Shown piece by piece: positions 1 through 64,000 of a stretch of DNA of 64,000 nt (within the stretch, counting starts at the first letter, position 1; every line of letters begins with the position of its first letter). The notes under the pieces were generated by a model that ran no database searches, was not told the origin of the DNA, and saw nothing but the letters and a program-made list of their open reading frames with translations. This DNA comes from an uncultured Hyphomicrobiaceae bacterium. Its GTDB lineage: Bacteria; Pseudomonadota; Alphaproteobacteria; Rhizobiales; CAMYJA01. The DNA lies in NCBI GenBank assembly GCA_947258705.1, contig CAMYJA010000005.1, positions 23,915 to 87,914 of the forward strand, written 5' to 3'. A program made the translations under genes and the position numbers.

Positions 1-210
1 AAGAAAGGCCGCCGCGTCACCGTGATATCAACGCTGAAAACCCAGCCGCCAATGGTCGCGGACGAACTCAGGCGCCAGGCCGATGAATTCATCGACATCG
101 CAGACATCATCAATTCCATTGGCCGGAAGGGCGCATCGGATCATGATGACGGCTTTGGTGACGATGAGGATGATCCCGTCTACGAATATGAGGACGATGT
201 CGAGGTTTGA
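1..210 (+). CDS. NYN-domain (LabA/DUF88-like) protein, C-terminal end only
   Basis: The reading frame is open from the first base of the window and stops at TGA 208-210, so this is the 3' end of a gene that starts outside. The first residues (GRRVTVISTLKTQPP, then ADELRRQADEFIDIADI) match the end of alphaproteobacterial NYN-domain proteins, a PIN-like fold often associated with RNA cleavage. The tail is an acidic stretch (DDGFGDDEDDPVYEYEDDVEV). The gene precedes a uracil-DNA glycosylase on the same strand with a 60-base gap. The ATG at 22 in the ORF track is internal and not the real start. The family call rests on recalled motif similarity only. Confidence 0.65.
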   Translation, partial: KKGRRVTVISTLKTQPPMVADELRRQADEFIDIADIINSIGRKGASDHDDGFGDDEDDPVYEYEDDVEV

Positions 211-270
211 GATACTGGTTCGAAAACCAAATGACTGCACGTTCGGGAAAAATCCTCTATAGCTTTCACC

Positions 271-957
271 ATGACCTCTCGATCAGACATTTCCATGGGA
301 CCGGATCGCGCCGCTGGTGCAAGGAGCGCTGCCGAACCCTCGTCCAATTGTGAATTATGCCCGCGACTGACCGCGTTCCGCACCACATACGCGCGGACGG
401 AACCTGATTGGTTCAATGGCGCCGTCCCTTCTTTTGGCCCCGATGACGCACGCCTTCTCATCGTCGGCCTCGCCCCCGGCCTCAAGGGCGCCAATCGCAC
501 GGGACGTCCGTTTACCGGCGATTACGCCGGCGATCTCCTCTACGCGACGCTAAGCGAATTTGGCTTTTCAAAGGGCAATTACGAAGCGCGGCCGGACGAC
601 GGCCTCGAACTCGTCGATTGCATGATATCGAACGCCGTCCGCTGCGTACCGCCCGCAAACAAGCCAAACGGCGCTGAGATAAAAACCTGCCGCCAATTTC
701 TGATGAACCGCATCAATGCCCTACCTGAGCTCAAGGTCATACTGGTCTTGGGGCGCATCGCCCATGACAGCACCGTATCGGCCTTCAATCTCCGGCGCGC
801 CGATCACCCGTTCGGCCATTGCGCAAAACATGAAATCACTGGCGGCCTGACGCTCATCGACAGCTATCACTGCTCGCGCTACAACACCAATACCGGCCGC
901 CTGACCGCGGAAATGTTCCGACAGGTATTTACGCAAATAAGAAAGGAACTCGGTTGA
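271..957 (+). CDS. uracil-DNA glycosylase, family 5 (UDGb-like)
   Basis: This 228-residue protein would remove uracil or other deaminated bases from DNA as the first step of base excision repair. Residues 27-30 (CELC) and a later pair of cysteines (VRCVPP and KTCRQF) fit the four ligands of the iron-sulfur cluster found in family 4 and 5 enzymes. Motif A is GLAPG at 66-70, followed by NRTGRPFTGD, which is typical of the UDGb type. The C-terminal motif is SYHCSRYN. The length is normal for the family. It follows the NYN-domain gene on the same strand and converges on the methylthioadenosine operon 36 bases downstream. No separate promoter is obvious. Confidence 0.85.
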   Translation: MTSRSDISMGPDRAAGARSAAEPSSNCELCPRLTAFRTTYARTEPDWFNGAVPSFGPDDARLLIVGLAPGLKGANRTGRPFTGDYAGDLLYATLSEFGFSKGNYEARPDDGLELVDCMISNAVRCVPPANKPNGAEIKTCRQFLMNRINALPELKVILVLGRIAHDSTVSAFNLRRADHPFGHCAKHEITGGLTLIDSYHCSRYNTNTGRLTAEMFRQVFTQIRKELG

Positions 958-993
958 TTTCGTCGCAATGGCTAAATGAACGGGTGCCGGGAC

Positions 994-1653
994 TTATCCA
1001 CCCGCGTCCTCATTCCGTGGCGGCTGCCCGTAGGTTTTAAAAAGCTCGAGCACCCGTTCCATCTCCGCCGCCGGTAACAAATGCACCTCACCGAGTTCCA
1101 AAAGCTTGACATATTGCGCCGCCAGGGTTTCGACCTCGGCCGCCAGCTCATAGGCGGCATCGAGCGAGTGCCCGACCGCGCAAAGCCCGTGATTGGCAAT
1201 CAGGCAGGCATTGCGGTTGGCCAGACCGCCCGCGACGTTTGCCGCCAATTCTTCACTGCCGAAAGTTGCGTAATCAACGAGCGGAATGTCGTCCCCGCCG
1301 GCCACGGCCACCATGTAATGAAAGGCCGGTATCGGCTTATGCGCAGATGCGAGTATGGTCGCGTTCAATGAATGCGTATGAACATGCGCCATGACATCGG
1401 CGCGTTTCAGATATGTGCCCAGATGAAACTGCCACTCGCTTGATGGTTTCAGGTCGCCGGAGGGCATGCCCTCGCGGTCGACAAATACGATATCATTTCG
1501 CGACATGACGTCGTAAGGCAGGCCGGAAGGTGTGATCAGCATACCGCCGTTAAAGCGCGCCGACACATTCCCCGACCGGCCTGGCGACAGGCCGTCAGCC
1601 GACAACCGGCGTGAAGTCTCGACGATACCGTCTCGCAGCAGTTGCTCATTCAT
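994..1653 (-). CDS. ald2: class II aldolase, FucA/Ald2-like (probable 5-methylthioribulose-1-phosphate aldolase)
   Basis: The protein aligns by eye along its length with E. coli L-fuculose-1-phosphate aldolase: SGNVSARF near the N terminus, LITPSGLPYD, the catalytic-acid motif PSSEW, zinc ligands in HVHTH and in ANHG, and the ending LELFKTYG. Dehydratases of the MtnB type lack SSEW, so an aldolase is favoured. As last gene of mtnP-apt-mtnA, it probably splits 5-methylthioribulose-1-phosphate into DHAP and 2-methylthioacetaldehyde, as Ald2 does in Rhodospirillum rubrum. I chose ATG 1653 because GGAG lies about 10 bases upstream; the ATG at 1662 is too close to it. It overlaps the end of mtnA. 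A sugar-phosphate aldolase role remains possible. Confidence 0.8.
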   Translation of the reverse strand: MNEQLLRDGIVETSRRLSADGLSPGRSGNVSARFNGGMLITPSGLPYDVMSRNDIVFVDREGMPSGDLKPSSEWQFHLGTYLKRADVMAHVHTHSLNATILASAHKPIPAFHYMVAVAGGDDIPLVDYATFGSEELAANVAGGLANRNACLIANHGLCAVGHSLDAAYELAAEVETLAAQYVKLLELGEVHLLPAAEMERVLELFKTYGQPPRNEDAGG

Positions 1654-2743
1654 GTGCCGCATGCTCCGGATACAGTTTCTGAAGCCCCTCTACGCTTGCC
1701 TCCGCGATCCCACGCTCGGTAACCAGACCGGTCACGAGGCGGGCCGGCGTAACGTCGAAGGCGTAATTTCCTGCCGGACTTCCGGGCGATGCGATGCAAA
1801 AGTCATGAACCGATCCGTCGTCAAGCCGTCCGCGCATCTCGAGAACCTCCTCCTGTCCCCGTTCCTCGATGGGAATGTCGAAGCCGTTGTCCACCGACCA
1901 GTCGATTGTCGAAAAAGGCAGCGTCACGTAAAAGGGTACATTATTGTCATGTGCCGCGAGCGCCTTGAGATAGGTTCCTATTTTATTGCACACGTCGCCA
2001 TTGGCTGCCGTCCGATCCGTACCGACAAAACACAGGTCCACCTGGCCGTGCTGCATCAAATGCCCGCCCGCATTATCGACAATGATCGTGTGCGGCACGC
2101 CGTGCGCACCGAGCTCATAGGCCGTAAGCGCAGCGCCCTGATTGCGCGGTCGTGTCTCGTCAACCCAAACATGTACGTCGATCCCCGAATCGTGCGCCTG
2201 ATAAATCGGAGACGTCGCCGTCCCCCAATCGACGCAGGCAAGCCATCCCGCATTGCAATGGGTGAGAATATTCACCCGGCAACCTTCGTTTTGCTCCCAG
2301 ACGTCGCGGATGAGCCCAAGGCCCCGCTCGCCGATTTCTCTGTTTGTCTCGACATCCTCTTCGCATAGCCGAGCCGCGCGTTCATAAGCGGTTTTTATGC
2401 GGGCTTCATAAGGAATATTGCGCAGCGCCGCGCGCATTTCATCGAGAGCCCAGCGCAGATTTATGGCCGTCGGCCGTTGCGCCGCTAAAAATTCCGCTGC
2501 GCTTTCAATACCGTCATCGGACGGATCCTTGCGAATGGCCAGACAAAGCCCGTAGGCTGCGGTCGCACCAATCAGCGGCGCGCCACGCACCTGCATTGAT
2601 TTGATCGCATGGGCCGCATCCTCTGTCGTCTCAAGACGTGCAATTACGAATTCATGGGGCAGACGCGTTTGGTCGATAATTTCAACCGACCAGCCATCCT
2701 CCGCAAGCCAAATGGTTCGGTAATGCTTTCCATCAATTTTCAT
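1646..2743 (-). CDS. mtnA: S-methyl-5-thioribose-1-phosphate isomerase
   Basis: MtnA converts the ring sugar methylthioribose-1-phosphate to the open-chain ketose methylthioribulose-1-phosphate in methylthioadenosine salvage. The 365-residue length is normal. Family motifs are visible: RGAPLIGATAAYG near residue 53, THCNAGWLA with the catalytic cysteine, VDNAGGHLM, and GTDRTAANGDVCNKIGTY with the catalytic aspartate. The gene lies 15 bases after apt and overlaps the aldolase gene downstream, which suggests translational coupling. The fold is shared with eIF2B-type proteins, but the catalytic residues mark it as the isomerase. Confidence 0.95.
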   Translation of the reverse strand: MKIDGKHYRTIWLAEDGWSVEIIDQTRLPHEFVIARLETTEDAAHAIKSMQVRGAPLIGATAAYGLCLAIRKDPSDDGIESAAEFLAAQRPTAINLRWALDEMRAALRNIPYEARIKTAYERAARLCEEDVETNREIGERGLGLIRDVWEQNEGCRVNILTHCNAGWLACVDWGTATSPIYQAHDSGIDVHVWVDETRPRNQGAALTAYELGAHGVPHTIIVDNAGGHLMQHGQVDLCFVGTDRTAANGDVCNKIGTYLKALAAHDNNVPFYVTLPFSTIDWSVDNGFDIPIEERGQEEVLEMRGRLDDGSVHDFCIASPGSPAGNYAFDVTPARLVTGLVTERGIAEASVEGLQKLYPEHAAHE

Positions 2744-2758
2744 CAGAAATTTCTAAAC

Positions 2759-3289
2759 CTATTCGCCCTCGAACTGCATGAGCGCGTGACAGGGAATGCC
2801 GCTTTTTTCAAGAAGCGCGCGCCCCCCAAGATCCGGCAGGTCGATAATAAACGCCGCGCCGACAATATCCGCGCCTGCTTTCTGTAAAATCTTGACCGCA
2901 GCGCCCGCCGTCCCTCCCGTTGCTATGAGGTCATCGACCAGCAACACCTTCTGGCCGGTACTGACCGCATCCTCATGGATCTCGATGACATCCGTTCCAT
3001 ATTCAAGGGTATATTCCTGTTCAATCGTTTTCCATGGGAGTTTCCCGCGCTTGCGCACCGGCATAAACCCGGTGCCCAGTTTTTCCGCGACAGCGCCGCC
3101 GACAATAAAACCGCGCGCCTCGATACCCACAACCACCTCAACGCCCTTGTCCAGATAGGGCGCGGTCATCATCTCAATCGATTGCCGCAAACCATGGGCG
3201 TCCCCGAGCAATGTGGTGATATCGCGAAACATGATCCCGTCTTTGGGGTAATCCGGTATCGTTCGAATGAGTGATTTAATGTCGCGCAA
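2759..3289 (-). CDS. apt: adenine phosphoribosyltransferase
   Basis: Apt joins adenine and PRPP to give AMP and pyrophosphate. The 176-residue protein begins with the typical SLIRTIPDYPKDGIMFRDIT segment and has the PRPP-binding loop VLLVDDLIATGGTA near residues 116-129. It lies between mtnP and mtnA on the same strand with gaps of 28 and 15 bases. The position makes biochemical sense because MtnP releases adenine from methylthioadenosine, which Apt can return to the nucleotide pool. The cytosolic location follows from the absence of a signal peptide. Confidence 0.95.
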   Translation of the reverse strand: MRDIKSLIRTIPDYPKDGIMFRDITTLLGDAHGLRQSIEMMTAPYLDKGVEVVVGIEARGFIVGGAVAEKLGTGFMPVRKRGKLPWKTIEQEYTLEYGTDVIEIHEDAVSTGQKVLLVDDLIATGGTAGAAVKILQKAGADIVGAAFIIDLPDLGGRALLEKSGIPCHALMQFEGE

Positions 3290-3317
3290 AATCCATCCTC
3301 CCTATCGGGATTAATAT

Positions 3318-4199
3318 TCAACCGCCCCTGTTGAGCACACGCCCCGCCACGGCATCGAGCTTCTCGAGCAGCAAAGGATCGCGCTCGTCCGGTGGCGTGA
3401 TCAGAGCTACGTCCAGCGCCCGGTCAGAACCAATGGGACAGGCTTCATGTTCGGCTGGGAAATCCTTCGCCAGCCTTGCCACGAGCGACCGTGCTTTTTC
3501 AGCATTGCTAGAGAGCACGCGCAGTACGGACTCGACATCAACCTCCCTGTGCTCGTCATGCCAGCAATCATAGTCGGTCACCATGGCAATCGTCGCATAT
3601 GAAATCTCGGCCTCACGCGCGAGCTTGGCCTCGGGCATATTCGTCATGCCGATGACGTCGCACCCCCATTGCCGGTAAATTTCCGATTCCGCCCGGCTTG
3701 AAAATTGCGGCCCCTCCATCACCAGATAGGTTCCGCCCCGATGAACCGCGATCCCTTCATCGCCCGCCGCCCGGAAAGCCCGTTCCGCAAGTTTCGGGCT
3801 GACCGGATCGGCCATGGAAACATGCGCAACGCAGCCGGTCCCGAAAAAACTTTTCTGACGCGCGAAAGTGCGGTCGACAAACTGGTCGACAATGACAAAA
3901 TGCCCCGGTGCAAGTTCTTCCCGAAATGAACCGCAGGCGGAAACAGAAACCAGATCTGTCACGCCCGCGCGCTTCAGCACATCTATATTCGCGCGATAAT
4001 TGATGTCGCTCGGCGGGATCTTGTGTCCCGGGCCGTGGCGGGGAAGAAAAACCACGGGGCAATCGCCGATCACCCCGCGCGTGAGCCTGCCCGACGGATC
4101 CCCCCATGGCGAGGCAATCGCTTCCTCCCGTTCGTTTTCCAGCCCCGGCAGATTATAAATCCCGCTTCCACCGATTATTCCAAGCACAGCCCCGGTCAT
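3318..4199 (-). CDS. mtnP: S-methyl-5'-thioadenosine phosphorylase
   Basis: MtnP cleaves methylthioadenosine with phosphate into adenine and methylthioribose-1-phosphate. Motifs of the purine nucleoside phosphorylase fold are present: IGGSGIYNLPG at the start, RHGPGHKIPPSDINYRANI, SACGSF, EGPQFSSRAE, and GMTNMPEAKLARE. The ORF track begins at a TTG at 4217, but ATG 4199 has a strong AAAGGCGGGG about five bases upstream and gives the usual short N terminus, so I use it. It is the first gene of the four-gene salvage operon and starts about 240 bases from the petC stop, beyond the bc1 terminator. Confidence 0.93.
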   Translation of the reverse strand: MTGAVLGIIGGSGIYNLPGLENEREEAIASPWGDPSGRLTRGVIGDCPVVFLPRHGPGHKIPPSDINYRANIDVLKRAGVTDLVSVSACGSFREELAPGHFVIVDQFVDRTFARQKSFFGTGCVAHVSMADPVSPKLAERAFRAAGDEGIAVHRGGTYLVMEGPQFSSRAESEIYRQWGCDVIGMTNMPEAKLAREAEISYATIAMVTDYDCWHDEHREVDVESVLRVLSSNAEKARSLVARLAKDFPAEHEACPIGSDRALDVALITPPDERDPLLLEKLDAVAGRVLNRGG

Positions 4200-4339
4200 C
4201 CACCCCGCCTTTCGCAAAAATGCACATCACGCGTTAAATTACTCAATTTCCGGGTAAAAGACAGCCCATTGCTGATTTTATAAAGCGCCCGGCAACAAAC
4301 CGGTGCCAGCATGACCTTATCGCGTGGGCTGCGGGACCG

Positions 4340-4376
4340 CCAAAGAAAAGCCCATGAGACCGTAATCTCATGGGCT
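4340..4376 (-). terminator. rho-independent terminator after petC
   Basis: A perfect 11-bp stem (AGCCCATGAGA with TCTCATGGGCT, six-base loop) lies 62 bases beyond the petC stop. On the minus strand the stem is followed by CTTTTCTTTGG, a T-rich tract. It should end the petABC transcript and separate it from mtnP. Confidence 0.8.
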
Positions 4377-4437
4377 GAAAACTGTTGGTTGTTTCACGCC
4401 TTCAGTACGCAACGACGCGAACCGTTCATCAGAACAG

Positions 4438-5307
4438 TCAGTGTCCGAGATCCCTCCAAACGAGCTTCTTGGCAAAGTACAAGAGGCCGCTCAGCATCAG
4501 GAGATAGACCAGAACACGAAAACCGAGCCTCTTGCGTTCTTCCAGTTTCGGCTCCGCCACCCACATTAAAAACTCCGTCACGTCGCGGGCATAATTCTCG
4601 ACCGTTTCCGGCGTGCCGTCCGTATACTCCACCGCTCCCTCAGCGAGCGGATTAGGCATGGCGATCTGGTATCCCGGGAAAGCCTTGTTGTAAGTCATTC
4701 CCTCGGCCATCGACATTTTTTCGGGAGCATCCTGATAACCGGTAAGGAGCGCATAGAGATAATCCGCCCCGCCTTCCTGATAGCCGCGCGCAATGTCCAT
4801 TAGAATTTTCAATGGTGCCTTGTACCAGGCAGTTTCTTCGTGAATGCTGCGGGCCTTGGCGATCAGCGACAGGTCCGGCGGCCACGCACCGCTATTGGCC
4901 GCGCGCGCTTCCTGCTCATTTTGATAGGGCGGCACGAACCGGTCGGACGGACGCCCCTTTCTCTGATACATCTGCCCTTCACTGTCGGGTCCGTCCCGAA
5001 CTTCATATTGAGACGCAAGATATTTGACCGCGGCCTTGGAAAATTCCGGTCCGCCCGGTTCGGACAGATTGCGGTAATGCGCATGATCCAGACCATGACA
5101 GGCCGCGCAAACTTCCTTGTAGACCTTGTAGCCACGCTGCAGTGATCCACGGTCGTAAAAACCGAACATGCCGGCAAAGCTCCAGTCCTGGCGCTCGATA
5201 TGCGGCGCTTCACCGGCCGCCCGCACCTCATGCCCGCCAGTCAAAAGAACGGCCAGCATGAACGTGCTTCCAGCAATGTATTGTAGAATTCTATTCATAA
5301 CGCCCAT
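4438..5307 (-). CDS. petC: cytochrome c1 of the bc1 complex
   Basis: This is the c-type haem subunit that passes electrons from the Rieske protein to cytochrome c. Residues 1-31 look like a cleaved signal peptide ending in VRAAG. The haem-binding motif CAACH is at 67-71 and the probable axial methionine lies in IAMPNPL. One C-terminal membrane anchor is present (VLVYLLMLSGLLYFAKKLV). The length of 289 residues is normal for alphaproteobacterial stand-alone cytochrome c1, not the fused b/c1 form. It is the last gene of petA-petB-petC, nine bases after petB, and is followed by a terminator. Confidence 0.95.
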   Translation of the reverse strand: MGVMNRILQYIAGSTFMLAVLLTGGHEVRAAGEAPHIERQDWSFAGMFGFYDRGSLQRGYKVYKEVCAACHGLDHAHYRNLSEPGGPEFSKAAVKYLASQYEVRDGPDSEGQMYQRKGRPSDRFVPPYQNEQEARAANSGAWPPDLSLIAKARSIHEETAWYKAPLKILMDIARGYQEGGADYLYALLTGYQDAPEKMSMAEGMTYNKAFPGYQIAMPNPLAEGAVEYTDGTPETVENYARDVTEFLMWVAEPKLEERKRLGFRVLVYLLMLSGLLYFAKKLVWRDLGH

Positions 5308-5316
5308 GCCCCTGAA

Positions 5317-6612
5317 TTATCGGTTTTCCGGCGCCGCTGGCGCTGCCTCTGGTTTTCCCGCTCCCCCCGAAGGTGAACTTCCCTTGCCAAGCACATCTTC
5401 CGTGATGCTGTTCGGCAGGGGCTTCGGCCGCTCGATGACGCCGATCAGCGGCATCACGACCAGGAAGTGGATGAAATAATAGGCTGTGAAGATACGCGCA
5501 TAAAACAGATATACGCCCTCGGCGGGTTTGGCGCCCAAATATCCCAGCGCGATGCAGGTGAAGATGAACAGCCAGAAAAACCATTTATATATGGGACGGT
5601 ATTTCGTCGAGCGCACCTTGGACGTATCGAGCCAGGAAACAAAGAACAGCACCAGGATCGACGCGAACATCGCGATCACCCCAAGCAGCTTGCTGGGTAT
5701 CGCGCGCAAAATCGCATATTGAGGCAGGAAATACCACTCGGGCACGATGTGCGGCGGAGTTTGCAGCGGATTGGCCTCGATATAATTGTCGCTATGTCCA
5801 AGATAGTTTGGCGCAAAGAAAATCAGCCAGGCGAAAATCATCCAGAATAAGGACATCGCGAAGGCGTCTTTCATCGTGATATAGGGATGAAACGGCACCG
5901 AATCGGAATCCGACTGGATCTCGACGCCCGTGGGATTGTTGTTTCCAACCACATGAAGCGCCCATATATGCAGGCCGACAACGCCGACCAGAATAAACGG
6001 CAGAAGATAATGCAGGCTGAAGAGACGGTTCAGCGTGGTTTCGCTCACAGAGTATCCGCCCCAGATCCATCTCACGATTGCCGAACCGACGCCCGGGATG
6101 ATCGTGTCGAATGACGAAAACAGATTTGTTATCACCGTCACGGCCCAGAAGCTCATCTGTCCCCAGGGCAGCGAATATCCCATAAACGCAATCGCCATCA
6201 TCAAAAGGAAGATAAGAACGCCCAGGATCCACAATATTTCGCGCGGATCCTTGTAGGAGCCGTAATAGAGGCCGCGGGCTATGTGAATATAGGCGGCGAG
6301 GAAAAACATCGATCCGCCGACCGCATGCGAATAACGCATCAGCCAGCCCCAGTTCACATCGCGCATGATATGTTCGATGCTGGAGAACGCCTGATCGCCG
6401 CTCGGTACATAATGCATCGCCAGAACGATGCCTGTTATGAGCTGAACAACCAGGCAAAACGACAGAATGCCGCCAAACGTCCATAAATAGTTCAGATTAC
6501 GCGGCGTCGGGAATTCAATGAACTGCCCATGCATGAGGCGCAGGACAGGCAATCGGCGATCAAGCCATTTGGAGAAGCCATTACTTGGCTCATAAGTCGA
6601 GGGATGAGACAT
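5317..6612 (-). CDS. petB: cytochrome b of the bc1 complex
   Basis: The membrane subunit carries two b haems and the quinol oxidation and reduction sites. The two helices with paired histidines are visible ([15 protein letters not shown] and [20 protein letters not shown]). The Qo-site PEWY motif occurs in [11 protein letters not shown]. Eight hydrophobic helices fit the 431-residue length. The C terminus ends in a low-complexity tail rich in Ser, Gly, Pro and Ala ([20 protein letters not shown]). It lies 14 bases after petA and nine before petC. Confidence 0.96.
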
Positions 6613-6626
6613 TTCGATGTTTCCAG

Positions 6627-7199
6627 CTAGCCGATTTTAATCTTGGTATCGTTGAGAAATTTGTAAGGCGGCACGGCAAGATTGTCAGGCGCCGGACCCT
6701 TCCTGATACGCCCGGACGTATCGTAATGCGAGCCATGACACGGACAGAACCAGCCGCCATACTCGCCTTTCTGGTCCGTCAGCCCCTGCCCCTTCGGAAT
6801 GCAACCGAGATGCGTACAGATACCCACCACAACGAGCCATTTCTCATGGCCCTCTTTTGTCCGGTTTTTATCGGTTGCCGGCGCATCCTCCGGCAGTTCG
6901 GTATTCTGCGCCTCTGGATCGGGGAGTGCGTTGATATCCACCTTCTTTGCCATACTGACTTCTTCAGGTGTTCTGTGACGGATGAAGACCGGCTTGCCGC
7001 GCCATAAAACGGTGATGGCCTGCCCTTCGCCCAAAGGCTCAAGGTCGACTTCAATGGATGCAAGCGCTTCGGCGGAAGCATCGGGATTCATCTGGTCGAT
7101 CAAAGGCCAGAGCGAAGCGGCCCCGCCAATCCCTGCAAATGCCGCAGATGCTATCATCACGAAATCACGTCGCGTCGGATCAATTATATCAGAAGCCAC
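6627..7199 (-). CDS. petA: Rieske iron-sulfur subunit of the bc1 complex
   Basis: PetA carries the 2Fe-2S cluster that receives electrons from quinol. Cluster ligands are in CTHLGC and CPCHGS. The N terminus has a twin-arginine-like stretch ([17 protein letters not shown]) that serves both as Tat signal and as membrane anchor in this family. At 190 residues the length is normal. It is the first gene of the bc1 operon, and its promoter should lie in the 425-base gap shared with trmL. Confidence 0.96.
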
Positions 7200-7508
7200 T
7201 TTTATCCCCGTTCAAACAAAAAGCTCACCGCTGCATTCCGCCCGCTTTAACGTGGCGCATGGAAAACCTTCTTCCAGGTCAAGTCTCAAAATCAAACGAT
7301 CTTCGACTTTAATCCTGGAATCTCAGTCACAGCCTTAACGTGTGCAAACCTATCTGGACATGATTTAAATCAAGAACGGCGATCGGCGAAAGTCGGCAAA
7401 CCGTCGCACCCCAATATTGCGGGTGCTTCGGTTCCGGACCATTCCTGCCAAATCAGAATAGTCCTGATCAATCCCGCCCAGTTGTGCGTCTTTTGACATT
7501 TTTACAAG

Positions 7509-7537
7509 TTGGACACAAGCCCTTGAAATAGTGCTAC
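7509..7537 (+). promoter_or_regulatory. candidate sigma70 promoter of trmL-hemF
   Basis: TTGGAC (7509-7514), a 17-base spacer and TGCTAC (7532-7537) resemble alphaproteobacterial housekeeping promoters. Transcription would start near 7544, about 80 bases before trmL. Assigned from spacing and consensus only. Confidence 0.4.
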
Positions 7538-7545
7538 ACCGGGTT

Positions 7546-7572
7546 TTTCAAACGTCGCCGAGACGTTTGAAA
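7546..7572. repeat. perfect 11-bp inverted repeat in the trmL leader
   Basis: TTTCAAACGTC and GACGTTTGAAA are exact complements around the five-base loop GCCGA. The element starts a few bases after the predicted trmL transcription start. Neither strand has a T run after it, so it does not look like a standard terminator. It could be an RNA stem-loop or a protein operator. Confidence 0.6.
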
Positions 7573-7624
7573 CGCCACGTCCTTTAACTGCCGTCGCCAA
7601 TCTTGTTCATGAGCCCGATCTGAA

Positions 7625-8098
7625 ATGCGCCTAGCCCTGTATCAGCCGGATATACCCCAGAACACCGGTACAATTTTACGCTTGAGCGCATGCCTTGGCG
7701 TCGAGACCGATATTATAGGACCCGCGGGCTTCGATATGTCGGACCGGGCTCTGAAAAGAGCGGCGCTCGATTATCTGCCCCATTCAGGCATCTCCCGTCA
7801 TTTGAGCTTCGATGAATTTGAAAAAAACCGGAACCCGAAGTCGCGATTGCTTCTTCTTACAACCCGCGCAAAAATAAATTACACAGAGTTCGAATATCAG
7901 ACCGGCGACATATTGCTGCTTGGCAGCGAGAGCAAAGGCGTGCCGCAGAATATTCATGAAAGAGCAACCCATCGGCTTCGCATCCCCATGAAAGCGGGTA
8001 TGCGCTCTTTGAACATAGCCATAGCCGCAGCCATGGTGCTTGGAGAGGCGCTCCGCCAACTGAGCGAATTTCCGGACACAGCTATACCTACGAATTGA
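7625..8098 (+). CDS. trmL: tRNA (cytidine(34)-2'-O)-methyltransferase
   Basis: TrmL methylates the 2'-OH of the wobble base in tRNA-Leu isoacceptors. It is a SPOUT-fold enzyme of 157 residues with the usual signatures: LYQPDIPQNTGTILRL at the start, LLLGSESKGVP, and the knot region IPMKAGMRSLNIAIAAAMVLGEALRQL. The gene starts divergently from petA and is followed almost immediately by hemF, so the two are probably co-transcribed. Confidence 0.93.
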   Translation: MRLALYQPDIPQNTGTILRLSACLGVETDIIGPAGFDMSDRALKRAALDYLPHSGISRHLSFDEFEKNRNPKSRLLLLTTRAKINYTEFEYQTGDILLLGSESKGVPQNIHERATHRLRIPMKAGMRSLNIAIAAAMVLGEALRQLSEFPDTAIPTN

Positions 8099-8110
8099 AG
8101 ATTGAAAAAA

Positions 8111-9016
<906 letters not shown>

Positions 9017-9143
9017 GACGGGCCGGCGGTCAAAAATGCCGGCAGGTACCGCTCACGTTTTGCGTCAGGGCGGCAAATGGCGGAAGGTCCGGGGTCGAGA
9101 CGTCCAGGCGGCTCACGTCACTATCGGCCTTCAATATCAGGTC

Positions 9144-9413
9144 TTAATTGAGTTGAAACTCGCCATCGACATATGAAAACTCGGCCGGCTTGATAAGGTC
9201 GCAATGGCCGACCCGCACCTGAAATAGCGGTCCTTCGAGATTGACCGACCAGAAGTCGAGGAATTGCTTGAGCGCGGGAAACCGGGGATGGAGATCGAAA
9301 TCCTGCCAGATATATGTTTGTAGAAGCGTCGGATAATCGGGCAATCGGTACATAATCTCTGCCGTCGTAAGACCATATCCCTCGATGCGTTTAGCAAAAT
9401 CCCGATCAACCAT
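9144..9413 (-). CDS. usg: Usg family protein
   Basis: This 89-residue protein matches the small Usg family found throughout Alphaproteobacteria: EGYGLTTAEIMYRLPDYP, LLQTYIWQDFDLHPRFPALKQFLDFW, LIKPAEFSYVDGEFQLN. No biochemical function is established for the family. It is a soluble, single-domain protein with no signal peptide. The ATG at 9413 is used. It converges with hemF, and the roughly 125-base gap between them has only weak GC-rich inverted repeats. Confidence 0.8.
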   Translation of the reverse strand: MVDRDFAKRIEGYGLTTAEIMYRLPDYPTLLQTYIWQDFDLHPRFPALKQFLDFWSVNLEGPLFQVRVGHCDLIKPAEFSYVDGEFQLN

Positions 9414-9526
9414 GGGCCGTCTCGCTCCTTTTCTGTGTGTATGATCTCAAACTTACAAACAGACTGAGGAGGAATTATAACAGATTCTTCGCGCCAATTC
9501 AGCGGAACCGCATAAGAATCAATGGA

Positions 9527-9805
9527 TTAAGAATCTGATGGGCCGAATTTCTCATATATCCTGTCCCAAAAATGCAGGATCAGATAGTCGAAAAGTCCTG
9601 CGATGAGAAACGCTGCCGCGACAAGTTTCGCGGTCTGCTCATCGATGCCGAGTGCGTCGGAAAAAACGTAAAAAACGAAACCGAGAAGAATCATCACCAG
9701 GGCGAGAACGCCAAAATATAATTTGCCTCGCCTCATGCGCATCTCTCGGAGGGCCGAAAACCACTCATCGTCCTGAAAAAAAGCCGGTCCCTGGGACATT
9801 TTCAC
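9527..9805 (-). CDS. small two-helix membrane protein, unknown function
   Basis: The 92-residue protein has a hydrophilic N terminus (FFQDDEWFSALREMRMRRGK) and two predicted membrane helices (LYFGVLALVMILLGFVFYVF and LVAAAFLIAGLFDYLILHFW). I do not recognise a named family. The start is a GTG at 9805 with GGAGGG five bases upstream; this codon overlaps the TAG of the IalB-like gene, so the pair is probably translationally coupled. An ATG at 9799 is a second possibility. Confidence 0.6.
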   Translation of the reverse strand: MKMSQGPAFFQDDEWFSALREMRMRRGKLYFGVLALVMILLGFVFYVFSDALGIDEQTAKLVAAAFLIAGLFDYLILHFWDRIYEKFGPSDS

Positions 9806-10812
9806 TATGTCCCTCCATTGGCGCCAGCTTGGACCGATATGTCTTTCCGGTCAATGTTTGATAAAGCCTTGAGCGCCGCGCTAAATCCGTCTGCGCGAAC
9901 CACGGCACGCACAGGCATGTCGCCGAGCGGATGCAATTTCAAGTATACGCCGCTGCCTTTGTCGAGTTCCCCATAGGCGTTCGCCGCCACTCCAACGGGC
10001 ACCTCGACCATGCACCCCGAGGCGATGCATTTTGTAAAATTAAGGTTTCTGATCGACCGTCCCATGGAAATCCAGATCTCTTTCGTCCTGCGGCCTTTAA
10101 AGCGCGAACGCGCACCATGCATGCATTGCGAAAAAGCCTGGCCATTCCGCATGCATACGGACACGGTTTTTTCCCAGCCTGAAGCCTCTTCCCCGGACAT
10201 GCCAGAATACCAGTTGTCCTGTCTTCGCAAGGCGAATATTCGCCACACCGGTATCAGCTTCCCCTGAAATCGGGACCGTGTAAAATGTGTGACGATTTCA
10301 ACCGGGACCGGTCCTCCCGATTTGATAATTTGAACGAGCGCACAACGGCGCGTCCTGAGACGGTCTTCGCACCGCAATTGCCATGCACCAAACCGCGCAA
10401 CTTTGCGAGGCGGCAGATCAAAGCGCGGCAAACCCTTCCGCCATGGCCAGTCCCAGACCGTAGCTTCCGCTGCGGCATATTTTCGGCAAACGCCAAAGCG
10501 CATGCGTTCCCGCATCAAATGTCCGGCATAGGTCTCCCCGCTGCGGTCCGCCGCCAGCTTGAGCCGGCTGCACTGAGGCGTCGCAAAACTCGTATTGGGA
10601 GGAAGAAGGCTGCCGCTCTCGCCCATGCCGGCATTTCCCCGGGGACGGCTATGGAAAGCCAGAATGAAGCTTTTCGGCCAGACCGGTTTTTGTCCGGCCG
10701 CACTCCCATCCTGCGTCGAAACATGATCGGGCGAAAAGGCGCACCGGTTCAGGCCCGCCAGGCTCATGACAATGACAAATATTACAAACGGTGTGGATAC
10801 GCTAAAAGACAT
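9805..10812 (-). CDS. IalB-like (invasion-associated locus B family) envelope protein
   Basis: The C-terminal half resembles the IalB family: the opening RFGAWQLRCEDRLRTRRCALVQ (compare the GDW-x-V-x-C pattern), the CIASGCMVEV motif with two cysteines, and a closing DGFSAALKAL. The N terminus has one hydrophobic segment (FVIFVIVMSLAGLNRCAF), a signal peptide or lipoprotein-like anchor. Family members are exported proteins; the Bartonella prototype affects erythrocyte invasion, but most homologues occur in free-living bacteria and are uncharacterised. At 335 residues it is longer than usual, with an extra Cys-containing N-terminal region of about 130 residues. It is coupled to the downstream small membrane protein. 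Confidence 0.6.
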   Translation of the reverse strand: MSFSVSTPFVIFVIVMSLAGLNRCAFSPDHVSTQDGSAAGQKPVWPKSFILAFHSRPRGNAGMGESGSLLPPNTSFATPQCSRLKLAADRSGETYAGHLMRERMRFGVCRKYAAAEATVWDWPWRKGLPRFDLPPRKVARFGAWQLRCEDRLRTRRCALVQIIKSGGPVPVEIVTHFTRSRFQGKLIPVWRIFALRRQDNWYSGMSGEEASGWEKTVSVCMRNGQAFSQCMHGARSRFKGRRTKEIWISMGRSIRNLNFTKCIASGCMVEVPVGVAANAYGELDKGSGVYLKLHPLGDMPVRAVVRADGFSAALKALSNIDRKDISVQAGANGGT

Positions 10813-10884
10813 GGGGCCACTCTATCGCAATCGATGGTCCAGCCCCGCGTAAAGTAAAAAAATGATTAACAAAACCGGCGGTAT

Positions 10885-10918
10885 TTTAGGCAATAGCCGG
10901 TGTTTGTTTAGGCAATAG
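10885..10918. repeat. two 12-bp direct repeats upstream of the IalB-like gene
   Basis: TTTAGGCAATAG occurs at 10885-10896 and again at 10907-10918, a 22-base period. The first copy also lies inside an inverted repeat, ACCGGC ... GCCGGT. The site is between the cca stop and the IalB-like start, so it could be an operator or part of a cca terminator region. Confidence 0.55.
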
Positions 10919-10926
10919 AAAGTCCG

Positions 10927-12183
10927 TCACCGCGGGTTGTCGTTCAAGCCGCTCGCCAGCCGCGCAAGCAAAGCCTCCCGCGTCGGCTGAAAATCCTTGG
11001 CCGCCCACCAGCTTTCAAGCGCTATGAGTTGCTCCCCGACCGGCGGACCTGCGGCAATCCCCAGCGCCAGAACGTCCTCCCCCCTGATCGGAAACTCTGG
11101 TGGCGTCCAGTTCCGGGCCAGTTTAAAAAGGGACTTCAGGGATTCAATATCTCCCTCCTTGCCCGCCGCGGAAAAGACCATCAGGCATTTGTCCTCGAAT
11201 ATCTGCCCCCCCGACCAATAGAGTGCCGCCCGCGCCTTTCTTTCATCCAGCAAATCGGACAATTTGGGCGTGGTCTCCCCCATGCGCGCAAGCCGTTTGA
11301 CCTGGCGCCGCGACAGTCGAAAACCGTGGCCGAGCCGTTCGGCGTCATCGGGTGAAAAGACCGCCAGCGCGCCCAGCCTGCGTATCGCGTCCGGTTGGAG
11401 GCCGAGCAGCGCTTCATGACCGGCCAGCCTGGTAAAATTTCCAAGTCTCGGCACCGACTTCAAGGTCTCGACCAGCAAACCCGACGCAAACATGTGCTCA
11501 ACGGTCGGAACGGCCCGGTCGAGGGTCAAAATTTTTGAAAACTCAGCCCACACCCGTTCGCGCGAAAGTCCCTCAAGGCCGCGCCGCGCCCGAACGCAGG
11601 CCGCAAGTCCTGCGTCATCAATGGGGTCGCGCCCCATAGCGCCATGCAGTCTGAAAAACCGCAATATACGCAGATAGTCTTCCTCTATTCGCGCTGCGGG
11701 ATCGCCGATGAAACGAATCCGGCGTTGCGCCACGTCTTCCGCACCGCCAAGAGGATCGAATATTTCTCCCGTAGCGGAACAATAAAGCGCATTGACCGTG
11801 AAATCGCGCCGCGCCGCGTCGAGAGCCCAGTCCCTTCCGAACCGGACCTTCGCACGCCTGCCATAAGTCTCCACATCGGCCCGCAGCGTCGTCACCTCGA
11901 TATGCTCGTCATGGGACAAAAGCGTGACTGTTCCGTGCTCGATCCCCGTGGGCTTTGCCTGAAGCCCCGCCCCATTGGCCAGTCGCATGACCTCTTCCGG
12001 CAAAAGCGTTGTCGCCATGTCGATGTCTGAAACGGTCTCCCCCATCAACGCATCGCGAACCGCACCGCCGACTATGCGCGTTTCATGTCCCGCCCGCTCG
12101 AGCGCCCGAAAGACGTCCTGCACGGCCGGTCGCTTCAACCAGCTTGCGCTTCGAAGAGTAAGCTCATGACGATGATCGGACAT
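10927..12183 (-). CDS. cca: CCA-adding tRNA nucleotidyltransferase / poly(A) polymerase family
   Basis: The enzyme adds or repairs the 3' CCA of tRNAs. The N-terminal nucleotidyltransferase core is clear: VGGAVRDALMG, the metal-binding SDIDMAT, and DAARRDFTVNALYCS, followed by EEDYLRILRFFRLHG, the neck-region motif. At 418 residues it fits the alphaproteobacterial bacterial-type enzyme. The tRNA-His in this window already encodes CCA, so here the role would mainly be repair. It lies downstream of Nudix and DUF6111 genes on the same strand, an order I associate with Hyphomicrobiales. Confidence 0.92.
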   Translation of the reverse strand: MSDHRHELTLRSASWLKRPAVQDVFRALERAGHETRIVGGAVRDALMGETVSDIDMATTLLPEEVMRLANGAGLQAKPTGIEHGTVTLLSHDEHIEVTTLRADVETYGRRAKVRFGRDWALDAARRDFTVNALYCSATGEIFDPLGGAEDVAQRRIRFIGDPAARIEEDYLRILRFFRLHGAMGRDPIDDAGLAACVRARRGLEGLSRERVWAEFSKILTLDRAVPTVEHMFASGLLVETLKSVPRLGNFTRLAGHEALLGLQPDAIRRLGALAVFSPDDAERLGHGFRLSRRQVKRLARMGETTPKLSDLLDERKARAALYWSGGQIFEDKCLMVFSAAGKEGDIESLKSLFKLARNWTPPEFPIRGEDVLALGIAAGPPVGEQLIALESWWAAKDFQPTREALLARLASGLNDNPR

Positions 12184-12260
12184 GATCGGAAATCCACCCC
12201 AAAGCGGACTGACAAAATCGGATGGGAACAGGCTTTAAACTCTTTTTTTCAGGTTGAATT

Positions 12261-12323
12261 GCCCGCTCTCCCGCCCAAACCCACATGATATTGTTCCTCG
12301 GGGGGTTGGGCGGGGGAGCGGGC
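12261..12323. repeat. strong GC-rich stem-loop between DUF6111 and cca
   Basis: GCCCGCTCTCCCGCCCAA pairs with TTGGGCGGGGGAGCGGGC over 18 positions with one G-T pair and a loop of about 27 bases. On the minus strand the stem is followed by A-rich rather than T-rich sequence, so it is not a standard terminator for the genes upstream. It may be an RNA-processing or stabilising element, or a dispersed repeat. Confidence 0.65.
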
Positions 12324-12356
12324 CGGCCAGGTAATCCCGTTTAAAACAATAATAGT

Positions 12357-12626
12357 CTATTCGAAACCGCCCGGCTGGACTTTCCCGTCCTTGTATATCG
12401 CCGGTCGATAGTCCCGCTCCCGCTCGCCCCCGGTGAATGAAACAAAATATATCAGCGTTCCGAAAACGAGCATCCCGCCGGTGAAAAAGAGCCAGTTCAG
12501 GGGTGCGGCGCTCCACACGCTCCCCTCCACGTCCCCCTTGCGAATGAGATAGGCATAACCGCCATAGAGAATAAAGGGGAGAAGGAAAAGTAGAAGATTA
12601 AGTAGGACCACGCGCGCCATCAGCAA
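12357..12626 (-). CDS. DUF6111 family membrane protein
   Basis: The 89-residue protein has two hydrophobic helices (VVLLNLLLFLLPFILYGGYAYL and LNWLFFTGGMLVFGTLIYFV) and a C-terminal segment RDYRPAIYKDGKVQPGGFE that matches small DUF6111 proteins next to CoA pyrophosphatase genes in Hyphomicrobiales. Its function is unknown. The start overlaps the end of the Nudix gene by seven bases, so the two are probably translated together. Confidence 0.7.
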   Translation of the reverse strand: MLMARVVLLNLLLFLLPFILYGGYAYLIRKGDVEGSVWSAAPLNWLFFTGGMLVFGTLIYFVSFTGGERERDYRPAIYKDGKVQPGGFE

Positions 12627-13297
12627 TAAAGCCTTTCATGCAAATTCTTGAGAATACCGGCAGTTGCACCCCAGATATAGTAACGTCCGTAAAGCATCGC
12701 AAAATAGTGCCTGCGCTTCCCGTCCCACTCGAGTGATTCCTTGCGATGATTTCCTGCATCCATCAGAAAGTCAAATGGCACTTCAAATATTTCCGCCACT
12801 TCCGACACATCCGGTTTCAGCTTGAAATCCCCGCCAACCAGCCCCACGACCGGAACAATCCGGTACCCTGTAACGGTTTGATAATCGTCGCAATATCCCA
12901 GCACATCCACGAAGTCACGCTTGATCCCGACCTCCTCCTCCGTTTCCCGTAGCGCCGTAACAAGCGGCGAGCCGTCGCAGCCCTCCACCTTGCCGCCCGG
13001 AAACGAAATCTGCCCACCATGAGTCTTGAGGTCCGCCTGCCGCCGGGTCAGAAGAATGCTCAAATGTCCGTCCCGTTCGATGATGGGAACCAGCACAGCC
13101 GCCGGTTTCGGTTGCACGCACGCGTCCTGCCTCGCCATCTCCCCTTTATTGAGATCGTGATCCCCCCGCGTCGGCGCATGATCGGCATCGAACACCCGTT
13201 CGCTCGGCGCTGCCGCCAATTGACCTGTGCAGTGGCGCTTGAACTCAAACGTATTCCAGGCGTCTTTTGTCATTCCTGAATATTTGCCATTGATCAT
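12620..13297 (-). CDS. Nudix hydrolase, CoA pyrophosphatase type
   Basis: The Nudix box is present as GGKVEGCDGSPLVTALRETE followed by EEVGI, preceded by the LVPIIERDGHLSILLTRRQADLKTHGGQISFPGG stretch in which the HGGQISFPGG part marks the CoA-pyrophosphatase (NudL-like) branch. The enzyme would cleave coenzyme A or its derivatives to 3',5'-ADP and phosphopantetheine. The start is uncertain: ATG 13297 is used here, and an internal ATG near 13273 (MTKDAWNTFEF) would also keep the conserved N-terminal region. It overlaps DUF6111 downstream and lies beyond the iron importer genes upstream. Confidence 0.85.
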   Translation of the reverse strand: MINGKYSGMTKDAWNTFEFKRHCTGQLAAAPSERVFDADHAPTRGDHDLNKGEMARQDACVQPKPAAVLVPIIERDGHLSILLTRRQADLKTHGGQISFPGGKVEGCDGSPLVTALRETEEEVGIKRDFVDVLGYCDDYQTVTGYRIVPVVGLVGGDFKLKPDVSEVAEIFEVPFDFLMDAGNHRKESLEWDGKRRHYFAMLYGRYYIWGATAGILKNLHERLYC

Positions 13298-13392
13298 TTA
13301 CAGCTTATTTCACTTTCCGGCTTTGGACATTTCCAGAGACGGAAAATGCCTGGTTCTTAAAGCTACAATATGGGGATCGGCCAAAAAAAATG

Positions 13393-15162
13393 CTAGCGAA
13401 TTCCAGGCTTGCGTTCATGCGATACGCCGCCCACACGGCCGCTGGCGATGGCGCGGTGCAGTAGCAGTACGGGCGCCAGCCCTATTAGCACGATCAGCAT
13501 CGCGGCAAGTGAGGCCTCCTCAAACTGATCGAGGGAGGCAAGCCCGTAAACATGGGTGGCCAGCGTATCGAAATTGAAGGGCCGCAATAGAAGGGTTGCC
13601 GGCAGCTCTTTCATTGAGTCGACAAATACAAGCAATGCCGCCGCACCGAGTGCCGGACGCAACATCGGCAGATGAATACGTATCAGGGTCGATGTGGACG
13701 TCTCGCCCAGAGTTCGTGCGGCCGCATCGAGATTGGGAGAAATCCGGTCGAACCCGGCTTCGACCGCGCCAACCGACACAGCCATGAACCGGATAGCCAG
13801 CGCCAGAACAACGGCAAATATGGTACCCGATAAAATCAGTCCGGTAGAAATGCCGAAGGAATTGCGCATGAAACCATCGATGCTGTTGTCGAATGCCGCC
13901 AGCGGTATCAACAGCCCGACCGCCAGGACCGTGCCCGGCACCGCGTAGCCAAATCCGGCAAGACGCGTCGCGATGCGCATGAACAGATTGGGCAGCACCC
14001 GCCGTCCATAAGAGAGATAAAGGGCCAGCGAGACGGCAATAGACGCAGCCAGGCCGGCAATCAGAAAACTGTGCCAGACGGACCACAATAATGCCGCGTC
14101 AAGGGATGAGCGGCCAAAACGGAAGACACCGTCAAGCAGAACGACCGCCGGCAGAGCCACCCCGAGCAAAAACGGCAATGTGCAGGCAATCGTGGCGAGC
14201 CAGCCCCTGACACCGCCAAGTTCGACATAGGGGATGGGCTGATACCGGCCCGTTGTGTGATGATATTTCTGCCTGCCGCGGGCCAGGCGCTCGACGGTGA
14301 ACAGCAATATGACAAATATCAGCATGACGCTGGCCAGTTGCGACGCACCGCCTAGATTGGAACGGTCAAGCCAGGTTGTATAAACAGCAATCGTCAGGCT
14401 GTTCACGCCAAGATATTCAACCGCTCCGATATCGTTCAGGCATTCCATCAGCCCGAGTGCCACGCCGGCCATCAGCGCCGGCCGCGCCAGCGGCAGGGCA
14501 ACGGCCCTGAATACGCCCCAGGATGAATGCCCCAATGTGCGGGCAACCTCGAGAACGCAGATCGATTGCTGCAGAAAGCTCGCCCGTGCGCTTAAATACA
14601 CATAAGGATAAAGCACGAAGGACATGACGAATATGGCGCCCTCGGTCGACCTGATTTGCGGAAACCAGTAATCGCGCGCACTCTGCCATCCGAATAACGC
14701 CCGCAGACCGGACTGCAGATTGCCCGAATAGTCGAATAGCTCGACATAGCAAAAAGCGATGATATAGGTCGGCATCGCCAGGGGAAGGACCAGCAGCCAG
14801 TCGACAATATTGCGTCCGGGAAATTGATACATGGTCACAAGCCATGCCGTGCCCGTACCGACAATCAAGGTTATCGCCCCGACGCCGACCATCAGATAGA
14901 TCGTATCGGCGATGGCCGATGGCAGTACATTTGCCCAAAGATGCGGCCAGATATTTTCAGCGGGCGATAGCGAAAGCCAGACGATTGCCATAATCGGCAA
15001 AAGAAGCACTGCGAGAAGAAAAACAACGCTCAGCATTGTCAGCTGTTCACCGCCGGTGCGGGCAAACCAGTTTTTTATATTCCTGCCGATGGCATCGGCG
15101 CCAAATGGATACGCGAGACTCAAGCCCAACAACCCTGTAAATCGAAAATTATGCCACGCCAC
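13393..15162 (-). CDS. fbpB: iron(III) ABC transporter permease, two-domain (FbpB-like)
   Basis: The 589-residue protein has about twelve hydrophobic helices in two homologous halves, each ending with an ABC-permease EAA-type loop (EVARTLGHSSWGVFRAVALPLARPAL and DAAARTLGETSTSTLIRIHLPMLRPAL). This architecture is typical of FbpB/SfuB permeases that import ferric iron delivered by a periplasmic binding protein. It lies 55 bases after the binding-protein gene. The first codon is a GTG at 15162 and is uncertain. No ABC ATPase gene is nearby; the next gene downstream is the Nudix hydrolase. A run of eight T follows the stop on the minus strand without a clear stem. Confidence 0.88.
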   Translation of the reverse strand: MAWHNFRFTGLLGLSLAYPFGADAIGRNIKNWFARTGGEQLTMLSVVFLLAVLLLPIMAIVWLSLSPAENIWPHLWANVLPSAIADTIYLMVGVGAITLIVGTGTAWLVTMYQFPGRNIVDWLLVLPLAMPTYIIAFCYVELFDYSGNLQSGLRALFGWQSARDYWFPQIRSTEGAIFVMSFVLYPYVYLSARASFLQQSICVLEVARTLGHSSWGVFRAVALPLARPALMAGVALGLMECLNDIGAVEYLGVNSLTIAVYTTWLDRSNLGGASQLASVMLIFVILLFTVERLARGRQKYHHTTGRYQPIPYVELGGVRGWLATIACTLPFLLGVALPAVVLLDGVFRFGRSSLDAALLWSVWHSFLIAGLAASIAVSLALYLSYGRRVLPNLFMRIATRLAGFGYAVPGTVLAVGLLIPLAAFDNSIDGFMRNSFGISTGLILSGTIFAVVLALAIRFMAVSVGAVEAGFDRISPNLDAAARTLGETSTSTLIRIHLPMLRPALGAAALLVFVDSMKELPATLLLRPFNFDTLATHVYGLASLDQFEEASLAAMLIVLIGLAPVLLLHRAIASGRVGGVSHERKPGIR

Positions 15163-15217
15163 ATCCGGAACGGCTGGAAAAGTTCAAGCCGCAAACGGCG
15201 CCGTCCGCTTCAATCCC

Positions 15218-16273
15218 TCATGATCCCGGCCCATCATTGAAGCCGACCTGATCGACAATTTCCGATGCCCTCTTTCTCAAACCGGCCAGCTTATTGAGCG
15301 AGAGCGGGTCGGCCTTCAATTTGCCCCAGCCCGCAACCAGACCCGAGACCTTGATATTGTCGCGCACCGGATATTCATGATTGACCGAGGCGTATATTTT
15401 CTGCGCCTTGTCGCCGGCCAGAAACGTCATCAACTTGATCGCGTTATCGCGGTGGGGCGCATGTTTAGCCAGCGCCATCCCGGAAATATTCACATGCGAT
15501 CCGCGTGACCCGCTATTGGGGAAAAGCATTTTCACCGATGCCGCCCATTTCTTCTGCTCGGGCTTTTTATCGTTCAGCATCATCTTGGCCATATAATAGG
15601 TATTGCCGATAGCAAGGTCGCACTCCCCCGAATAGACACCCTTCACCTGTGCGCGGTCGTTCCCCGAAGGTTTGCGCGCCAGATTGGCCTTCACCCCTTC
15701 AAGCCATTTCACGGTCTTTGCTTCGCCGTGATGCGCGATCATCGAGGCTATCATGGCAATATTGTAGACGTGGTGCCCGGAGCGAATGCATATGCGGCCA
15801 CGCCATTTCGTATCCGCGAGATCCTCATAACTGATCTCGTTCTCGGTGACACGGTCCCTCGACGCAAAGACAACCCGGGCGCGTCGGGTCAGTCCAAACC
15901 AATGCCCCTCCGTGTCCCGGTAGGCAGCCGGAATGAGCTTTGAAATTTCCGTGCCCGAAACCGCGCCCGTAATGCCTTTTGCCTTGGCGCCGGTCAGGCG
16001 GCCTATATCGGTCGTTAACAGGACATCCGCCGGACTGTTCAGCCCTTCCGCCGCCATGCGTTCAATCAGCCCCTTCTTGGCGAAAATGATGTTCACCTTG
16101 ATCCCGGTCGATTTGGTGAATTCATTAAGAAGCGGTTCGATCAGATAGGGCTGACGGTAGGAATAGATGTTGACTTCACCCGCGGCTCCGGCCGCACCGC
16201 TCATGACCGTGACGAACATGATCGCCGCAATGGCCGTTTTCACTTTTCTAAAAAACAATTCAACACCTCGCAT
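15218..16273 (-). CDS. fbpA: iron(III) ABC transporter periplasmic binding protein (FbpA/FutA-like)
   Basis: This is the solute-binding subunit of the importer. A signal peptide is visible (VKTAIAAIMFVTVMSGAAGAAG), followed by the family opening VNIYSYRQPYLIEPLLNEF. Iron-ligating tyrosines would include those in GNTYYMAKM, and SRGSHVNISGMALAKHAP is typical of FutA-like proteins. The length of 351 residues is normal. It is first in a two-gene operon with fbpB. A perfect 17-bp palindrome resembling a Fur-type site lies about 240 bases upstream. Confidence 0.92.
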   Translation of the reverse strand: MRGVELFFRKVKTAIAAIMFVTVMSGAAGAAGEVNIYSYRQPYLIEPLLNEFTKSTGIKVNIIFAKKGLIERMAAEGLNSPADVLLTTDIGRLTGAKAKGITGAVSGTEISKLIPAAYRDTEGHWFGLTRRARVVFASRDRVTENEISYEDLADTKWRGRICIRSGHHVYNIAMIASMIAHHGEAKTVKWLEGVKANLARKPSGNDRAQVKGVYSGECDLAIGNTYYMAKMMLNDKKPEQKKWAASVKMLFPNSGSRGSHVNISGMALAKHAPHRDNAIKLMTFLAGDKAQKIYASVNHEYPVRDNIKVSGLVAGWGKLKADPLSLNKLAGLRKRASEIVDQVGFNDGPGS

Positions 16274-16705
16274 CTAGCTCTAAAACTCTTGCTTCTCACT
16301 AATGGACCGCTCACACGAAGGGAATATGCGAGCAGAATTCAGAAGAATATGGAAAAAACAAATTCAACCGGTTTGAAATCATGAAATCCGAACAAAAGAG
16401 CTTCAACCGACTGAATTAGTGCGACCGCATCATTACGAACGCTTCAGTGCTTACACACTAGTGTGAACGCACGAGTGCGAACGCGCGCGGCCGACCGCAT
16501 TTTGCGATCGTATTTTTGCGAATTATTCGCAACTGGATATAAAGCCCCACGGCTACGCAAAGTCAAGCGCAAAGTGCCGAAAATAGAAGAATATGCTGGA
16601 ATTAGAATAGTTTAAATAAGAAGCGCTTCCTTGTCCCGAACTCCGGTTGTCCGGTTCCAATCGCTTAATCTGACCCTGATTTATCGCTGATTGGCACTTG
16701 CGCGA
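16274..16705. other. 432-base regulatory gap upstream of fbpA
   Basis: No convincing gene is present. The segment is unusually rich in short repeats: GTGTGAACGCAC and GTGCGAACGCGC in tandem near 16461-16488, the 12-bp palindrome CACACTAGTGTG near 16455-16466, several TGCGA half-sites, and the 17-bp palindrome listed separately. The part from about 16600 to 16705 is the 3' flank of the histidine kinase and contains TTAGAATAGTTTAAA, a weak resemblance to an Irr-type site. Confidence 0.55.
16516..16532. promoter_or_regulatory. perfect 17-bp palindrome, probable Fur-family operator
   Basis: TTGCGAATTATTCGCAA is an exact 8-1-8 palindrome, the 7-1-7 geometry of Fur/Mur boxes with one extra pair. 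It lies upstream of the ferric-iron importer genes. The preceding TTTGCGATCG repeats a half-site. The regulator could be Fur, Mur or another Fur-family protein. Confidence 0.55.
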
Positions 16706-18271
16706 TTACGCCCTGGAAAAACGCACACTGATTTCCGTACCCTCGCCGGGTTCGCTTTCAATTAAGAATACGCCGCCATTGGCCTCGACAAGCGCATTGG
16801 TAATGGGGAGCCCGAGTCCCGTCCCCTCCGAGTTACGCGGCGCTGTATCGAGCTGCCCATAGGGTTGCATGGCTTTGACGATTTGATGTGGCGTCATCCC
16901 CGGTCCGGTGTCGCATATTCTGGCAATCGAGATGCCATCTTCAAATCCCGTCACGACGCTCACGCTCCCGCCTGAAGGCGTGAATTTGATCGCGTTCGAC
17001 AGGAGATTGAGAAAAATCTGTTTGAGCGACCGGAGACAGGCCTGAACAGTGACCTGTTCCGATGACAATTCCGCCTTCAACGTTATGCCGTTTTTTTCCG
17101 CCTGCGGCCGCATGATGCTGAGCGTGATCCGCGCCACCTCATTGAGATCAACTCTCTGGCGGACGGGCTCGAACTGACCGGCATTCATTTTCGACAGGCT
17201 GAGCAAATCATTGATCAGGCTCAAGGCAAGTTGCGCGCTTTCATGAATATCGGAAATATATCCGGCATATTTTTCATTGCCCAGGGAACCGAAATGCTCC
17301 TGCATCATCAATTCGGAAAACCCTAAAATGGAATTCAGTGGCGTCCGCACCTCGTGAGAAATCTTTGCCAGAAATTCGACCTCGTCATTGGCGGCGCTTG
17401 GCCGGGCCGCTCCGGTGGGTTGGTCGGCGCTTGGCCGGGCCGCTCCGGTGGGTTGGTCGGCGCTTGCGGAACGTGAAATGTCCTGCACATTGATGTCGCC
17501 CGGCTTTCTCTCGCTCTCATCTTCGCCTTCGCCTTCACCCTCGACCTCAACCCCACCCTCGGACTTGTCACTGGCATCGTTTTCATATTTGCTTTCGGCT
17601 CTGACCCGGCGCGCGATCTCGAGCAGAACCGACCCGTCATCGCCTTCCCGGCCTGTATCGGTTTGATCTGTTGCCTGACCATTGGCGAAAGCATCATGCG
17701 CGGTGCCGGCGCCGTTAGCCGCTCCACGCACGGCACCCGGCCTCACGGAACCATTGATATCCGCCAGCCCACGCTCCCGTCTCCGGTATAGCCGGTCGCT
17801 CGTCTGCGCACCGCCCCCTGGCGCGGCATCCCGGGATGCGGCATCGCTGTCTGGCCCCGGTGGCGCAATGTGTCCCGCGCCATTCCGATGTGTTTCCGCC
17901 TTCTGGCCACCGGCGTTCTGTCCATTGGCCCGGACCAGGAGTAAATCTCCGAAACCCTCGACATCGATCTTAACGCAATTGCAGATCGCGCGGCGGCTGC
18001 CCCGATTGGTCCAGAAAACAAAGCGCTCGTTCCTTCCCTCCGCTGGCAGATCCATATGGCTGAGTTTTCTCAAGCGGCCCAATGCGGGCATGGCGTGATC
18101 GAATTCCGTCGCGCAAAGCTCATCGACACTGTCCGCATTCCAGAAACCGAGCGCCGCGTCATTGGCCCAGTAAACACGGCCGCGCGCGCCGTCCCAAAGC
18201 CAGGCGGGATCCTCCGACACGAGGAGATCCTCAACCTCAATTCCGTTTGATATATTCTCTACCATCGTCAA
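16706..18271 (-). CDS. PAS-containing sensor histidine kinase, PdhS/DivJ/PleC-like
   Basis: The 521-residue protein has a PAS-like N-terminal region (about 1-110, with PAWLWDGARGRVYWAN), a long charged, low-complexity linker (about 120-295), and a C-terminal kinase core. The H-box ISHEVRTPLNSILGFSE puts the phosphorylatable His at residue 306. The N box (NLLSNAIKF), G1 (DTGPGM) and G2 (GTGLGL) follow. The core resembles PdhS of Brucella and relatives, which act on DivK in cell-cycle control. It is much shorter than the roughly 1000-residue PdhS, lacks a PAS domain directly before HisKA, and has no transmembrane helix, so it should be cytosolic. No response regulator is adjacent. The linker carries an exact in-frame duplication. 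Confidence 0.8.
   Translation of the reverse strand: MTMVENISNGIEVEDLLVSEDPAWLWDGARGRVYWANDAALGFWNADSVDELCATEFDHAMPALGRLRKLSHMDLPAEGRNERFVFWTNRGSRRAICNCVKIDVEGFGDLLLVRANGQNAGGQKAETHRNGAGHIAPPGPDSDAASRDAAPGGGAQTSDRLYRRRERGLADINGSVRPGAVRGAANGAGTAHDAFANGQATDQTDTGREGDDGSVLLEIARRVRAESKYENDASDKSEGGVEVEGEGEGEDESERKPGDINVQDISRSASADQPTGAARPSADQPTGAARPSAANDEVEFLAKISHEVRTPLNSILGFSELMMQEHFGSLGNEKYAGYISDIHESAQLALSLINDLLSLSKMNAGQFEPVRQRVDLNEVARITLSIMRPQAEKNGITLKAELSSEQVTVQACLRSLKQIFLNLLSNAIKFTPSGGSVSVVTGFEDGISIARICDTGPGMTPHQIVKAMQPYGQLDTAPRNSEGTGLGLPITNALVEANGGVFLIESEPGEGTEISVRFSRA
17392..17466. repeat. two exact 33-bp tandem copies inside the histidine kinase linker
   Basis: CGGCGCTTGGCCGGGCCGCT begins a 33-bp unit present identically at 17392-17424 and 17425-17457, plus nine bases of a third copy. 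It is in frame and encodes the repeated SADQPTGAARP peptide. Exact identity suggests recent slippage or unequal recombination. Confidence 0.9.
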
Positions 18272-18551
18272 TCGAACACTTAATTACGCCACAGGCCGCG
18301 CCTCATTGATCGCGGCGCATCACCGGCTGCTCAAGACTATACGCTTCGCGGTGCAACATAACACCAATTTATCGCCGCACGCGACAGGCCGGTGCATAAC
18401 CTCAACCGGGTAAAATTTACGCAACAGTCTTGTTTTAGCCCGGCGCGAATGTAAACTTGATGAGCGTAAGGAAATTATTCGGTTCAGTGCCCGATAACCC
18501 GGCACCAGATCGAAATAAACTCCAATAGGGAGAAAAAGGAAGGAGGCTGGC

Positions 18552-18920
18552 GTGAACGACAAACCATTCGAAATACCCGACCCCATTCGCGAGATGGCTG
18601 AACGCAATGTCGAACAGGCACGCGAGGCGTATGATCAATTTGTCAGCGCAGCCCACAAGGCGCAATCCATGGTCGAAAAATCGTCCGACGCCGTGGCGGG
18701 TGGTGCTCGCGACGTGCAAAGCGTCACCCTCGAATTCACCAAAAAAAATATGAATGCCAGTTTCGCCTTCGCCAGTAAACTGGCCAATGCGCGAGATTTG
18801 CAAGAGGCGCTCGAATTGCAACAGAAATTCGCCCAGGATCAGATCAAGAATTACACCACCCAGACCCAGGAACTCGGGAAGATCATGGCCAAGGCGACGG
18901 AGAAGGCGCAAAAGGGCTGA
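18552..18920 (+). CDS. phasin family protein
   Basis: The 122-residue protein is an almost continuous amphipathic helix with the opening PFEIPDPIREMAERNVEQAREAYDQF and the closing LQQKFAQDQIKNYTTQTQELGKIMAKATEKA, typical of alphaproteobacterial phasins. These proteins coat polyhydroxyalkanoate granules. The start is a GTG at 18552 with GGAAGGAGG a few bases upstream, a very strong ribosome-binding site. The gene is divergent from the histidine kinase; the 280-base gap between them should hold both promoters. No PHA synthase is in the window. Confidence 0.88.
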   Translation: MNDKPFEIPDPIREMAERNVEQAREAYDQFVSAAHKAQSMVEKSSDAVAGGARDVQSVTLEFTKKNMNASFAFASKLANARDLQEALELQQKFAQDQIKNYTTQTQELGKIMAKATEKAQKG

Positions 18921-19147
18921 GGCTCCGCACCAGGACGCAATCAGATCCCGAGGGCGGACGCTGGATCGTGCCCGGCCGGCAACTTTTCTACTTGACCTTG
19001 TCACCGAATAGAGGTTTGAAAGTAACCGAACGCGGCATCCGGGATTTGACCGTCGAACAGAATGCTGCATGGCGCCTGTTAAAGGGGCCATGGGTTCGGA
19101 AATTGAATTTTACATTCAATAAATTTAAAGTACACGCCGGTCATTGC

Positions 19148-19224
19148 GCCGCTGTAGCTCAGTTGGTTAGAGCGCCTGATTGTGGATCAGGAGGTCACTT
19201 GTTCGAATCAAGTCAGCGGTACCA
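19148..19224 (+). tRNA. tRNA-His (anticodon GTG), alphaproteobacterial non-canonical type
   Basis: A complete cloverleaf is visible: acceptor GCCGCTG with CAGCGGT, D arm GCTC...GAGC, anticodon arm CTGAT-TGTGGA-TCAG with GTG, T arm ACTTG-TTCGAAT-CAAGT, and an encoded CCA. The discriminator is A73 and the base before the acceptor stem is C, so the usual G-1:C73 pair of tRNA-His is missing. The first pair is G1-U72. This matches the unusual tRNA-His described in part of the Alphaproteobacteria. Confidence 0.93.
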
Positions 19225-19638
19225 CCCTTTCAATAACTTCGCTCACGCTCGCATAACGGAATTTCCGCGATCTCTGTCGCTTCTGCCGGATTGACGGGCC
19301 TTGCATCACCCAATGTGATTGGGATGCGACCGCCGCCAAAATCCCAACGCCCAAGCCCTCGGCCTGACGGTATTCAGTAGGGATGAGCATCAAAAAATAC
19401 TCCGCCCCACAATATTAATGGAGAATGGTCGGCGCGCGCTCGGGCACATTTGCGCGGCGAAACGCAGCCATGAGAAAAGCGGTGATAAAGAGCGCCTTGC
19501 CGGGCTTATAGGCCAACGCCGCCGGCTGATTAAAAAGTCAGCACAATCTTGCAACAAACTGCAAACCGTGTTTTGAAAAGCCACAGGCGAACGTCAAACA
19601 ATTGAACAGCGAACAGACAGAATCGGACTGCACGAATA
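19225..19638. other. 414-base gap between tRNA-His and the CDF gene
   Basis: I see no supported gene. A stem-loop GCATC-a-CCCAA / TTGGG-ATGC lies near 19303-19327 but has no T run after it. A possible 85-codon plus-strand ORF (19319-19576) has an Arg/Lys-rich composition unlike a real protein. No duplicate of the tRNA 3' end was found, so no integration site is indicated. Confidence 0.5.
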
Positions 19639-20589
19639 ATGGCAACCTCCAACACGAAGAAAGTCGTCTACGCGGCCATGATCGGAAACTCTCTGATCGC
19701 CGTGACAAAATTTGCGGCGTCCTCGATAACCGGATCTTCTGCCATGTTGTCCGAAGCCATCCATTCCGTCGTGGACACCAGCAATCAGGCGCTCTTGCTG
19801 ATCGGCCTGAACCGCGCCAAGCGGCCGGCCGACGACAAGCACCCCTTCGGCTATGGCAAAGAACTCTATTTCTGGGCTTTCGTAGTCGCCGTTCTCCTCT
19901 TTTCCATGGGTGCCGGCGTTTCATTTTATGAAGGCATCCAGAAAATCAATCACCCTCACCCGATCGTCAGCCCGAACATCAATTATATTGTTCTCATACT
20001 TGCGGCAATGTTCGAAGCCGTTGCCTGGTGGGTGGCCTTTCGTGAATTCAACAGATCGCGCGGCGACGACAATTTCATAGATGCGGTCCAGCATTCCAAG
20101 GATCCAGCCGTCTTCACGGTTCTGTTCGAGGATACAGCCGCCCTGATGGGCCTGGTAGTGGCCTTTTTCGGCATATTGCTTGCCGACAAGGCCGGCATCG
20201 AATGGGCCGATGGCGCCGCTTCCATCGTTATCGGCATCATCCTGGCGAGCGCCGCATGGATCCTCGCCTATGAAACGAAGAGTCTTCTCATAGGCGAAAG
20301 CGCCAGCGGGCGTGTAGTCGAGGGCATCAGGTCGATCATCGGACGCCATTCCCATATCAGAAACATCAACGAGCTCCGCACCATGCATATGAGCCCGAAA
20401 GATATCCTTCTGGTCGCTTCGATTGATTTCCGCGACGACGTCTCCGCAGGAACGGTGGAGGAGACAATCACCGAAATTGAGGACACGATCCGCGCTGACT
20501 TCCCCGAAGTCAGTAAAATATTTATCGAGGTACAGTCCGAGGCCGATCACAATCGTGTCGAAGAGGATACAGAGCTGGCGCGCGAGTGA
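19639..20589 (+). CDS. cation diffusion facilitator (CDF) family metal transporter
   Basis: CDF proteins export divalent metals such as zinc, iron or manganese in exchange for protons. This 316-residue protein has the expected six helices. The helix-2 metal motif appears as SEAIHSVVDTSNQ (H-x3-D), preceded by TGSSAMLSE, and the helix-5 motif as FEDTAALMGL (E-D rather than H-D). HPFGYGKELYFWAF matches the signature loop. The cytoplasmic C-terminal domain is present (DVSAGTVEETITEIEDTIRADFPEV). The metal cannot be assigned. It converges on the SGNH gene with only six bases between the stops. Confidence 0.88.
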   Translation: MATSNTKKVVYAAMIGNSLIAVTKFAASSITGSSAMLSEAIHSVVDTSNQALLLIGLNRAKRPADDKHPFGYGKELYFWAFVVAVLLFSMGAGVSFYEGIQKINHPHPIVSPNINYIVLILAAMFEAVAWWVAFREFNRSRGDDNFIDAVQHSKDPAVFTVLFEDTAALMGLVVAFFGILLADKAGIEWADGAASIVIGIILASAAWILAYETKSLLIGESASGRVVEGIRSIIGRHSHIRNINELRTMHMSPKDILLVASIDFRDDVSAGTVEETITEIEDTIRADFPEVSKIFIEVQSEADHNRVEEDTELARE

Positions 20590-20595
20590 CCGGGT

Positions 20596-21825
20596 TTATT
20601 TTTCCGGCAGGGCGGTGGACGAAGACGCCACAAGACGCTTGTCATCTCGCATGTGCTGCGCCGTGCGCGGTTTTCTCATAAGCGCCGGGCGTAAAAGCCG
20701 CGACTTGTCCGATTGCAGCTTTTGCCAGATCGCATCGGCGACAATCCTGTTCCCGGCCGCGTTCCAGTGCCAGTCAAAGGGAAACTCGAAACGATTCCTG
20801 TTTTTTGAAAAATCCGCCGCAAAACTTTCCTGCAAATCGATAAATGGGAGATTGAGTTGCGCGCACAGCTCGGCCGCAATGCGGTTCAGCTTGCCCACTT
20901 CATAAGCCGACGCCGACTGCCCGTCATAGACCGCCTCGCGAACGCCATCCATGACAAACAGCAGTTTGAAATTCCGCGCTTCTGCCAGCGCCTTGATCCG
21001 GTTCAAGACATAGCGGGTGTAGAAAACGATGTTCTCCTCTTCGCCTTTGATGTTTCGAATGTCGATGGCTGAAGAAATGAACTCGGTTTGAAACTCCGCC
21101 TTTTTGCCCCAAAACAGGCCGCTGATATATTTTTTCAAATGCAAATAGGCGCCGGTCTCGTAATAGAGATAGCGAAACGTTCTGAAATGCCTGAAAAAAT
21201 CCGCCATACCTGGACGAAAGCTCCGCGGTGGAATTTCAACAATCCTGCCCTTTGCGTCACGGCCGATCTTGAGAAAACTCGAATTGTAACGAGTTCCGAT
21301 CATCCGGTAGATCTCATCGAAATCATTATGGATGAGCGGGATAATAACGATGTCGGGATTGAACTGAACCACCGAGTTCCGCAGCATGTGGAGATATTGG
21401 CTGAGCGGCGCGCCGTCCATTCCAAAACGGTAGACCTCCGTGTTCAGACCGTTTTCCCGCATCTGTTTCTGCAACTGGTGCGCAAATCCCTGCTCGACAT
21501 TGACAAACGCCCCATGCACATAGGAGTCGCCAACCACGGCTATGCGCAAAACGCCGGGATTCTTTACCAGTCGATAGGAGGAAAAAGCCGAATTCCAGCC
21601 ATCCTGGTTGATTCTGACAACCGACCTGGAACGGTCCGGGTGGCGGAAGACCGCGTTCACATTTGGCTGATACCGGACGACATTCTCAATCGTAACATTG
21701 GGAAGCACGTCATCGGGGATAAAAAAATATTTGAAAACGACGAATTCAAGAAAAAGCAGACAGACAAGCAGGCTGGCCAGCGACAGAAAGAGGTTGGCGG
21801 TGAGGCGTTTTAGCAGACGAGCCAT
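20596..21825 (-). CDS. membrane-anchored SGNH/GDSL-fold protein
   Basis: The protein has one N-terminal membrane helix (LFLSLASLLVCLLFLEFVVF) and then an SGNH-hydrolase-like domain: block I as VVGDSYVHG, an internal IPLIHNDFDE, and block V as DWHWNAAGNRIVADAIW, giving a possible catalytic Ser, Asp and His. Such proteins often act on acylated glycans or lipids at the envelope, but the substrate is unknown. The ORF track begins at 21969; I chose ATG 21825 (MARLLKRLTANL) because it places a short basic stretch before the helix. It is downstream of the DUF2269 gene on the same strand. Confidence 0.7.
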   Translation of the reverse strand: MARLLKRLTANLFLSLASLLVCLLFLEFVVFKYFFIPDDVLPNVTIENVVRYQPNVNAVFRHPDRSRSVVRINQDGWNSAFSSYRLVKNPGVLRIAVVGDSYVHGAFVNVEQGFAHQLQKQMRENGLNTEVYRFGMDGAPLSQYLHMLRNSVVQFNPDIVIIPLIHNDFDEIYRMIGTRYNSSFLKIGRDAKGRIVEIPPRSFRPGMADFFRHFRTFRYLYYETGAYLHLKKYISGLFWGKKAEFQTEFISSAIDIRNIKGEEENIVFYTRYVLNRIKALAEARNFKLLFVMDGVREAVYDGQSASAYEVGKLNRIAAELCAQLNLPFIDLQESFAADFSKNRNRFEFPFDWHWNAAGNRIVADAIWQKLQSDKSRLLRPALMRKPRTAQHMRDDKRLVASSSTALPEK

Positions 21826-21984
21826 CTTCAAGTCCGTTTTGTCGACATTGGATGCACCGGATCCGGCGCGCGAAAACTCTATTTTCAATGTAAATATGAG
21901 CAAGAGCCATGCCAGTCTGCACCGATCGGCATATGGGCCCGTCAAATGGATTGCGCCGGGCCGCCGCAAGGCAGCGGCACCGGA

Positions 21985-22458
21985 TCAACCCATAGTCGGC
22001 CGGACAATCATCAGCCAGAATATGGCGAGGGTTCCAATAAAGGCCGGAAATCCAAGCCTGAACCACCATCTCATGCACCGGTGATAGACTGGTGACAGGG
22101 GAAGCCCCTGGTCCAACGCCTTTTGGGCCTCGTCGCGCATGCGCATTTGCAGAAATATGACGGGCAGCCAGCACAGGCCGATGAGACCATAAAGGCCGAG
22201 ACTCGCCAGAATCCAAGGCTCGAAAAAGTCATAGCCTTTGACATAGGCGAGACCGAACCCGGTGATCGGCTGCGCAATCACGGCCGTCGCCGTAAAAATA
22301 AAATCCGCCACAACCACCATTCGTGCGGTCGATGCGATCGTGCCCACATCACCGCCCCGGCCGGCCCAGAACATAAAAAACGCAATCCCCGCCCCGGTTC
22401 CCAGCAGCACCGACGCCCCTATGAGATGGATGAATTTGAGCAGAAGATCAGCTTCCAT
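21985..22458 (-). CDS. DUF2269 family integral membrane protein
   Basis: Four hydrophobic helices are present, beginning with LLLKFIHLIGASVLLGTGAGIAFFMFW, the recognisable DUF2269 opening, and ending with FPAFIGTLAIFWLMIVRP. The family is unassigned; related proteins are small inner-membrane proteins. I prefer ATG 22458 (MEADLLLKF) over 22476 because it matches the short N terminus of relatives. It lies after the ssb terminator and about 160 bases before the SGNH gene. Confidence 0.75.
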   Translation of the reverse strand: MEADLLLKFIHLIGASVLLGTGAGIAFFMFWAGRGGDVGTIASTARMVVVADFIFTATAVIAQPITGFGLAYVKGYDFFEPWILASLGLYGLIGLCWLPVIFLQMRMRDEAQKALDQGLPLSPVYHRCMRWWFRLGFPAFIGTLAIFWLMIVRPTMG

Positions 22459-22518
22459 TGGTCGCCCGGACGGCATCCGCCGTCACCCGGCCGGGGCTTT
22501 TGCGCGGCCGGATCCTGC

Positions 22519-22576
22519 AAAAAATCAACGCGGGCGGCATATGGCTCACTTCGATGGCCGCCTGACCCGCGTTGAT
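22519..22576 (-). terminator. rho-independent terminator after ssb
   Basis: On the minus strand ATCAACGCGGG and its perfect complement CCCGCGTTGAT form an 11-bp stem, extended inside by GGCC/CGGC pairs, and are followed directly by TTTTTT. It lies about 40 bases after the ssb stop. A second imperfect hairpin lies at 22587-22615. Confidence 0.75.
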
Positions 22577-22616
22577 ATGCGCCTGTAAATTCCCGGGGTA
22601 GTCCCTGGGAAATTTC

Positions 22617-23102
22617 CTAAAATGGAATTTCGTCGTCGAGTTCTTTTTCAAATCCATTGCCATTGGATGAACCGCCCGGTCCGCTCGCTTTTGGCGGCGA
22701 TGAATATCCGGACTGGGAACTGTCTTCCATGCTGGCTCCGGCGCCACCGCCCCGGCTGTCCAGCATAGTAAGCGTGCCGCCGAAACCCTGAAGAACGACT
22801 TCCGTGGAATAGCGGTCATTTCCGCTCTGGTCCTGCCATTTGCGCGTCTGAAGCTGGCCTTCAATATAAACCTTAGAGCCCTTTTTCAGATATTGCTCGG
22901 CAATCCGGCAAAGGCCCTCGCTAAAGATCACAACCGCGTGCCATTCGGTTTTTTCCCGGCGCTCTCCAGATGATTTATCGCGCCAGCTTTCCGTTGTCGC
23001 GACGCGAAGATTGCATACCGGACGCCCGTCCTGCGTATGCCTGATCTCAGGATCGCGGCCGAGATTACCTATCAGTTGGACTTTGTTCAGTGAACCAGCC
23101 AT
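22617..23102 (-). CDS. ssb: single-stranded DNA-binding protein
   Basis: Ssb protects single-stranded DNA and recruits repair and replication proteins. The 161-residue protein has an N-terminal OB fold ([21 protein letters not shown] ... [29 protein letters not shown]), a glycine- and serine-rich linker and the acidic tip DDEIPF that binds partner proteins. A GTTC-N7-GTTC LexA box lies about 200 bases upstream, so SOS control is likely. A terminator follows. Confidence 0.96.
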
Positions 23103-23505
23103 GCATCAATCCTTTCACGCATAAGTGCTCGAGTAAAATAATCGCCTACGCCCGCACGGGCCCTGAACCGGGCCGTGACCAGCTCGAAACCTCGCTGGTC
23201 ATCGCGCTATATGCGATTCGCCTGTTAAGACCATACCGTGTTAATCGGCATTCCGGTCTATGGGCCTTTTCTTGTCCACAATTGTCTTGGAACAACATTA
23301 TGTTCACAGTTTGTTCTTTTTATACGCCGCAATACGGGTGAACGCAAGGAAATTCCGCCGATCATCCGCTGATGCTTGATGATAATTGTGCCGGACCATA
23401 GGGCCGACGGCGTCTCGTGGCCCGCTCTGCGTCATGTGAGCCGCGCGGTCTGGAAAAGCCGCTGATCAGAGGTTTGTGTCGGTCTTCATGCAGGCCGGCA
23501 CGGGC
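23103..23505. other. ssb upstream region, 403 bases
   Basis: The gap contains the ssb promoter region and the LexA box at 23302-23316. The remainder, towards the pentapeptide gene's 3' end, has no supported ORF or strong hairpin. Confidence 0.55.
23302..23316 (-). promoter_or_regulatory. LexA (SOS) box of ssb
   Basis: GTTCACAGTTTGTTC is an exact GTTC-N7-GTTC direct repeat (GAAC-N7-GAAC on the ssb strand), the LexA site of Alphaproteobacteria. No such site is seen in the 127 bases before uvrA. Confidence 0.75.
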
Positions 23506-25605
23506 TCAGGGCTGAGATCCCACAATGCTTTGGACCCGGTTGGACAGGCGCGTCAACAGCTCGCTGTCCACATCCCTTGCGGCCGCGCAATTGGGATCTC
23601 TGAGACGGTTGAGAATAACGGATGCGTTTCCCTTGAACGTCCGGTTGGACGCGCGCGCGGCGACACCCTCCGCGACCGAGCCGTCGCTCCACTTCGAAGA
23701 ACACATAAGGCCCGCAAGATAACGCGTCAGACGCGCGCCATAGGCCGAAATCTCCGCCTCGTCGCTTACCGGTTCGGTCGCCGTGGACGAAGCTTGTGCG
23801 CTCCACCGGGATTTTTCGCCCGATCCGTTCCAGGCCTCGCGCCTATCTGCTTTCATAAGCACCGACAAGGCTGTCTCTATCTGACTTTTCAGGCCTGGAT
23901 CCAGATCCGATATCGAATGAACGCGTCGCCCCAGCGCATCGATTTCACTTCCCCGAGGCTGTTCGATTTGAACGCCGGACATATCCGCGAGATCGAATGC
24001 CTCCTCGCCGGGCGGCACGGTCTGCCAGATACGGGCCTTGGATAGATTAACGCCCTTCAGCAGCGTATCGCTCATATCCGTGCCGTAGAGTATGGCCGAG
24101 CTGAGATCGGCGCCGTGGAGCTCCGCGCCGAGGAGATTGGCGCCGTGCAATTGGGCATAGGACATCATAGCGCCCTGAAGTCCGGCGCCGGACAAATCGG
24201 CGCCATGAAGCCGCACGCCGGTCAGTTTCGCGCCCTGCAGCTGCGCCCCGAGAAGATTTGCGCCCATAAGGTCGGCGCCGGCGCTGAGATCGATCTTCCG
24301 CATTTCCGCGCTGAAGAAATTGGCGCCTACAAACAAGGCATAGGTCGCATTGCTGTTTGAAAGATCGGCTTCCTCAAGTTTCGAGCCCGTGAAATCCGCA
24401 CCTTGCAATTGGGCGGCATTCAATTTCGCACCGCTGAGATTTGCCGACCTCAACCGCGTACACCTGGCGGCAACACGGTTTTTATCGAGGCGCAAACGGT
24501 CGAGATCGACGCAACCGAGCTGCGCGCCCCTGAGATCCGTTTTCACGAGGCTTGCCTGATTGAGATTAGAGCCCGTCAAGTCCGCCTGATGCATGTCCGA
24601 CCGGTCGAGACGGGCATAGCGAAGATCCCTGTCCCTGAGATTGATGCTGGTCTCTCCCTCCGTCACATTCCGGTCGAGCACAAGATCGAGATCCTCGACA
24701 ATAAGATTGCGGTGGAACAGGCCGAACAGCGCCTCTCTGGTTCCCTCCGACGATCCATATATGAACGGCACCGCATAACCGAAATAGCGCCGATTGTCGG
24801 CCCCATCCTTTTGCGCCTCCTTTTTCCCGATTCCGGGCAGGGACCGGCTCATGCGATCGAGAAACTCATCGGGGATCGTCGCCACGAAAAAGGAAAACAG
24901 AATGACCGTGGCGAAAATGGCGAAGGTTACGGTGAAGCTGATTGGGTTGTGGCGCAGGATCCGCCAAAAAGCGCTGAAAAAGGAAACGTCCGCGCGCCTG
25001 AGAAATATGCCGATAAAGAACAAGAGCGCCACATCGAGGACGAGCACAACACGATGTCCCCAGGTCACGGATTCATCGTGAAACGGTAAGAACACCATCT
25101 GTATGTAGAGGATTAGAAAGACCGGCAGGATGACCAGCGAAAGCGTAATCATCGCATGCAGAAAAAATCCGAACAGCCAGCTTCTCTGTGGCCCGGCCAG
25201 TGCTTGCGTGAAAAAATAGGAATGCAGTTCCAGGCGCAGAGGATGCGTGGGCTTGTTTGAATTCTCGAGGGGCTGCAGCGATTCATCGAACGCGATGACT
25301 TTACGCGCCAGCATCACATGTTGCACGAGCATTCCGAAATGCGTGAACAACAGCACCAGCGGCGCAAAAGCGAAAAAACGCGCCAGAACGATATTCACGT
25401 CCATGATGGGTAGTTTGATCGGTGAGTTGAGCAGCAGGTCCTGATGCGTGACGCCTGCGACTGCCACCATCAGATAGGCCATTAGTGCCAGATAAAGAAC
25501 CCATCCGCTCCGGGAAATGTTACTGGCTGAATTGACCGCTTCCAGCAGACTATAAGGATTGACGGGTAAATCGCGGTCAACACTTTCCATACTTGCATCA
25601 CTCAT
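23506..25605 (-). CDS. pentapeptide-repeat protein with N-terminal membrane domain
   Basis: The N-terminal 280 residues have about five or six hydrophobic helices. Then comes a long run of A(D/N)LXX pentapeptides, for example ADLTGSNLNQASL and ADLMGANLLGAQLQGAKL, covering roughly residues 330-540, which should form a right-handed beta helix. The last 160 residues are not repeated and include a Cys-containing part (LMCSSKW, DPNCAAARD). No enzymatic domain is evident. I start at ATG 25605 (MSDASMESVDRD) rather than 25632. The gene lies between ssb and uvrA, which are often neighbours in related genomes. Pentapeptide proteins such as Qnr and MfpA mimic DNA, but the membrane domain makes that role unlikely here. 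Confidence 0.85.
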   Translation of the reverse strand: MSDASMESVDRDLPVNPYSLLEAVNSASNISRSGWVLYLALMAYLMVAVAGVTHQDLLLNSPIKLPIMDVNIVLARFFAFAPLVLLFTHFGMLVQHVMLARKVIAFDESLQPLENSNKPTHPLRLELHSYFFTQALAGPQRSWLFGFFLHAMITLSLVILPVFLILYIQMVFLPFHDESVTWGHRVVLVLDVALLFFIGIFLRRADVSFFSAFWRILRHNPISFTVTFAIFATVILFSFFVATIPDEFLDRMSRSLPGIGKKEAQKDGADNRRYFGYAVPFIYGSSEGTREALFGLFHRNLIVEDLDLVLDRNVTEGETSINLRDRDLRYARLDRSDMHQADLTGSNLNQASLVKTDLRGAQLGCVDLDRLRLDKNRVAARCTRLRSANLSGAKLNAAQLQGADFTGSKLEEADLSNSNATYALFVGANFFSAEMRKIDLSAGADLMGANLLGAQLQGAKLTGVRLHGADLSGAGLQGAMMSYAQLHGANLLGAELHGADLSSAILYGTDMSDTLLKGVNLSKARIWQTVPPGEEAFDLADMSGVQIEQPRGSEIDALGRRVHSISDLDPGLKSQIETALSVLMKADRREAWNGSGEKSRWSAQASSTATEPVSDEAEISAYGARLTRYLAGLMCSSKWSDGSVAEGVAARASNRTFKGNASVILNRLRDPNCAAARDVDSELLTRLSNRVQSIVGSQP

Positions 25606-25759
25606 ATCGGCACTGCCCCAAAATCCTAACAATAAATCTTTGGCGGAAGACTAGCCTATTTCTTATCAGGTTTTAACCTCAAAAGGTGAGCGATATCACG
25701 ACACTGTGGCTATTAGAGCACTTGCCCTGTGCATCGTGACAGGCGATTATGCCGGCCAG

Positions 25760-28666
25760 ATGAGCAAGCTTGAAACAATAGAAATTCAGGGCGCGCGCGA
25801 ACACAATCTCAAAAACGTGAATATCAGCTTGCCCCGGGATAAGCTGATCGTTTTCACGGGATTGTCGGGTTCGGGCAAATCCTCCCTTGCCTTCGACACG
25901 ATCTACGCCGAAGGCCAGCGTCGGTATGTCGAGAGCCTGAGCGCCTATGCCCGGCAGTTTCTCGAAATGATGCAAAAGCCCGATGTCGACCAGATCGACG
26001 GTCTGTCACCGGCAATTTCGATCGAACAGAAGACCACCTCGCGAAATCCGCGCTCCACGGTCGGCACCGTGACCGAAATATACGACTATATGCGTCTTCT
26101 GTTTGCGCGCGTCGGCACGCCCTATTCGCCCGCCACCGGGCTTCCCATCGAAAGTCAGACCGTCACCCAGATGGTCGACCGTATCATGACACTGGAAAAG
26201 GGTGCGCGCCTTTATCTTCTCGCCCCCATCATCCGCGGCCGAAAAGGCGAATACCGCAAGGAGTTCGCCGAATTGCAGAAACGCGGGTTTCAACGCGTGA
26301 AAGTTGACGGTGAATATTACGAATTCCCCGATACTCCCAAGCTCGACAAGAAATACAAACACGACATCGATGTTGTGGTCGACCGCATTGTCGTCAGCAA
26401 GGACATGGGCAACCGCCTCGCCGACAGCCTGGAGACGGCGCTGGAGCTGGCCGACGGGCTGGCCGTCGCCGAATTTGCGGACAAAAAAACGAATGGCGAT
26501 CCGGAGCGCATCATATTTTCCCAGCGCTTCGCCTGCCCCGTATCCGGCTTCACCATCGACGAAATCGAGCCCCGCCTGTTCTCGTTCAACAATCCCTTCG
26601 GCGCCTGCCCGAAATGCGACGGCCTGGGAACGGAACTCAAATTCGAGGCCGATCTCATCGTTCCCGACGAAGATCGTTCCCTTGACGGCGGGGCAATTCT
26701 GCCCTGGGCCAAAACCGGCGCAAGCTCGCCTTATTACGCCCAGACCCTCAAGGCCATAGCCCGGCATTACAAACAGTCCATACGCACGCCCTGGAGAGAT
26801 CTGCCCGCAAAAGTCAGAAAGGCCATTCTCCATGGCTCGGGCGGGCAGGAAATAAAATTCGTCTATGATGACGGCACCCGCCGTTTCCAGACAAAAAAGC
26901 CATTCGAAGGGGTCATCAACAATATCGAGCGCAGATGGCGCGAAACCGAGTCCTCCTGGGTCCGCGACGAACTCGCGCGATTCCAGTCCAAGCAGCCTTG
27001 CGGAACTTGTCAGGGAAACAGGCTGAAACCCCAGGCCCTTTCCGTAAAAATTGCCGGCCTGCATATTTCCGAAGTCACGAGCATGTCAATTCGCGAAGCG
27101 GGAATATGGTTTGACGGATTGTCCAAAAAACTCACAAGAAAGCAAAAATCCATCGCCAACCGGATACTCAAGGAAATCCGGGAACGGATCAAATTCCTCA
27201 ACGACGTCGGCCTAGAATATCTCACGCTTTCCAGGGGGTCGGGATCCCTGTCCGGTGGCGAAAGCCAGCGCATCCGTCTGGCCTCGCAAATCGGTTCGGG
27301 CCTCACCGGCGTGCTCTATGTTCTCGATGAACCATCAATCGGGCTGCATCAGCGCGACAATGCCCGCCTGCTCGAAACCCTGAAACACCTGCGCGATATC
27401 GGCAACACGGTGATCGTTGTCGAGCATGACGAAGATGCCATTCTGACGGCCGACCACGTTGTCGACATCGGACCGGGTGCCGGCATCCATGGCGGCGCAA
27501 TAGTCGGCCAGGGCACGCCCGGCGAGGTCAAATCAAATCCCGAAAGTCTCACCGGTCAATATCTGACGGGCGCCATGCAGATCCCCGTTCCGGCAAAAAG
27601 GCGGCCTGCGAAAAAAAACCGCAAGCTCAGCATCACGGGGGCCCGCGAAAACAACCTTAAAAACGTGAATGCCGATATTCCACTCGGGCTTTTCACATGT
27701 GTCACGGGCGTTTCCGGTGGTGGAAAATCCACACTGCTGATCGACACGATCTATAAGGCAGTCGCGCGCCGTCTCAATAAAAGCGCAACCCACCCCGGTG
27801 CCCATGAAACGATCGCCGGGCTCGAGCATCTCGATAAGATCATCGACATCGACCAGTCCCCCATCGGACGCACCCCGCGCTCCAATCCTGCGACCTATAC
27901 GGGTGCCTTCACCCCCATCCGCGAATGGTTCACCAACTTGCCCGAGGCGAGGGCGCGCGGTTACAAACCGGGGCGCTTTTCCTTCAATGTAAAAGGCGGG
28001 CGCTGCGAAGCCTGCCAGGGCGACGGCGTCCTGAAGATCGAAATGCATTTCCTCCCGGATGTCTACGTCCAGTGCGACCAATGCAAAGGCAGGCGGTACA
28101 ACCGCGAAACCCTGGAAATCAAGTTCAAGGGCAAATCAATTTCCGACATTCTCGAAATGACCGTTGAGGAAGGCGCTGACTTTTTCAAGGCCGTGCCGGC
28201 AATCCGCGACAAGCTCGAAACCCTGAAACGTGTCGGCCTGGGCTATATTCATGTCGGTCAACAGGCCAACACCCTTTCGGGAGGCGAAGCGCAAAGGGTC
28301 AAGCTCGCCAAGGAGCTGTCGAAACGCGCGACCGGCCGGACGCTCTATATTCTCGATGAACCGACCACCGGCCTGCATTTCCACGACGTCGCAAAGCTTC
28401 TCGACGTCCTGCAAAAACTTGTCGATACCGGCAACACGGTGGTCGTGATCGAGCATAATCTGGAAGTCATCAAAACGGCAGACTGGATTATCGATCTCGG
28501 CCCCGAAGGCGGCGACGGCGGCGGACGCATTATAGCCAAAGGCACCCCGGAGCATGTGGCAAGATCGAAAAAAAGCTACACCGGCAAATACCTCAAACCC
28601 CTTCTGGCCCGGCAAGCGGTCGCAAAACCGAAGCGGCGGGCGCCAAGACGCCAGGCCGCGGAGTGA
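25760..28666 (+). CDS. uvrA: excinuclease ABC subunit A
   Basis: UvrA recognises bulky DNA damage with UvrB. The protein has two ABC ATPase halves with Walker A motifs ([15 protein letters not shown] and [15 protein letters not shown]), signature motifs ([12 protein letters not shown] and [12 protein letters not shown]), and zinc-finger cysteines ([30 protein letters not shown]). The track starts at a GTG at 25706; ATG 25760 gives the conserved [20 protein letters not shown] start and a 968-residue protein of normal length. It is followed six bases later by dinB. Confidence 0.97.
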
Positions 28667-28672
28667 ACCTCC

Positions 28673-29875
28673 ATGCCCCGATCCCCGACCACTGCAAGGA
28701 CGGGTAGAGATGCGCCGGTTCTCTGCCGCGACTGCCTTGGCTTGTTCTGGGGCACCGAACATTTCTACACAAACTGCAAATCACGCAGACTCCTGACCCA
28801 CCCCGAGCTCGAAACCCTGACCATCGCCCATATCGATTGCGACGCCTTTTATGCCAGCATCGAAAAGCGCGACAATCCGGAAATACGCGACAAGCCCCTC
28901 ATCGTCGGTCATTCAGGCGGTCGCGGCGTCGTCACCACCGCCTGTTACATCGCCCGTCAATACGGCATCCGCTCCGCCATGCCCATGTTCAAGGCCCTGG
29001 ACGCCTGCCCCCATGCCGTCGTCATCACGCCCAATATGGAAAAATACCGCATCGCCAGTCAGGAAATCCGCGCCATATTCTCCCGTGCCACCGATATCAT
29101 CGAGCCCGTCTCTCTCGACGAGGCCTATCTCGATTTGAGCCCGGACATTCGCAACGACCTCCGCCCCGTGCCCGTCCTGCTTGCGGAAATAGCGAAAACC
29201 ATCGAGATCGAGATCGGCATTACTGTTTCCATCGGTTTGGCGGACAACAAATTTCTCGCAAAGCTCGCCTCCGATCTCGAGAAGCCGCGCGGCTTCTCCG
29301 TCATCGGCAGAGAAGAGGCCATCGATTTTCTCAAACCGCTCTCAGTGCGAAAAATAAACGGCGTCGGCAAAGTGACGGCGGAAAAGATGGAACACAGGGG
29401 TTTGAAGACCATTGGCGACCTCCAGGCGCTCTCCGAGCATCAACTGGCCACCCAATATGGCAAATTCGGCCATCGCCTTGCGTCCTATGTCCGGGGCCAT
29501 GATCCGCGCAAGGTGACGCCGACCCGCCCGGCCAAAAGTCTCTCCGCCGAAACCACGTTCGCGACCGATATATCGTCGGCGGAAGATCTGAAAAAAACCG
29601 CATTGCCATTGTGCGAGCGAGTGGCGAAGCGCCTCGAACATGCCGAACTCGCTGGCTCCTGCATCGTCCTCAAATTGAAGACCTCTGACTTCCAGACCCT
29701 GACGCGCAACCATAAACTGGCCAATGCCACCCAGCGCGCGGCAACCATTTACGGCATTATCGAGAAACTGATCGACCGCGAAGCCGATGGCCGCAGCTTC
29801 CGTCTCATCGGCGCAGGCGTCAGCGATATCGTACCGGGCGTTGAGGCCGATCCGCCGGATCTCTTTGAAAGCTGA
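28673..29875 (+). CDS. dinB: DNA polymerase IV (Y family)
   Basis: DinB performs error-prone lesion bypass. The catalytic core is complete: IAHIDCDAFYASIEKRDNP (with D and the steric-gate aromatic), YIARQYGIRSAMPMFKA, EPVSLDEAYLDLS, and GLADNKFLAKLASDLEKPRG. Before the core is a 45-residue extension with CRDC and a lone Cys in YTNCKSRR, the position where many alphaproteobacterial DinB proteins carry a four-Cys zinc ribbon, which here appears degenerate. It starts six bases after uvrA, so the two probably share a transcript. Confidence 0.95.
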   Translation: MPRSPTTARTGRDAPVLCRDCLGLFWGTEHFYTNCKSRRLLTHPELETLTIAHIDCDAFYASIEKRDNPEIRDKPLIVGHSGGRGVVTTACYIARQYGIRSAMPMFKALDACPHAVVITPNMEKYRIASQEIRAIFSRATDIIEPVSLDEAYLDLSPDIRNDLRPVPVLLAEIAKTIEIEIGITVSIGLADNKFLAKLASDLEKPRGFSVIGREEAIDFLKPLSVRKINGVGKVTAEKMEHRGLKTIGDLQALSEHQLATQYGKFGHRLASYVRGHDPRKVTPTRPAKSLSAETTFATDISSAEDLKKTALPLCERVAKRLEHAELAGSCIVLKLKTSDFQTLTRNHKLANATQRAATIYGIIEKLIDREADGRSFRLIGAGVSDIVPGVEADPPDLFES

Positions 29876-29932
29876 GCCATCGGCTCATTGAATCAGGCCG
29901 AGCTCAGGCACGGTCCGGATTTCCAATGTGGT

Positions 29933-30262
29933 TCAGCGATCGCCGCTGTCGCCACCGGTATATTGAGAGCAAAACTCCTGGATGCGGGGGTCATGCCCGA
30001 TAAAGCGGCAGATTTCCTCTTTTCGGTTGGGATTGTGCCGCACCGTATTGGCGGAAACTTTGACGCCGTAACCGCGCGCCACCCGGGCGATATAAGCGTC
30101 CTCGCAATAGGGTGTCAGGATCTGGCCCTGTCCCCTGATCACCTGGTATGGCCCATTGCATCTGATGGCCGCCTGGGCGTCATTGCCGAATGTACCGCCG
30201 GAGAAAGAATGGATAATGCTGAGAAAAGAGGTCAGAACGAGTGCTTTAATGAACGAACGCAT
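29933..30262 (-). CDS. small secreted cysteine-containing protein, unknown function
   Basis: The 109-residue protein has a signal peptide (FIKALVLTSFLSIIHSFSGG ... AQA) and a mature part of about 80 residues with four cysteines in IRCNGPYQ, TPYCEDAY, EEICRFIGHD and EFCSQY, which could form two disulfides in the periplasm. I recall similar small proteins in Hyphomicrobiales but no named function. It converges on dinB and has a separate promoter region of about 100 bases upstream. Confidence 0.65.
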   Translation of the reverse strand: MRSFIKALVLTSFLSIIHSFSGGTFGNDAQAAIRCNGPYQVIRGQGQILTPYCEDAYIARVARGYGVKVSANTVRHNPNRKEEICRFIGHDPRIQEFCSQYTGGDSGDR

Positions 30263-30364
30263 GGCATGAACTCCTTCATTTTCTGATGATAATTACCATT
30301 CATTATCCGTAGTTTAAGGCAAAATGCCAGTCACATATAAGACATTTGAACAAAGAGGCGCCGC

Positions 30365-30919
30365 TCAGAACAACGGTTCCTCGTATTTCAGCGCGCCGTC
30401 GATCATCAATCCCTTGATTGCGGCCTCGCCGGCCCCGCTAATGGCGGCAAGCACGGAAAAATTGTTCTTCCCGACCATGCGCTCGAGACGCTTGCCCTCG
30501 CCTTCAGGGACATAATAGCGCTCGAGCCCGTACCTCACCGACAGCTTCTTGCCGGCATAGGTGACTCTGCCGCGTATGACCAACTCATCCGCCTTTAAGG
30601 TTCCGGGCCGGTTCTTTCCGACTGAGATCACTTCGGGATGCGCGCGGCCCTTGGCGCGAAGCGTCACATAGACCTCGTCGTTCCGCTCAAAACGTGCCCC
30701 CTCCGCCCATAACGTTTGATCAATGGACGAGATTTTGTAGCGCAGCCGCACATAATCGCCCCTGAACAGGCTGCGCGGATCGACGGGCACCGTCTCGAGC
30801 ACGATTTCGCGTCCCGAGGACAAAAGAGCCACGCGGTCACCGACCATCCAGACCAGCGCCGCCGTCTGCGTCACAGCGAGGATGAGCAGCGCATACCAGT
30901 ATTTCCTGAAAGGGCACAT
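30365..30919 (-). CDS. GDYXXLXY-motif membrane protein
   Basis: The 184-residue protein has one N-terminal membrane helix (WYALLILAVTQTAALVWMV) and the defining motif GDYVRLRY at about residue 54, followed by beta-rich sequence and the ending FSVLAAISGAGEAAIKGLMIDG. The family is usually found beside DUF2157 proteins, as here: its start overlaps the stop of the DUF2157 gene. The domain is probably periplasmic, and no function is known. Confidence 0.8.
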   Translation of the reverse strand: MCPFRKYWYALLILAVTQTAALVWMVGDRVALLSSGREIVLETVPVDPRSLFRGDYVRLRYKISSIDQTLWAEGARFERNDEVYVTLRAKGRAHPEVISVGKNRPGTLKADELVIRGRVTYAGKKLSVRYGLERYYVPEGEGKRLERMVGKNNFSVLAAISGAGEAAIKGLMIDGALKYEEPLF

Positions 30920-32073
30920 CAGATGTCTCCTCCCGCCTCACCGGCTTGCGTTTGACGCAGCTTCCAGGCGAAATATGCAAGCCCTGAAACGATCAAACCC
31001 GCAATAAGAAAGAACAACGACGTGTCGAGCAGTGTTCCCAGCGTCTTGAAATAGAGCGTGAGCAATTCGATCGAAAATCCTCCATAGCCCAGCCACAGCA
31101 CCGCATTGTCGCCCCGGCGCCAGCCATAAAAAATCGCAGCCAGGATCGCGCCAAGAGTCAACGTAGCCAACAGAACGAGCTTGCCAAGGGATGTTTCATC
31201 CTCAAGCTGCCAGCCCAGAACACCGATAAAGGCTATGATCATGCCATAGCAGAAAAAGGCGTGAGCAAATCCCGTTGCGCGGTCGATCCAAGCCTCTGCC
31301 AGATAGGCCGTGGCCATGACCGCAAGCCCCACTGCGGTGATGATTTCAAACGCGTTATCAATGCGCAAATTGATAATTTGTACAAACAGCCAGACAATAA
31401 TCGCGGCCATCAGCAAATGCAGTGCCGGCCGCCAGTCAAGCCGCTGCGCCAGCAGTACCAGACCGACCCAAACCGGCAGAAAAACCAGATGCCACTCCTG
31501 CGTCAATGCCGATTCCCAGCCACTCCAAAGCGTAAACAATATGATCGCCAGCGCCAGTGCCGATTTCGAGCCGAGCAGAAGCGCCGCGAGCGCCGCACCG
31601 GCCGCCCAAATAAGCACCGCATCGGGCGGATTGCCCTCCATGTGGTACATCTGGGCAATGAGCATGATACTGGCGCCAAATATGCCGAGCCCGAGCAGGA
31701 CGGCGGCATCGGAAAAAAAAGTCATTTTGCGCTCGTTCAATTGCCACGCCAGGCCATAGCTGCCCCAAAGCGCGAGGAACAGGAGCATAAGCCGAGCAAG
31801 TTTCGACATATCCTGCCAATTGGCCGCGACGAAACTTATGGCGGCAAAAGAAAGAAGGACGGCCGCCAGTATCGCCAGGATCGGCGCCAGTCCAAGCCCC
31901 AGCCCGCTCTCATCGACTTCATCGAGGATCGCCCGCGCATGATCCCGCTCAACCCAGCCCCGCTCGTGCCAACGGTCGAGATCGCGCGCAAGCCTTTTTC
32001 TATATCCGAACATTCCTAACTCCGCTCGCTCGCCGGCCCCATTTGTGACAATACCGGAAATTTCGTTCATCAT
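30919..32073 (-). CDS. DUF2157 family multi-pass membrane protein
   Basis: The N-terminal 60 residues are soluble (RKRLARDLDRWHERGWVERDHARAILDE) and match the DUF2157 start. About ten or eleven hydrophobic helices follow across the 384 residues. It is coupled to the GDYXXLXY gene downstream. The pair is common in Proteobacteria but uncharacterised. Confidence 0.8.
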   Translation of the reverse strand: MMNEISGIVTNGAGERAELGMFGYRKRLARDLDRWHERGWVERDHARAILDEVDESGLGLGLAPILAILAAVLLSFAAISFVAANWQDMSKLARLMLLFLALWGSYGLAWQLNERKMTFFSDAAVLLGLGIFGASIMLIAQMYHMEGNPPDAVLIWAAGAALAALLLGSKSALALAIILFTLWSGWESALTQEWHLVFLPVWVGLVLLAQRLDWRPALHLLMAAIIVWLFVQIINLRIDNAFEIITAVGLAVMATAYLAEAWIDRATGFAHAFFCYGMIIAFIGVLGWQLEDETSLGKLVLLATLTLGAILAAIFYGWRRGDNAVLWLGYGGFSIELLTLYFKTLGTLLDTSLFFLIAGLIVSGLAYFAWKLRQTQAGEAGGDI

Positions 32074-32100
32074 CGGGCCGTCACGAAAGACCCGTCAAAA

Positions 32101-32220
32101 ATGAATATGTCAGATTTTTCTGCTAAACAATCAGATAACCCAAATCAGTCGAAACGCAGCATAAATCATTACAACCCCGTTCCCGGGCAAATGCAATTGC
32201 ATCGCCCGCACGAAGCATAA
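32101..32220 (+). CDS. candidate 39-residue small ORF upstream of lipB
   Basis: An ATG at 32101 opens a frame of 39 codons ([20 protein letters not shown]...) ending in TAA eight bases before the lipB ATG. It is too short for the ORF track. No strong ribosome-binding site precedes it (GAAAGA at some distance). The close fit of its stop to lipB suggests a possible leader peptide, but it could be chance. Confidence 0.25.
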
Positions 32221-32227
32221 ATCAGCC

Positions 32228-32902
32228 ATGAGCAGCAATCCCGACACACCTATCGAATGGCGGATCAGCAAAGGTCTCATTGATTATGATGAGGCTGTGA
32301 CGGCGATGGAAACCCGCGTTGCGGACATCGCCGCCGGTCAGGCGCCCGAGCTGATCTGGTTGCTGGAACATCCCCCCCTCTATACCGCCGGCACCAGCGC
32401 AAAATCCGGCGACCTCCTCAGCCCGGACCGTTTTCCGGTCCACAAGACCGGGCGCGGTGGTCAATATACCTATCATGGCCCGGGGCAGCGCGTGGTCTAT
32501 GTCATGCTCGATCTGAAACGCTTCAACGGCGATGTGCGTGCGTTCGTCTGCGCGCTGGAGGACTGGGTCATGGACACGCTTGCCCAATTCAACATTGACG
32601 GCGGGCGGCGTGACGGGCGCATCGGCATCTGGGTTGCCCGGCCGGACAAGGGCACGGGGCACGATGACAAGATCGCAGCCCTCGGCATCCGCGTGCGCAA
32701 ATGGATCAGCTATCATGGGCTGGCGATCAATCTTAACCCGAACCTCGAACATTTCTCGGGCATCACCCCATGCGGCATATCCGGCCATGGTGTCACCAGC
32801 CTTGAGGATCTCGGCCATCCCGTCTCGATGAGCGATCTCGATTTGGCCCTCAAGTCGGTCTTCGAAAGGCGCTTTGCTGCAACGGCAAGTCTTCGCACAT
32901 GA
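32228..32902 (+). CDS. lipB: lipoyl(octanoyl) transferase
   Basis: LipB moves the octanoyl group from acyl carrier protein to lipoate-dependent enzymes. Family motifs are clear: [30 protein letters not shown], the lysine in [16 protein letters not shown], and the catalytic cysteine in [17 protein letters not shown]. The 224-residue length is normal. It stands alone on the plus strand, divergent from DUF2157. LipA is not in the window. Confidence 0.95.
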
Positions 32903-32964
32903 CTTTTAGCGTCGGATCGACCAGGGCATACTGAATGCCTGCAGTTGAAAAAAACTTCATTTTT

Positions 32965-33011
32965 GGCCCATAGAACAGCCGGAATTAACCTTATCTTCCG
33001 GCTATTGGGCT
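32965..33011. repeat. two-step stem-loop upstream of the outer-membrane protein gene
   Basis: AGCCGGAA and TTCCGGCT form a perfect 8-bp stem, flanked by GGCCCA and TGGGCT that can pair outside it. It lies between lipB and the Omp gene, about 60 bases before the latter. No T run follows on the plus strand, so a leader-RNA structure is as likely as a lipB terminator. Confidence 0.45.
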
Positions 33012-33066
33012 ATGTCTATTGCCCTATTGGTAACGAGTTCAATGTATCGAGTTTAGTAAATCAGAT

Positions 33067-33735
33067 ATGTCTCCCTTCCTCCGCAAGCCACTCCGCTTAG
33101 CCTCAAAAACAATAATGTTGGCGTCATCGACCTGTCTGATAACCGGTCCTGCCTATGCTGCCGACAACATACTGCTTCCATCCTGGACCGGACCATATTT
33201 CGGTCTCCACGGAAGCCTGAACCAGCGCCAGGTCGATATTCGGAATATCCCTGACGAGGATGATACGGGAGCGATGTATGGCGGTCACATCGGCTATAAT
33301 ATCGGCTTGGGACCGGTTGTTCTGGGAATTGAAAGTGAAGCGAATTATAGCGGCTCATCGATCGCGATCACAACCGCCAATGGAACCACCGCTACGTTGG
33401 ACGCGGACTGGACGGGATCCCTGCGAGGCCGCATTGGCCTGCCGATTGGCCCCGCGCTGATATACGCAACAGCCGGCTGGGCGTGGAGCAATAACACATT
33501 GGTGGCCAAATCGGTTCTAGGCACCTCAAAAACCACTGAAACGACAGAAGACGGAATAGTTTACGGATTGGGGGCGGAAACATTTTTGCTGCCGAATATT
33601 TCCGTCCGCGCCGAATTTCTGAGCATTGATTATGGCACCGAAATATTTTCATTCACAAATACCAATGCCGGAACCGAAACAGGCGAGGCGGCGGACCGCA
33701 TGTTCCGCCTGGGCATATCCGTTCACCTGAATTAA
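33067..33735 (+). CDS. outer-membrane beta-barrel protein, Omp25/porin-family-like
   Basis: The 222-residue protein has a signal peptide ending in ITGPAYAAD, then the sequence SWTGPYFGLHGS that opens many small Hyphomicrobiales barrels. Alternating hydrophobic strands follow (MYGGHIGYNIGLGPVVLGIESEANYSG, WTGSLRGRIGLPIGPALIYATAGWAW, NISVRAEFLSIDYG). It ends RLGISVHLN, lacking the usual terminal Phe. It probably forms an eight-stranded barrel of structural or adhesive role, but this is inference. Confidence 0.8.
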   Translation: MSPFLRKPLRLASKTIMLASSTCLITGPAYAADNILLPSWTGPYFGLHGSLNQRQVDIRNIPDEDDTGAMYGGHIGYNIGLGPVVLGIESEANYSGSSIAITTANGTTATLDADWTGSLRGRIGLPIGPALIYATAGWAWSNNTLVAKSVLGTSKTTETTEDGIVYGLGAETFLLPNISVRAEFLSIDYGTEIFSFTNTNAGTETGEAADRMFRLGISVHLN

Positions 33736-33764
33736 AACCGTCCCGGTCATACCGGTCGGGGTTT
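33735..33764. terminator. shared terminator between the Omp and DUF3147 genes
   Basis: AAACC ... GGTTT and an inner CCGG-tcata-CCGG form a bulged hairpin exactly between two convergent stops. TTTTAATT follows on the minus strand; on the plus strand the T tract is short. It may act in both directions. Confidence 0.5.
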
Positions 33765-34114
33765 CAAAAACTTATCCCGAACCTGCCCAAAACATACGCC
33801 ATCCCGAGATAAAGCACCGATGTCAGCATGCAGGCGAGAAGAAGCGCCAGCCAGAAGCCGACATCCTGCCGCAACAGCCATGGCAGCACGAGAAACATCG
33901 GCAATGTGGGAATGACAAACCAGAAGGTCGAGGTGGAAAGGGACGAAATCCGTTCAATGTCGGCCGTGTCCCGCCAGAGCCAGATCATGGACAATATGGA
34001 AATCAGGGGAAGCGACACAATCAACGCGCCCAGGAGCGGACTGCGCCGCGCCACCTCCGAGGCAATGGCGATGATAATCCCCGACAGGATCACCTTGATG
34101 CTGTAATAAAGCAT
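33764..34114 (-). CDS. DUF3147 family membrane protein
   Basis: The 116-residue protein has four hydrophobic helices and the recognisable stretch SEVARRSPLLGALIVSLPLISILSMIWLW, which fits DUF3147. No function is known. It is a single gene, convergent with the Omp gene and about 90 bases downstream of the acylphosphatase gene. Confidence 0.75.
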   Translation of the reverse strand: MLYYSIKVILSGIIIAIASEVARRSPLLGALIVSLPLISILSMIWLWRDTADIERISSLSTSTFWFVIPTLPMFLVLPWLLRQDVGFWLALLLACMLTSVLYLGMAYVLGRFGISF

Positions 34115-34207
34115 GTTTCGAATTCTTTCTGTGTGAACGCGTGAAGCGGAAGACTAGCAGAACGGCCGCAGAAGCATAACAGGCGGAGTAATGCAAGAAT
34201 ATACGCT

Positions 34208-34504
34208 TCAAAGCGTCGGATGGATTTCAAATCCAGTCTGCGGCTGCACTTCTTCATCATGCAATTCGAGGTCGTCGACATGCGCAAAGGACGGGCCTTG
34301 CCGGCACCGGAAGATCATTTCATCGACGTCCGACACGGCCCCCGACAATAATATCTCGACGCTGCCGTCCCGGCGGTTCCGTACCCAGCCGTTGAGCCCA
34401 AGTCCGAGTGCGCTTTCCTGCGTCCAGCTGCGGTACCAGACCCCTTGCACGCGCCCTCGAACAACCAGCCGGACGCTTTTCAAGTCATGGGTTTCGTCTG
34501 ACAT
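34208..34504 (-). CDS. acyP: acylphosphatase
   Basis: Acylphosphatase hydrolyses carboxyl-phosphate bonds. The 98-residue protein carries the phosphate-binding loop in [16 protein letters not shown] (catalytic Arg) and the [19 protein letters not shown] motif with the catalytic Asn. Length and fold are standard. It precedes DUF3147 on the same strand. Confidence 0.93.
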
Positions 34505-34546
34505 GGGAAAAACCTCGCAACATCGGCAACAGGTGCATGCCCGGCC

Positions 34547-35500
34547 CTATGGTTTGGTGGAAGCGTTCCACCGGTAACCGGCGCCTGCGATGATCTGGTG
34601 CGCACCCAGCGTCGTGCCGATCCGGCCGTATTTCGGTTGCCCGCCGCTGCGCCAGCGGTCGAACTGCCGCCACAAATCCCCCACCATATTCCAGTTCTTC
34701 CATGACTCGTCGCCCGACAGCGCCCCCTTTATCCAGGCGTAGCTGAACTTGTACTCCAGAAAATAGGACATCCGCCCGACCCGAAATTCAAGTCCGAACA
34801 ACATCTGTGCGGCCGGTCCTGCATATTGGTACTCGCTTGTTCTCTGTGCCCTGCCCTCGCCTTTGAAACGCACTTCCGTATGCGGGATGGCGAAGCCGGC
34901 GCCGAGCCCGGCATAAGGGACAATCCATTGCACCGGACTGCCGAACCGCATCATCCCCGTGGCCAAAAGGACGTTATGGCCATGGGTGAATTCGAGCCGT
35001 GTGAAAATATCCGTCAACAGGATCCTTTTGGGTGCCGGCTTTCCTTTAAGCATCCCCGATGCTTCGACTTCCTCGACCACGGGATATCTCAGCTTGCGGC
35101 CATGCGCCCCCTTGCCAAGCCTGGCGACCGCCTTGTTGTGCAGGAAATCGATCATGAAACCGAAACGGTTGCCCCACCGCACCGCCCGAACGCCGCCGTC
35201 GATCGGAAAATAGAGAGCGTCGCCATCCCATCCTACTCCCTTCAGATCCAGATCGGTGCCATCGGGTCGCGTCAAACGGACTTTCGACCGGTAATAGATG
35301 GGATTGCCGATATATCCGGCGACCAGAAGCTCTCCGGCACCATCCGTATCGAGGGCTTGCAGGCGTGCGCGGCCCTCTTTTCCGTCCTCTGCCGGAGGCA
35401 CGGCCATGTCATCCGGTCCCGAAACCATTGCAGGGCAAATGAAAACAATAAACATGATGACGGCAAGAAGCGCGGAAGCATGCTCCCATACGCCTGGCAT
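34547..35500 (-). CDS. putative outer-membrane protein resembling lipid A oxidase (LpxQ-like)
   Basis: After one N-terminal hydrophobic segment (HASALLAVIMFIVFICPAMVSG) the protein has repeated aromatic-rich strands typical of a barrel, for example VAGYIGNPIYY, GFMIDFLHNKAVAR, IFTRLEFTHGHNVLLATG, YAGLGAGFAIPHTEV, YQYAGPAAQMLFGLEFRVGRMSYFLEYKF. This pattern resembles proteins annotated as lipid A oxidase, which convert the proximal glucosamine of lipid A to aminogluconate in rhizobia. The similarity is recalled, not tested. The ORF begins at 35641, but the first 47 residues look non-coding, so I prefer ATG 35500, which gives 317 residues. Confidence 0.5.
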   Translation of the reverse strand: MPGVWEHASALLAVIMFIVFICPAMVSGPDDMAVPPAEDGKEGRARLQALDTDGAGELLVAGYIGNPIYYRSKVRLTRPDGTDLDLKGVGWDGDALYFPIDGGVRAVRWGNRFGFMIDFLHNKAVARLGKGAHGRKLRYPVVEEVEASGMLKGKPAPKRILLTDIFTRLEFTHGHNVLLATGMMRFGSPVQWIVPYAGLGAGFAIPHTEVRFKGEGRAQRTSEYQYAGPAAQMLFGLEFRVGRMSYFLEYKFSYAWIKGALSGDESWKNWNMVGDLWRQFDRWRSGGQPKYGRIGTTLGAHQIIAGAGYRWNASTKP

Positions 35501-35641
35501 GGGACGCCAAACCCCTCCGGTCAAATCCGGGGGGAAAATTTCCGTACCGATGCCACGGCTGAGCCCCTGCTCCCGCCCCTTGGTTGCGCCAGAAGAAAAA
35601 TTTCGTTTCGGCAATTTTCCGCACCCCCGGTTTAATTGCAC

Positions 35642-37663
35642 CTATTCGAATTCCATGATCACGGCATCGACCGCCAGGCTGTCGCCCTCGGTCGCGTTTA
35701 TCTTCGCCACGACACCGTCCTTTTCGGCGTGCAGAACATTTTCCATCTTCATGGCCTCGACGATGCACAAGGTTTCACCCGTCTTGACCGCTTGGCCTTC
35801 CTTCACGTCGATGCGGACAACCAGTCCGGGCATTGGGCAATGCACGAATTTCGACCTGTCCGGCAAGGCTTTTACCGGCATCAGCGCCGCCAGTTCCGCT
35901 TCCCGTTCGGTATAGACATAGACCGGCAGATGAATGCCGCCATGTGACAGATCGTATCCATTTGAGATCGGGCGCACCTGCACAGCCTTTTCACTGCCAT
36001 CCACCGTGCCGAACCACACCGCCATACCCGGCCACCAGTCCGAGGCAACAACCATGCTTGCCCGTGTATCTCCCTTGTCATTCAGAAGCCTGACCGTCGA
36101 CGGTTCGCCGAGCCCGCCATCGATGCGGATGTGTAGATCCTGCCCGCCGATGCGCACGACACGGGCCTCGACAAAGCTGACATTCTGCCCTTTCATTTGC
36201 TGGGTGATTTCACGGCGGCGTTCATTGCCGAGATGGTCGAGACAGGCTGCGATGGCGGCCATCGCGTCGCGCTCCTCGTCTGACGGCGTACGCGGGGAAA
36301 AACCGTCCGGATATTCCTCCTCGATAAAGCCTGTCGTCAGCTTGCCGTCGCGCCACCTCTTTCGTTTCATCACATCGGCCAGAAACGGTATATTGTGTCC
36401 GATGCCGTCGATATAGAATGAATCAAGCGCCTTCGCCATATGATCGATCGCCGCCGCCCGCGTCGGGCCATGCGTGATGAGCTTGGCGATCATCGGATCG
36501 TAATAGATCGAGATATCGCCGCCCTCGCTTACACCCGTATCGTTTCTGATAACGAGGCCATTTTCGTCCACCCCCTCTTCCGGCGGCTGGTAGCGGACGA
36601 GCCGCCCCGTGGAGGGAAGAAAATTACGGTAGGGATCTTCGGCGTAAATACGCGATTCAACCGCCCATCCGTTTAGTTGTATGTCGCTCTGCCCATATGA
36701 AAGTTTTTCACCCGCCGCGACGCGGATCATCTCTTCGACAAGATCGACCCCGGTTACGAGTTCCGTCACCGGATGCTCGACCTGAAGGCGCGTATTCATT
36801 TCAAGGAAATAAAAATTACGGTCCTTGTCGACAATAAACTCAACCGTTCCCGCGCTCTGATAATCCACGGCCTTTGCCAACGCCACCGCCTGACTGCCCA
36901 TGGACTGCCTGGTTTTTTCGTCGAGAAACGGGCTTGGCGCCTCTTCGATGACTTTTTGGTTGCGCCTCTGGATCGAGCATTCCCGTTCGCCGAGATGGAT
37001 GCACTTGCCATGCGCATCGGCCAAAACCTGAATTTCGATATGCCGGGGATCGACGATGAATTTCTCGATAAACACCCGGTCATCGCCAAAACTTGATGCC
37101 GCCTCCGACATCGACGCGCGAAACCCTTCGGCCACGTCATCGCGCGTATGGGCGATGCGCATTCCCTTGCCGCCGCCGCCCGCCGATGCCTTGATCATCA
37201 CCGGATAGCCGATTTCGTCGGCGACCTTGATGGCTTGTTTTTCGTCCTTGATGACGCCGGGATTGCCGGGCACCGTATTGACTTTGGCCTTTGCAGCGAA
37301 TTTTTTCGACTCGATCTTGTCGCCCATCACCTCGATGGCTTTGACATTCGGCCCGATAAACGCAATTCCCGCTTTTTTCAGCGCCTTCGCAAACTGCGCA
37401 TTCTCCGATAAAAATCCATACCCCGGATGCACGGCCTCCGCGCCGGCAGCCTTTGCCGCATTGATGATTTTCTCGATGACCAGATAAGATTCCGACGCCG
37501 GCGCCCCGCCGATATGAACCGCCTCGTCCGCAAGCTCCACATGCATTGCGTCGCGATCCGCGTCCGAATAGACCGCAACCGTGGGAATGCCCATTTTTCG
37601 CGCCGACTTGAGCACCCGGCAAGCGATCTCGCCACGATTGGCAATCAGTATTTTCTTGAACAT
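35642..37663 (-). CDS. pccA: propionyl-CoA carboxylase alpha (biotin-carrying) subunit
   Basis: The subunit carboxylates biotin with bicarbonate and ATP. It starts FKKILIANRGEIACRV, has the ATP-grasp loop ASAGGGGKGMRIA and the EMNTRLQVEHPVTE signature, a linking BT-like domain and the biotinylation site VEAMKMENVL about 30 residues from the end. ATG 37663 is chosen because it begins the conserved sequence; the track start at 37729 adds an unlikely tail. At 673 residues it fits PccA better than acetyl-CoA carboxylase AccC. Its partner pccB lies 2.8 kb away with three other genes between. Confidence 0.92.
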   Translation of the reverse strand: MFKKILIANRGEIACRVLKSARKMGIPTVAVYSDADRDAMHVELADEAVHIGGAPASESYLVIEKIINAAKAAGAEAVHPGYGFLSENAQFAKALKKAGIAFIGPNVKAIEVMGDKIESKKFAAKAKVNTVPGNPGVIKDEKQAIKVADEIGYPVMIKASAGGGGKGMRIAHTRDDVAEGFRASMSEAASSFGDDRVFIEKFIVDPRHIEIQVLADAHGKCIHLGERECSIQRRNQKVIEEAPSPFLDEKTRQSMGSQAVALAKAVDYQSAGTVEFIVDKDRNFYFLEMNTRLQVEHPVTELVTGVDLVEEMIRVAAGEKLSYGQSDIQLNGWAVESRIYAEDPYRNFLPSTGRLVRYQPPEEGVDENGLVIRNDTGVSEGGDISIYYDPMIAKLITHGPTRAAAIDHMAKALDSFYIDGIGHNIPFLADVMKRKRWRDGKLTTGFIEEEYPDGFSPRTPSDEERDAMAAIAACLDHLGNERRREITQQMKGQNVSFVEARVVRIGGQDLHIRIDGGLGEPSTVRLLNDKGDTRASMVVASDWWPGMAVWFGTVDGSEKAVQVRPISNGYDLSHGGIHLPVYVYTEREAELAALMPVKALPDRSKFVHCPMPGLVVRIDVKEGQAVKTGETLCIVEAMKMENVLHAEKDGVVAKINATEGDSLAVDAVIMEFE

Positions 37664-37880
37664 ATGCAGAGTTTTCCTGGCCCGAAAATCGAAAACACCT
37701 TGAGAAAATATAGACAGTAATAAACGCAATAGGATCGCGGGTAAACTCTACCCGGAATTCCTTGCCGGCGGCAAATCATGTCTGCCTGGCGGGCGCGGAA
37801 AGGTCGTTGACCGGTGCAGAGTACGGTCAAATTGACACATGAGCTAAAGCGCCCGGGCGCAATCAGTGGCCATAAGGACA

Positions 37881-37911
37881 AACGGCCCGGAACAGATTGT
37901 TCCAGGCCGTT
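37881..37911 (-). terminator. hairpin after the duplicated-module hypothetical gene
   Basis: AACGGCC-c-GGAAC with GTTCC-a-GGCCGTT forms a 12-bp stem with one mismatch and a five-base loop, 28 bases beyond the stop of the upstream gene. The following minus-strand sequence TTTGTCCTTAT is only moderately T-rich. Confidence 0.55.
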
Positions 37912-37938
37912 CAAATTCGCGATAAATCTGATTCGAAA

Positions 37939-38934
37939 TCAGGCGACGTCTGTAAGAAGGGGCTGCAGCGAGGGGTGGATTTTTGGTGACTCGGCGCGAA
38001 TAAACGCAAGAAGCGCCTTTTCGTTTTCACCGGTTTCTCCATCCCGCATGATGCGGTCGATCAGCCAATCGGCTTCATCCTCGTCGATCGCCTCTGCCGT
38101 AATGATATTGATCTTTTCGCGCTCGAGACGGGCGAGCATACTTTCCTCGAGCGACTGTTCTGAATAGGCGTTCCAGACCGATTTTAATCCGCCCGACACC
38201 ATCTTCGAGATAAAGCCGGATGAGCTCTCATGCTCTTCACGCCATGTTTCGCGCTTGAGAGCTTCCTCGCGTGGCGGAACACGATAACCCGAAGTGCACA
38301 TAACGTAATTGGCGATCGCTTTGGAAAAAAGGTCGCTCCAGTCAGGATCGTTTTCGGCTTCCGACGTCATTTCGTTGATGTCGAAGAGAACCTCGGCCTC
38401 CTGCCTTGTAATGCCCATATTTTCATCGCCCCCGAACGCATATAGAATGCGCCGCAACAGGTAGACTTCAGCCTCGCTGACAACGCCTTTGACCAGCTCC
38501 ATGCCGTCGCGCAACGGACCCTCGCCGTCAACCACCGCGAGTTTCACCTGTGCAAGCGCGAACTTGACCAGGCTCGTCGGCGACCAGCGGGATTTGTCGA
38601 GAACCTGAACGAGAAGTTCGATACCGCGGTTTGTCTGGACCCTGCCGTCATGCTCCAGACACGACATCAGCCAGTCGGCATTTTCGACCGTGATATAACC
38701 GCGTGGCTCTGATTGTTCTATGATGAATTCGCACAGGACATCATTATAAAAATCCTGCCAGGACGAGTCCTGAACGGTGTTTTGAGTGTCGAGATCGATG
38801 ATATCTTCAGCAAGTTCTTTGGTGATGACACCATCGCCGCTAAATGTCTGCTCTCTCAAAGCACTGACATCAGCCGCCGTAATTACACCGCTCAGACCGA
38901 TGGCATCCAGCGATACAGACCCGATTTCACTCAT
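37939..38934 (-). CDS. hypothetical protein with an internally duplicated helical module
   Basis: I do not recognise a family. The acidic 331-residue protein repeats a two-part module. Part A recurs as VITAADVSALR...DGVITKELAEDIID...SSWQDFYNDVLCEFI and VVSEAEVYLLR...MGITRQEAEVLFD...PDWSDLFSKAIANYV. Part B recurs as ENADWLMSCLEHDG and DEADWLIDRIMRDG. The second copy has about 70 extra residues between A and B. The DG-x-IT-x-E stretches loosely resemble EF-hand loops but lack full calcium-ligand spacing. There is no signal peptide or membrane helix. I use ATG 38934 (MSEIGSVSL), which has GGGG upstream, over 38961. It lies in the pccA-pccB interval. Confidence 0.7.
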   Translation of the reverse strand: MSEIGSVSLDAIGLSGVITAADVSALREQTFSGDGVITKELAEDIIDLDTQNTVQDSSWQDFYNDVLCEFIIEQSEPRGYITVENADWLMSCLEHDGRVQTNRGIELLVQVLDKSRWSPTSLVKFALAQVKLAVVDGEGPLRDGMELVKGVVSEAEVYLLRRILYAFGGDENMGITRQEAEVLFDINEMTSEAENDPDWSDLFSKAIANYVMCTSGYRVPPREEALKRETWREEHESSSGFISKMVSGGLKSVWNAYSEQSLEESMLARLEREKINIITAEAIDEDEADWLIDRIMRDGETGENEKALLAFIRAESPKIHPSLQPLLTDVA

Positions 38935-39059
38935 ACTTACCCCACTCACAACGCATTTCAAGATGGGGGAAGCCTAGTCCGTTAACCTAAATATTTCACT
39001 AATGTGCGGGCAAGGGGGAACGAAAAAGGGTGAAAGGGAGAAAGGGACAACGGGTCGGA

Positions 39060-39755
39060 TCAGAATTCATAATTGAAATATGAGATTTCACGTTCATACC
39101 AGCCTTCGATCAGTGCCCGTGACCGATCCGAGTAAAACTCCCTGTAACCGCGCGAAACCTTATCGGCTTTCGTGACATTGGCCTGGGCGAGCGAAATTCT
39201 TCCCTCAAGATTGATGGCCGCCATCGCATGCTCGAAATCATGCGCAAGGTTTTCATATGTCCCGACATAATCGAGGATTATTTCATCGTCCACCGAATAG
39301 AGGTCGAAATTGCTCACATAGGCCTTTTTGTAGTTTCTGTTGAACCGGTCAAAGCTCATGGGCGGTTTTTTATGGCGCGTCTTGTATCGGTACCAGGAAA
39401 CCTGCCGGTCCCATGGATTGCGTTCGAATGAAAATTTGTAATAGCTCGACCAGATTTCCTCACCCACATACGAGCGGACCCGCCAGGCAGGCATATGTTC
39501 ATAATATCCCACCGAAGGATGGTAGTGCCGTTCCGGCCGGCCAAGCATCCGCTTCAAAAAGGGCCGCTTGGGCACCAACGGATGCTCAAGCCGGTAATTC
39601 TGGCCGGGCTTCGCCCGCATGGCCTCGAGATCGGCCCGCGTAGGCGTTATAATGTCATCCGGACCGCAAATTTCCGACAACGCGATTTCGATGCTCGAAC
39701 TCGCTGTTTTCCTGGTCTTGATGTAGATGAATTTGTGTTCGTGGCTCAATATCAT
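39060..39755 (-). CDS. sulfotransferase-family protein
   Basis: The 231-residue protein has the PAPS 5'-phosphosulfate loop IKTRKTASSSIEIALSE near the N terminus and the 3'-phosphate motif FSFERNPWDRQVSWYRYK, which together indicate a carbohydrate-type sulfotransferase (Sulfotransfer_2-like). The likely product is a sulfated sugar or surface glycan, with PAPS as donor. It lacks a signal peptide, so it acts in the cytosol. Its place between pcc genes gives no clue to its acceptor, and neither APS kinase nor glycan genes are nearby. Confidence 0.75.
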   Translation of the reverse strand: MILSHEHKFIYIKTRKTASSSIEIALSEICGPDDIITPTRADLEAMRAKPGQNYRLEHPLVPKRPFLKRMLGRPERHYHPSVGYYEHMPAWRVRSYVGEEIWSSYYKFSFERNPWDRQVSWYRYKTRHKKPPMSFDRFNRNYKKAYVSNFDLYSVDDEIILDYVGTYENLAHDFEHAMAAINLEGRISLAQANVTKADKVSRGYREFYSDRSRALIEGWYEREISYFNYEF

Positions 39756-39821
39756 GCCTAGCCTGATACCATATCACCGGCACAAACCCCAGAGCCTATC
39801 TGGCAGGTTTTCCGAACAATA

Positions 39822-40394
39822 TCAGTTCGGTACACCTCGCGACGCCATTGCCGCATCGGGACGGCGCCCGTCTCCGTTAGTCGTGAATGTAAGGAGTGCC
39901 GAACGGACATCTGCCTGATCGCGGATGATCAACCGCGCGGAACGGTCCGAGCCGCGGTCGACGGCAAAAAGGTTGACCACGATATTGAACATGGGATCGG
40001 ACGGACGGAGATTGTTTTCGACCTCAAATCCTTTCGAGGAGAAGAGCGTCTCAAAATATTCCTGCAGAATCTCGGCGGGATCCTCGATCGAAAAGGATAG
40101 AGTGATGCTGCCCGGACCGCCCTTGTGGATGGCTGTGGTCGTTTTTCTGACGGCAAATGCGCCGTTGGGAACAGACACCCAATGCGGCAGCGCCAGATGA
40201 TTGGCCGAAATGCCGGCCCCTCCCCCGTCGATCCCCAGTGCTGATGTGAAAGGCGCCCAGGAGTGAGCGGCCTGCCCCTGCGAAAACGCAGCCTTGCCGG
40301 GATCGGTTTCAAGCGTCATGACAGGCAGCAGCGCCAGGAACAGAACCCCGATCGCGCCAATACCGATGCCCATGCCGAGTAGAATATAACGCAA
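39822..40394 (-). CDS. membrane-anchored hypothetical protein
   Basis: The 190-residue protein begins with a glycine-rich membrane helix (ILLGMGIGIGAIGVLFLALLPVM) and continues as a soluble domain, probably periplasmic, with strands such as SITLSFSIEDPAEILQEYFETLF and FNIVVNLFAVDRGSDRSARLIIRD. I recognise no family. It lies between pccB and the sulfotransferase on the same strand. Confidence 0.6.
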   Translation of the reverse strand: MRYILLGMGIGIGAIGVLFLALLPVMTLETDPGKAAFSQGQAAHSWAPFTSALGIDGGGAGISANHLALPHWVSVPNGAFAVRKTTTAIHKGGPGSITLSFSIEDPAEILQEYFETLFSSKGFEVENNLRPSDPMFNIVVNLFAVDRGSDRSARLIIRDQADVRSALLTFTTNGDGRRPDAAMASRGVPN

Positions 40395-40485
40395 AACAAC
40401 GCCTCGCTGAACCAGATGCCCTTGATGATCAAATCTAGTCCTGCCGGGTTAAGGCGCCGTTAATTCATGACTGCCCCGAGTTCCT

Positions 40486-42018
40486 TCAAAGCGGAATATT
40501 GTCGTGCTTCTTCCAGGGATTTTCGACTGTTTTATCCCGCAACATATTGAGCGAGCGGCAAATCCTGCCCCGTGTGGCGCGTGGTTTGATAACTTCGTCG
40601 ATATAGCCGCGCTCAGCCGCTATGAAGGGATTGGCAAACCGGGCTTCATATTCCGCAATTCGTTGCGCCAGCTTCTCCGCGTCACCGCGGTCTTCACGAT
40701 AGAGGATTTCCGCCGCGCCCTTGGGGCCCATAACTGCGATCTCGGCAGATGGCCAGGCATAATTGACATCCCCCCTGATATGCTTTGACGACATGACGTC
40801 ATAAGCCCCGCCATAGGCTTTGCGTGTAATGACCGTGACCTTCGGAACGGTCGCCTCCGAAAATGCAAAGAGAAGCTTGGCCCCGTGCTTGATCAGCCCG
40901 CCATATTCCTGCGCGGTTCCAGGCAAAAAACCCGGAACGTCGACGAAGGTCACCACGGGGATTGAAAAACAGTCGCAAAAGCGCACGAACCTTGCCGCCT
41001 TGCGCGACGCATCCGAATCGAGAACGCCCGCCAGAAACATCGGTTGATTGGCAACAAATCCAATCGGGTAGCCGTTCATCCGCCCAAAACCGACAATGAT
41101 GTTTTGCGCAAAGCTCTCTTGAATTTCAAAGAAATCCCCCTCGTCCGCCACCTTCACGATAAGCTCTTTCATGTCATATGGCTTGTTGGGGTTGTCGGGG
41201 ATGAGCGTGTCGAGAGAGGCTTCCTCCCGTTCGGGATCGTCTTTGGTCTTGAGCACCGGTACGCCCGAACGATTGTTGGAGGGGAGAAAATCCATCAGCC
41301 GGCGCATCTGCAACAGGCACTCGACATCGTTTTCATAAGCGTTGTCGGCAATCGACGATTTGGTTGTATGAACCTCTGAACCACCGAGTTCTTCCGCCGT
41401 TACCTCTTCATTGGTGACGGTTTTCACGACATCCGGGCCGGTGACGAACATGTAGGATGTGTCCTTCACCATAAAGATGAAGTCGGTCATGGCGGGCGAG
41501 TAGACATCCCCCCCCGCGCACGGCCCCATAATCACTGAGATCTGCGGCACGACGCCCGATGCAAGAACATTTCGTAAAAACACCTCTCCATATCCGCCCA
41601 GCGCCGCAACGCCTTCCTGAATGCGCGCGCCGCCCGCGTCGAACAGACCGATGATCGGTGCCCGGTTGCGCAGTGCCATATCCTGAATTTTTGTGATTTT
41701 CTGGGCATGGGTTTCCGAAAGCGACCCGCCGAAAACAGTGAAATCCTTGGCAAAAATATAAACGACCCGGCCGTTGATCGTGCCCCATCCGGTGACCACG
41801 CCATCGCCGGGAATCTTGTTTTTTTCCATACCGAAATCGGTACAGCGGTGCTCGACATACATGTCGAACTCCTCGAAGGAGTTCTCGTCCATCAAAAGTT
41901 CGATACGCTCGCGCGCCGTCAGTTTGCCGCGCTTGTGCTGCGCTTCGATCCGATGCTTGCCGCCGCCCAGAGCGGCAATCGAGCGCCGCCGTTCAAGCTC
42001 TTCAATGACATCTTTCAT
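40486..42018 (-). CDS. pccB: propionyl-CoA carboxylase beta subunit (carboxyltransferase)
   Basis: PccB transfers carboxyl from biotin to propionyl-CoA, giving methylmalonyl-CoA. The 510-residue protein has the two carboxyltransferase halves: [63 protein letters not shown], and [17 protein letters not shown] with [16 protein letters not shown] use ATG 42018, which has GAGG seven bases upstream, in place of the TTG at 42024. It starts downstream of ATP12 and a weak hairpin. Confidence 0.93.
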
Positions 42019-42090
42019 TCGCAAACCTCTTCATTCGTCAGACGCATGCCTTCGCGCTAGATAGCATGTTCGCAATGCCGGGCAAATCAA

Positions 42091-42114
42091 ACATTCCGCA
42101 AGCTGTGCGAATGT
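42091..42114 (-). terminator. weak hairpin between ATP12 and pccB
   Basis: ACATTC-c-GCA and TGC-GAATGT pair over nine positions with one bulge and a five-base loop. TTTGATTTG follows on the minus strand. It may partly end the ATP12 transcript before pccB. Confidence 0.4.
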
Positions 42115-42133
42115 ATATAAAGTGAAAGCGGAA

Positions 42134-42910
42134 TTATGAGCGGTAAAGATCGAGAAAACGCATGGCCGAACGCAATTCCTTGAGCCGCCCTTCACGGCGG
42201 TCTTGCGCTTCTTCATCCCCGCCCCATTGCGCAATCTGCCAGTCTTCATCCACATGAGCCGCGTCCCATGCCTGCTCAGGGCTAAGCATCCCGTCATCCA
42301 TCGCCAGCGCCAGAAAAAGCGAGCCGGTCAGGCTGGTCATGACATGCAGTGGCGCAAGCTCGAAAGCCGACAGTTTTTTCAGGTGACCATCGATGATGCG
42401 GGTAGCGCCCTCGGGCTGCGCCACATGGGCGATCCCCACTCCGGTTTTGAATTCTGCGCCGAATTTCTCTTTCAGCCACGCAAGAACGGGGTCCCAGGCA
42501 TCGGCCTGTTTTTGCGCAAGCTCTACCGGCGCTTCCGCCCTGTAGCAGAGCAGGTCAGAGCCAGCGAATTCCAAAACTGCATTGCGCACCTCATCCATAT
42601 GAAGCGAGACCCGGTCGAGGACCGTATTCGCCAGCTTGTTGAGCGGCATGGCATCGGGATCGACCCATTCCTCCTGCCCGGTCCATTCATCGCACAAGCC
42701 GCGCGCAAGTGCAGGGCTCGGTACGGCCAGGGGAGACCGCGACGGCGTGCGGACCGGACGGCCGTCAAGCTCCACGGCATAAAGCCCTTCTTTTTCGGAA
42801 ACAGCCGCTTTTTCATAAAATCGTTTGACCAGCGGCCGGTCGAGCGCATCACGCCCCGCGCGCCTGTGCGTATCCTTATCCTGAATGGGTGGAACCACCT
42901 TGCCCATCAT
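42134..42910 (-). CDS. ATP12 family chaperone (F1-ATPase assembly)
   Basis: ATP12 proteins help assemble the alpha subunit of F1-ATPase. The 258-residue protein has VKRFYEKAAVSEKEGLYAVELDGRPVRTPSRSPLAVP at the start, then EWTGQEEWVDPDAMPLNKLANTVLDR and LLCYRAEAPVELAQKQADAWDPVLAWL, the family core. Its start overlaps the end of the HAD gene by four bases. Alphaproteobacteria share this gene with mitochondria. Confidence 0.92.
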   Translation of the reverse strand: MMGKVVPPIQDKDTHRRAGRDALDRPLVKRFYEKAAVSEKEGLYAVELDGRPVRTPSRSPLAVPSPALARGLCDEWTGQEEWVDPDAMPLNKLANTVLDRVSLHMDEVRNAVLEFAGSDLLCYRAEAPVELAQKQADAWDPVLAWLKEKFGAEFKTGVGIAHVAQPEGATRIIDGHLKKLSAFELAPLHVMTSLTGSLFLALAMDDGMLSPEQAWDAAHVDEDWQIAQWGGDEEAQDRREGRLKELRSAMRFLDLYRS

Positions 42911-43596
42911 GCGGGCTCATTCGATCGGGTAGGCGCATGACCGGGCATGTGTGTCTCCAGTTCTTCAAAACTATGGGCGATGGAATGAGCGCCGGCGCTA
43001 ACGAGAGCATCGATCCGGTGATAGCCCCAGGCCACCCCCAGCGCGCGTACCTCGGCATTGCGGGCCATTTCCATGTCGAAGCTTGTGTCGCCGATCATGA
43101 AGGTGTGATCGGGCCCGACGCCGGTCTCCGTCATCGCCCGCTCGATCATGTCCGGATGCGGCTTTGAGGGAGACTTGTCCGCGGTTTGTATGGTGACGAA
43201 ATATCTGTGAAGGTCTTCGCGTTCGAACAACACATCCACCCCCCGGCGCGACTTGCCCGTCGCAACGCCGAGCAGCATATCGTCCCTTTTGGAAAGCTCC
43301 TGCAAAAATTTCCGCGCCCCCCCGAAGAGCGGTTCGGAATGCGTCTCGTCATCGCGCAGGGCGACGAAGGACTCTTTATAGGCATTGCATAGCGAGGCTT
43401 TCCCGGCCGGGTCGTCGTTGCCGCTGAGAACCTCGATTGCCCTGTCGAGAGACAGGCCGATGACGGAGCGCACATCCTCCGATGACGGCGCCTCGATCCC
43501 TTGCGACTGAAATGCGCTCTTCATGGCGCCGACAATCATCAAATGGCTGTCCACCAAAGTCCCGTCGCAATCAAAAATAACCAGTTTCAAGTCCAT
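42907..43596 (-). CDS. HAD-family phosphatase, phosphoglycolate-phosphatase-like
   Basis: HAD motif I is FDCDGTLVDS, motif II lies in LLGVATGKS, the lysine in KPHPDMI and motif IV in MIGDTSFDMEMA. A cap-1 domain separates motifs I and II. ATG 43596 (MDLKLVIFDCDG) is the proper start; the extra residues in the track are non-coding. It follows the pseudouridine synthase gene by ten bases and overlaps ATP12. The substrate cannot be assigned. Confidence 0.88.
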   Translation of the reverse strand: MDLKLVIFDCDGTLVDSHLMIVGAMKSAFQSQGIEAPSSEDVRSVIGLSLDRAIEVLSGNDDPAGKASLCNAYKESFVALRDDETHSEPLFGGARKFLQELSKRDDMLLGVATGKSRRGVDVLFEREDLHRYFVTIQTADKSPSKPHPDMIERAMTETGVGPDHTFMIGDTSFDMEMARNAEVRALGVAWGYHRIDALVSAGAHSIAHSFEELETHMPGHAPTRSNEPA

Positions 43597-43606
43597 CCCC
43601 CAACCG

Positions 43607-44608
43607 TCATGCTTCTTCGAATGGATCGGCCACGCCCTCGGTCTCAAATCCAAGCAGCTTCCATGTCGCGGCCATGTGCTCGGGCAATGGCGCATCGACC
43701 TTCACCTGTCCCTTGTCGGGATGCGGAAACGAAATTGACCGCGCATGGAGGTGAAGCTTCGACGAGATCTCACCACCCGGATGCGCTTTTCGGCCGCCAT
43801 ATTTTCCGTCCCCCACAATCGGGCATTCCATCATCGCAGCATGCACGCGCAACTGATGCGTCCGCCCCGTAACCGGTTGCATCGCCACCCAGGCAAAGCG
43901 GTTGGCCGCCTGATCGATGACTTGATAACGCGTAATCGCGCGCACCCCCCCGCCCTGTGCGTCCTCATTGACGTCTTCCATGAGCTGCCGCCCCGGCCGG
44001 GCGCTTTTCTCGAGCCGGCTTTCGACCTCTCCCTCAAGCGGCCGCGGCACGCCGCATGTCAGTGCCCAGTAAAGCTTCGTCGTCTTCCGGCTTTTCAACA
44101 GATCCGCCATATGGCGCGCGGCAAGCCGGTCCCGCGCCAGCACCAGAACCCCGCTTGTATCCTTGTCGAGGCGGTGCACCAGGCGCGGTCGCGTGGCGGC
44201 TCTGAATTTCAGGCCGTCCAGCAAAGCGTCAAGATGCCGGCTCTGTCCGGTGCCGCCCTGAACGGCCAGACCGGGCGGCTTGTTGATCACGATTATTCGT
44301 TTATCCTTGTGCAGCACCAGACTTTTGAGGAATTCTTTTTCCTCCCGGCCAATTCCACGGGCTTCCGGGCTTGTCCGTTTTTCCCCCTGACCTCCCGTCA
44401 GCACATTCGGCGGCACCCGCACGGATTGCCCAGGGCTGACCCGCACATTCGATTTCGTCCGGCCGCCATCGAGCCTGATCTGACCCGACCGCAACAGCTT
44501 CTGCAATTTGCCGAATGTGAGGTCCGGATAATGCGTTTTGAACCATCGGTCGAGACGCATGCCGTCCTCGTCCTCAAGCACAACGCGTGCAACGAGCTTG
44601 CCGTTCAT
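43607..44608 (-). CDS. rluC: RluC/RluD-family rRNA pseudouridine synthase
   Basis: An S4 RNA-binding domain opens the protein (MRLDRWFKTHYPDLTFGKLQKLLRSGQIRLDG) and the catalytic domain carries RLVHRLDKDTSGVLVLAR with the catalytic aspartate and a late QPVTGRTHQLRVH motif. The enzyme isomerises uridine in 23S rRNA; RluC or RluD cannot be separated here. It overlaps crcB upstream by four bases and leads into HAD and ATP12. Confidence 0.88.
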   Translation of the reverse strand: MNGKLVARVVLEDEDGMRLDRWFKTHYPDLTFGKLQKLLRSGQIRLDGGRTKSNVRVSPGQSVRVPPNVLTGGQGEKRTSPEARGIGREEKEFLKSLVLHKDKRIIVINKPPGLAVQGGTGQSRHLDALLDGLKFRAATRPRLVHRLDKDTSGVLVLARDRLAARHMADLLKSRKTTKLYWALTCGVPRPLEGEVESRLEKSARPGRQLMEDVNEDAQGGGVRAITRYQVIDQAANRFAWVAMQPVTGRTHQLRVHAAMMECPIVGDGKYGGRKAHPGGEISSKLHLHARSISFPHPDKGQVKVDAPLPEHMAATWKLLGFETEGVADPFEEA

Positions 44609-44985
44609 CTCAGAAACTCTCTTGCGATGTAAAGCCCTGCCAGTAACGCAAAGATCGACAGTCCGACGCTACCCAACAGATAAAAAAATGCGGAGCCATA
44701 ATCCTTGCGTTCGTAAAGCGTGACAAAATCAAGCGAAAAAGCCGAGAATGTCGTAAAGCCGCCGAGTATGCCGGTTGTCATGAAAACACGGACTTCCTGC
44801 GGCGCGCTGTAACGGAGCGCCCACGCCTCAATCAGAAGCCCCATGAAAAGACATCCCACAATATTGACAATCAGAGTGCCCCAGGGAAATCCATGGCCGA
44901 TCAAGCGCACGGCGGAGATGCCGACGAGATAGCGCGCCGAAGCGCCAATGGCGCCACCCGCGGCTGCCAGAAATATGAGTTTCAT
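44605..44985 (-). CDS. crcB: fluoride channel CrcB/Fluc
   Basis: The 126-residue protein has four helices and the Fluc hallmarks: GTLIVNIVGCLFMG, and TTGILGGFTTFSAFSLD with the phenylalanine box. It exports fluoride as a dual-topology dimer. Its stop overlaps the start of the pseudouridine synthase gene. I looked for a fluoride riboswitch in the 175 bases upstream and saw none. Confidence 0.93.
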   Translation of the reverse strand: MKLIFLAAAGGAIGASARYLVGISAVRLIGHGFPWGTLIVNIVGCLFMGLLIEAWALRYSAPQEVRVFMTTGILGGFTTFSAFSLDFVTLYERKDYGSAFFYLLGSVGLSIFALLAGLYIAREFLR

Positions 44986-45160
44986 CTTTTAATTACTCCC
45001 GCATCCCTATATGCCGGCATTTGCCGCCCGGTAGATGGCTGCATCGCTCCGAATAAATGATTTCACGGAAAATGCCAATCACTGACGGGCATTACCCGGC
45101 CGATCGCCGGTTTCCATCCGCGGCCTGGGCATCAGGCCATGTGGATTGCACCTGATCCGC

Positions 45161-45397
45161 TTATTCAGACGCACCTGCCCGCGCAAAGAGACCGCCGATC
45201 GCAAGTCCGATCAGCCAGCCCAGGACCATGGCCAGAAATCCGGTGCCCAGATAGACCATGTTATGCAGGTTCATCGCCTCGTCCGGGCTTGAAAAGGTCT
45301 GCGTGCCGGTCACATAGTTACTGACGATGGGCGCGAGGTAAAGGACTCCTCCCACCGCACCACCAGCCGCGCCCAAAAAGGCTAATAATACCTTCAT
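45161..45397 (-). CDS. 78-residue two-helix membrane protein coupled to the Tae4-like gene (candidate immunity or partner protein)
   Basis: Two hydrophobic helices (VLLAFLGAAGGAVGGVLYLAPI and MVYLGTGFLAMVLGWLIGLAIGGLF) flank a short polar loop of about 25 residues (NYVTGTQTFSSPDEAMNLHN). No family is recognised. The ATG at 45397 has GGGAGGT immediately upstream and overlaps the TGA of the amidase gene (ATGA), so the two are very probably translated together. Known Tae4 immunity proteins (Tai4) are periplasmic and soluble, so if this is the immunity protein it belongs to another type. A holin-like or unrelated role is also possible. Confidence 0.6.
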   Translation of the reverse strand: MKVLLAFLGAAGGAVGGVLYLAPIVSNYVTGTQTFSSPDEAMNLHNMVYLGTGFLAMVLGWLIGLAIGGLFARAGASE

Positions 45398-45906
45398 TTG
45401 ACCTCCCAAAACCAGATCTGCTTTGCCCGGTCATAACCGCCATAATAGCCGAGCCATGAAAACCACTCCATCAACCAGCCCGATGTCGAGCGGTAGCCAT
45501 TCCACAAGTCGATATGATCGCCACTGGCATTGCCGGGCGCTTCACCGCTCCGCCGCCAGTAATCCTTGAAAAGAATGAGCCCCCTGCGGCCGAACAGTTG
45601 ACTATAAAAATCTGCCGCTGTCTCGCCCGTAAATTTTTCTGTGGCCCCGACCCCCGGAACGCCCCCGCGGGAGAAACTGCGCGCCACTTCCTCCGCCCTG
45701 AGATAATGCATCTGATCGCTGTCATGCACTCTGCATGTAATGGCGCCCGACATTTCACTTGGCTTGACGCCCGCCGCCCGCAGGCACTCCCCCATGCGGA
45801 TCGCGCATTGGTTGGAATAGGTCGGGAATCCATTATCCATGCGGCATGGAAACTGAACTGACCGGTTTGTCGGATGATTTCTCCAAAGAGTCGCAAAATC
45901 AACCAT
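45394..45906 (-). CDS. Tae4-like peptidoglycan amidase (NlpC/P60-type)
   Basis: The 170-residue protein resembles the Tae4 effectors of type VI secretion: LWRNHP near the start, the catalytic cysteine C34 in YSNQCAIRMGECLRAAG, LILFKDYWRR, and the histidine and aspartate in GDHIDLWNG (H131, D133). Such enzymes cut the peptide stem of peptidoglycan. There is no signal peptide, so export by a secretion system or release on lysis would be needed to reach the wall. No T6SS structural gene is in the window. The ATG at 45906 has AAGGGA eight bases upstream. It is coupled to a downstream membrane protein. Confidence 0.8.
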   Translation of the reverse strand: MVDFATLWRNHPTNRSVQFPCRMDNGFPTYSNQCAIRMGECLRAAGVKPSEMSGAITCRVHDSDQMHYLRAEEVARSFSRGGVPGVGATEKFTGETAADFYSQLFGRRGLILFKDYWRRSGEAPGNASGDHIDLWNGYRSTSGWLMEWFSWLGYYGGYDRAKQIWFWEVK

Positions 45907-46063
45907 GTACTAGATCCCTTGTAGAGGTGCTTTCTATTGTCATTATTATACCCCGTTCCTGCTCTGGCGGCACCGGCAAGGCACGGAAATTTTCATCATC
46001 GTCAGTATAGCCGATAGGTTTACGCCTGCAAATCTTGCAAAAAAAACGGCAAGCGGCGCCCAT
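45899..46063 (-). CDS. candidate 54-residue small ORF upstream of the Tae4-like gene
   Basis: An ATG at 46063 opens a frame that ends in TGA overlapping the first codons of the amidase gene. The peptide has an early CKICRRK and an acidic YTDDDENF stretch. However, its second part runs over a T8 tract that, with a weak GC stem (GGCGA/TTGCC), could instead be the rarA terminator. No good ribosome-binding site is seen. I list it as a possibility only. Confidence 0.25.
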   Translation of the reverse strand: MGAACRFFCKICRRKPIGYTDDDENFRALPVPPEQERGIIMTIESTSTRDLVHG

Positions 46064-46091
46064 TCGCCAAACCCAGAAGCAGCATTGCGGA

Positions 46092-47405
46092 TCAATTGCC
46101 TCCGCGCTTGATCCGGAGTTTCGCCCAATAATCGAGCCGCTTGCGGATTTCACGCTCAAACCCCCTGTCGGGCGGCATGTAATAGTGCTCCCGTTCCATT
46201 TCTTCGGGAAAATAACTCTGTCCCGAAAACGCATCCTCCGCATCATGATCATATTCATATCCGTCGCCAAATCCCTCATCCTTCATGAAGTCGGTTGGCG
46301 CATTGATAATATGCTTGGGTGGCGGCAGGGAGCCATATTTTTCGGCCGATCGCCTGACCGAATTATACGCTGCATAGGCCGCGTTCGATTTGGGCGCGGT
46401 GGCAATATAAATGCATGCCTGGGCAAGCGCCAGCTCGCCTTCAGGGCTCCCCAGAAGCTCATAGGCCTGCCGTGCCGCATTCGCCTGCACCAGGGCGTTC
46501 GGATCCGCGAGGCCAACCTCTTCAACCGCCATCCGCACCAGCCTTCGGGCGATATAAAGCGGATCTTCACCGCCTGCGAGCATCCGCGCCATCCAGTAAA
46601 GTGCGGCATCCGGATCCGATCCCCGCACCGATTTGTGCAATGCGCTGATAAGATTGTAATGCTCATCCCTCGATTTGTCGTAAACGGGCGCGCGCTTGTG
46701 CACCAGCTCGACCAACCCCTCCCGGTCGAGAAGCGTCTCCCTGCCGACAGTCGACAGAAATATGTCCTCGATCATGTTGAGCACCGCCCGTCCGTCGCCA
46801 TCCGCCATGGTAAAAAGCGCCTGCCGTGCATCATCGTCCAAAGGCAATTTGCGCCCCTCGAGCGCTTCTCCCCTCAGCGCCAATTGCTCGAGGGCATCGG
46901 CATCGAGCCGCCTGAAAGTAAGAACATTCGCCCGTGACAGAAGGGCGGAATTCAGCGAAAAGGATGGATTTTCAGTCGTCGCGCCAACCAGCGTGATGGT
47001 GCCGTCTTCCATATGCGGCAAAAAGGAATCCTGCTGGGCGCGATTGAACCGGTGGATCTCATCGACGAACAAAAGGGTTGAAAAACCGTCCTGACGCCGG
47101 GCCCGGGCGCCGTCGAATACCTTCCTGAGATCCTGAACGCCGGAAAAAATTGCCGAGATCTGCTCGAATTCATATTCGCATTGCGTCGCCAGAAGACGCG
47201 CGACTGTCGTCTTGCCGCTGCCGGGCGGGCCCCAGAAGATCACATTCGATATTGAGCCCGCGGCTAGCATGCGCCCGAGCGCACCTTCAGGTCCGATTAT
47301 GTGATCCTGTCCAACCACCTCATCGAGCGCTTGCGGCCGCAGACGATCGGCCAGGGGGCGCCGTCCCTCGGCACCCATCCCCGCGGCCTCAAAAAGTGTG
47401 CTCAT
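46092..47405 (-). CDS. rarA: replication-associated recombination protein A (MgsA/RarA/WRNIP1 family)
   Basis: RarA is an AAA+ ATPase that acts at stalled forks. Walker A is FWGPPGSGKTTVARLLA and Walker B is LLFVDEIHRFNRAQQDSFLP; the sensor segment is LVGATTENPSFSLNSALLSRA. The C-terminal domain includes KSVRGSDPDAALYWMARMLAGGEDPLYIARR. At 437 residues it is full length. It follows degP by about 30 bases. The next conserved neighbour in many relatives, crcB, is separated here by the amidase cassette. Confidence 0.95.
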   Translation of the reverse strand: MSTLFEAAGMGAEGRRPLADRLRPQALDEVVGQDHIIGPEGALGRMLAAGSISNVIFWGPPGSGKTTVARLLATQCEYEFEQISAIFSGVQDLRKVFDGARARRQDGFSTLLFVDEIHRFNRAQQDSFLPHMEDGTITLVGATTENPSFSLNSALLSRANVLTFRRLDADALEQLALRGEALEGRKLPLDDDARQALFTMADGDGRAVLNMIEDIFLSTVGRETLLDREGLVELVHKRAPVYDKSRDEHYNLISALHKSVRGSDPDAALYWMARMLAGGEDPLYIARRLVRMAVEEVGLADPNALVQANAARQAYELLGSPEGELALAQACIYIATAPKSNAAYAAYNSVRRSAEKYGSLPPPKHIINAPTDFMKDEGFGDGYEYDHDAEDAFSGQSYFPEEMEREHYYMPPDRGFEREIRKRLDYWAKLRIKRGGN

Positions 47406-47434
47406 GATCTCTCTTCAATCGGCAATAAATATGA

Positions 47435-48853
47435 TTAGCCGCGCACAGCCATCTCGACCCTTTGCCCGCCGCGACGGATAACGAAACGCCAGTATCTTTC
47501 CCTGCCGCTCAGCACGCCCGTCAGGTCGTCGAGCGTCCTGACCGCACGCGAATTCACGCGCTCGATAATATCCCCCGGTCTGATCCCCACGCGCGAGGCA
47601 TAACCGGACCTGTGCACTTCGAGAACGATGACGCCTTCGAGTTCGGAAAGCCCCAGCTCATCGGCGAGAATGGGGCTGATATCGGCAACTTTAGTACCAT
47701 CGAAAGGATGTTCGCCGCGCAAATTCTGCGCACGATCGAGCCCGAGCCCCGGAGCTTCCCTGAGCGGAACCTTGATTGTGACGATCCGGCCCCGGCGCAA
47801 CACGCCAAGATTTGCGCGCCCGCCGATACCCCGCGTCGTAAAGCGGTAATTGAATGACCGCGGATCGGCAATGTCCCGCCCGTCGATCGTGACAATGACA
47901 TCGCCCGCCCGCAAGCCCGCATTTGCCGCCGGGCTGTCCCGGTAAACCTGCGATACCAATGCGCCCGCGACCTTCTCCCGGCCAAGCGCCTCGGCGATCC
48001 CTGCGGTCACCGGTTCAAGGCGCGCACCAAACCAGGGCCTCTTGATTTTCTTTCCCGAGGCGGCCGAGTCGACGACGATTTTCACCTGATTGGAGGGAAT
48101 GGCGAAACCGATACCGTTCGATCCGCCCGAGCGCGAAAAAATCATCGTATTGATCCCGACAAGACGGCCCTTCATATCGACGAGCGCGCCGCCCGAATTA
48201 CCCGGATTGATGGCCGCATCCGTCTGGATGAAAACCTGATCGCGCGATTTACCGACCTTGGAGCGCGCTAGAGCGGACACAATACCACTTGTGACCGTCT
48301 GTCCGACGCCGAATGGATTTCCAATAGCGAGTACCAAATCGCCAACCTCGAGCACATCGGAATTGTCGAATTCCAGATAGGGAAAACGCTTGCCCGGAGC
48401 CTTTATTTTAAGAACGGCCAGATCGGTTTTCTTATCCGAGAGAACAACCGTTGCATCGAATTCGCGTTTGTCGGCAAGCGCCACCCGGATCAGCGCCTTC
48501 GCGCCGCCGCCGCCTTTAATGACGTGGTAATTGGTGACGACAATACCGTCGGAGCTGACGATAACGCCGGAGCCAAGGGAATTTTGCATGCGCGAACGCG
48601 GCACGCCGAAACCGCGCCCGAAAAACTGTCTGAAAAATGGATCCGACTGAAATGGGGAGACAAATTTTCGCGCCCTTTGGCGAACATAGACATTGACCAC
48701 GGCCGGGGCGGCAGTCTTCACAACCGGTGAAAACGACTTTTGCACGTCCTGTTTGCTGAGTGGGATGACCCGGTCTCGCGCCAGTGCCGGATGAAAAGCT
48801 GAAAGCTGTAAAAAACCGGCGCTGAGCAACATGATGAAAATTAAGCGCAACAT
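47435..48853 (-). CDS. degP: DegP/DegQ-like periplasmic serine protease (Do family)
   Basis: The 472-residue protein has a signal peptide (LIFIMLLSAGFLQLSAFHPALA), a trypsin-like domain with the triad in VTNYHVIKG (His), KTDLAVLKI (Asp) and NPGNSGGAL (Ser), and two PDZ domains, of which the first carries GLRAGDVIVTIDGRDI and the second GIRPGDIIERVNSRAV. It degrades or refolds damaged envelope proteins. It lies beyond the ribosomal terminator, and rarA follows directly. Confidence 0.93.
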   Translation of the reverse strand: MLRLIFIMLLSAGFLQLSAFHPALARDRVIPLSKQDVQKSFSPVVKTAAPAVVNVYVRQRARKFVSPFQSDPFFRQFFGRGFGVPRSRMQNSLGSGVIVSSDGIVVTNYHVIKGGGGAKALIRVALADKREFDATVVLSDKKTDLAVLKIKAPGKRFPYLEFDNSDVLEVGDLVLAIGNPFGVGQTVTSGIVSALARSKVGKSRDQVFIQTDAAINPGNSGGALVDMKGRLVGINTMIFSRSGGSNGIGFAIPSNQVKIVVDSAASGKKIKRPWFGARLEPVTAGIAEALGREKVAGALVSQVYRDSPAANAGLRAGDVIVTIDGRDIADPRSFNYRFTTRGIGGRANLGVLRRGRIVTIKVPLREAPGLGLDRAQNLRGEHPFDGTKVADISPILADELGLSELEGVIVLEVHRSGYASRVGIRPGDIIERVNSRAVRTLDDLTGVLSGRERYWRFVIRRGGQRVEMAVRG

Positions 48854-48943
48854 AAGATCTCCCGGAATTGTTCAATCCGAATTTTGGGTGTCAAATCCAC
48901 CATGATCATGGCGGCAGCATATCATCAAGGCCGATCATGAAAA

Positions 48944-49084
48944 ATGAATACGGCAAAGAATATGGCGACGAATTCGCCCTCTGACAATACCATCCCGGGA
49001 CCGCTATCCCAGGAGCCCGGCGGCTCAGGAGCCGGAACGGGTGGGTCCGGCACGGGTCGAGACAAAACCATTGATCACTGCTAA
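48944..49084 (+). CDS. candidate 46-residue Gly-rich small ORF between degP and rplQ
   Basis: Divergent from degP, an ATG at 48944 opens a 46-codon frame (MNTAKNMATNSPSDN..., then EPGGSGAGTGGSGTGRDKTIDHC) that stops 24 bases before the ribosomal terminator, which could also act on this strand. The Gly codons are GGC and GGT, as in real genes here. An AAGG lies 13 bases upstream, rather far. A second ATG seven bases earlier in another frame gives only 15 codons. The whole degP-rplQ gap is 327 bases and otherwise holds only the terminator. Confidence 0.3.
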   Translation: MNTAKNMATNSPSDNTIPGPLSQEPGGSGAGTGGSGTGRDKTIDHC

Positions 49085-49108
49085 GGTTCTGGGCTTCTGA
49101 AAGCGAAT

Positions 49109-49136
49109 AAAAAGGGGCCCCGACTGGAGCCCCTTT
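49109..49136 (-). terminator. rho-independent terminator of the ribosomal cluster
   Basis: AAAGGGGC and GCCCCTTT form a perfect 8-bp stem with a ten-base loop. On the minus strand TTTTTATTC overlaps and follows the stem. It lies 45 bases after the rplQ stop and separates the alpha operon from degP. Confidence 0.85.
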
Positions 49137-49180
49137 GAAAAATTCCCGTTCCACACCGGGCAGCAAATTCCCGGGGCCGA

Positions 49181-49618
49181 TTAAACGGCGGCTTCCTCGG
49201 TTTCTTCCGCCGCAAGCTCAGCCTCGTGACGCGCACGGTCTTCCTGTCCCTTGGCCTCCACATCGCGGTCGACAAACTCAATCACCGCCATTGGCGCGGA
49301 ATCTCCATAGCGGAAGCCCGCTTTTAAAACCCGTGTATATCCGCCGCTGCGGTCCTTGTAGCGGGGACCGATAACATCAAAAAGCTTGCGCACCATCTCA
49401 TCGTCCTGAATACGCGCAACCGCAAGGCGTCGAGAATGCAAATCGCCTTTTTTGCCGAGCGTAACGAGCTTGTCCACGACCCGCCTCAGCTCCTTGGCCT
49501 TGGGCAGGGTTGTTGTGATTTGCTCGTGATTGATCAGCGACGCCGCCATATTGGCGAAGAGCGCCTTTCTATGGCTTGCCGTTCTGTTGAGCTTTCTATG
49601 TCCGCTGCGATGACGCAT
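49181..49618 (-). CDS. rplQ: 50S ribosomal protein L17
   Basis: The 145-residue protein opens [25 protein letters not shown], the invariant L17 start, which fixes ATG 49618 rather than the track start at 49744. The tail [13 protein letters not shown] is an acidic extension common in Alphaproteobacteria. It is the last gene of the cluster, after rpoA, and is followed by a strong terminator. Confidence 0.96.
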
Positions 49619-49689
49619 GACACCGATCCTTGTATCGACAAATTTCAGGCGGATTGACTTGGCGTGCCTGAAAAATGAATTCCTGATTA

Positions 49690-50715
49690 TTAATAATGAT
49701 CTTCGAAGCGCTTGGCCAGGTCTTCGATATTTTCCGGCGGCCATGTGGGAATATCCATGCCAAGATGTAATCCCATTCCAGCCAGCACTTCCTTGATCTC
49801 GTTAAGCGACTTGCGTCCGAAATTCGGCGTCCGCAACATCTCGGATTCTGACTTCTGAATAAGGTCTCCGATATAGACGATGTTGTCGTTCTTCAGACAA
49901 TTGGCCGAACGAACCGACAATTCGAGTTCGTCGACCTTCTTGAGAAGGGCCGCATTGAACTCGAGCTCCGGCTGCACCTCTTCGACAGCCACCTTCTCGG
50001 GTTCTTCGAAATTGATGAAAATCTGCAGCTGGTCCTGCAGAATACGCGCGGCGTAAGCGACTGCGTCCTCGGCCTTGACCGAGCCGTCGGTCTCGACATT
50101 CATCGTCAGCTTGTCATAGTCGAGAATTTGACCCTCACGCGTATTCTCGACCTTGTAGGAGACTTTCCTGACAGGGCTGTAAAGGCTGTCGATCGGCACC
50201 AGCCCGATGGCGGCGTCCTCGGGCCGGTTGCGGTCAGACGTGACATAGCCTTTTCCGGTATCGGCGGTAAATTCCATATGGATCGACGCGCCATCGTCGA
50301 GCGTGCAGATCACATGATCCGGATTGAGGATGTCCACATCCGAACCGGTTTCGATATCGCCCGCCTTCGCAACGCCTGGACCGACCTTATCGAGAACCAT
50401 GCGCTTGACGCCTTCGGAATGCACCTTCAGCGCAATCTCCTTGATGTTGAGAACGATGTTCGTCCCGTCTTCCCGCACCCCGGGTATCGACGAAAACTCA
50501 TGCAATACGCCATCAATATGAACACTGGTGATGGCCGATCCCTGCAATGAGGACAGCAATACGCGCCGCAGCGCATTGCCAAGCGTCATGCCGAATCCGC
50601 GTTCGAGCGGTTCCGCGACAAAAGTGCCCATCCTTGCCGGATCGCTGCCTGATGAAATATCAAGCTTTGTCGGTTTGATCAGATCCTGCCAATTCTTATG
50701 TAGTAGCTCGACCAC
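49690..50715 (-). CDS. rpoA: RNA polymerase alpha subunit
   Basis: Alpha assembles the polymerase core and contacts activators. The N-terminal dimerisation domain has [25 protein letters not shown] and [14 protein letters not shown]; the C-terminal domain has [49 protein letters not shown]. The 341-residue length is normal. The first codon is a GTG at 50715; no later start precedes the conserved [11 protein letters not shown]. Confidence 0.96.
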
Positions 50716-50818
50716 GCGCTGGCCTCCTTCATACCTTATCGGTTGCGTCCCCGCTCCCGACAGATGATATTTTAATTATGAGGGCTGAACTGCACCTCGA
50801 TAACTCCAAACACCCCGA

Positions 50819-51208
50819 TTAAACCCGGCGACGTTTCCGCGGCCGGCAGCCATTATGGGCAATCGGCGTTACATCGGTAATCGATGTAATCTGAAAACCG
50901 ATCGACTGCAGCGCCCGGAGTGCCGATTCACGGCCCGATCCCGGGCCGCGCACCTGTACTTCAATTGTTTTCATGCCGTGCTCGATGGCTTTTTTGCCGG
51001 CGTCTTCAGCAGCAAGCTGTGCCGCATAAGGCGTCGATTTGCGCGACCCCTTAAATCCCATCATACCGGCCGACGACCAGGAGATCGCATTGCCCTGCGC
51101 ATCCGTGATCGTGATCATGGTATTGTTGAAAGTTGCGCTTACATGCGCGACGCCGGACGAAATATTCTTTTTCTCGCGGCGGCGTATCTTTACCTTTTCC
51201 TTAGCCAT
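50819..51208 (-). CDS. rpsK: 30S ribosomal protein S11
   Basis: The 129-residue protein shows [42 protein letters not shown] and the basic end [11 protein letters not shown], all conserved in S11, which lines the mRNA exit region near the platform. It lies about 50 bases after rpsM and 100 before rpoA. Confidence 0.97.
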
Positions 51209-51260
51209 GTTCTTTTCTAAAAATCCTCAATGTACCGACCCCTGAAGGACGCCGGACCTG

Positions 51261-51629
51261 TTACTGCTTTTTACCGGCAATGGCCTTGGCTGGACCTTTC
51301 CGGGTCCTGGCATTGGTGTGCGTTCTCTGCCCTCTGACCGGCAATCCGCGCCGATGTCTCAGACCGCGGTAACACCCAAGATCCATCAACCGCTTGATGT
51401 TCATTCCGGTCTCGCGGCGAAGATCGCCCTCGACCATGTAATCGCGGTCGATGACCTCCCGGATTTGTATCACCTCCGCGTCGGACAATTCATTGACCCG
51501 GCGCTCGAGCGGTATTTTGACTTTTTCGCAAATTTCCTTCGCATAGGTGGAGCCGATGCCATGTATGTAGGTAAGGGCAATCACGGTCCGCTTGTTTGTC
51601 GGAATATTTACACCAGCGATACGAGCCAC
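51261..51629 (-). CDS. rpsM: 30S ribosomal protein S13
   Basis: The conserved S13 start [25 protein letters not shown] shows that translation begins at the GTG 51629, preceded by AGGAGAG; the longer frame in the track is not used. The 122-residue protein ends in the basic [18 protein letters not shown] tail that reaches between the subunits and tRNAs. About 200 bases separate it from adk. Confidence 0.95.
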
Positions 51630-51831
51630 TGATCTCTCCTCAATAAGTATTGGCAGCCACCGCACCGGTTTCCGGAAGCGTTGTTGCGCATGAAATTCAA
51701 CCTTGCGATGACCAAACACAATAAGATCGGTCTCCGGGTGCAAGGCCACCCGGACCGATCACATCAAAAACTTTCTCAGAACCGTTCTATCTATCCGAAT
51801 TCTACCTTTTGCGTCAATAGAAACCATGGCT

Positions 51832-52488
51832 TTAGCTTCCCAGTTTATCGAGCAGGGCGCTGATTTCCTGTTGCACAGCCTCGATCGATCCCATGCCGTC
51901 TACCGAATGCATGTTTCCCTTGCATGTGTAAAAGCCGATCAGCGGCGATGTTTCTTTGTAATAGGCCATCAATCGCGACCGCAGCGTCTCTTCATTGTCG
52001 TCTGCCCGGCGCTTGAATTCATTGGAGCCGCATTCATCGCACGTGTTCTCGACCTTGGGTTTCTTGAACTCGTCATGATAGCCGGCGCCGCATTTGCCGC
52101 ATGAAAACCGTCCGACAATCCGCTTGACCAGCTGATCGTCATCGACCTTCATCTCGATCACCGCATCGAGCGCCTGCCCCTTGGCAGCAAGAATATCCTC
52201 CAGCGCCGCCGCCTGGCCGAGCGTTCTGGGATAACCGTCGAGCAGATAACCATTGGCGCAATCCGGCTCGTCGACCCGCGCGCTCACAATCGAGGTCACG
52301 AGTTCGTCCGGCACCAGACTGCCCGATTCCATCAGCGACTTGGCCTGCAGTCCGACTTCCGTCCCCGCCGCAACGGCCGCCCGAAGCATGTCGCCGGTTG
52401 AAAGCTGAACGATCTGCCGGCTCTTTTCGATTGTGGCCGCCTGCGTTCCCTTGCCTGCCCCCGGTGGTCCGAGCAACATTATTCTCAT
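51832..52488 (-). CDS. adk: adenylate kinase
   Basis: Adk interconverts ATP and AMP with two ADP. The P-loop is GPPGAGKGTQAA, and LLDGYPRTLGQA and the LID domain follow. The LID carries four zinc-type cysteines in CGKCGAGYH and CDECGS, the long metal-binding form. The 218-residue length fits this form. It overlaps secY by four bases (ATGA). Confidence 0.97.
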   Translation of the reverse strand: MRIMLLGPPGAGKGTQAATIEKSRQIVQLSTGDMLRAAVAAGTEVGLQAKSLMESGSLVPDELVTSIVSARVDEPDCANGYLLDGYPRTLGQAAALEDILAAKGQALDAVIEMKVDDDQLVKRIVGRFSCGKCGAGYHDEFKKPKVENTCDECGSNEFKRRADDNEETLRSRLMAYYKETSPLIGFYTCKGNMHSVDGMGSIEAVQQEISALLDKLGS

Positions 52489-53828
52489 CTTTTTTTCCTT
52501 CCCTTACCGCCCCGTAATTTTGATTTCTTTATCAGCCCCTCATATTGATGGGCCAGGAGATGACTTTGAATTTGCGCCACCGTATCCATGGTGACGCTGA
52601 CAATAATCAGCAGCGACGTACCGCCGAAATAGAACGGCACCGCCAGCCTCGAGATCAGAATTTCCGGCAGAATACAAACCAGCGCGAGATAGATCGCGCC
52701 CACGACGGTAATGCGCGTCAAAACGTAGTCGATATATTCAGCCGTCTTCTTGCCCGGTCGAATACCCGGAATGAAACCGCCATATTTCTTTAGATTGTCG
52801 GCCGTATCCTCGGGATTGAAAACGATGGCCGTATAGAAGAAGGCAAAGAACACGATCAGCGCGATATAGATGCCCAGATAGAGTGGCTGACCGCGGCCGA
52901 GCATGGCAGTAATATTCGTCAGCCATTCCGGCCCTTGACCGCTCGAAAATTGCGCCACGGTGATGGGCAGCAGCAGAAGGGAGGATGCGAAAATCGGTGG
53001 AATAACGCCCGCCGTATTGAGTTTCAAAGGCAGATGCGACGAATCCCCCTGAAACATTTTATTGCCCATTTGCCGCTTCGGATACTGGATCAGCAGCCGG
53101 CGTTGGGCCCGCTCTATGAAAACGATAATGCCGATGACGACGATCATCATCACAAACAGGCCGATAATGAGCGGTGTCGATATGGCGCCCTTCCGGCCCA
53201 GCTCCAGAAGCCCGACCAATGCGGCGGGCGCCTCTGCGACAATGCCGGCGAAGATAATCAGTGAAATGCCGTTGCCCACGCCGCGCGCCGTCACCTGTTC
53301 GCCAAGCCACATCAGGAATACCGTTCCGCCGACCAGCGTAATCACCGTCGTGATATTGAAAAACATGCCGGGATTGTTGACGATATTGCCCGACGCCCCG
53401 AGCCCGACAGCAATGCCGTAAGCCTGAAGCGCCGCGAGCAGTACCGTGCCGTATCGCGTATACTGGTTGATGGTCTTGCGCCCCTGCTCGCCTTCCTTTT
53501 TCAGCTGCGCGAGCGTCGGCGACATGGTTGTCATCAACTGCATGATAATGGATGCCGAAATATATGGCATGATGTTCAGCGCGAAGATGGCCATGCGACC
53601 GACCGCACCGCCTGCAAACATGTTGACCATGCCAAGAATGCCCGACTGATTTTGCTGAAAAACCTCGCGCAGCGCTTCGGGATTGATGCCCGGAATGGGG
53701 ATATATGTACCCAGACGGTAAACAAGGAGTGCACCCAGGGTAAACCAGAGACGCTTTTTCAGCTCTTCGGCTTTCGAGAATGCCTGAAGGTTCAGATTGG
53801 ATGCGAGTTGTTCAGCGGCCGATGCCAT
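52485..53828 (-). CDS. secY: protein translocase subunit SecY
   Basis: SecY forms the Sec translocation channel. The 447-residue protein has ten hydrophobic helices, the plug-region sequence GILGMVNMFAGGA, and the cytoplasmic ribosome- and SecA-binding loop ERAQRRLLIQYPKRQ. The basic tail KKSKLRGGKGRKKR is typical of alphaproteobacterial SecY. It follows rplO by about 100 bases and is coupled to adk. Confidence 0.97.
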   Translation of the reverse strand: MASAAEQLASNLNLQAFSKAEELKKRLWFTLGALLVYRLGTYIPIPGINPEALREVFQQNQSGILGMVNMFAGGAVGRMAIFALNIMPYISASIIMQLMTTMSPTLAQLKKEGEQGRKTINQYTRYGTVLLAALQAYGIAVGLGASGNIVNNPGMFFNITTVITLVGGTVFLMWLGEQVTARGVGNGISLIIFAGIVAEAPAALVGLLELGRKGAISTPLIIGLFVMMIVVIGIIVFIERAQRRLLIQYPKRQMGNKMFQGDSSHLPLKLNTAGVIPPIFASSLLLLPITVAQFSSGQGPEWLTNITAMLGRGQPLYLGIYIALIVFFAFFYTAIVFNPEDTADNLKKYGGFIPGIRPGKKTAEYIDYVLTRITVVGAIYLALVCILPEILISRLAVPFYFGGTSLLIIVSVTMDTVAQIQSHLLAHQYEGLIKKSKLRGGKGRKKR

Positions 53829-53927
53829 TTATCCTGCCTTAAAATAAGCCCTGCGAAATCGGGATTGGCGCCCTGGTGACTTGAAAATTATCTTCTAAAC
53901 TTGGGTGCGCCGGTATGGATGTCAATT

Positions 53928-54476
53928 CTAACCCTTCTTGGATCGTTCAAGACGTTTTGTTTTTCTCCGGTCCGCCTTTGCCGCGTTGTCTTTCTTCGCC
54001 TCGCCTTCATCGGCCTTGAAGGGTGTCACCGCGACGCTCCCCCCAGAACCTTCAACTGCCTCGATCGCCGCTTTCGAAGCGCCGGCGACTTCAATGGCCA
54101 GCTTGGCCTTGAGCGCGCCCTTTGCGAGAAGCCGCACACCGTTTTTGGGTTTGCGAATAACCCCCGCCTCGATCAATGCAGCAGAATTGACCGGCTTGGA
54201 TGCGTCAAGCTTGCCCTCGTCGACGGCACGTTGCAACCGCCCGACATTGACTTCGTTGTAATCCTTGCGGAAAATATTATTGAAACCGCGCTTTGGAAGA
54301 CGGCGATGAATTGGCATCTGCCCGCCTTCAAAACCCTTCACGGCAACGCCCGAACGGGACTTCTGCCCCTTGTGCCCGCGTCCTGCGGTCTTTCCGGTTC
54401 CCGAACCAATGCCGCGGCCAACGCGTTTGCGCGGCTGCGTCGCGCCCGGGTTATCTTTAAGTTCATTCAATCGCAT
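53928..54476 (-). CDS. rplO: 50S ribosomal protein L15
   Basis: The opening [43 protein letters not shown] is diagnostic. At 182 residues it is longer than E. coli L15 (144) because of a basic, Lys/Ala-rich C-terminal extension ([27 protein letters not shown]), which is seen in other Alphaproteobacteria too. It lies between rpmD and secY. Confidence 0.96.
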
Positions 54477-54504
54477 CGGTAATTCCGTTCTGAATTCAGC
54501 CTGC

Positions 54505-54714
54505 CTATTCGACCACGCGCACCATGTGCGAAATCTTGTTGATCATGCCGCGGACTTCCGGTGTATCCGGCAGGGTCCGCTTCCTGTGCATTTTACCAAG
54601 CCCGAGTCCGATCAGGGTGTCGCGCTGTTCCTTGGGACGGCGGATACCGCTGCCGATCTGCTCGACCGTAACGGTCTTGCCCGATCCTGCCGGTTTTTTG
54701 TTCGAAGCCATCAA
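54505..54714 (-). CDS. rpmD: 50S ribosomal protein L30
   Basis: The 69-residue protein has [46 protein letters not shown], the complete L30 core. A ten-residue N-terminal extension ([10 protein letters not shown]) precedes it. It lies between rpsE and rplO. Confidence 0.95.
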
Positions 54715-54797
54715 TGCATTCCTTCGTTCTCTATGAACCTTTTGATTTCCCCGGCTGCCCCGCTCTCGCTTCGGCGCCCGGGCATCGGGTCCGCTTA

Positions 54798-55370
54798 TTA
54801 GGTATCTGCGCTCGCCGCCTGTTCGTCACCGGCCGTATCGCGCCTGCGCGAAACAATTTCGCTGACTTTCTTGCCGCGCCTCGACGCAACACCCCTCGGG
54901 CTGTCTTCCGTGGTCAGCGCCTGAAAAGTCGCCCGCACCATATTGTAGGGATTTGAGCTTCCCAGTGATTTCGCCACCACGTCCTGCACACCCAGGGTTT
55001 CGAACACGGCGCGCATGGGACCACCGGCGATAATTCCAGTACCGGGAGGCGCCGCGCGCAGGAAAACCTTGCCCGCGCCATGCCGGCCCCTGACATCATG
55101 ATGCAACGTCCGGCCTTCGCGAAGCGGCACCCTGATCATTGTTCTCTTGGCCTGTTCCGTCGCTTTGCGGATCGCCTCGGGTACTTCCCGTGCCTTGCCA
55201 TGACCGAATCCGACGCGTCCCTTCTGATCGCCGACCACGACGAGGGCCGCAAAGCCGAAACGGCGGCCGCCTTTGACCACTTTCGCCACGCGGTTGATAT
55301 GAACGAGCTTATCGACAAACTCATTGTCGCGATCGTCCTGCTGGCGTCCTCTTCCCGGATTACGTGCCAC
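54798..55370 (-). CDS. rpsE: 30S ribosomal protein S5
   Basis: S5 guards decoding accuracy near the mRNA entry. [39 protein letters not shown] and [40 protein letters not shown] identify it. The 190-residue length includes a 20-residue basic N-terminal arm ([16 protein letters not shown]) and a C-terminal extension. About 80 bases of non-coding sequence separate it from rpmD. Confidence 0.97.
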
Positions 55371-55388
55371 GGAAAAACCCTTTCAATT

Positions 55389-55751
55389 CTAAAATTTAAG
55401 GCCGCCCTCGCGGGCCGCCTCTGCAAGCGCTTTCACGCGCCCATGATAAATATAACCGCCACGATCGAACACGACATCCTTGACGCCGGCAGCACTTGCC
55501 CGTTCCGCAACGAGCTTGCCCACCTCCGTTGCCGCGGCGACATCGGCGCCCGTTTTCAGCTTTTCGCGCATTTTCTTCTCGATAGTCGAGGCCGACACAA
55601 GCGTCTTGCCCGACGCATCGTCAATCACCTGCGCATAGATATGCTGCGATGACCGGTAAACCGACAGCCTCGGACGGTCGCTGCTCAAGCGCTTCAAGCG
55701 GCGTCTCACGCGCTGCTTGCGTCTATCCATCAAATTCCTGTTTGCACCCAT
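55389..55751 (-). CDS. rplR: 50S ribosomal protein L18
   Basis: The 120-residue protein begins [22 protein letters not shown] and has [29 protein letters not shown] and [25 protein letters not shown], which bind 5S rRNA. ATG 55751 is the true start; the longer frame in the track overlaps rplF out of frame. Confidence 0.96.
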
Positions 55752-55807
55752 GTGATTGCTCTCAATATTCTCAATAAAACGCCATCGCGGCAAAAACGCC
55801 TTCGCGG

Positions 55808-56341
55808 CTATTTCTTCTTGCCTTCCTTGCGGAAGATGTATTCGCCCTGGTATTTGATGCCCTTGCCCTTGTAAGGCTCCGGTGGGCGGAACCCTCTGAT
55901 CTCGGCGGCCACCTGACCTACTTTCTGTTTCTCGATTCCCGAAACCACGATCTCCGTCTGTTTCGGACACTCGACCTTGATGCCCTCCGGCACCGCATAG
56001 ACGACATCATGGCTGAGACCGAGCTGCAATTGCAGGTCCTTGCCCTTGAGCTGCGCACGGTAGCCGACGCCGTTGATTTCAAGCGTCTTGGCAAAACCTG
56101 CCGTCACGCCGTCGACGACATTCTGCACCAGCGTCCGGGACATGCCCCACACGGACCGTCCCTGCTTCGTCTGGTCATGCGGCTCGATCAGGATCGCGCC
56201 GTCTTTCATCGTCACTCCGACATCGTCGACAAGCGTCACGTCAAGCTCGCCCTTCGGGCCCTTGACCTTGACAGTTTGACCGTCAACGCTCGCCTGAACG
56301 CCATCCGGCAGGCTGACGGGTTTTTTTCCGATGCGTGACAT
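55808..56341 (-). CDS. rplF: 50S ribosomal protein L6
   Basis: The 177-residue protein opens [16 protein letters not shown] and has [45 protein letters not shown] and the ending [27 protein letters not shown], all conserved. Its two similar domains arose by duplication. It lies between rpsH and rplR. Confidence 0.97.
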
Positions 56342-56389
56342 TTCTAAACGAACCTCATCTTGTTTCCCAAACCCCGGAAAATACGGAGC

Positions 56390-56788
56390 CTAAAATACGT
56401 TGCACAACACTTCACCGCCGACATTTTCATCCCGGGCGCGCGAATCCGACATAACCCCCTTGGGCGTCGAAAGAATAGAGACGCCGAGACCATTGGCCAC
56501 GGTGGGTAGATCGCGCACAGGCGAATAAACACGCCGTCCTGGCGTGGACACTCTGTGGATCTCCTTGATCACCGGCTCGCCCTCGTAATATTTGAGCTCT
56601 ATTTCAAATTCGGACTTGCCGTTTTCATAATCGACCCGCGCATAACCACGGATATAGCCTTCATCTTTGAGCACATCCAGCACCCGCCCGCGAAGACTTG
56701 ACGCCGGCGTCACGACGTTCGTCTTGCGGCGCATCTGCGCATTGCGGATCCTTGTGAGCATATCCCCAAGGGGATCAGTCGTTGTCAT
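56390..56788 (-). CDS. rpsH: 30S ribosomal protein S8
   Basis: S8 binds the central domain of 16S rRNA and represses spc translation in E. coli. The 132-residue protein shows [36 protein letters not shown] and RAVYSPV-like [31 protein letters not shown], ending GGEVLCNVF. It is typical in length. Confidence 0.97.
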
Positions 56789-56803
56789 CTATTCTGTCCC
56801 TCT

Positions 56804-57109
56804 CTACCAGCTCGATTTTACCATGCCGGGAACATATCCCTTCGACGTCAGCTCGCGCAGCGCCAGACGCGACATTTTCAGCTTGCGGTAATATGCCCGC
56901 GGCCGCCCCGTCAACTGACAGCGATTGCGAACCCGGACCTTGGCCGAATTGCGCGGCAACTCCGCGAGTTTCAGCCGCGCCGCGAACCGCTCGTCGGCCG
57001 CTTTCGTCTGATCGTTTGCAATCGCTTTCAAAGCCTCGCGGCGTGCTGCGTATTTAGCGACAAGCCTTTGTCTGCGTTTGTTCTTCTCAATGGCGCTTTT
57101 CTTAGCCAT
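56804..57109 (-). CDS. rpsN: 30S ribosomal protein S14, long zinc-free form
   Basis: The 101-residue protein has the C-terminal [43 protein letters not shown]. The length and the absence of paired CxxC motifs mark the zinc-independent type. It lies between rplE and rpsH. Confidence 0.97.
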
Positions 57110-57146
57110 TTAAATCCTCCTGAGTGACCAGGCCCTGAGAGAGGCC

Positions 57147-57704
57147 TTAGTTCCGGAATGGAAAATTAAATCCTTTAAGAAGCTCATATGCTTCATCATT
57201 TGTCTGCGCGGTCGTGCAGACCACGATATCGAGTCCGAGAATCTCATCTACCTTGTCGTAATCGATTTCCGGAAAAACGATGTGTTCCTTGATGCCGAGC
57301 GCATAATTGCCGCGGCCGTCGAAACTGTTTCCTTTCAGCCCGCGAAAATCCTTCAGGCGCGGCAGTGCAATCGTCACCATCCGGTCGAGAAACTCGTACA
57401 TCCGGTCCTGCCGCAGCGTCACCTTCGCGCCGATCGCCATTCCCTCGCGCAGCTTGAAGCCCGCAATTGATTTTCTGGCCCGCGTAACAATCGGCCGCTG
57501 GCCGGCAATGAGCGTCAGGTCCTGAAAGGCCGCATCGACTTTTTTCCGGTCGTCGACGGCTTTGCCGATCCCCATATTGAGGACGATTTTTTCCAGTTTC
57601 GGCACCTGCATGACGCTTTTGTAGCTGAACTTTTTGCTCAATGCGTCACGGATCTCCGTCTCGTAAAGAGATTTCATCCGCGGGGTGTAAGTCGCCTCAC
57701 CCAT
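57147..57704 (-). CDS. rplE: 50S ribosomal protein L5
   Basis: L5 contacts 5S rRNA and the P-site tRNA. The protein has [84 protein letters not shown] and [18 protein letters not shown]. The 185-residue length is normal. Its start overlaps the end of rplX by eight bases. Confidence 0.97.
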
Positions 57705-58017
57705 CGATCACTTCTCCTGAACGTTTGGCGAACCGTACCTTTCGCCCATCTTCAAGTATCTTCCAGCCCGCCCGTGTCGGCATTCCGTCCTTCGGATCCT
57801 CAAGAGCCAAATTCGAAATATCGATTGGAGCCTCTTTCTGCAGCCGCCCCGCTTCCTGGGTCTGCGTCTGCTTCTGGTGGCGGGTCACCATATTGACCCC
57901 CTGCACAAGCGCGCGGTTTTCCTTCGGCATCACCTCAAGAACGTCGCCCTTCTTGCCCTTGTTCCGGCCGGCAATCACGACCACATGATCGCCCTTGCGG
58001 ATTTTCAAACGCGCCAT
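57697..58017 (-). CDS. rplX: 50S ribosomal protein L24
   Basis: The KOW motif is [25 protein letters not shown] and the protein ends [14 protein letters not shown]-like [17 protein letters not shown] 58017 is used in place of the GTG at 58020, giving 106 residues. L24 initiates large-subunit assembly. Its first codon touches the rplN stop (TGATG arrangement), so coupling is likely. Confidence 0.96.
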
Positions 58018-58385
58018 CACAGAACCTCCGGTGCCAGCGAGACAATCTTCATCTGGTTCTTGGCGCGCAATTCGCGTGTCACGGGACCGAAAATTCGCGT
58101 GCCGATGGGCTCGCCCTGCGGATTGACCAGAACCGCTGCATTGCGGTCGAACCGGATAAGACTCCCATCCGCCCGCCGAACGCCTTTCGCGGTGCGCACG
58201 ACGACCGCGCGCATCACCTGGCCTTTTTTCACGCGGCCGCGTGGAATGGCCTCTTTAACGCTCACCACGATGATGTCGCCGATTGAGGCGTATTTTCGCT
58301 TCGAGCCGCCAAGCACCTTGATGCATTGCACGCGGCGCGCACCCGAATTATCGGCCACATCCAGATTTGTCTGCATCTGTATCAT
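58017..58385 (-). CDS. rplN: 50S ribosomal protein L14
   Basis: The 122-residue protein starts [33 protein letters not shown] and continues with [29 protein letters not shown] and [24 protein letters not shown]. These are near-invariant in L14, which forms part of the intersubunit bridge. Confidence 0.98.
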
Positions 58386-58465
58386 CGGACCAGATCCTTA
58401 TTCCAATCATTCAAATCCCGATCGTTCGGAATTCGCTCCGCGGGCCGTCACGGCCCGCCACATAT

Positions 58466-58705
58466 TCAAGCCTGTGCGTCCTCGAGAACGCGCCAGCTTT
58501 TGCTTTTCGATATCGGCGGACATTCCTCGATCCGGACGATATCGCCAACCGAATGCCGGTTTGTTTCGTCATGCGCCTGGTATCGCTTCGACCGGCGCAC
58601 TGTTTTCTTGTAAAGCGGGTGGGTAAAACGGCGGTCCACCCGGACGACAACCGTCTTGTCGGTTTTGTCCGAAACCACCACACCCTGTAATATTCTTTTT
58701 GGCAT
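58466..58705 (-). CDS. rpsQ: 30S ribosomal protein S17
   Basis: The 79-residue OB-fold protein has [42 protein letters not shown] and [21 protein letters not shown]. It binds the 5' domain of 16S rRNA. About 80 non-coding bases separate it from rplN. Confidence 0.97.
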
Positions 58706-58719
58706 CTCTTAACGTCCCG

Positions 58720-58935
58720 TCACGCTTGTGCTTGTGCTTGTGCTTCTGCTTTGAGCTTTTCGGATTTTATCGTTTTGACCCGCGCGATATCACGGCGCAC
58801 CTGGCGCACGCGTACCGTATTCTCCAATTGACCGGTTGCGGTCTGAAACCTCAGGTTGAACTGCTCCTTTTTGAGCTTTAAAAGCTCATCGTCGAGCTGA
58901 TCGACCGTCATATCGCGTATGTCCGCTGCTTTCAT
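58720..58935 (-). CDS. rpmC: 50S ribosomal protein L29, with a repetitive C-terminal tail
   Basis: The protein has [56 protein letters not shown], the full L29 hairpin that lies at the exit tunnel. The C terminus extends to [10 protein letters not shown], encoded by repeated GCACAA hexamers at 58723-58745. At 71 residues it is slightly longer than E. coli L29 (63). The repeat could change length by slippage. Confidence 0.96.
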
Positions 58936-58974
58936 AATCTCAAACTTCTCTTGTCAAACTGGCTTTCTGGATCC

Positions 58975-59394
58975 TTAACCGCGTTCACCGAGACGCATGA
59001 CGAAACGGGTCTTGTTGGGCAGTTTCATCGCCGCCAGGCGCAACGCCTCGCGCGCCACCGGCTCCGTCACGCCGTCGATCTCGAACATGATCCGTCCAGG
59101 CTTCACTTTCGCGGCCCAGTATTCCGTCGAGCCCTTACCCTTGCCCATGCGCACTTCGGTCGGCTTCTTCGAAACCGGCACATCGGGGAAAATACGGATC
59201 CACACCCGGCCCGCACGTTTCATATGACGTGTCATGGCGCGTCGCGCGGCTTCGATCTGCCGCGCCGTCACCCGCGCCGGCGCCTGGGCTTTAAGCCCAA
59301 AGGTGCCGAAATTCAAGGTCGTGCCGCCCTTGGCCACGCCTGCATTCCGTCCCTTGTGCGCCTTGCGAAACTTGGTTCGCTTTGGTTGCAACAT
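58975..59394 (-). CDS. rplP: 50S ribosomal protein L16
   Basis: The 139-residue protein opens [36 protein letters not shown] and has [52 protein letters not shown]. The [11 protein letters not shown] segment contacts tRNA near the peptidyl-transferase centre. It lies between rpsC and rpmC. Confidence 0.98.
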
Positions 59395-59456
59395 CTTGCC
59401 AAAATCCTTATCCGCTTCAACAAACGGCCGCTATCCGCGACCATTCGCATCAATAA

Positions 59457-60161
59457 TCAGTTTCTCCGGGGACGGCCGCCGCCGCCACCTTCCTGCGCCT
59501 TGCGAGCGCGTCGTTCCTGGGCCATCGGATCATGTTCCATGATCTCGCCCTTGAAAATCCACACCTTGATCCCGATGGTGCCATAAGCCGTCTCGCCGCG
59601 CGCCGTGCCGTAATCCACATCCGCGCGCAAAGTGTGCAGCGGTACGCGGCCTTCGCGATACCATTCCGTCCGCGCGATTTCAGCGCCACCCAGACGCCCC
59701 GCGCAATTGATCCGAATGCCGAGCGCGCCCAAACGCATGGCCGACTGAACCGACCTTTTCATCGCCCGTCGAAATGCCACCCGGCGTTCGAGCTGCTGTG
59801 CAATACCCTCTGCAACCAGAACGGCATCGACCTCGGGCTTGCGCACCTCCTGAATATTGAGATGCACTTCCGAATCCGTCATATGCGACAGTTTCAAGCG
59901 AAGCTTGTCGATATCCGAACCCTTTTTGCCAATTAGAATGCCCGGCCGCGCCGAGTGAATGGTGACCCGGCATTTCTTGTGCGGGCGTTCGATCACCACT
60001 TTCGAGATACCTGCCTGACGCCGTTGATCCATAATGAATTTGCGGATCTGGATATCCTCCAGCAGCAAATCTCCATATTCGTTCTTGTTCGTATACCAGC
60101 GCGAGTCCCAAGTCCTGTTGATACCCAGGCGCAGACCGATCGGGTTAACCTTCTGTCCCAT
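59457..60161 (-). CDS. rpsC: 30S ribosomal protein S3
   Basis: S3 is part of the mRNA entry tunnel. The 234-residue protein begins [23 protein letters not shown], and has the KH-type [17 protein letters not shown], then [56 protein letters not shown]. The C-terminal tail is basic with a GGGGG run. Its ATG overlaps the rplV stop by one base. Confidence 0.98.
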
Positions 60162-60568
60162 TATTTAGATCCCTTTTGCTTGGCCTGTCCGGCATCGTCC
60201 TGGGTTTCCCGCACCACGACCGTCAGTTGCGAAAACGGCTTGAAAATGCGTCCCATGCGTCCCCGGGCCCGTGGGCGCCAGCGTTTCATGACGAGGTTCT
60301 TTCCGACATATGCTTCTGAAACAACCAGCTGGTCGACATCGAGACCGTGATTGTTTTCAGCGTTTGCAATGGCGGATTCGAGCGTCTTCTTCACGTCGAG
60401 CGCGATGCGCTTTTTCGAAAATGTCAAATCCGCGAGCGCCTTTTCGACCTTCGACCCGCGAATGCTCTGGGCCAGAAGATTGAGCTTCTGCGGGCTGATG
60501 CGAACCCGTCGCAAAACCGCGCGGGCCTCATTGTCCGCGAGTTGCCTTTCGCGTTTGTCCTTGCCCAT
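60161..60568 (-). CDS. rplV: 50S ribosomal protein L22
   Basis: The core [52 protein letters not shown] and [26 protein letters not shown] is conserved, including the loop that lines the exit tunnel. The 135-residue length includes an N-terminal basic stretch. It follows rpsS by two bases. Confidence 0.97.
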
Positions 60569-60570
60569 CT

Positions 60571-60849
60571 TTAAACCCTCTTGGCCTTCTTGTCGGCCAC
60601 ATGGCCATAATAGGTCCGCGTCGGTGCGAATTCACCGAATTTGTGTCCGATCATGTCCTCATTGACGAGGACAGGAATATGTTTGCGACCGTTGTGCACG
60701 CCGAAAGTGAGCCCCACGAACTGCGGCAGAATTGTCGAGCGGCGGCTCCACGTCTTGATAACTTCCTTACGTCCGGAATCGCGTACCTTCTCAGCCTTCT
60801 TGAGAAGATATCCATCGACAAACGGGCCTTTCCATACCGAGCGTGACAT
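60571..60849 (-). CDS. rpsS: 30S ribosomal protein S19
   Basis: The 92-residue protein shows [56 protein letters not shown] and [18 protein letters not shown], the standard S19 sequence. It lies in the head of the small subunit. Confidence 0.98.
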
Positions 60850-60861
60850 TCAACAAAACCT

Positions 60862-61698
60862 CTAGCGTTTTTTCTTCAAATGACGACTGCGGACAATGAG
60901 CTTGTTGCTCGACTTGTTCGACCGCGTTCTTTTACCTTTAGTCGGCTTGCCCCAGGGTGTCACCGGATGCCGGCCGCCTGACGTGCGTCCTTCGCCACCG
61001 CCATGCGGATGGTCGATCGGGTTCATGGCAACGCCGCGAACCGATGGTCTTTTACCGAGCCAGCGTTTGCGCCCCGCCTTGCCGAGTTTGGTATTCGAAT
61101 TATCAGGGTTGGAAACGGCGCCGACAGTCGCCATGCATTCCGCCCTGACCATTCGTGTCTCTCCGGAATTCAACCGGAGAATGGCGTAGCCGGCGTCGCG
61201 GCCGACGAGTTGTACATAAGTGCCTGCCGCGCGTGCCATCTGACCGCCCTTGCCCGACTTCATCTCGACATTATGAACGATCGTCCCGATCGGCACCCGC
61301 CTCAGCGGCATTGCGTTACCGGGCTTCACGTCGACTTCCTCGCCTGCGATCACGACATCCCCGACAGCCAGCCTCTGCGGCGCAAGAATGTAGGAAAGCT
61401 CGCCATCCTCATAGCGGATAAGAGCGATAAAAGCCGTCCGGTTCGGATCGTATTCCAGGCGCTCGACCGTCGCGGGCACATCGAATTTGCGCCGCTTGAA
61501 ATCGACCGTCCGGTAGCGCTGCTTATGACCGCCACCCTGACGTCGCGCCGTAATACGGCCCTTGTTGTTCCGACCGCCCTTGCTGGTCAACCCTTCCGTC
61601 AGGGTCTTTACCGGCTTGCCGCTCCAGAGCTGCGACCGGTCGACCTGAACCAGATTACGCCGCGACGGCGTTGTCGGTGAAAATGTCTTGAGTGCCAT
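60862..61698 (-). CDS. rplB: 50S ribosomal protein L2
   Basis: L2 is essential for subunit association and peptidyl transfer. The 278-residue protein has [55 protein letters not shown] and the C-terminal [34 protein letters not shown] with the conserved His. It lies between rplW and rpsS. Confidence 0.98.
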
Positions 61699-61723
61699 TG
61701 TTCTTCAACCGTTCCTTTCGGCC

Positions 61724-62017
61724 TCAAAGTCCTGTCGTGACATCGATCGAATGCCCTTCGTCCAGCGTAACGATCGCTCGCTTGAAATCACTCTGACGAC
61801 CACGAACGCCCTTGAAAACTTTTCTCTTGCCCTTGCGATTAAGCGTGTTTACGGCCCTGACCTTCACATTGAACAGCTTTTCGACCGCTGCCTTGATCTG
61901 CGGCTTGCTGGCGCTGTGCGCAACCTTGAACACGACCTGATTGAATTCCGAAACCAGCGACGATTTTTCCGTAATCACAGGCGACAGAATGACGTCATAT
62001 GCGTTTACTTCCTTCAT
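61724..62017 (-). CDS. rplW: 50S ribosomal protein L23
   Basis: The 97-residue protein has [54 protein letters not shown] and ends [21 protein letters not shown]23 docks trigger factor and the signal recognition particle at the tunnel exit. Its start overlaps the rplD stop by four bases (ATGA). Confidence 0.97.
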
Positions 62018-62634
62018 TTGAACCTGTCCTCCAGCGCCTCGACGGCGGCCTTGGTCAAAACGAGTTTCTCGCGGCGAAGGATGTCGTAAACATTGATGCC
62101 CGCCGACGGCAGGACATCGATATTCGGGATATTGCGTGCGGCCTTGCCGAAATTTTCCGCAACCGACGCCCCGTCGATGATCAGCGCCGATGTAAGGCCC
62201 AGCTTCGATAACTGGCCCAACAGCGCCTTGGTTTTGGCATCCTTTGCATCCGTGCTGTCAAGAATGACCAGCTCATTGGCCGAGGCTTTCGCCGACAAGG
62301 CGTGTTTGAGCGCCAATGCGCGCACCTTCTTCGGCAAATCGATGGCATGGCTGCGGGGCTTCGGCCCGAACGCCTTGCCGCCGCCGCGCAGTTGAGGCGC
62401 CTTGTTGTTGCCGCGGCGGGCGCGACCAGTGCCCTTCTGATTATGTGCTTTCGCCTGCGTGCCCGTGACCTCCGAGCGGTCCTGCACCGAATGCGTCCCG
62501 GCCTGCCTTTTGGCGAGCTGATAGCGAACCATCCGGTGAAGAATATCCGGGCGCGGCTTCAATCCGTAAACCTCATCGGCCAGCTCGATCGTGCCGGCCT
62601 TTTTGGCGTCAAGCGTTGTGATGTCGGCTTTCAT
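62014..62634 (-). CDS. rplD: 50S ribosomal protein L4
   Basis: L4 contributes a loop to the exit tunnel and regulates the S10 operon in E. coli. [55 protein letters not shown] identifies it. ATG 62634 ([18 protein letters not shown]) is the true start and gives 206 residues; the longer track ORF runs into rplC out of frame. Stop and start codons of rplC and rplD overlap as TAATG. Confidence 0.96.
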
Positions 62635-63377
62635 TACGCGCCCTCCTCGCTCGATGCGGCCGTTTCGGGAGCCTTGTCCTTTGCCGCCGCCGTCGCGCCT
62701 TTCGCAGGTTTGAAGGCGCCTGGCTTGGGCGCCGCGTCCGGCAGTATTTTCTTCACCGCGTCGCGCACCAGAACCCATCCGCCTTTTGAACCGGGCACAG
62801 CCCCCTTGACCAGAAGAAGGCCGCGTTCCACATCAGTTTTCACGACTTCGATATTCTGCGTCGTGACCCGTACATTACCCATCTGCCCCGCCATCTTCTT
62901 GCCTTTGAAGACCTTGCCGGGATCCTGGCATTGTCCGGTCGAGCCGTGACTTCTGTGCGAGATCGAAACACCGTGCGACGCTCTGAGGCCGCCAAAACCA
63001 TGCCGTTTCATCGCACCGGCGAAGCCCTTGCCGATACTCGTGCCCGTAACGTCCACGCATTGACCGAGAACGAAATGATCGGCTGTAATCTCTGCCCCCA
63101 CATCTATCAGATTGTCGGGGCTGACGCGAAACTCGGCGAGTTCGCGTTTCGGCTCCACCTTGGCCACCGAAAACGTGCCGCGCTGCGCTTTCGTCATATT
63201 CTTGACTTTTGCGTTCCCGGCGCCCAGCTGCAGTGCCGTGTAGCCGTGGCTGTCCTCTGTCCGCTGTCCCACGACCTGACAATTGTCAAGCTTGAGAACG
63301 GTCACGGGAATATGCTGCCCGCCATCCGTGAAAAGACGGGTCATTCCAATTTTCTGCGCTATAACACCTGACCGCAT
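62634..63377 (-). CDS. rplC: 50S ribosomal protein L3
   Basis: The 247-residue protein has [60 protein letters not shown]-type core and the [31 protein letters not shown] motif, with the glutamine that PrmB methylates in other bacteria. An Ala/Lys-rich C-terminal tail (about 40 residues) extends it beyond the E. coli length. The 206-base spacer to rpsJ holds a tandem repeat. Confidence 0.97.
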
Positions 63378-63483
63378 CGGTCCTAATTCCTTGAGTTACC
63401 GGAGAGGCGCCCTGTCCTCATCCGCATCGCAAATTTAACTTCCTGTTTCACAACCGCGACCGCCATATCCTCCCGGTCGCTGG

Positions 63484-63591
63484 TCTCAGGCCGAAAGCTC
63501 TGGCCCAAAAACCCTAGGCTGAAAGCCTTAGACTACAAGCCTTAGACTGTAAGCCTTAGACTGTAAGCCTTAGGCTGAAAGCTTTAAGCTT
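63484..63591. repeat. degenerate 14-bp tandem repeat in the rpsJ-rplC spacer
   Basis: Five consecutive 14-bp units of the pattern CCTTAGACTGTAAG are readable at 63512-63581, two of them identical and the others with one to four changes. Two more degenerate units lie just before (about 63484-63511), and a partial one (CTTTAAGCTT) runs into the last codons and stop of rpsJ. The rest of the 206-base spacer (63378-63483) has no gene. Confidence 0.85.
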
Positions 63592-63892
63592 TGATCTCGA
63601 CATCGACACCGGCCGCCAGATCGAGTTTCATCAACGCATCGACCGTCTGCGGTGTCGGATCAACGATATCGAGCAGCCTTTTATGGGTACGTGTTTCGAA
63701 TTGTTCCCGGCTTTTCTTATTCACATGGGGTGAACGGTTAACCGTGAATTTTTCGATCCGCGTCGGTAGCGGAATAGGTCCCCGCACATCCGCACCCGTC
63801 CGTTTGGCCGTATCGACAATCTCCTTTGTCGACACATCCAGAATACGGTGATCGAACGCTTTCAGACGGATCCGAATGTTCTGACTATTCAT
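63584..63892 (-). CDS. rpsJ: 30S ribosomal protein S10
   Basis: The 102-residue protein starts [44 protein letters not shown] and has [51 protein letters not shown]10 also serves as NusE in antitermination. Its last codons and TAA form part of the downstream 14-bp repeat. A hairpin lies between it and tuf. Confidence 0.98.
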
Positions 63893-63910
63893 TTCACTTA
63901 CCCTAAAAGA

Positions 63911-63942
63911 AGGAAGCGCCCGTCATTTCGATGGGCACTTCC
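63911..63942 (-). terminator. hairpin between tuf and rpsJ, possible partial terminator
   Basis: GGAAG-c-GCCC and GGGC-a-CTTCC pair around a central loop. On the minus strand the stem is followed by TTCTTTTAGGG, a T-rich tract. It ends about 20 bases before the rpsJ start and could reduce read-through from the str operon. Confidence 0.5.
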
Positions 63943-63950
63943 CTGTCTCA

Positions 63951-64000
63951 CTATTCTATTATGTTGGCGACGACGCCCGCGCCGACTGTGCGGCCGCCTT
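63951..64000 (-). CDS. tuf: elongation factor Tu, C-terminal end only
   Basis: The frame open to the window edge translates on the minus strand to GGRTVGAGVVANIIE and then TAG at 63951-63953. This matches the C terminus of EF-Tu (GGRTVGAGVVAKIIE in many bacteria). The position directly upstream of rpsJ is as expected for the str-S10 junction. Confidence 0.9.
   Translation of the reverse strand, partial: GGRTVGAGVVANIIE

Follow-up and report, generated by a model that had tools for sequence, protein, structure and literature searches.

The window, by which is meant the whole stretch of 64,000 nucleotides analysed from an uncultured Hyphomicrobiaceae bacterium, carries on its minus strand a run of genes in which a small peptidoglycan amidase and a smaller membrane protein stand between rarA and crcB. 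In the direction of transcription the features are:

46092 to 47405, minus strand: rarA (mgsA), the upstream flank of the conserved site
45907 to 46091, minus strand: the stretch between rarA and the amidase gene, with one promoter-like site, TTTGCA-17-TATACT, at 46032-46004
45394 to 45906, minus strand: a Tae4-family peptidoglycan amidase of 170 residues, with C34, H131 and D133 and no signal peptide
45442 to 45480, minus strand: codons for amidase residues 143-155 (GWLMEWFSWLGYY), an aromatic, amphipathic segment that follows the active site and is typical of the Hyphomicrobiales clade
45161 to 45397, minus strand: a two-helix membrane protein of 78 residues, with helices predicted at 2-32 and 38-76 and SPDE at the turn
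44605 to 44985, minus strand: crcB, the downstream flank of the conserved site

The amidase reading frame is as the original prediction described it, with the motifs NQCAIRMG (holding C34) and GDHIDLWNG (holding H131 and D133), and its placement beside rarA was also correctly given, as was the order degP-rarA-crcB-pseudouridine synthase, a common one in related genomes. Two codons 5′ of the amidase ATG there is an in-frame TAG, which excludes an N-terminal extension or a hidden signal peptide, and with the start fixed by that stop the claim that the protein has no signal peptide holds. The promoter-like site is a consensus match only, there being 4 such sites in the region where 1.6 would be expected by chance, and as to SOS control, a LexA-type box was not found in the upstream regions of the clade beyond isolated pattern matches.

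The Pfam Tae4 profile (PF14113, for which the curated cut-off is 27 bits) is covered by the amidase over all of its 125 positions at 79.3 bits and an E of 3.4e-22, and a profile of the amidase family searched against the PDB finds Ssp1 (4bi3, E 7e-8) and the Agrobacterium Tae4 (6ijf, E 3e-7). When the AlphaFold2 model of the amidase (pLDDT 88.6) was compared with the PDB by Foldseek, there were four matches below E 0.001, all to Tae4 (E 3e-6 to 1e-4, TM about 0.6), the next match having a probability of 0.10; the predicted fold is the NlpC/P60-type fold of Tae4. By profile alignment C34, H131 and D133 fall on C50, H133 and D135 of Ssp1, the triad being that of PMC6277958, and so the proposed Cys-His-Asp set has the same layout, Cys followed by His-x-Asp, as the triads of the Serratia and Agrobacterium enzymes (PMC6277958). 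With Pfam, the profile search of the PDB and the predicted fold all bearing it out, the identity of the 170-residue protein as a Tae4 amidase is well supported, and by analogy with the family its substrate would be the gamma-D-Glu-mDAP bond.

The aromatic segment, WLMEWFSWLGYY, has a mean hydrophobicity of about 1.1-1.2 and a moment of about 0.5, is typical of the Hyphomicrobiales amidase clade except for one member (L131), the gamma and phage relatives being more polar there, and may dock the amidase to the membrane or to the two-helix partner, AlphaFold2 confidence within the segment being low at about 55. Cysteines 21 and 58 are nearly invariant in the alignment of the clade, both being absent only from L117 and L126, and a disulfide between them is possible in the amidases of the clade. 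Those two, which are sister lineages (L117:1435-2085 and L126:1907-2611), are also the sole clade amidases with a Sec-type signal peptide, judged from inspection of the N-termini, and this suggests that the periplasm is a useful place for the amidase to be; nearly all amidase copies examined have no signal peptide.

The amidase had been taken for an orphan, and that description does not survive. Its stop codon and the ATG of the 78-residue gene share 4 bp (ATGA), and it belongs to an obligate unit of two genes, of which the coupled membrane gene is the part missing from the earlier observation. The family model shows the 78-residue protein as a hairpin in which a short SPDE turn joins two long helices (pLDDT 94), and its relatives have two hydrophobic segments. 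Pfam, PHROGs and NCBIfam gave it no name; the matches there were weak and generic, of a hydrophobic or glycine-zipper kind. The PADLOC models of anti-phage defence matched neither it nor the amidase, and a known system of that kind was rejected for the pair on that ground. When a two-helix profile was run against 298 genomes of the order it gave 24 strong matches, all in amidase carriers, along with four weak ones (E above 1e-4) that fall in other frames, and no genome among the 298 has the two-helix gene without the amidase. Strict pairing of this sort across the order marks the pair as one unit. Profiles of the alpha and the gamma two-helix family match one another with a probability of 90.6 and an E of 1.3e-6, scores of a kind that membrane composition inflates.

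How widely, and how faithfully to this site, is the unit kept? An amidase match is present in 28 of the 298 genomes and lies after rarA in 25, which belong to 11 families; in all 24 of these syntenic carriers with enough sequence the two-helix gene is directly next, and crcB or the pseudouridine synthase gene then follows in every one except G016. Among 60 named Hyphomicrobiales loci, with carriers that include Hyphomicrobium, Filomicrobium, Rhodomicrobium and MAGs called Methyloligella, the partner is present at all 60, crcB or the pseudouridine synthase gene is downstream at 55, and rarA is upstream at 47 of the 56 with room upstream. At four loci (L092, L112, L130 and L131) the usual flanks are absent or out of view and the pair is still together. 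Genomes that do not carry it often have rarA and crcB close to one another (about 20 nt apart at L168, 10-50 nt at L170 and L179), so the original prediction was right that the insertion is an addition to an otherwise tight block. Calling that addition an accessory cassette was not right, as the amidase sits after rarA in 25 of 25 sampled carriers from 11 families and, as set out below, its composition, selection and divergence also contradict the term; what replaces it is a conserved two-gene unit free of T6SS. It had been put forward that the idea would fail if the same gene were present here in all close relatives. The window's own genome is the sole sampled member of its family and the relatives compared are those of the wider clade; in that clade the gene is largely present at this place, with some losses.

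Synteny, base composition, selection and divergence all reject a recent horizontal insertion. GC3 of the amidase gene is 0.63, and that of the neighbours 0.59-0.70; the amidase has a dN/dS of 0.03-0.19, and most values for the partner are between 0.05 and 0.34, one distant pair giving 0.61; and the distances of amidase and partner track those of RarA (Mantel r 0.70 and 0.65, p 0.0001). The window has no tRNA within 26 kb, and neither long flanking repeats nor an RNA family was found nearby. In the amidase tree the Hyphomicrobiales sequences group as one clade (SH-aLRT 85), and though a tree of RarA alone does not separate the deep branches of the order, a single gain at the rarA-crcB site would be the simplest history, not a proved one. 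Within family f2 the RarA tree shows losses. There, one syntenic amidase (G289, L063:8381-9234) is dead, its catalytic Cys34 having become Ser and His131 Leu, with the two-helix gene kept, and three congeners are without both genes. That dead copy, together with the several other members of the Hyphomicrobiales without the pair, indicates that the pair is not essential everywhere.

The same losses are what might be expected of a decaying relic of a lost T6SS that has no present function. Yet apart from that one copy the catalytic motifs are intact in every other full-length amidase examined (the Cys and His motifs are kept in 90 of 90 relatives), and the dN/dS range is that of a gene under strong purifying selection. 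A functionless relic is already largely refuted by the selection measured, and as an explanation it is scarcely tenable.

As a T6SS origin is what the family would suggest, it matters whether such a system is at hand. In the window's own genome, which is estimated to be 100% complete, profiles for TssC, Hcp and Tai4 (PF16695) were all unmatched, and the absence of a T6SS there is well supported. At the locus no linked PAAR, VgrG or Hcp gene was found, the neighbours being housekeeping genes. Across the order TssC was detected in 48 of the 298 genomes and in 0 of the 25 syntenic carriers (Fisher p 0.02, with kinship ignored), and it was likewise found in 0 of 30 named carriers. The search does detect the system where it would be expected, as three genomes of family f50 with a divergent Tae4 of 313 residues have TssC, about 5 kb off in one of them (G197), and so do 18 of the 20 genomes that carry the closest amidase relatives from outside the order. 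That longer Tae4 (L065:8185-9126, and also L066 and L067) has about 140 extra N-terminal residues. Tai4 is absent from all carriers as well as from the window's genome, but since its profile is also unmatched in the f50 genomes, where Tae4 is T6SS-linked, a missing PF16695 match alone does not disprove an unusual immunity protein.

Might the pair then be a still-active antibacterial toxin with an inner-membrane immunity protein, released without a T6SS by lysis, vesicles or some unknown exporter? Relatives beyond the order bear on this. Two genes arranged in this way are also present in Pseudomonas, in Marinobacter, in a Bdellovibrionota MAG, on a Pantoea plasmid and on contigs of virus collections, and where TssC was sought it was, as noted, in 18 of 20 such genomes. 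In two virus-collection contigs (L010:4387-5836 and L009:1389-3026) a PAAR gene is just upstream of the amidase gene and a membrane protein with two or three segments is encoded downstream; these rows are apparently T6SS effector modules, and the PAAR gene suggests effector-immunity operons. The position of the membrane gene in them is that of an immunity gene, and so the window's partner may be only an immunity protein. Elsewhere, a Pseudomonas pair (L132:6301-8764) has as its neighbours an S-type pyocin, which includes a cytotoxic domain, and a cloacin-type immunity gene, and two tandem Tae4-like genes stand 3′ of a gene for a Tse2-type ADP-ribosyltransferase (L149:2659-4839). In L002-L004 and L152 the pair is likely cargo of P2-like prophages. 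In L002 and L152 its neighbours are gpD-like or baseplate genes, in L003 it is close to gpA and in L004 it precedes the tail sheath gene, positions which we take to resemble cargo sites; L152 (4367-6740) is on a Pantoea agglomerans plasmid where the gpD-like gene is apparently from a P2-type phage remnant. The arrangement is not uniform, as the membrane protein encoded downstream of the amidase in L144, L147 and L150 is longer and looks different, and in L146 none was found there. Cultured phages gave no match, and a viral library no significant fold match. In most pairs, moreover, the faster-evolving member is the partner, which also speaks for this reading. Competition toxins, however, are usually patchy and mobile, whereas this pair is kept at one site across families and has no known exporter, and unlike many immunity genes the partner is never found alone in the order. 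On balance a toxin still in use is a rather unlikely account of the pair, one nonetheless to be taken seriously.

A cytoplasmic wall-cutting enzyme whose gene overlaps that of a small two-helix membrane protein also calls to mind lysis, with the partner as holin and the amidase as endolysin, the purpose being either programmed lysis or the release of phage or of gene transfer agent particles. The predicted topology of the 78-residue protein is compatible with a holin, but no significant match to a holin family was found, and in prophages the pair adjoins late-control, replication or tail-sheath genes, outside any recognised lysis cassette. GTA_TIM, a marker of gene transfer agents, was detected in 21 of the 25 carriers, but nearly as often in the non-carriers, at 181 of 273 (Fisher p 0.08), and a GH108 endolysin is already encoded in the gene transfer agent cluster, about 2.2 kb from GTA_TIM. 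In the window's own genome, outside the window (G000:C4:66454-69841), GTA_TIM is at C4:66454 and the endolysin gene downstream at C4:69569, an arrangement that recurs in many carriers. Gene transfer agent lysis was rejected as the main role for that reason, and a lysis pair in general is unlikely.

MpaA, a peptidoglycan recycling enzyme, cuts the same bond as expected for Tae4, and a cytoplasmic enzyme that cuts imported muropeptides or precursors in the manner of MpaA, with the membrane protein as its scaffold, would need no signal peptide, which nearly all the copies lack. The strict pairing with a membrane protein and the Sec-type signals of two lineages speak against this, and it is very unlikely.

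The explanation favoured, though tentatively and at somewhat short of even chances, is that the pair is an old acquisition of effector/immunity type that has been domesticated as a membrane-coupled peptidoglycan endopeptidase acting on the cell's own wall. Amidase and 78-residue protein, derived from a Tae4-type effector and a membrane partner, would be one functional unit, gained between rarA and crcB by an ancestor of the Hyphomicrobium/Filomicrobium/Rhodomicrobium/Methyloligella-type lineages and from then on passed down by vertical descent with no T6SS. The Tae4 of Salmonella does no damage in the cytoplasm and is toxic once in the periplasm (PMC3695027), and a Tae4 with no signal peptide is accordingly safe for the cell until the inner membrane is crossed. 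In the domesticated unit the amidase would be made in the cytoplasm, where it would do no harm, and the two-helix partner would hold it at the inner membrane or pass it through, perhaps with help from the aromatic segment near the catalytic residues; once on the periplasmic side, the amidase would cut the peptide of the cell's own peptidoglycan with the partner in control. A more speculative and on present showing unlikely step is that a T6SS effector and a new two-helix family have become, in mostly budding alphaproteobacteria, a dedicated device whose hairpin both restrains a folded cytoplasmic endopeptidase and lets the own wall be cut, for wall remodelling in budding or for controlled lysis.

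Comparison with known systems sets the pair apart from each. The Tae4/Tai4 pairs of T6SS (Serratia Ssp1, 4bi3; Agrobacterium, 6ijf; Salmonella, 4j30; Enterobacter, 4hfl) have an amidase of the same family and fold, with Cys-His-Asp in the layout seen in Serratia and Agrobacterium, no signal peptide and an adjoining partner gene; here, in contrast, the genome has no T6SS, the partner is a two-helix membrane protein rather than exported soluble Tai4, inheritance is vertical at a housekeeping site, and a clade-specific aromatic segment follows the active site. The pairs of Pseudomonas, the Pantoea plasmid, P2-like elements and PAAR rows are of the same amidase subfamily, at about 30-45% identity and usually with an adjacent two-helix gene, but they belong mostly to T6SS-bearing hosts or mobile elements and not to a fixed chromosomal site. 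Holin-endolysin cassettes share neighbouring genes for a small membrane protein and a cytoplasmic wall-cutting enzyme; the window pair differs in having no holin family match, in standing outside a lysis cassette and in drawing its enzyme from a family of T6SS effectors. The Dae proteins of ticks and other eukaryotes are Tae-family amidases that serve the host itself, with no T6SS involved; they are secreted eukaryotic proteins of Tae2 origin and are not known to have a membrane partner. If the window amidase is domesticated, such own use would be common to both. Domesticated amidase effectors are among the subjects treated in PMC11347951.

In the open literature, with subscription papers mostly outside the search, no paper was found that names Tae4 together with Hyphomicrobium. 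Tae-family amidases are treated, and automatically annotated, as T6SS weapons, and here a Tae4 gene has been stably retained through vertical descent in a clade with no T6SS detected and with a partner of no named family. If the favoured explanation is true, the pair would be a bacterial counterpart to the domesticated amidase effectors of eukaryotes, its two-helix protein a candidate new class of membrane-bound Tae4 partner, and the two together a tractable question about the cell wall of budding bacteria.
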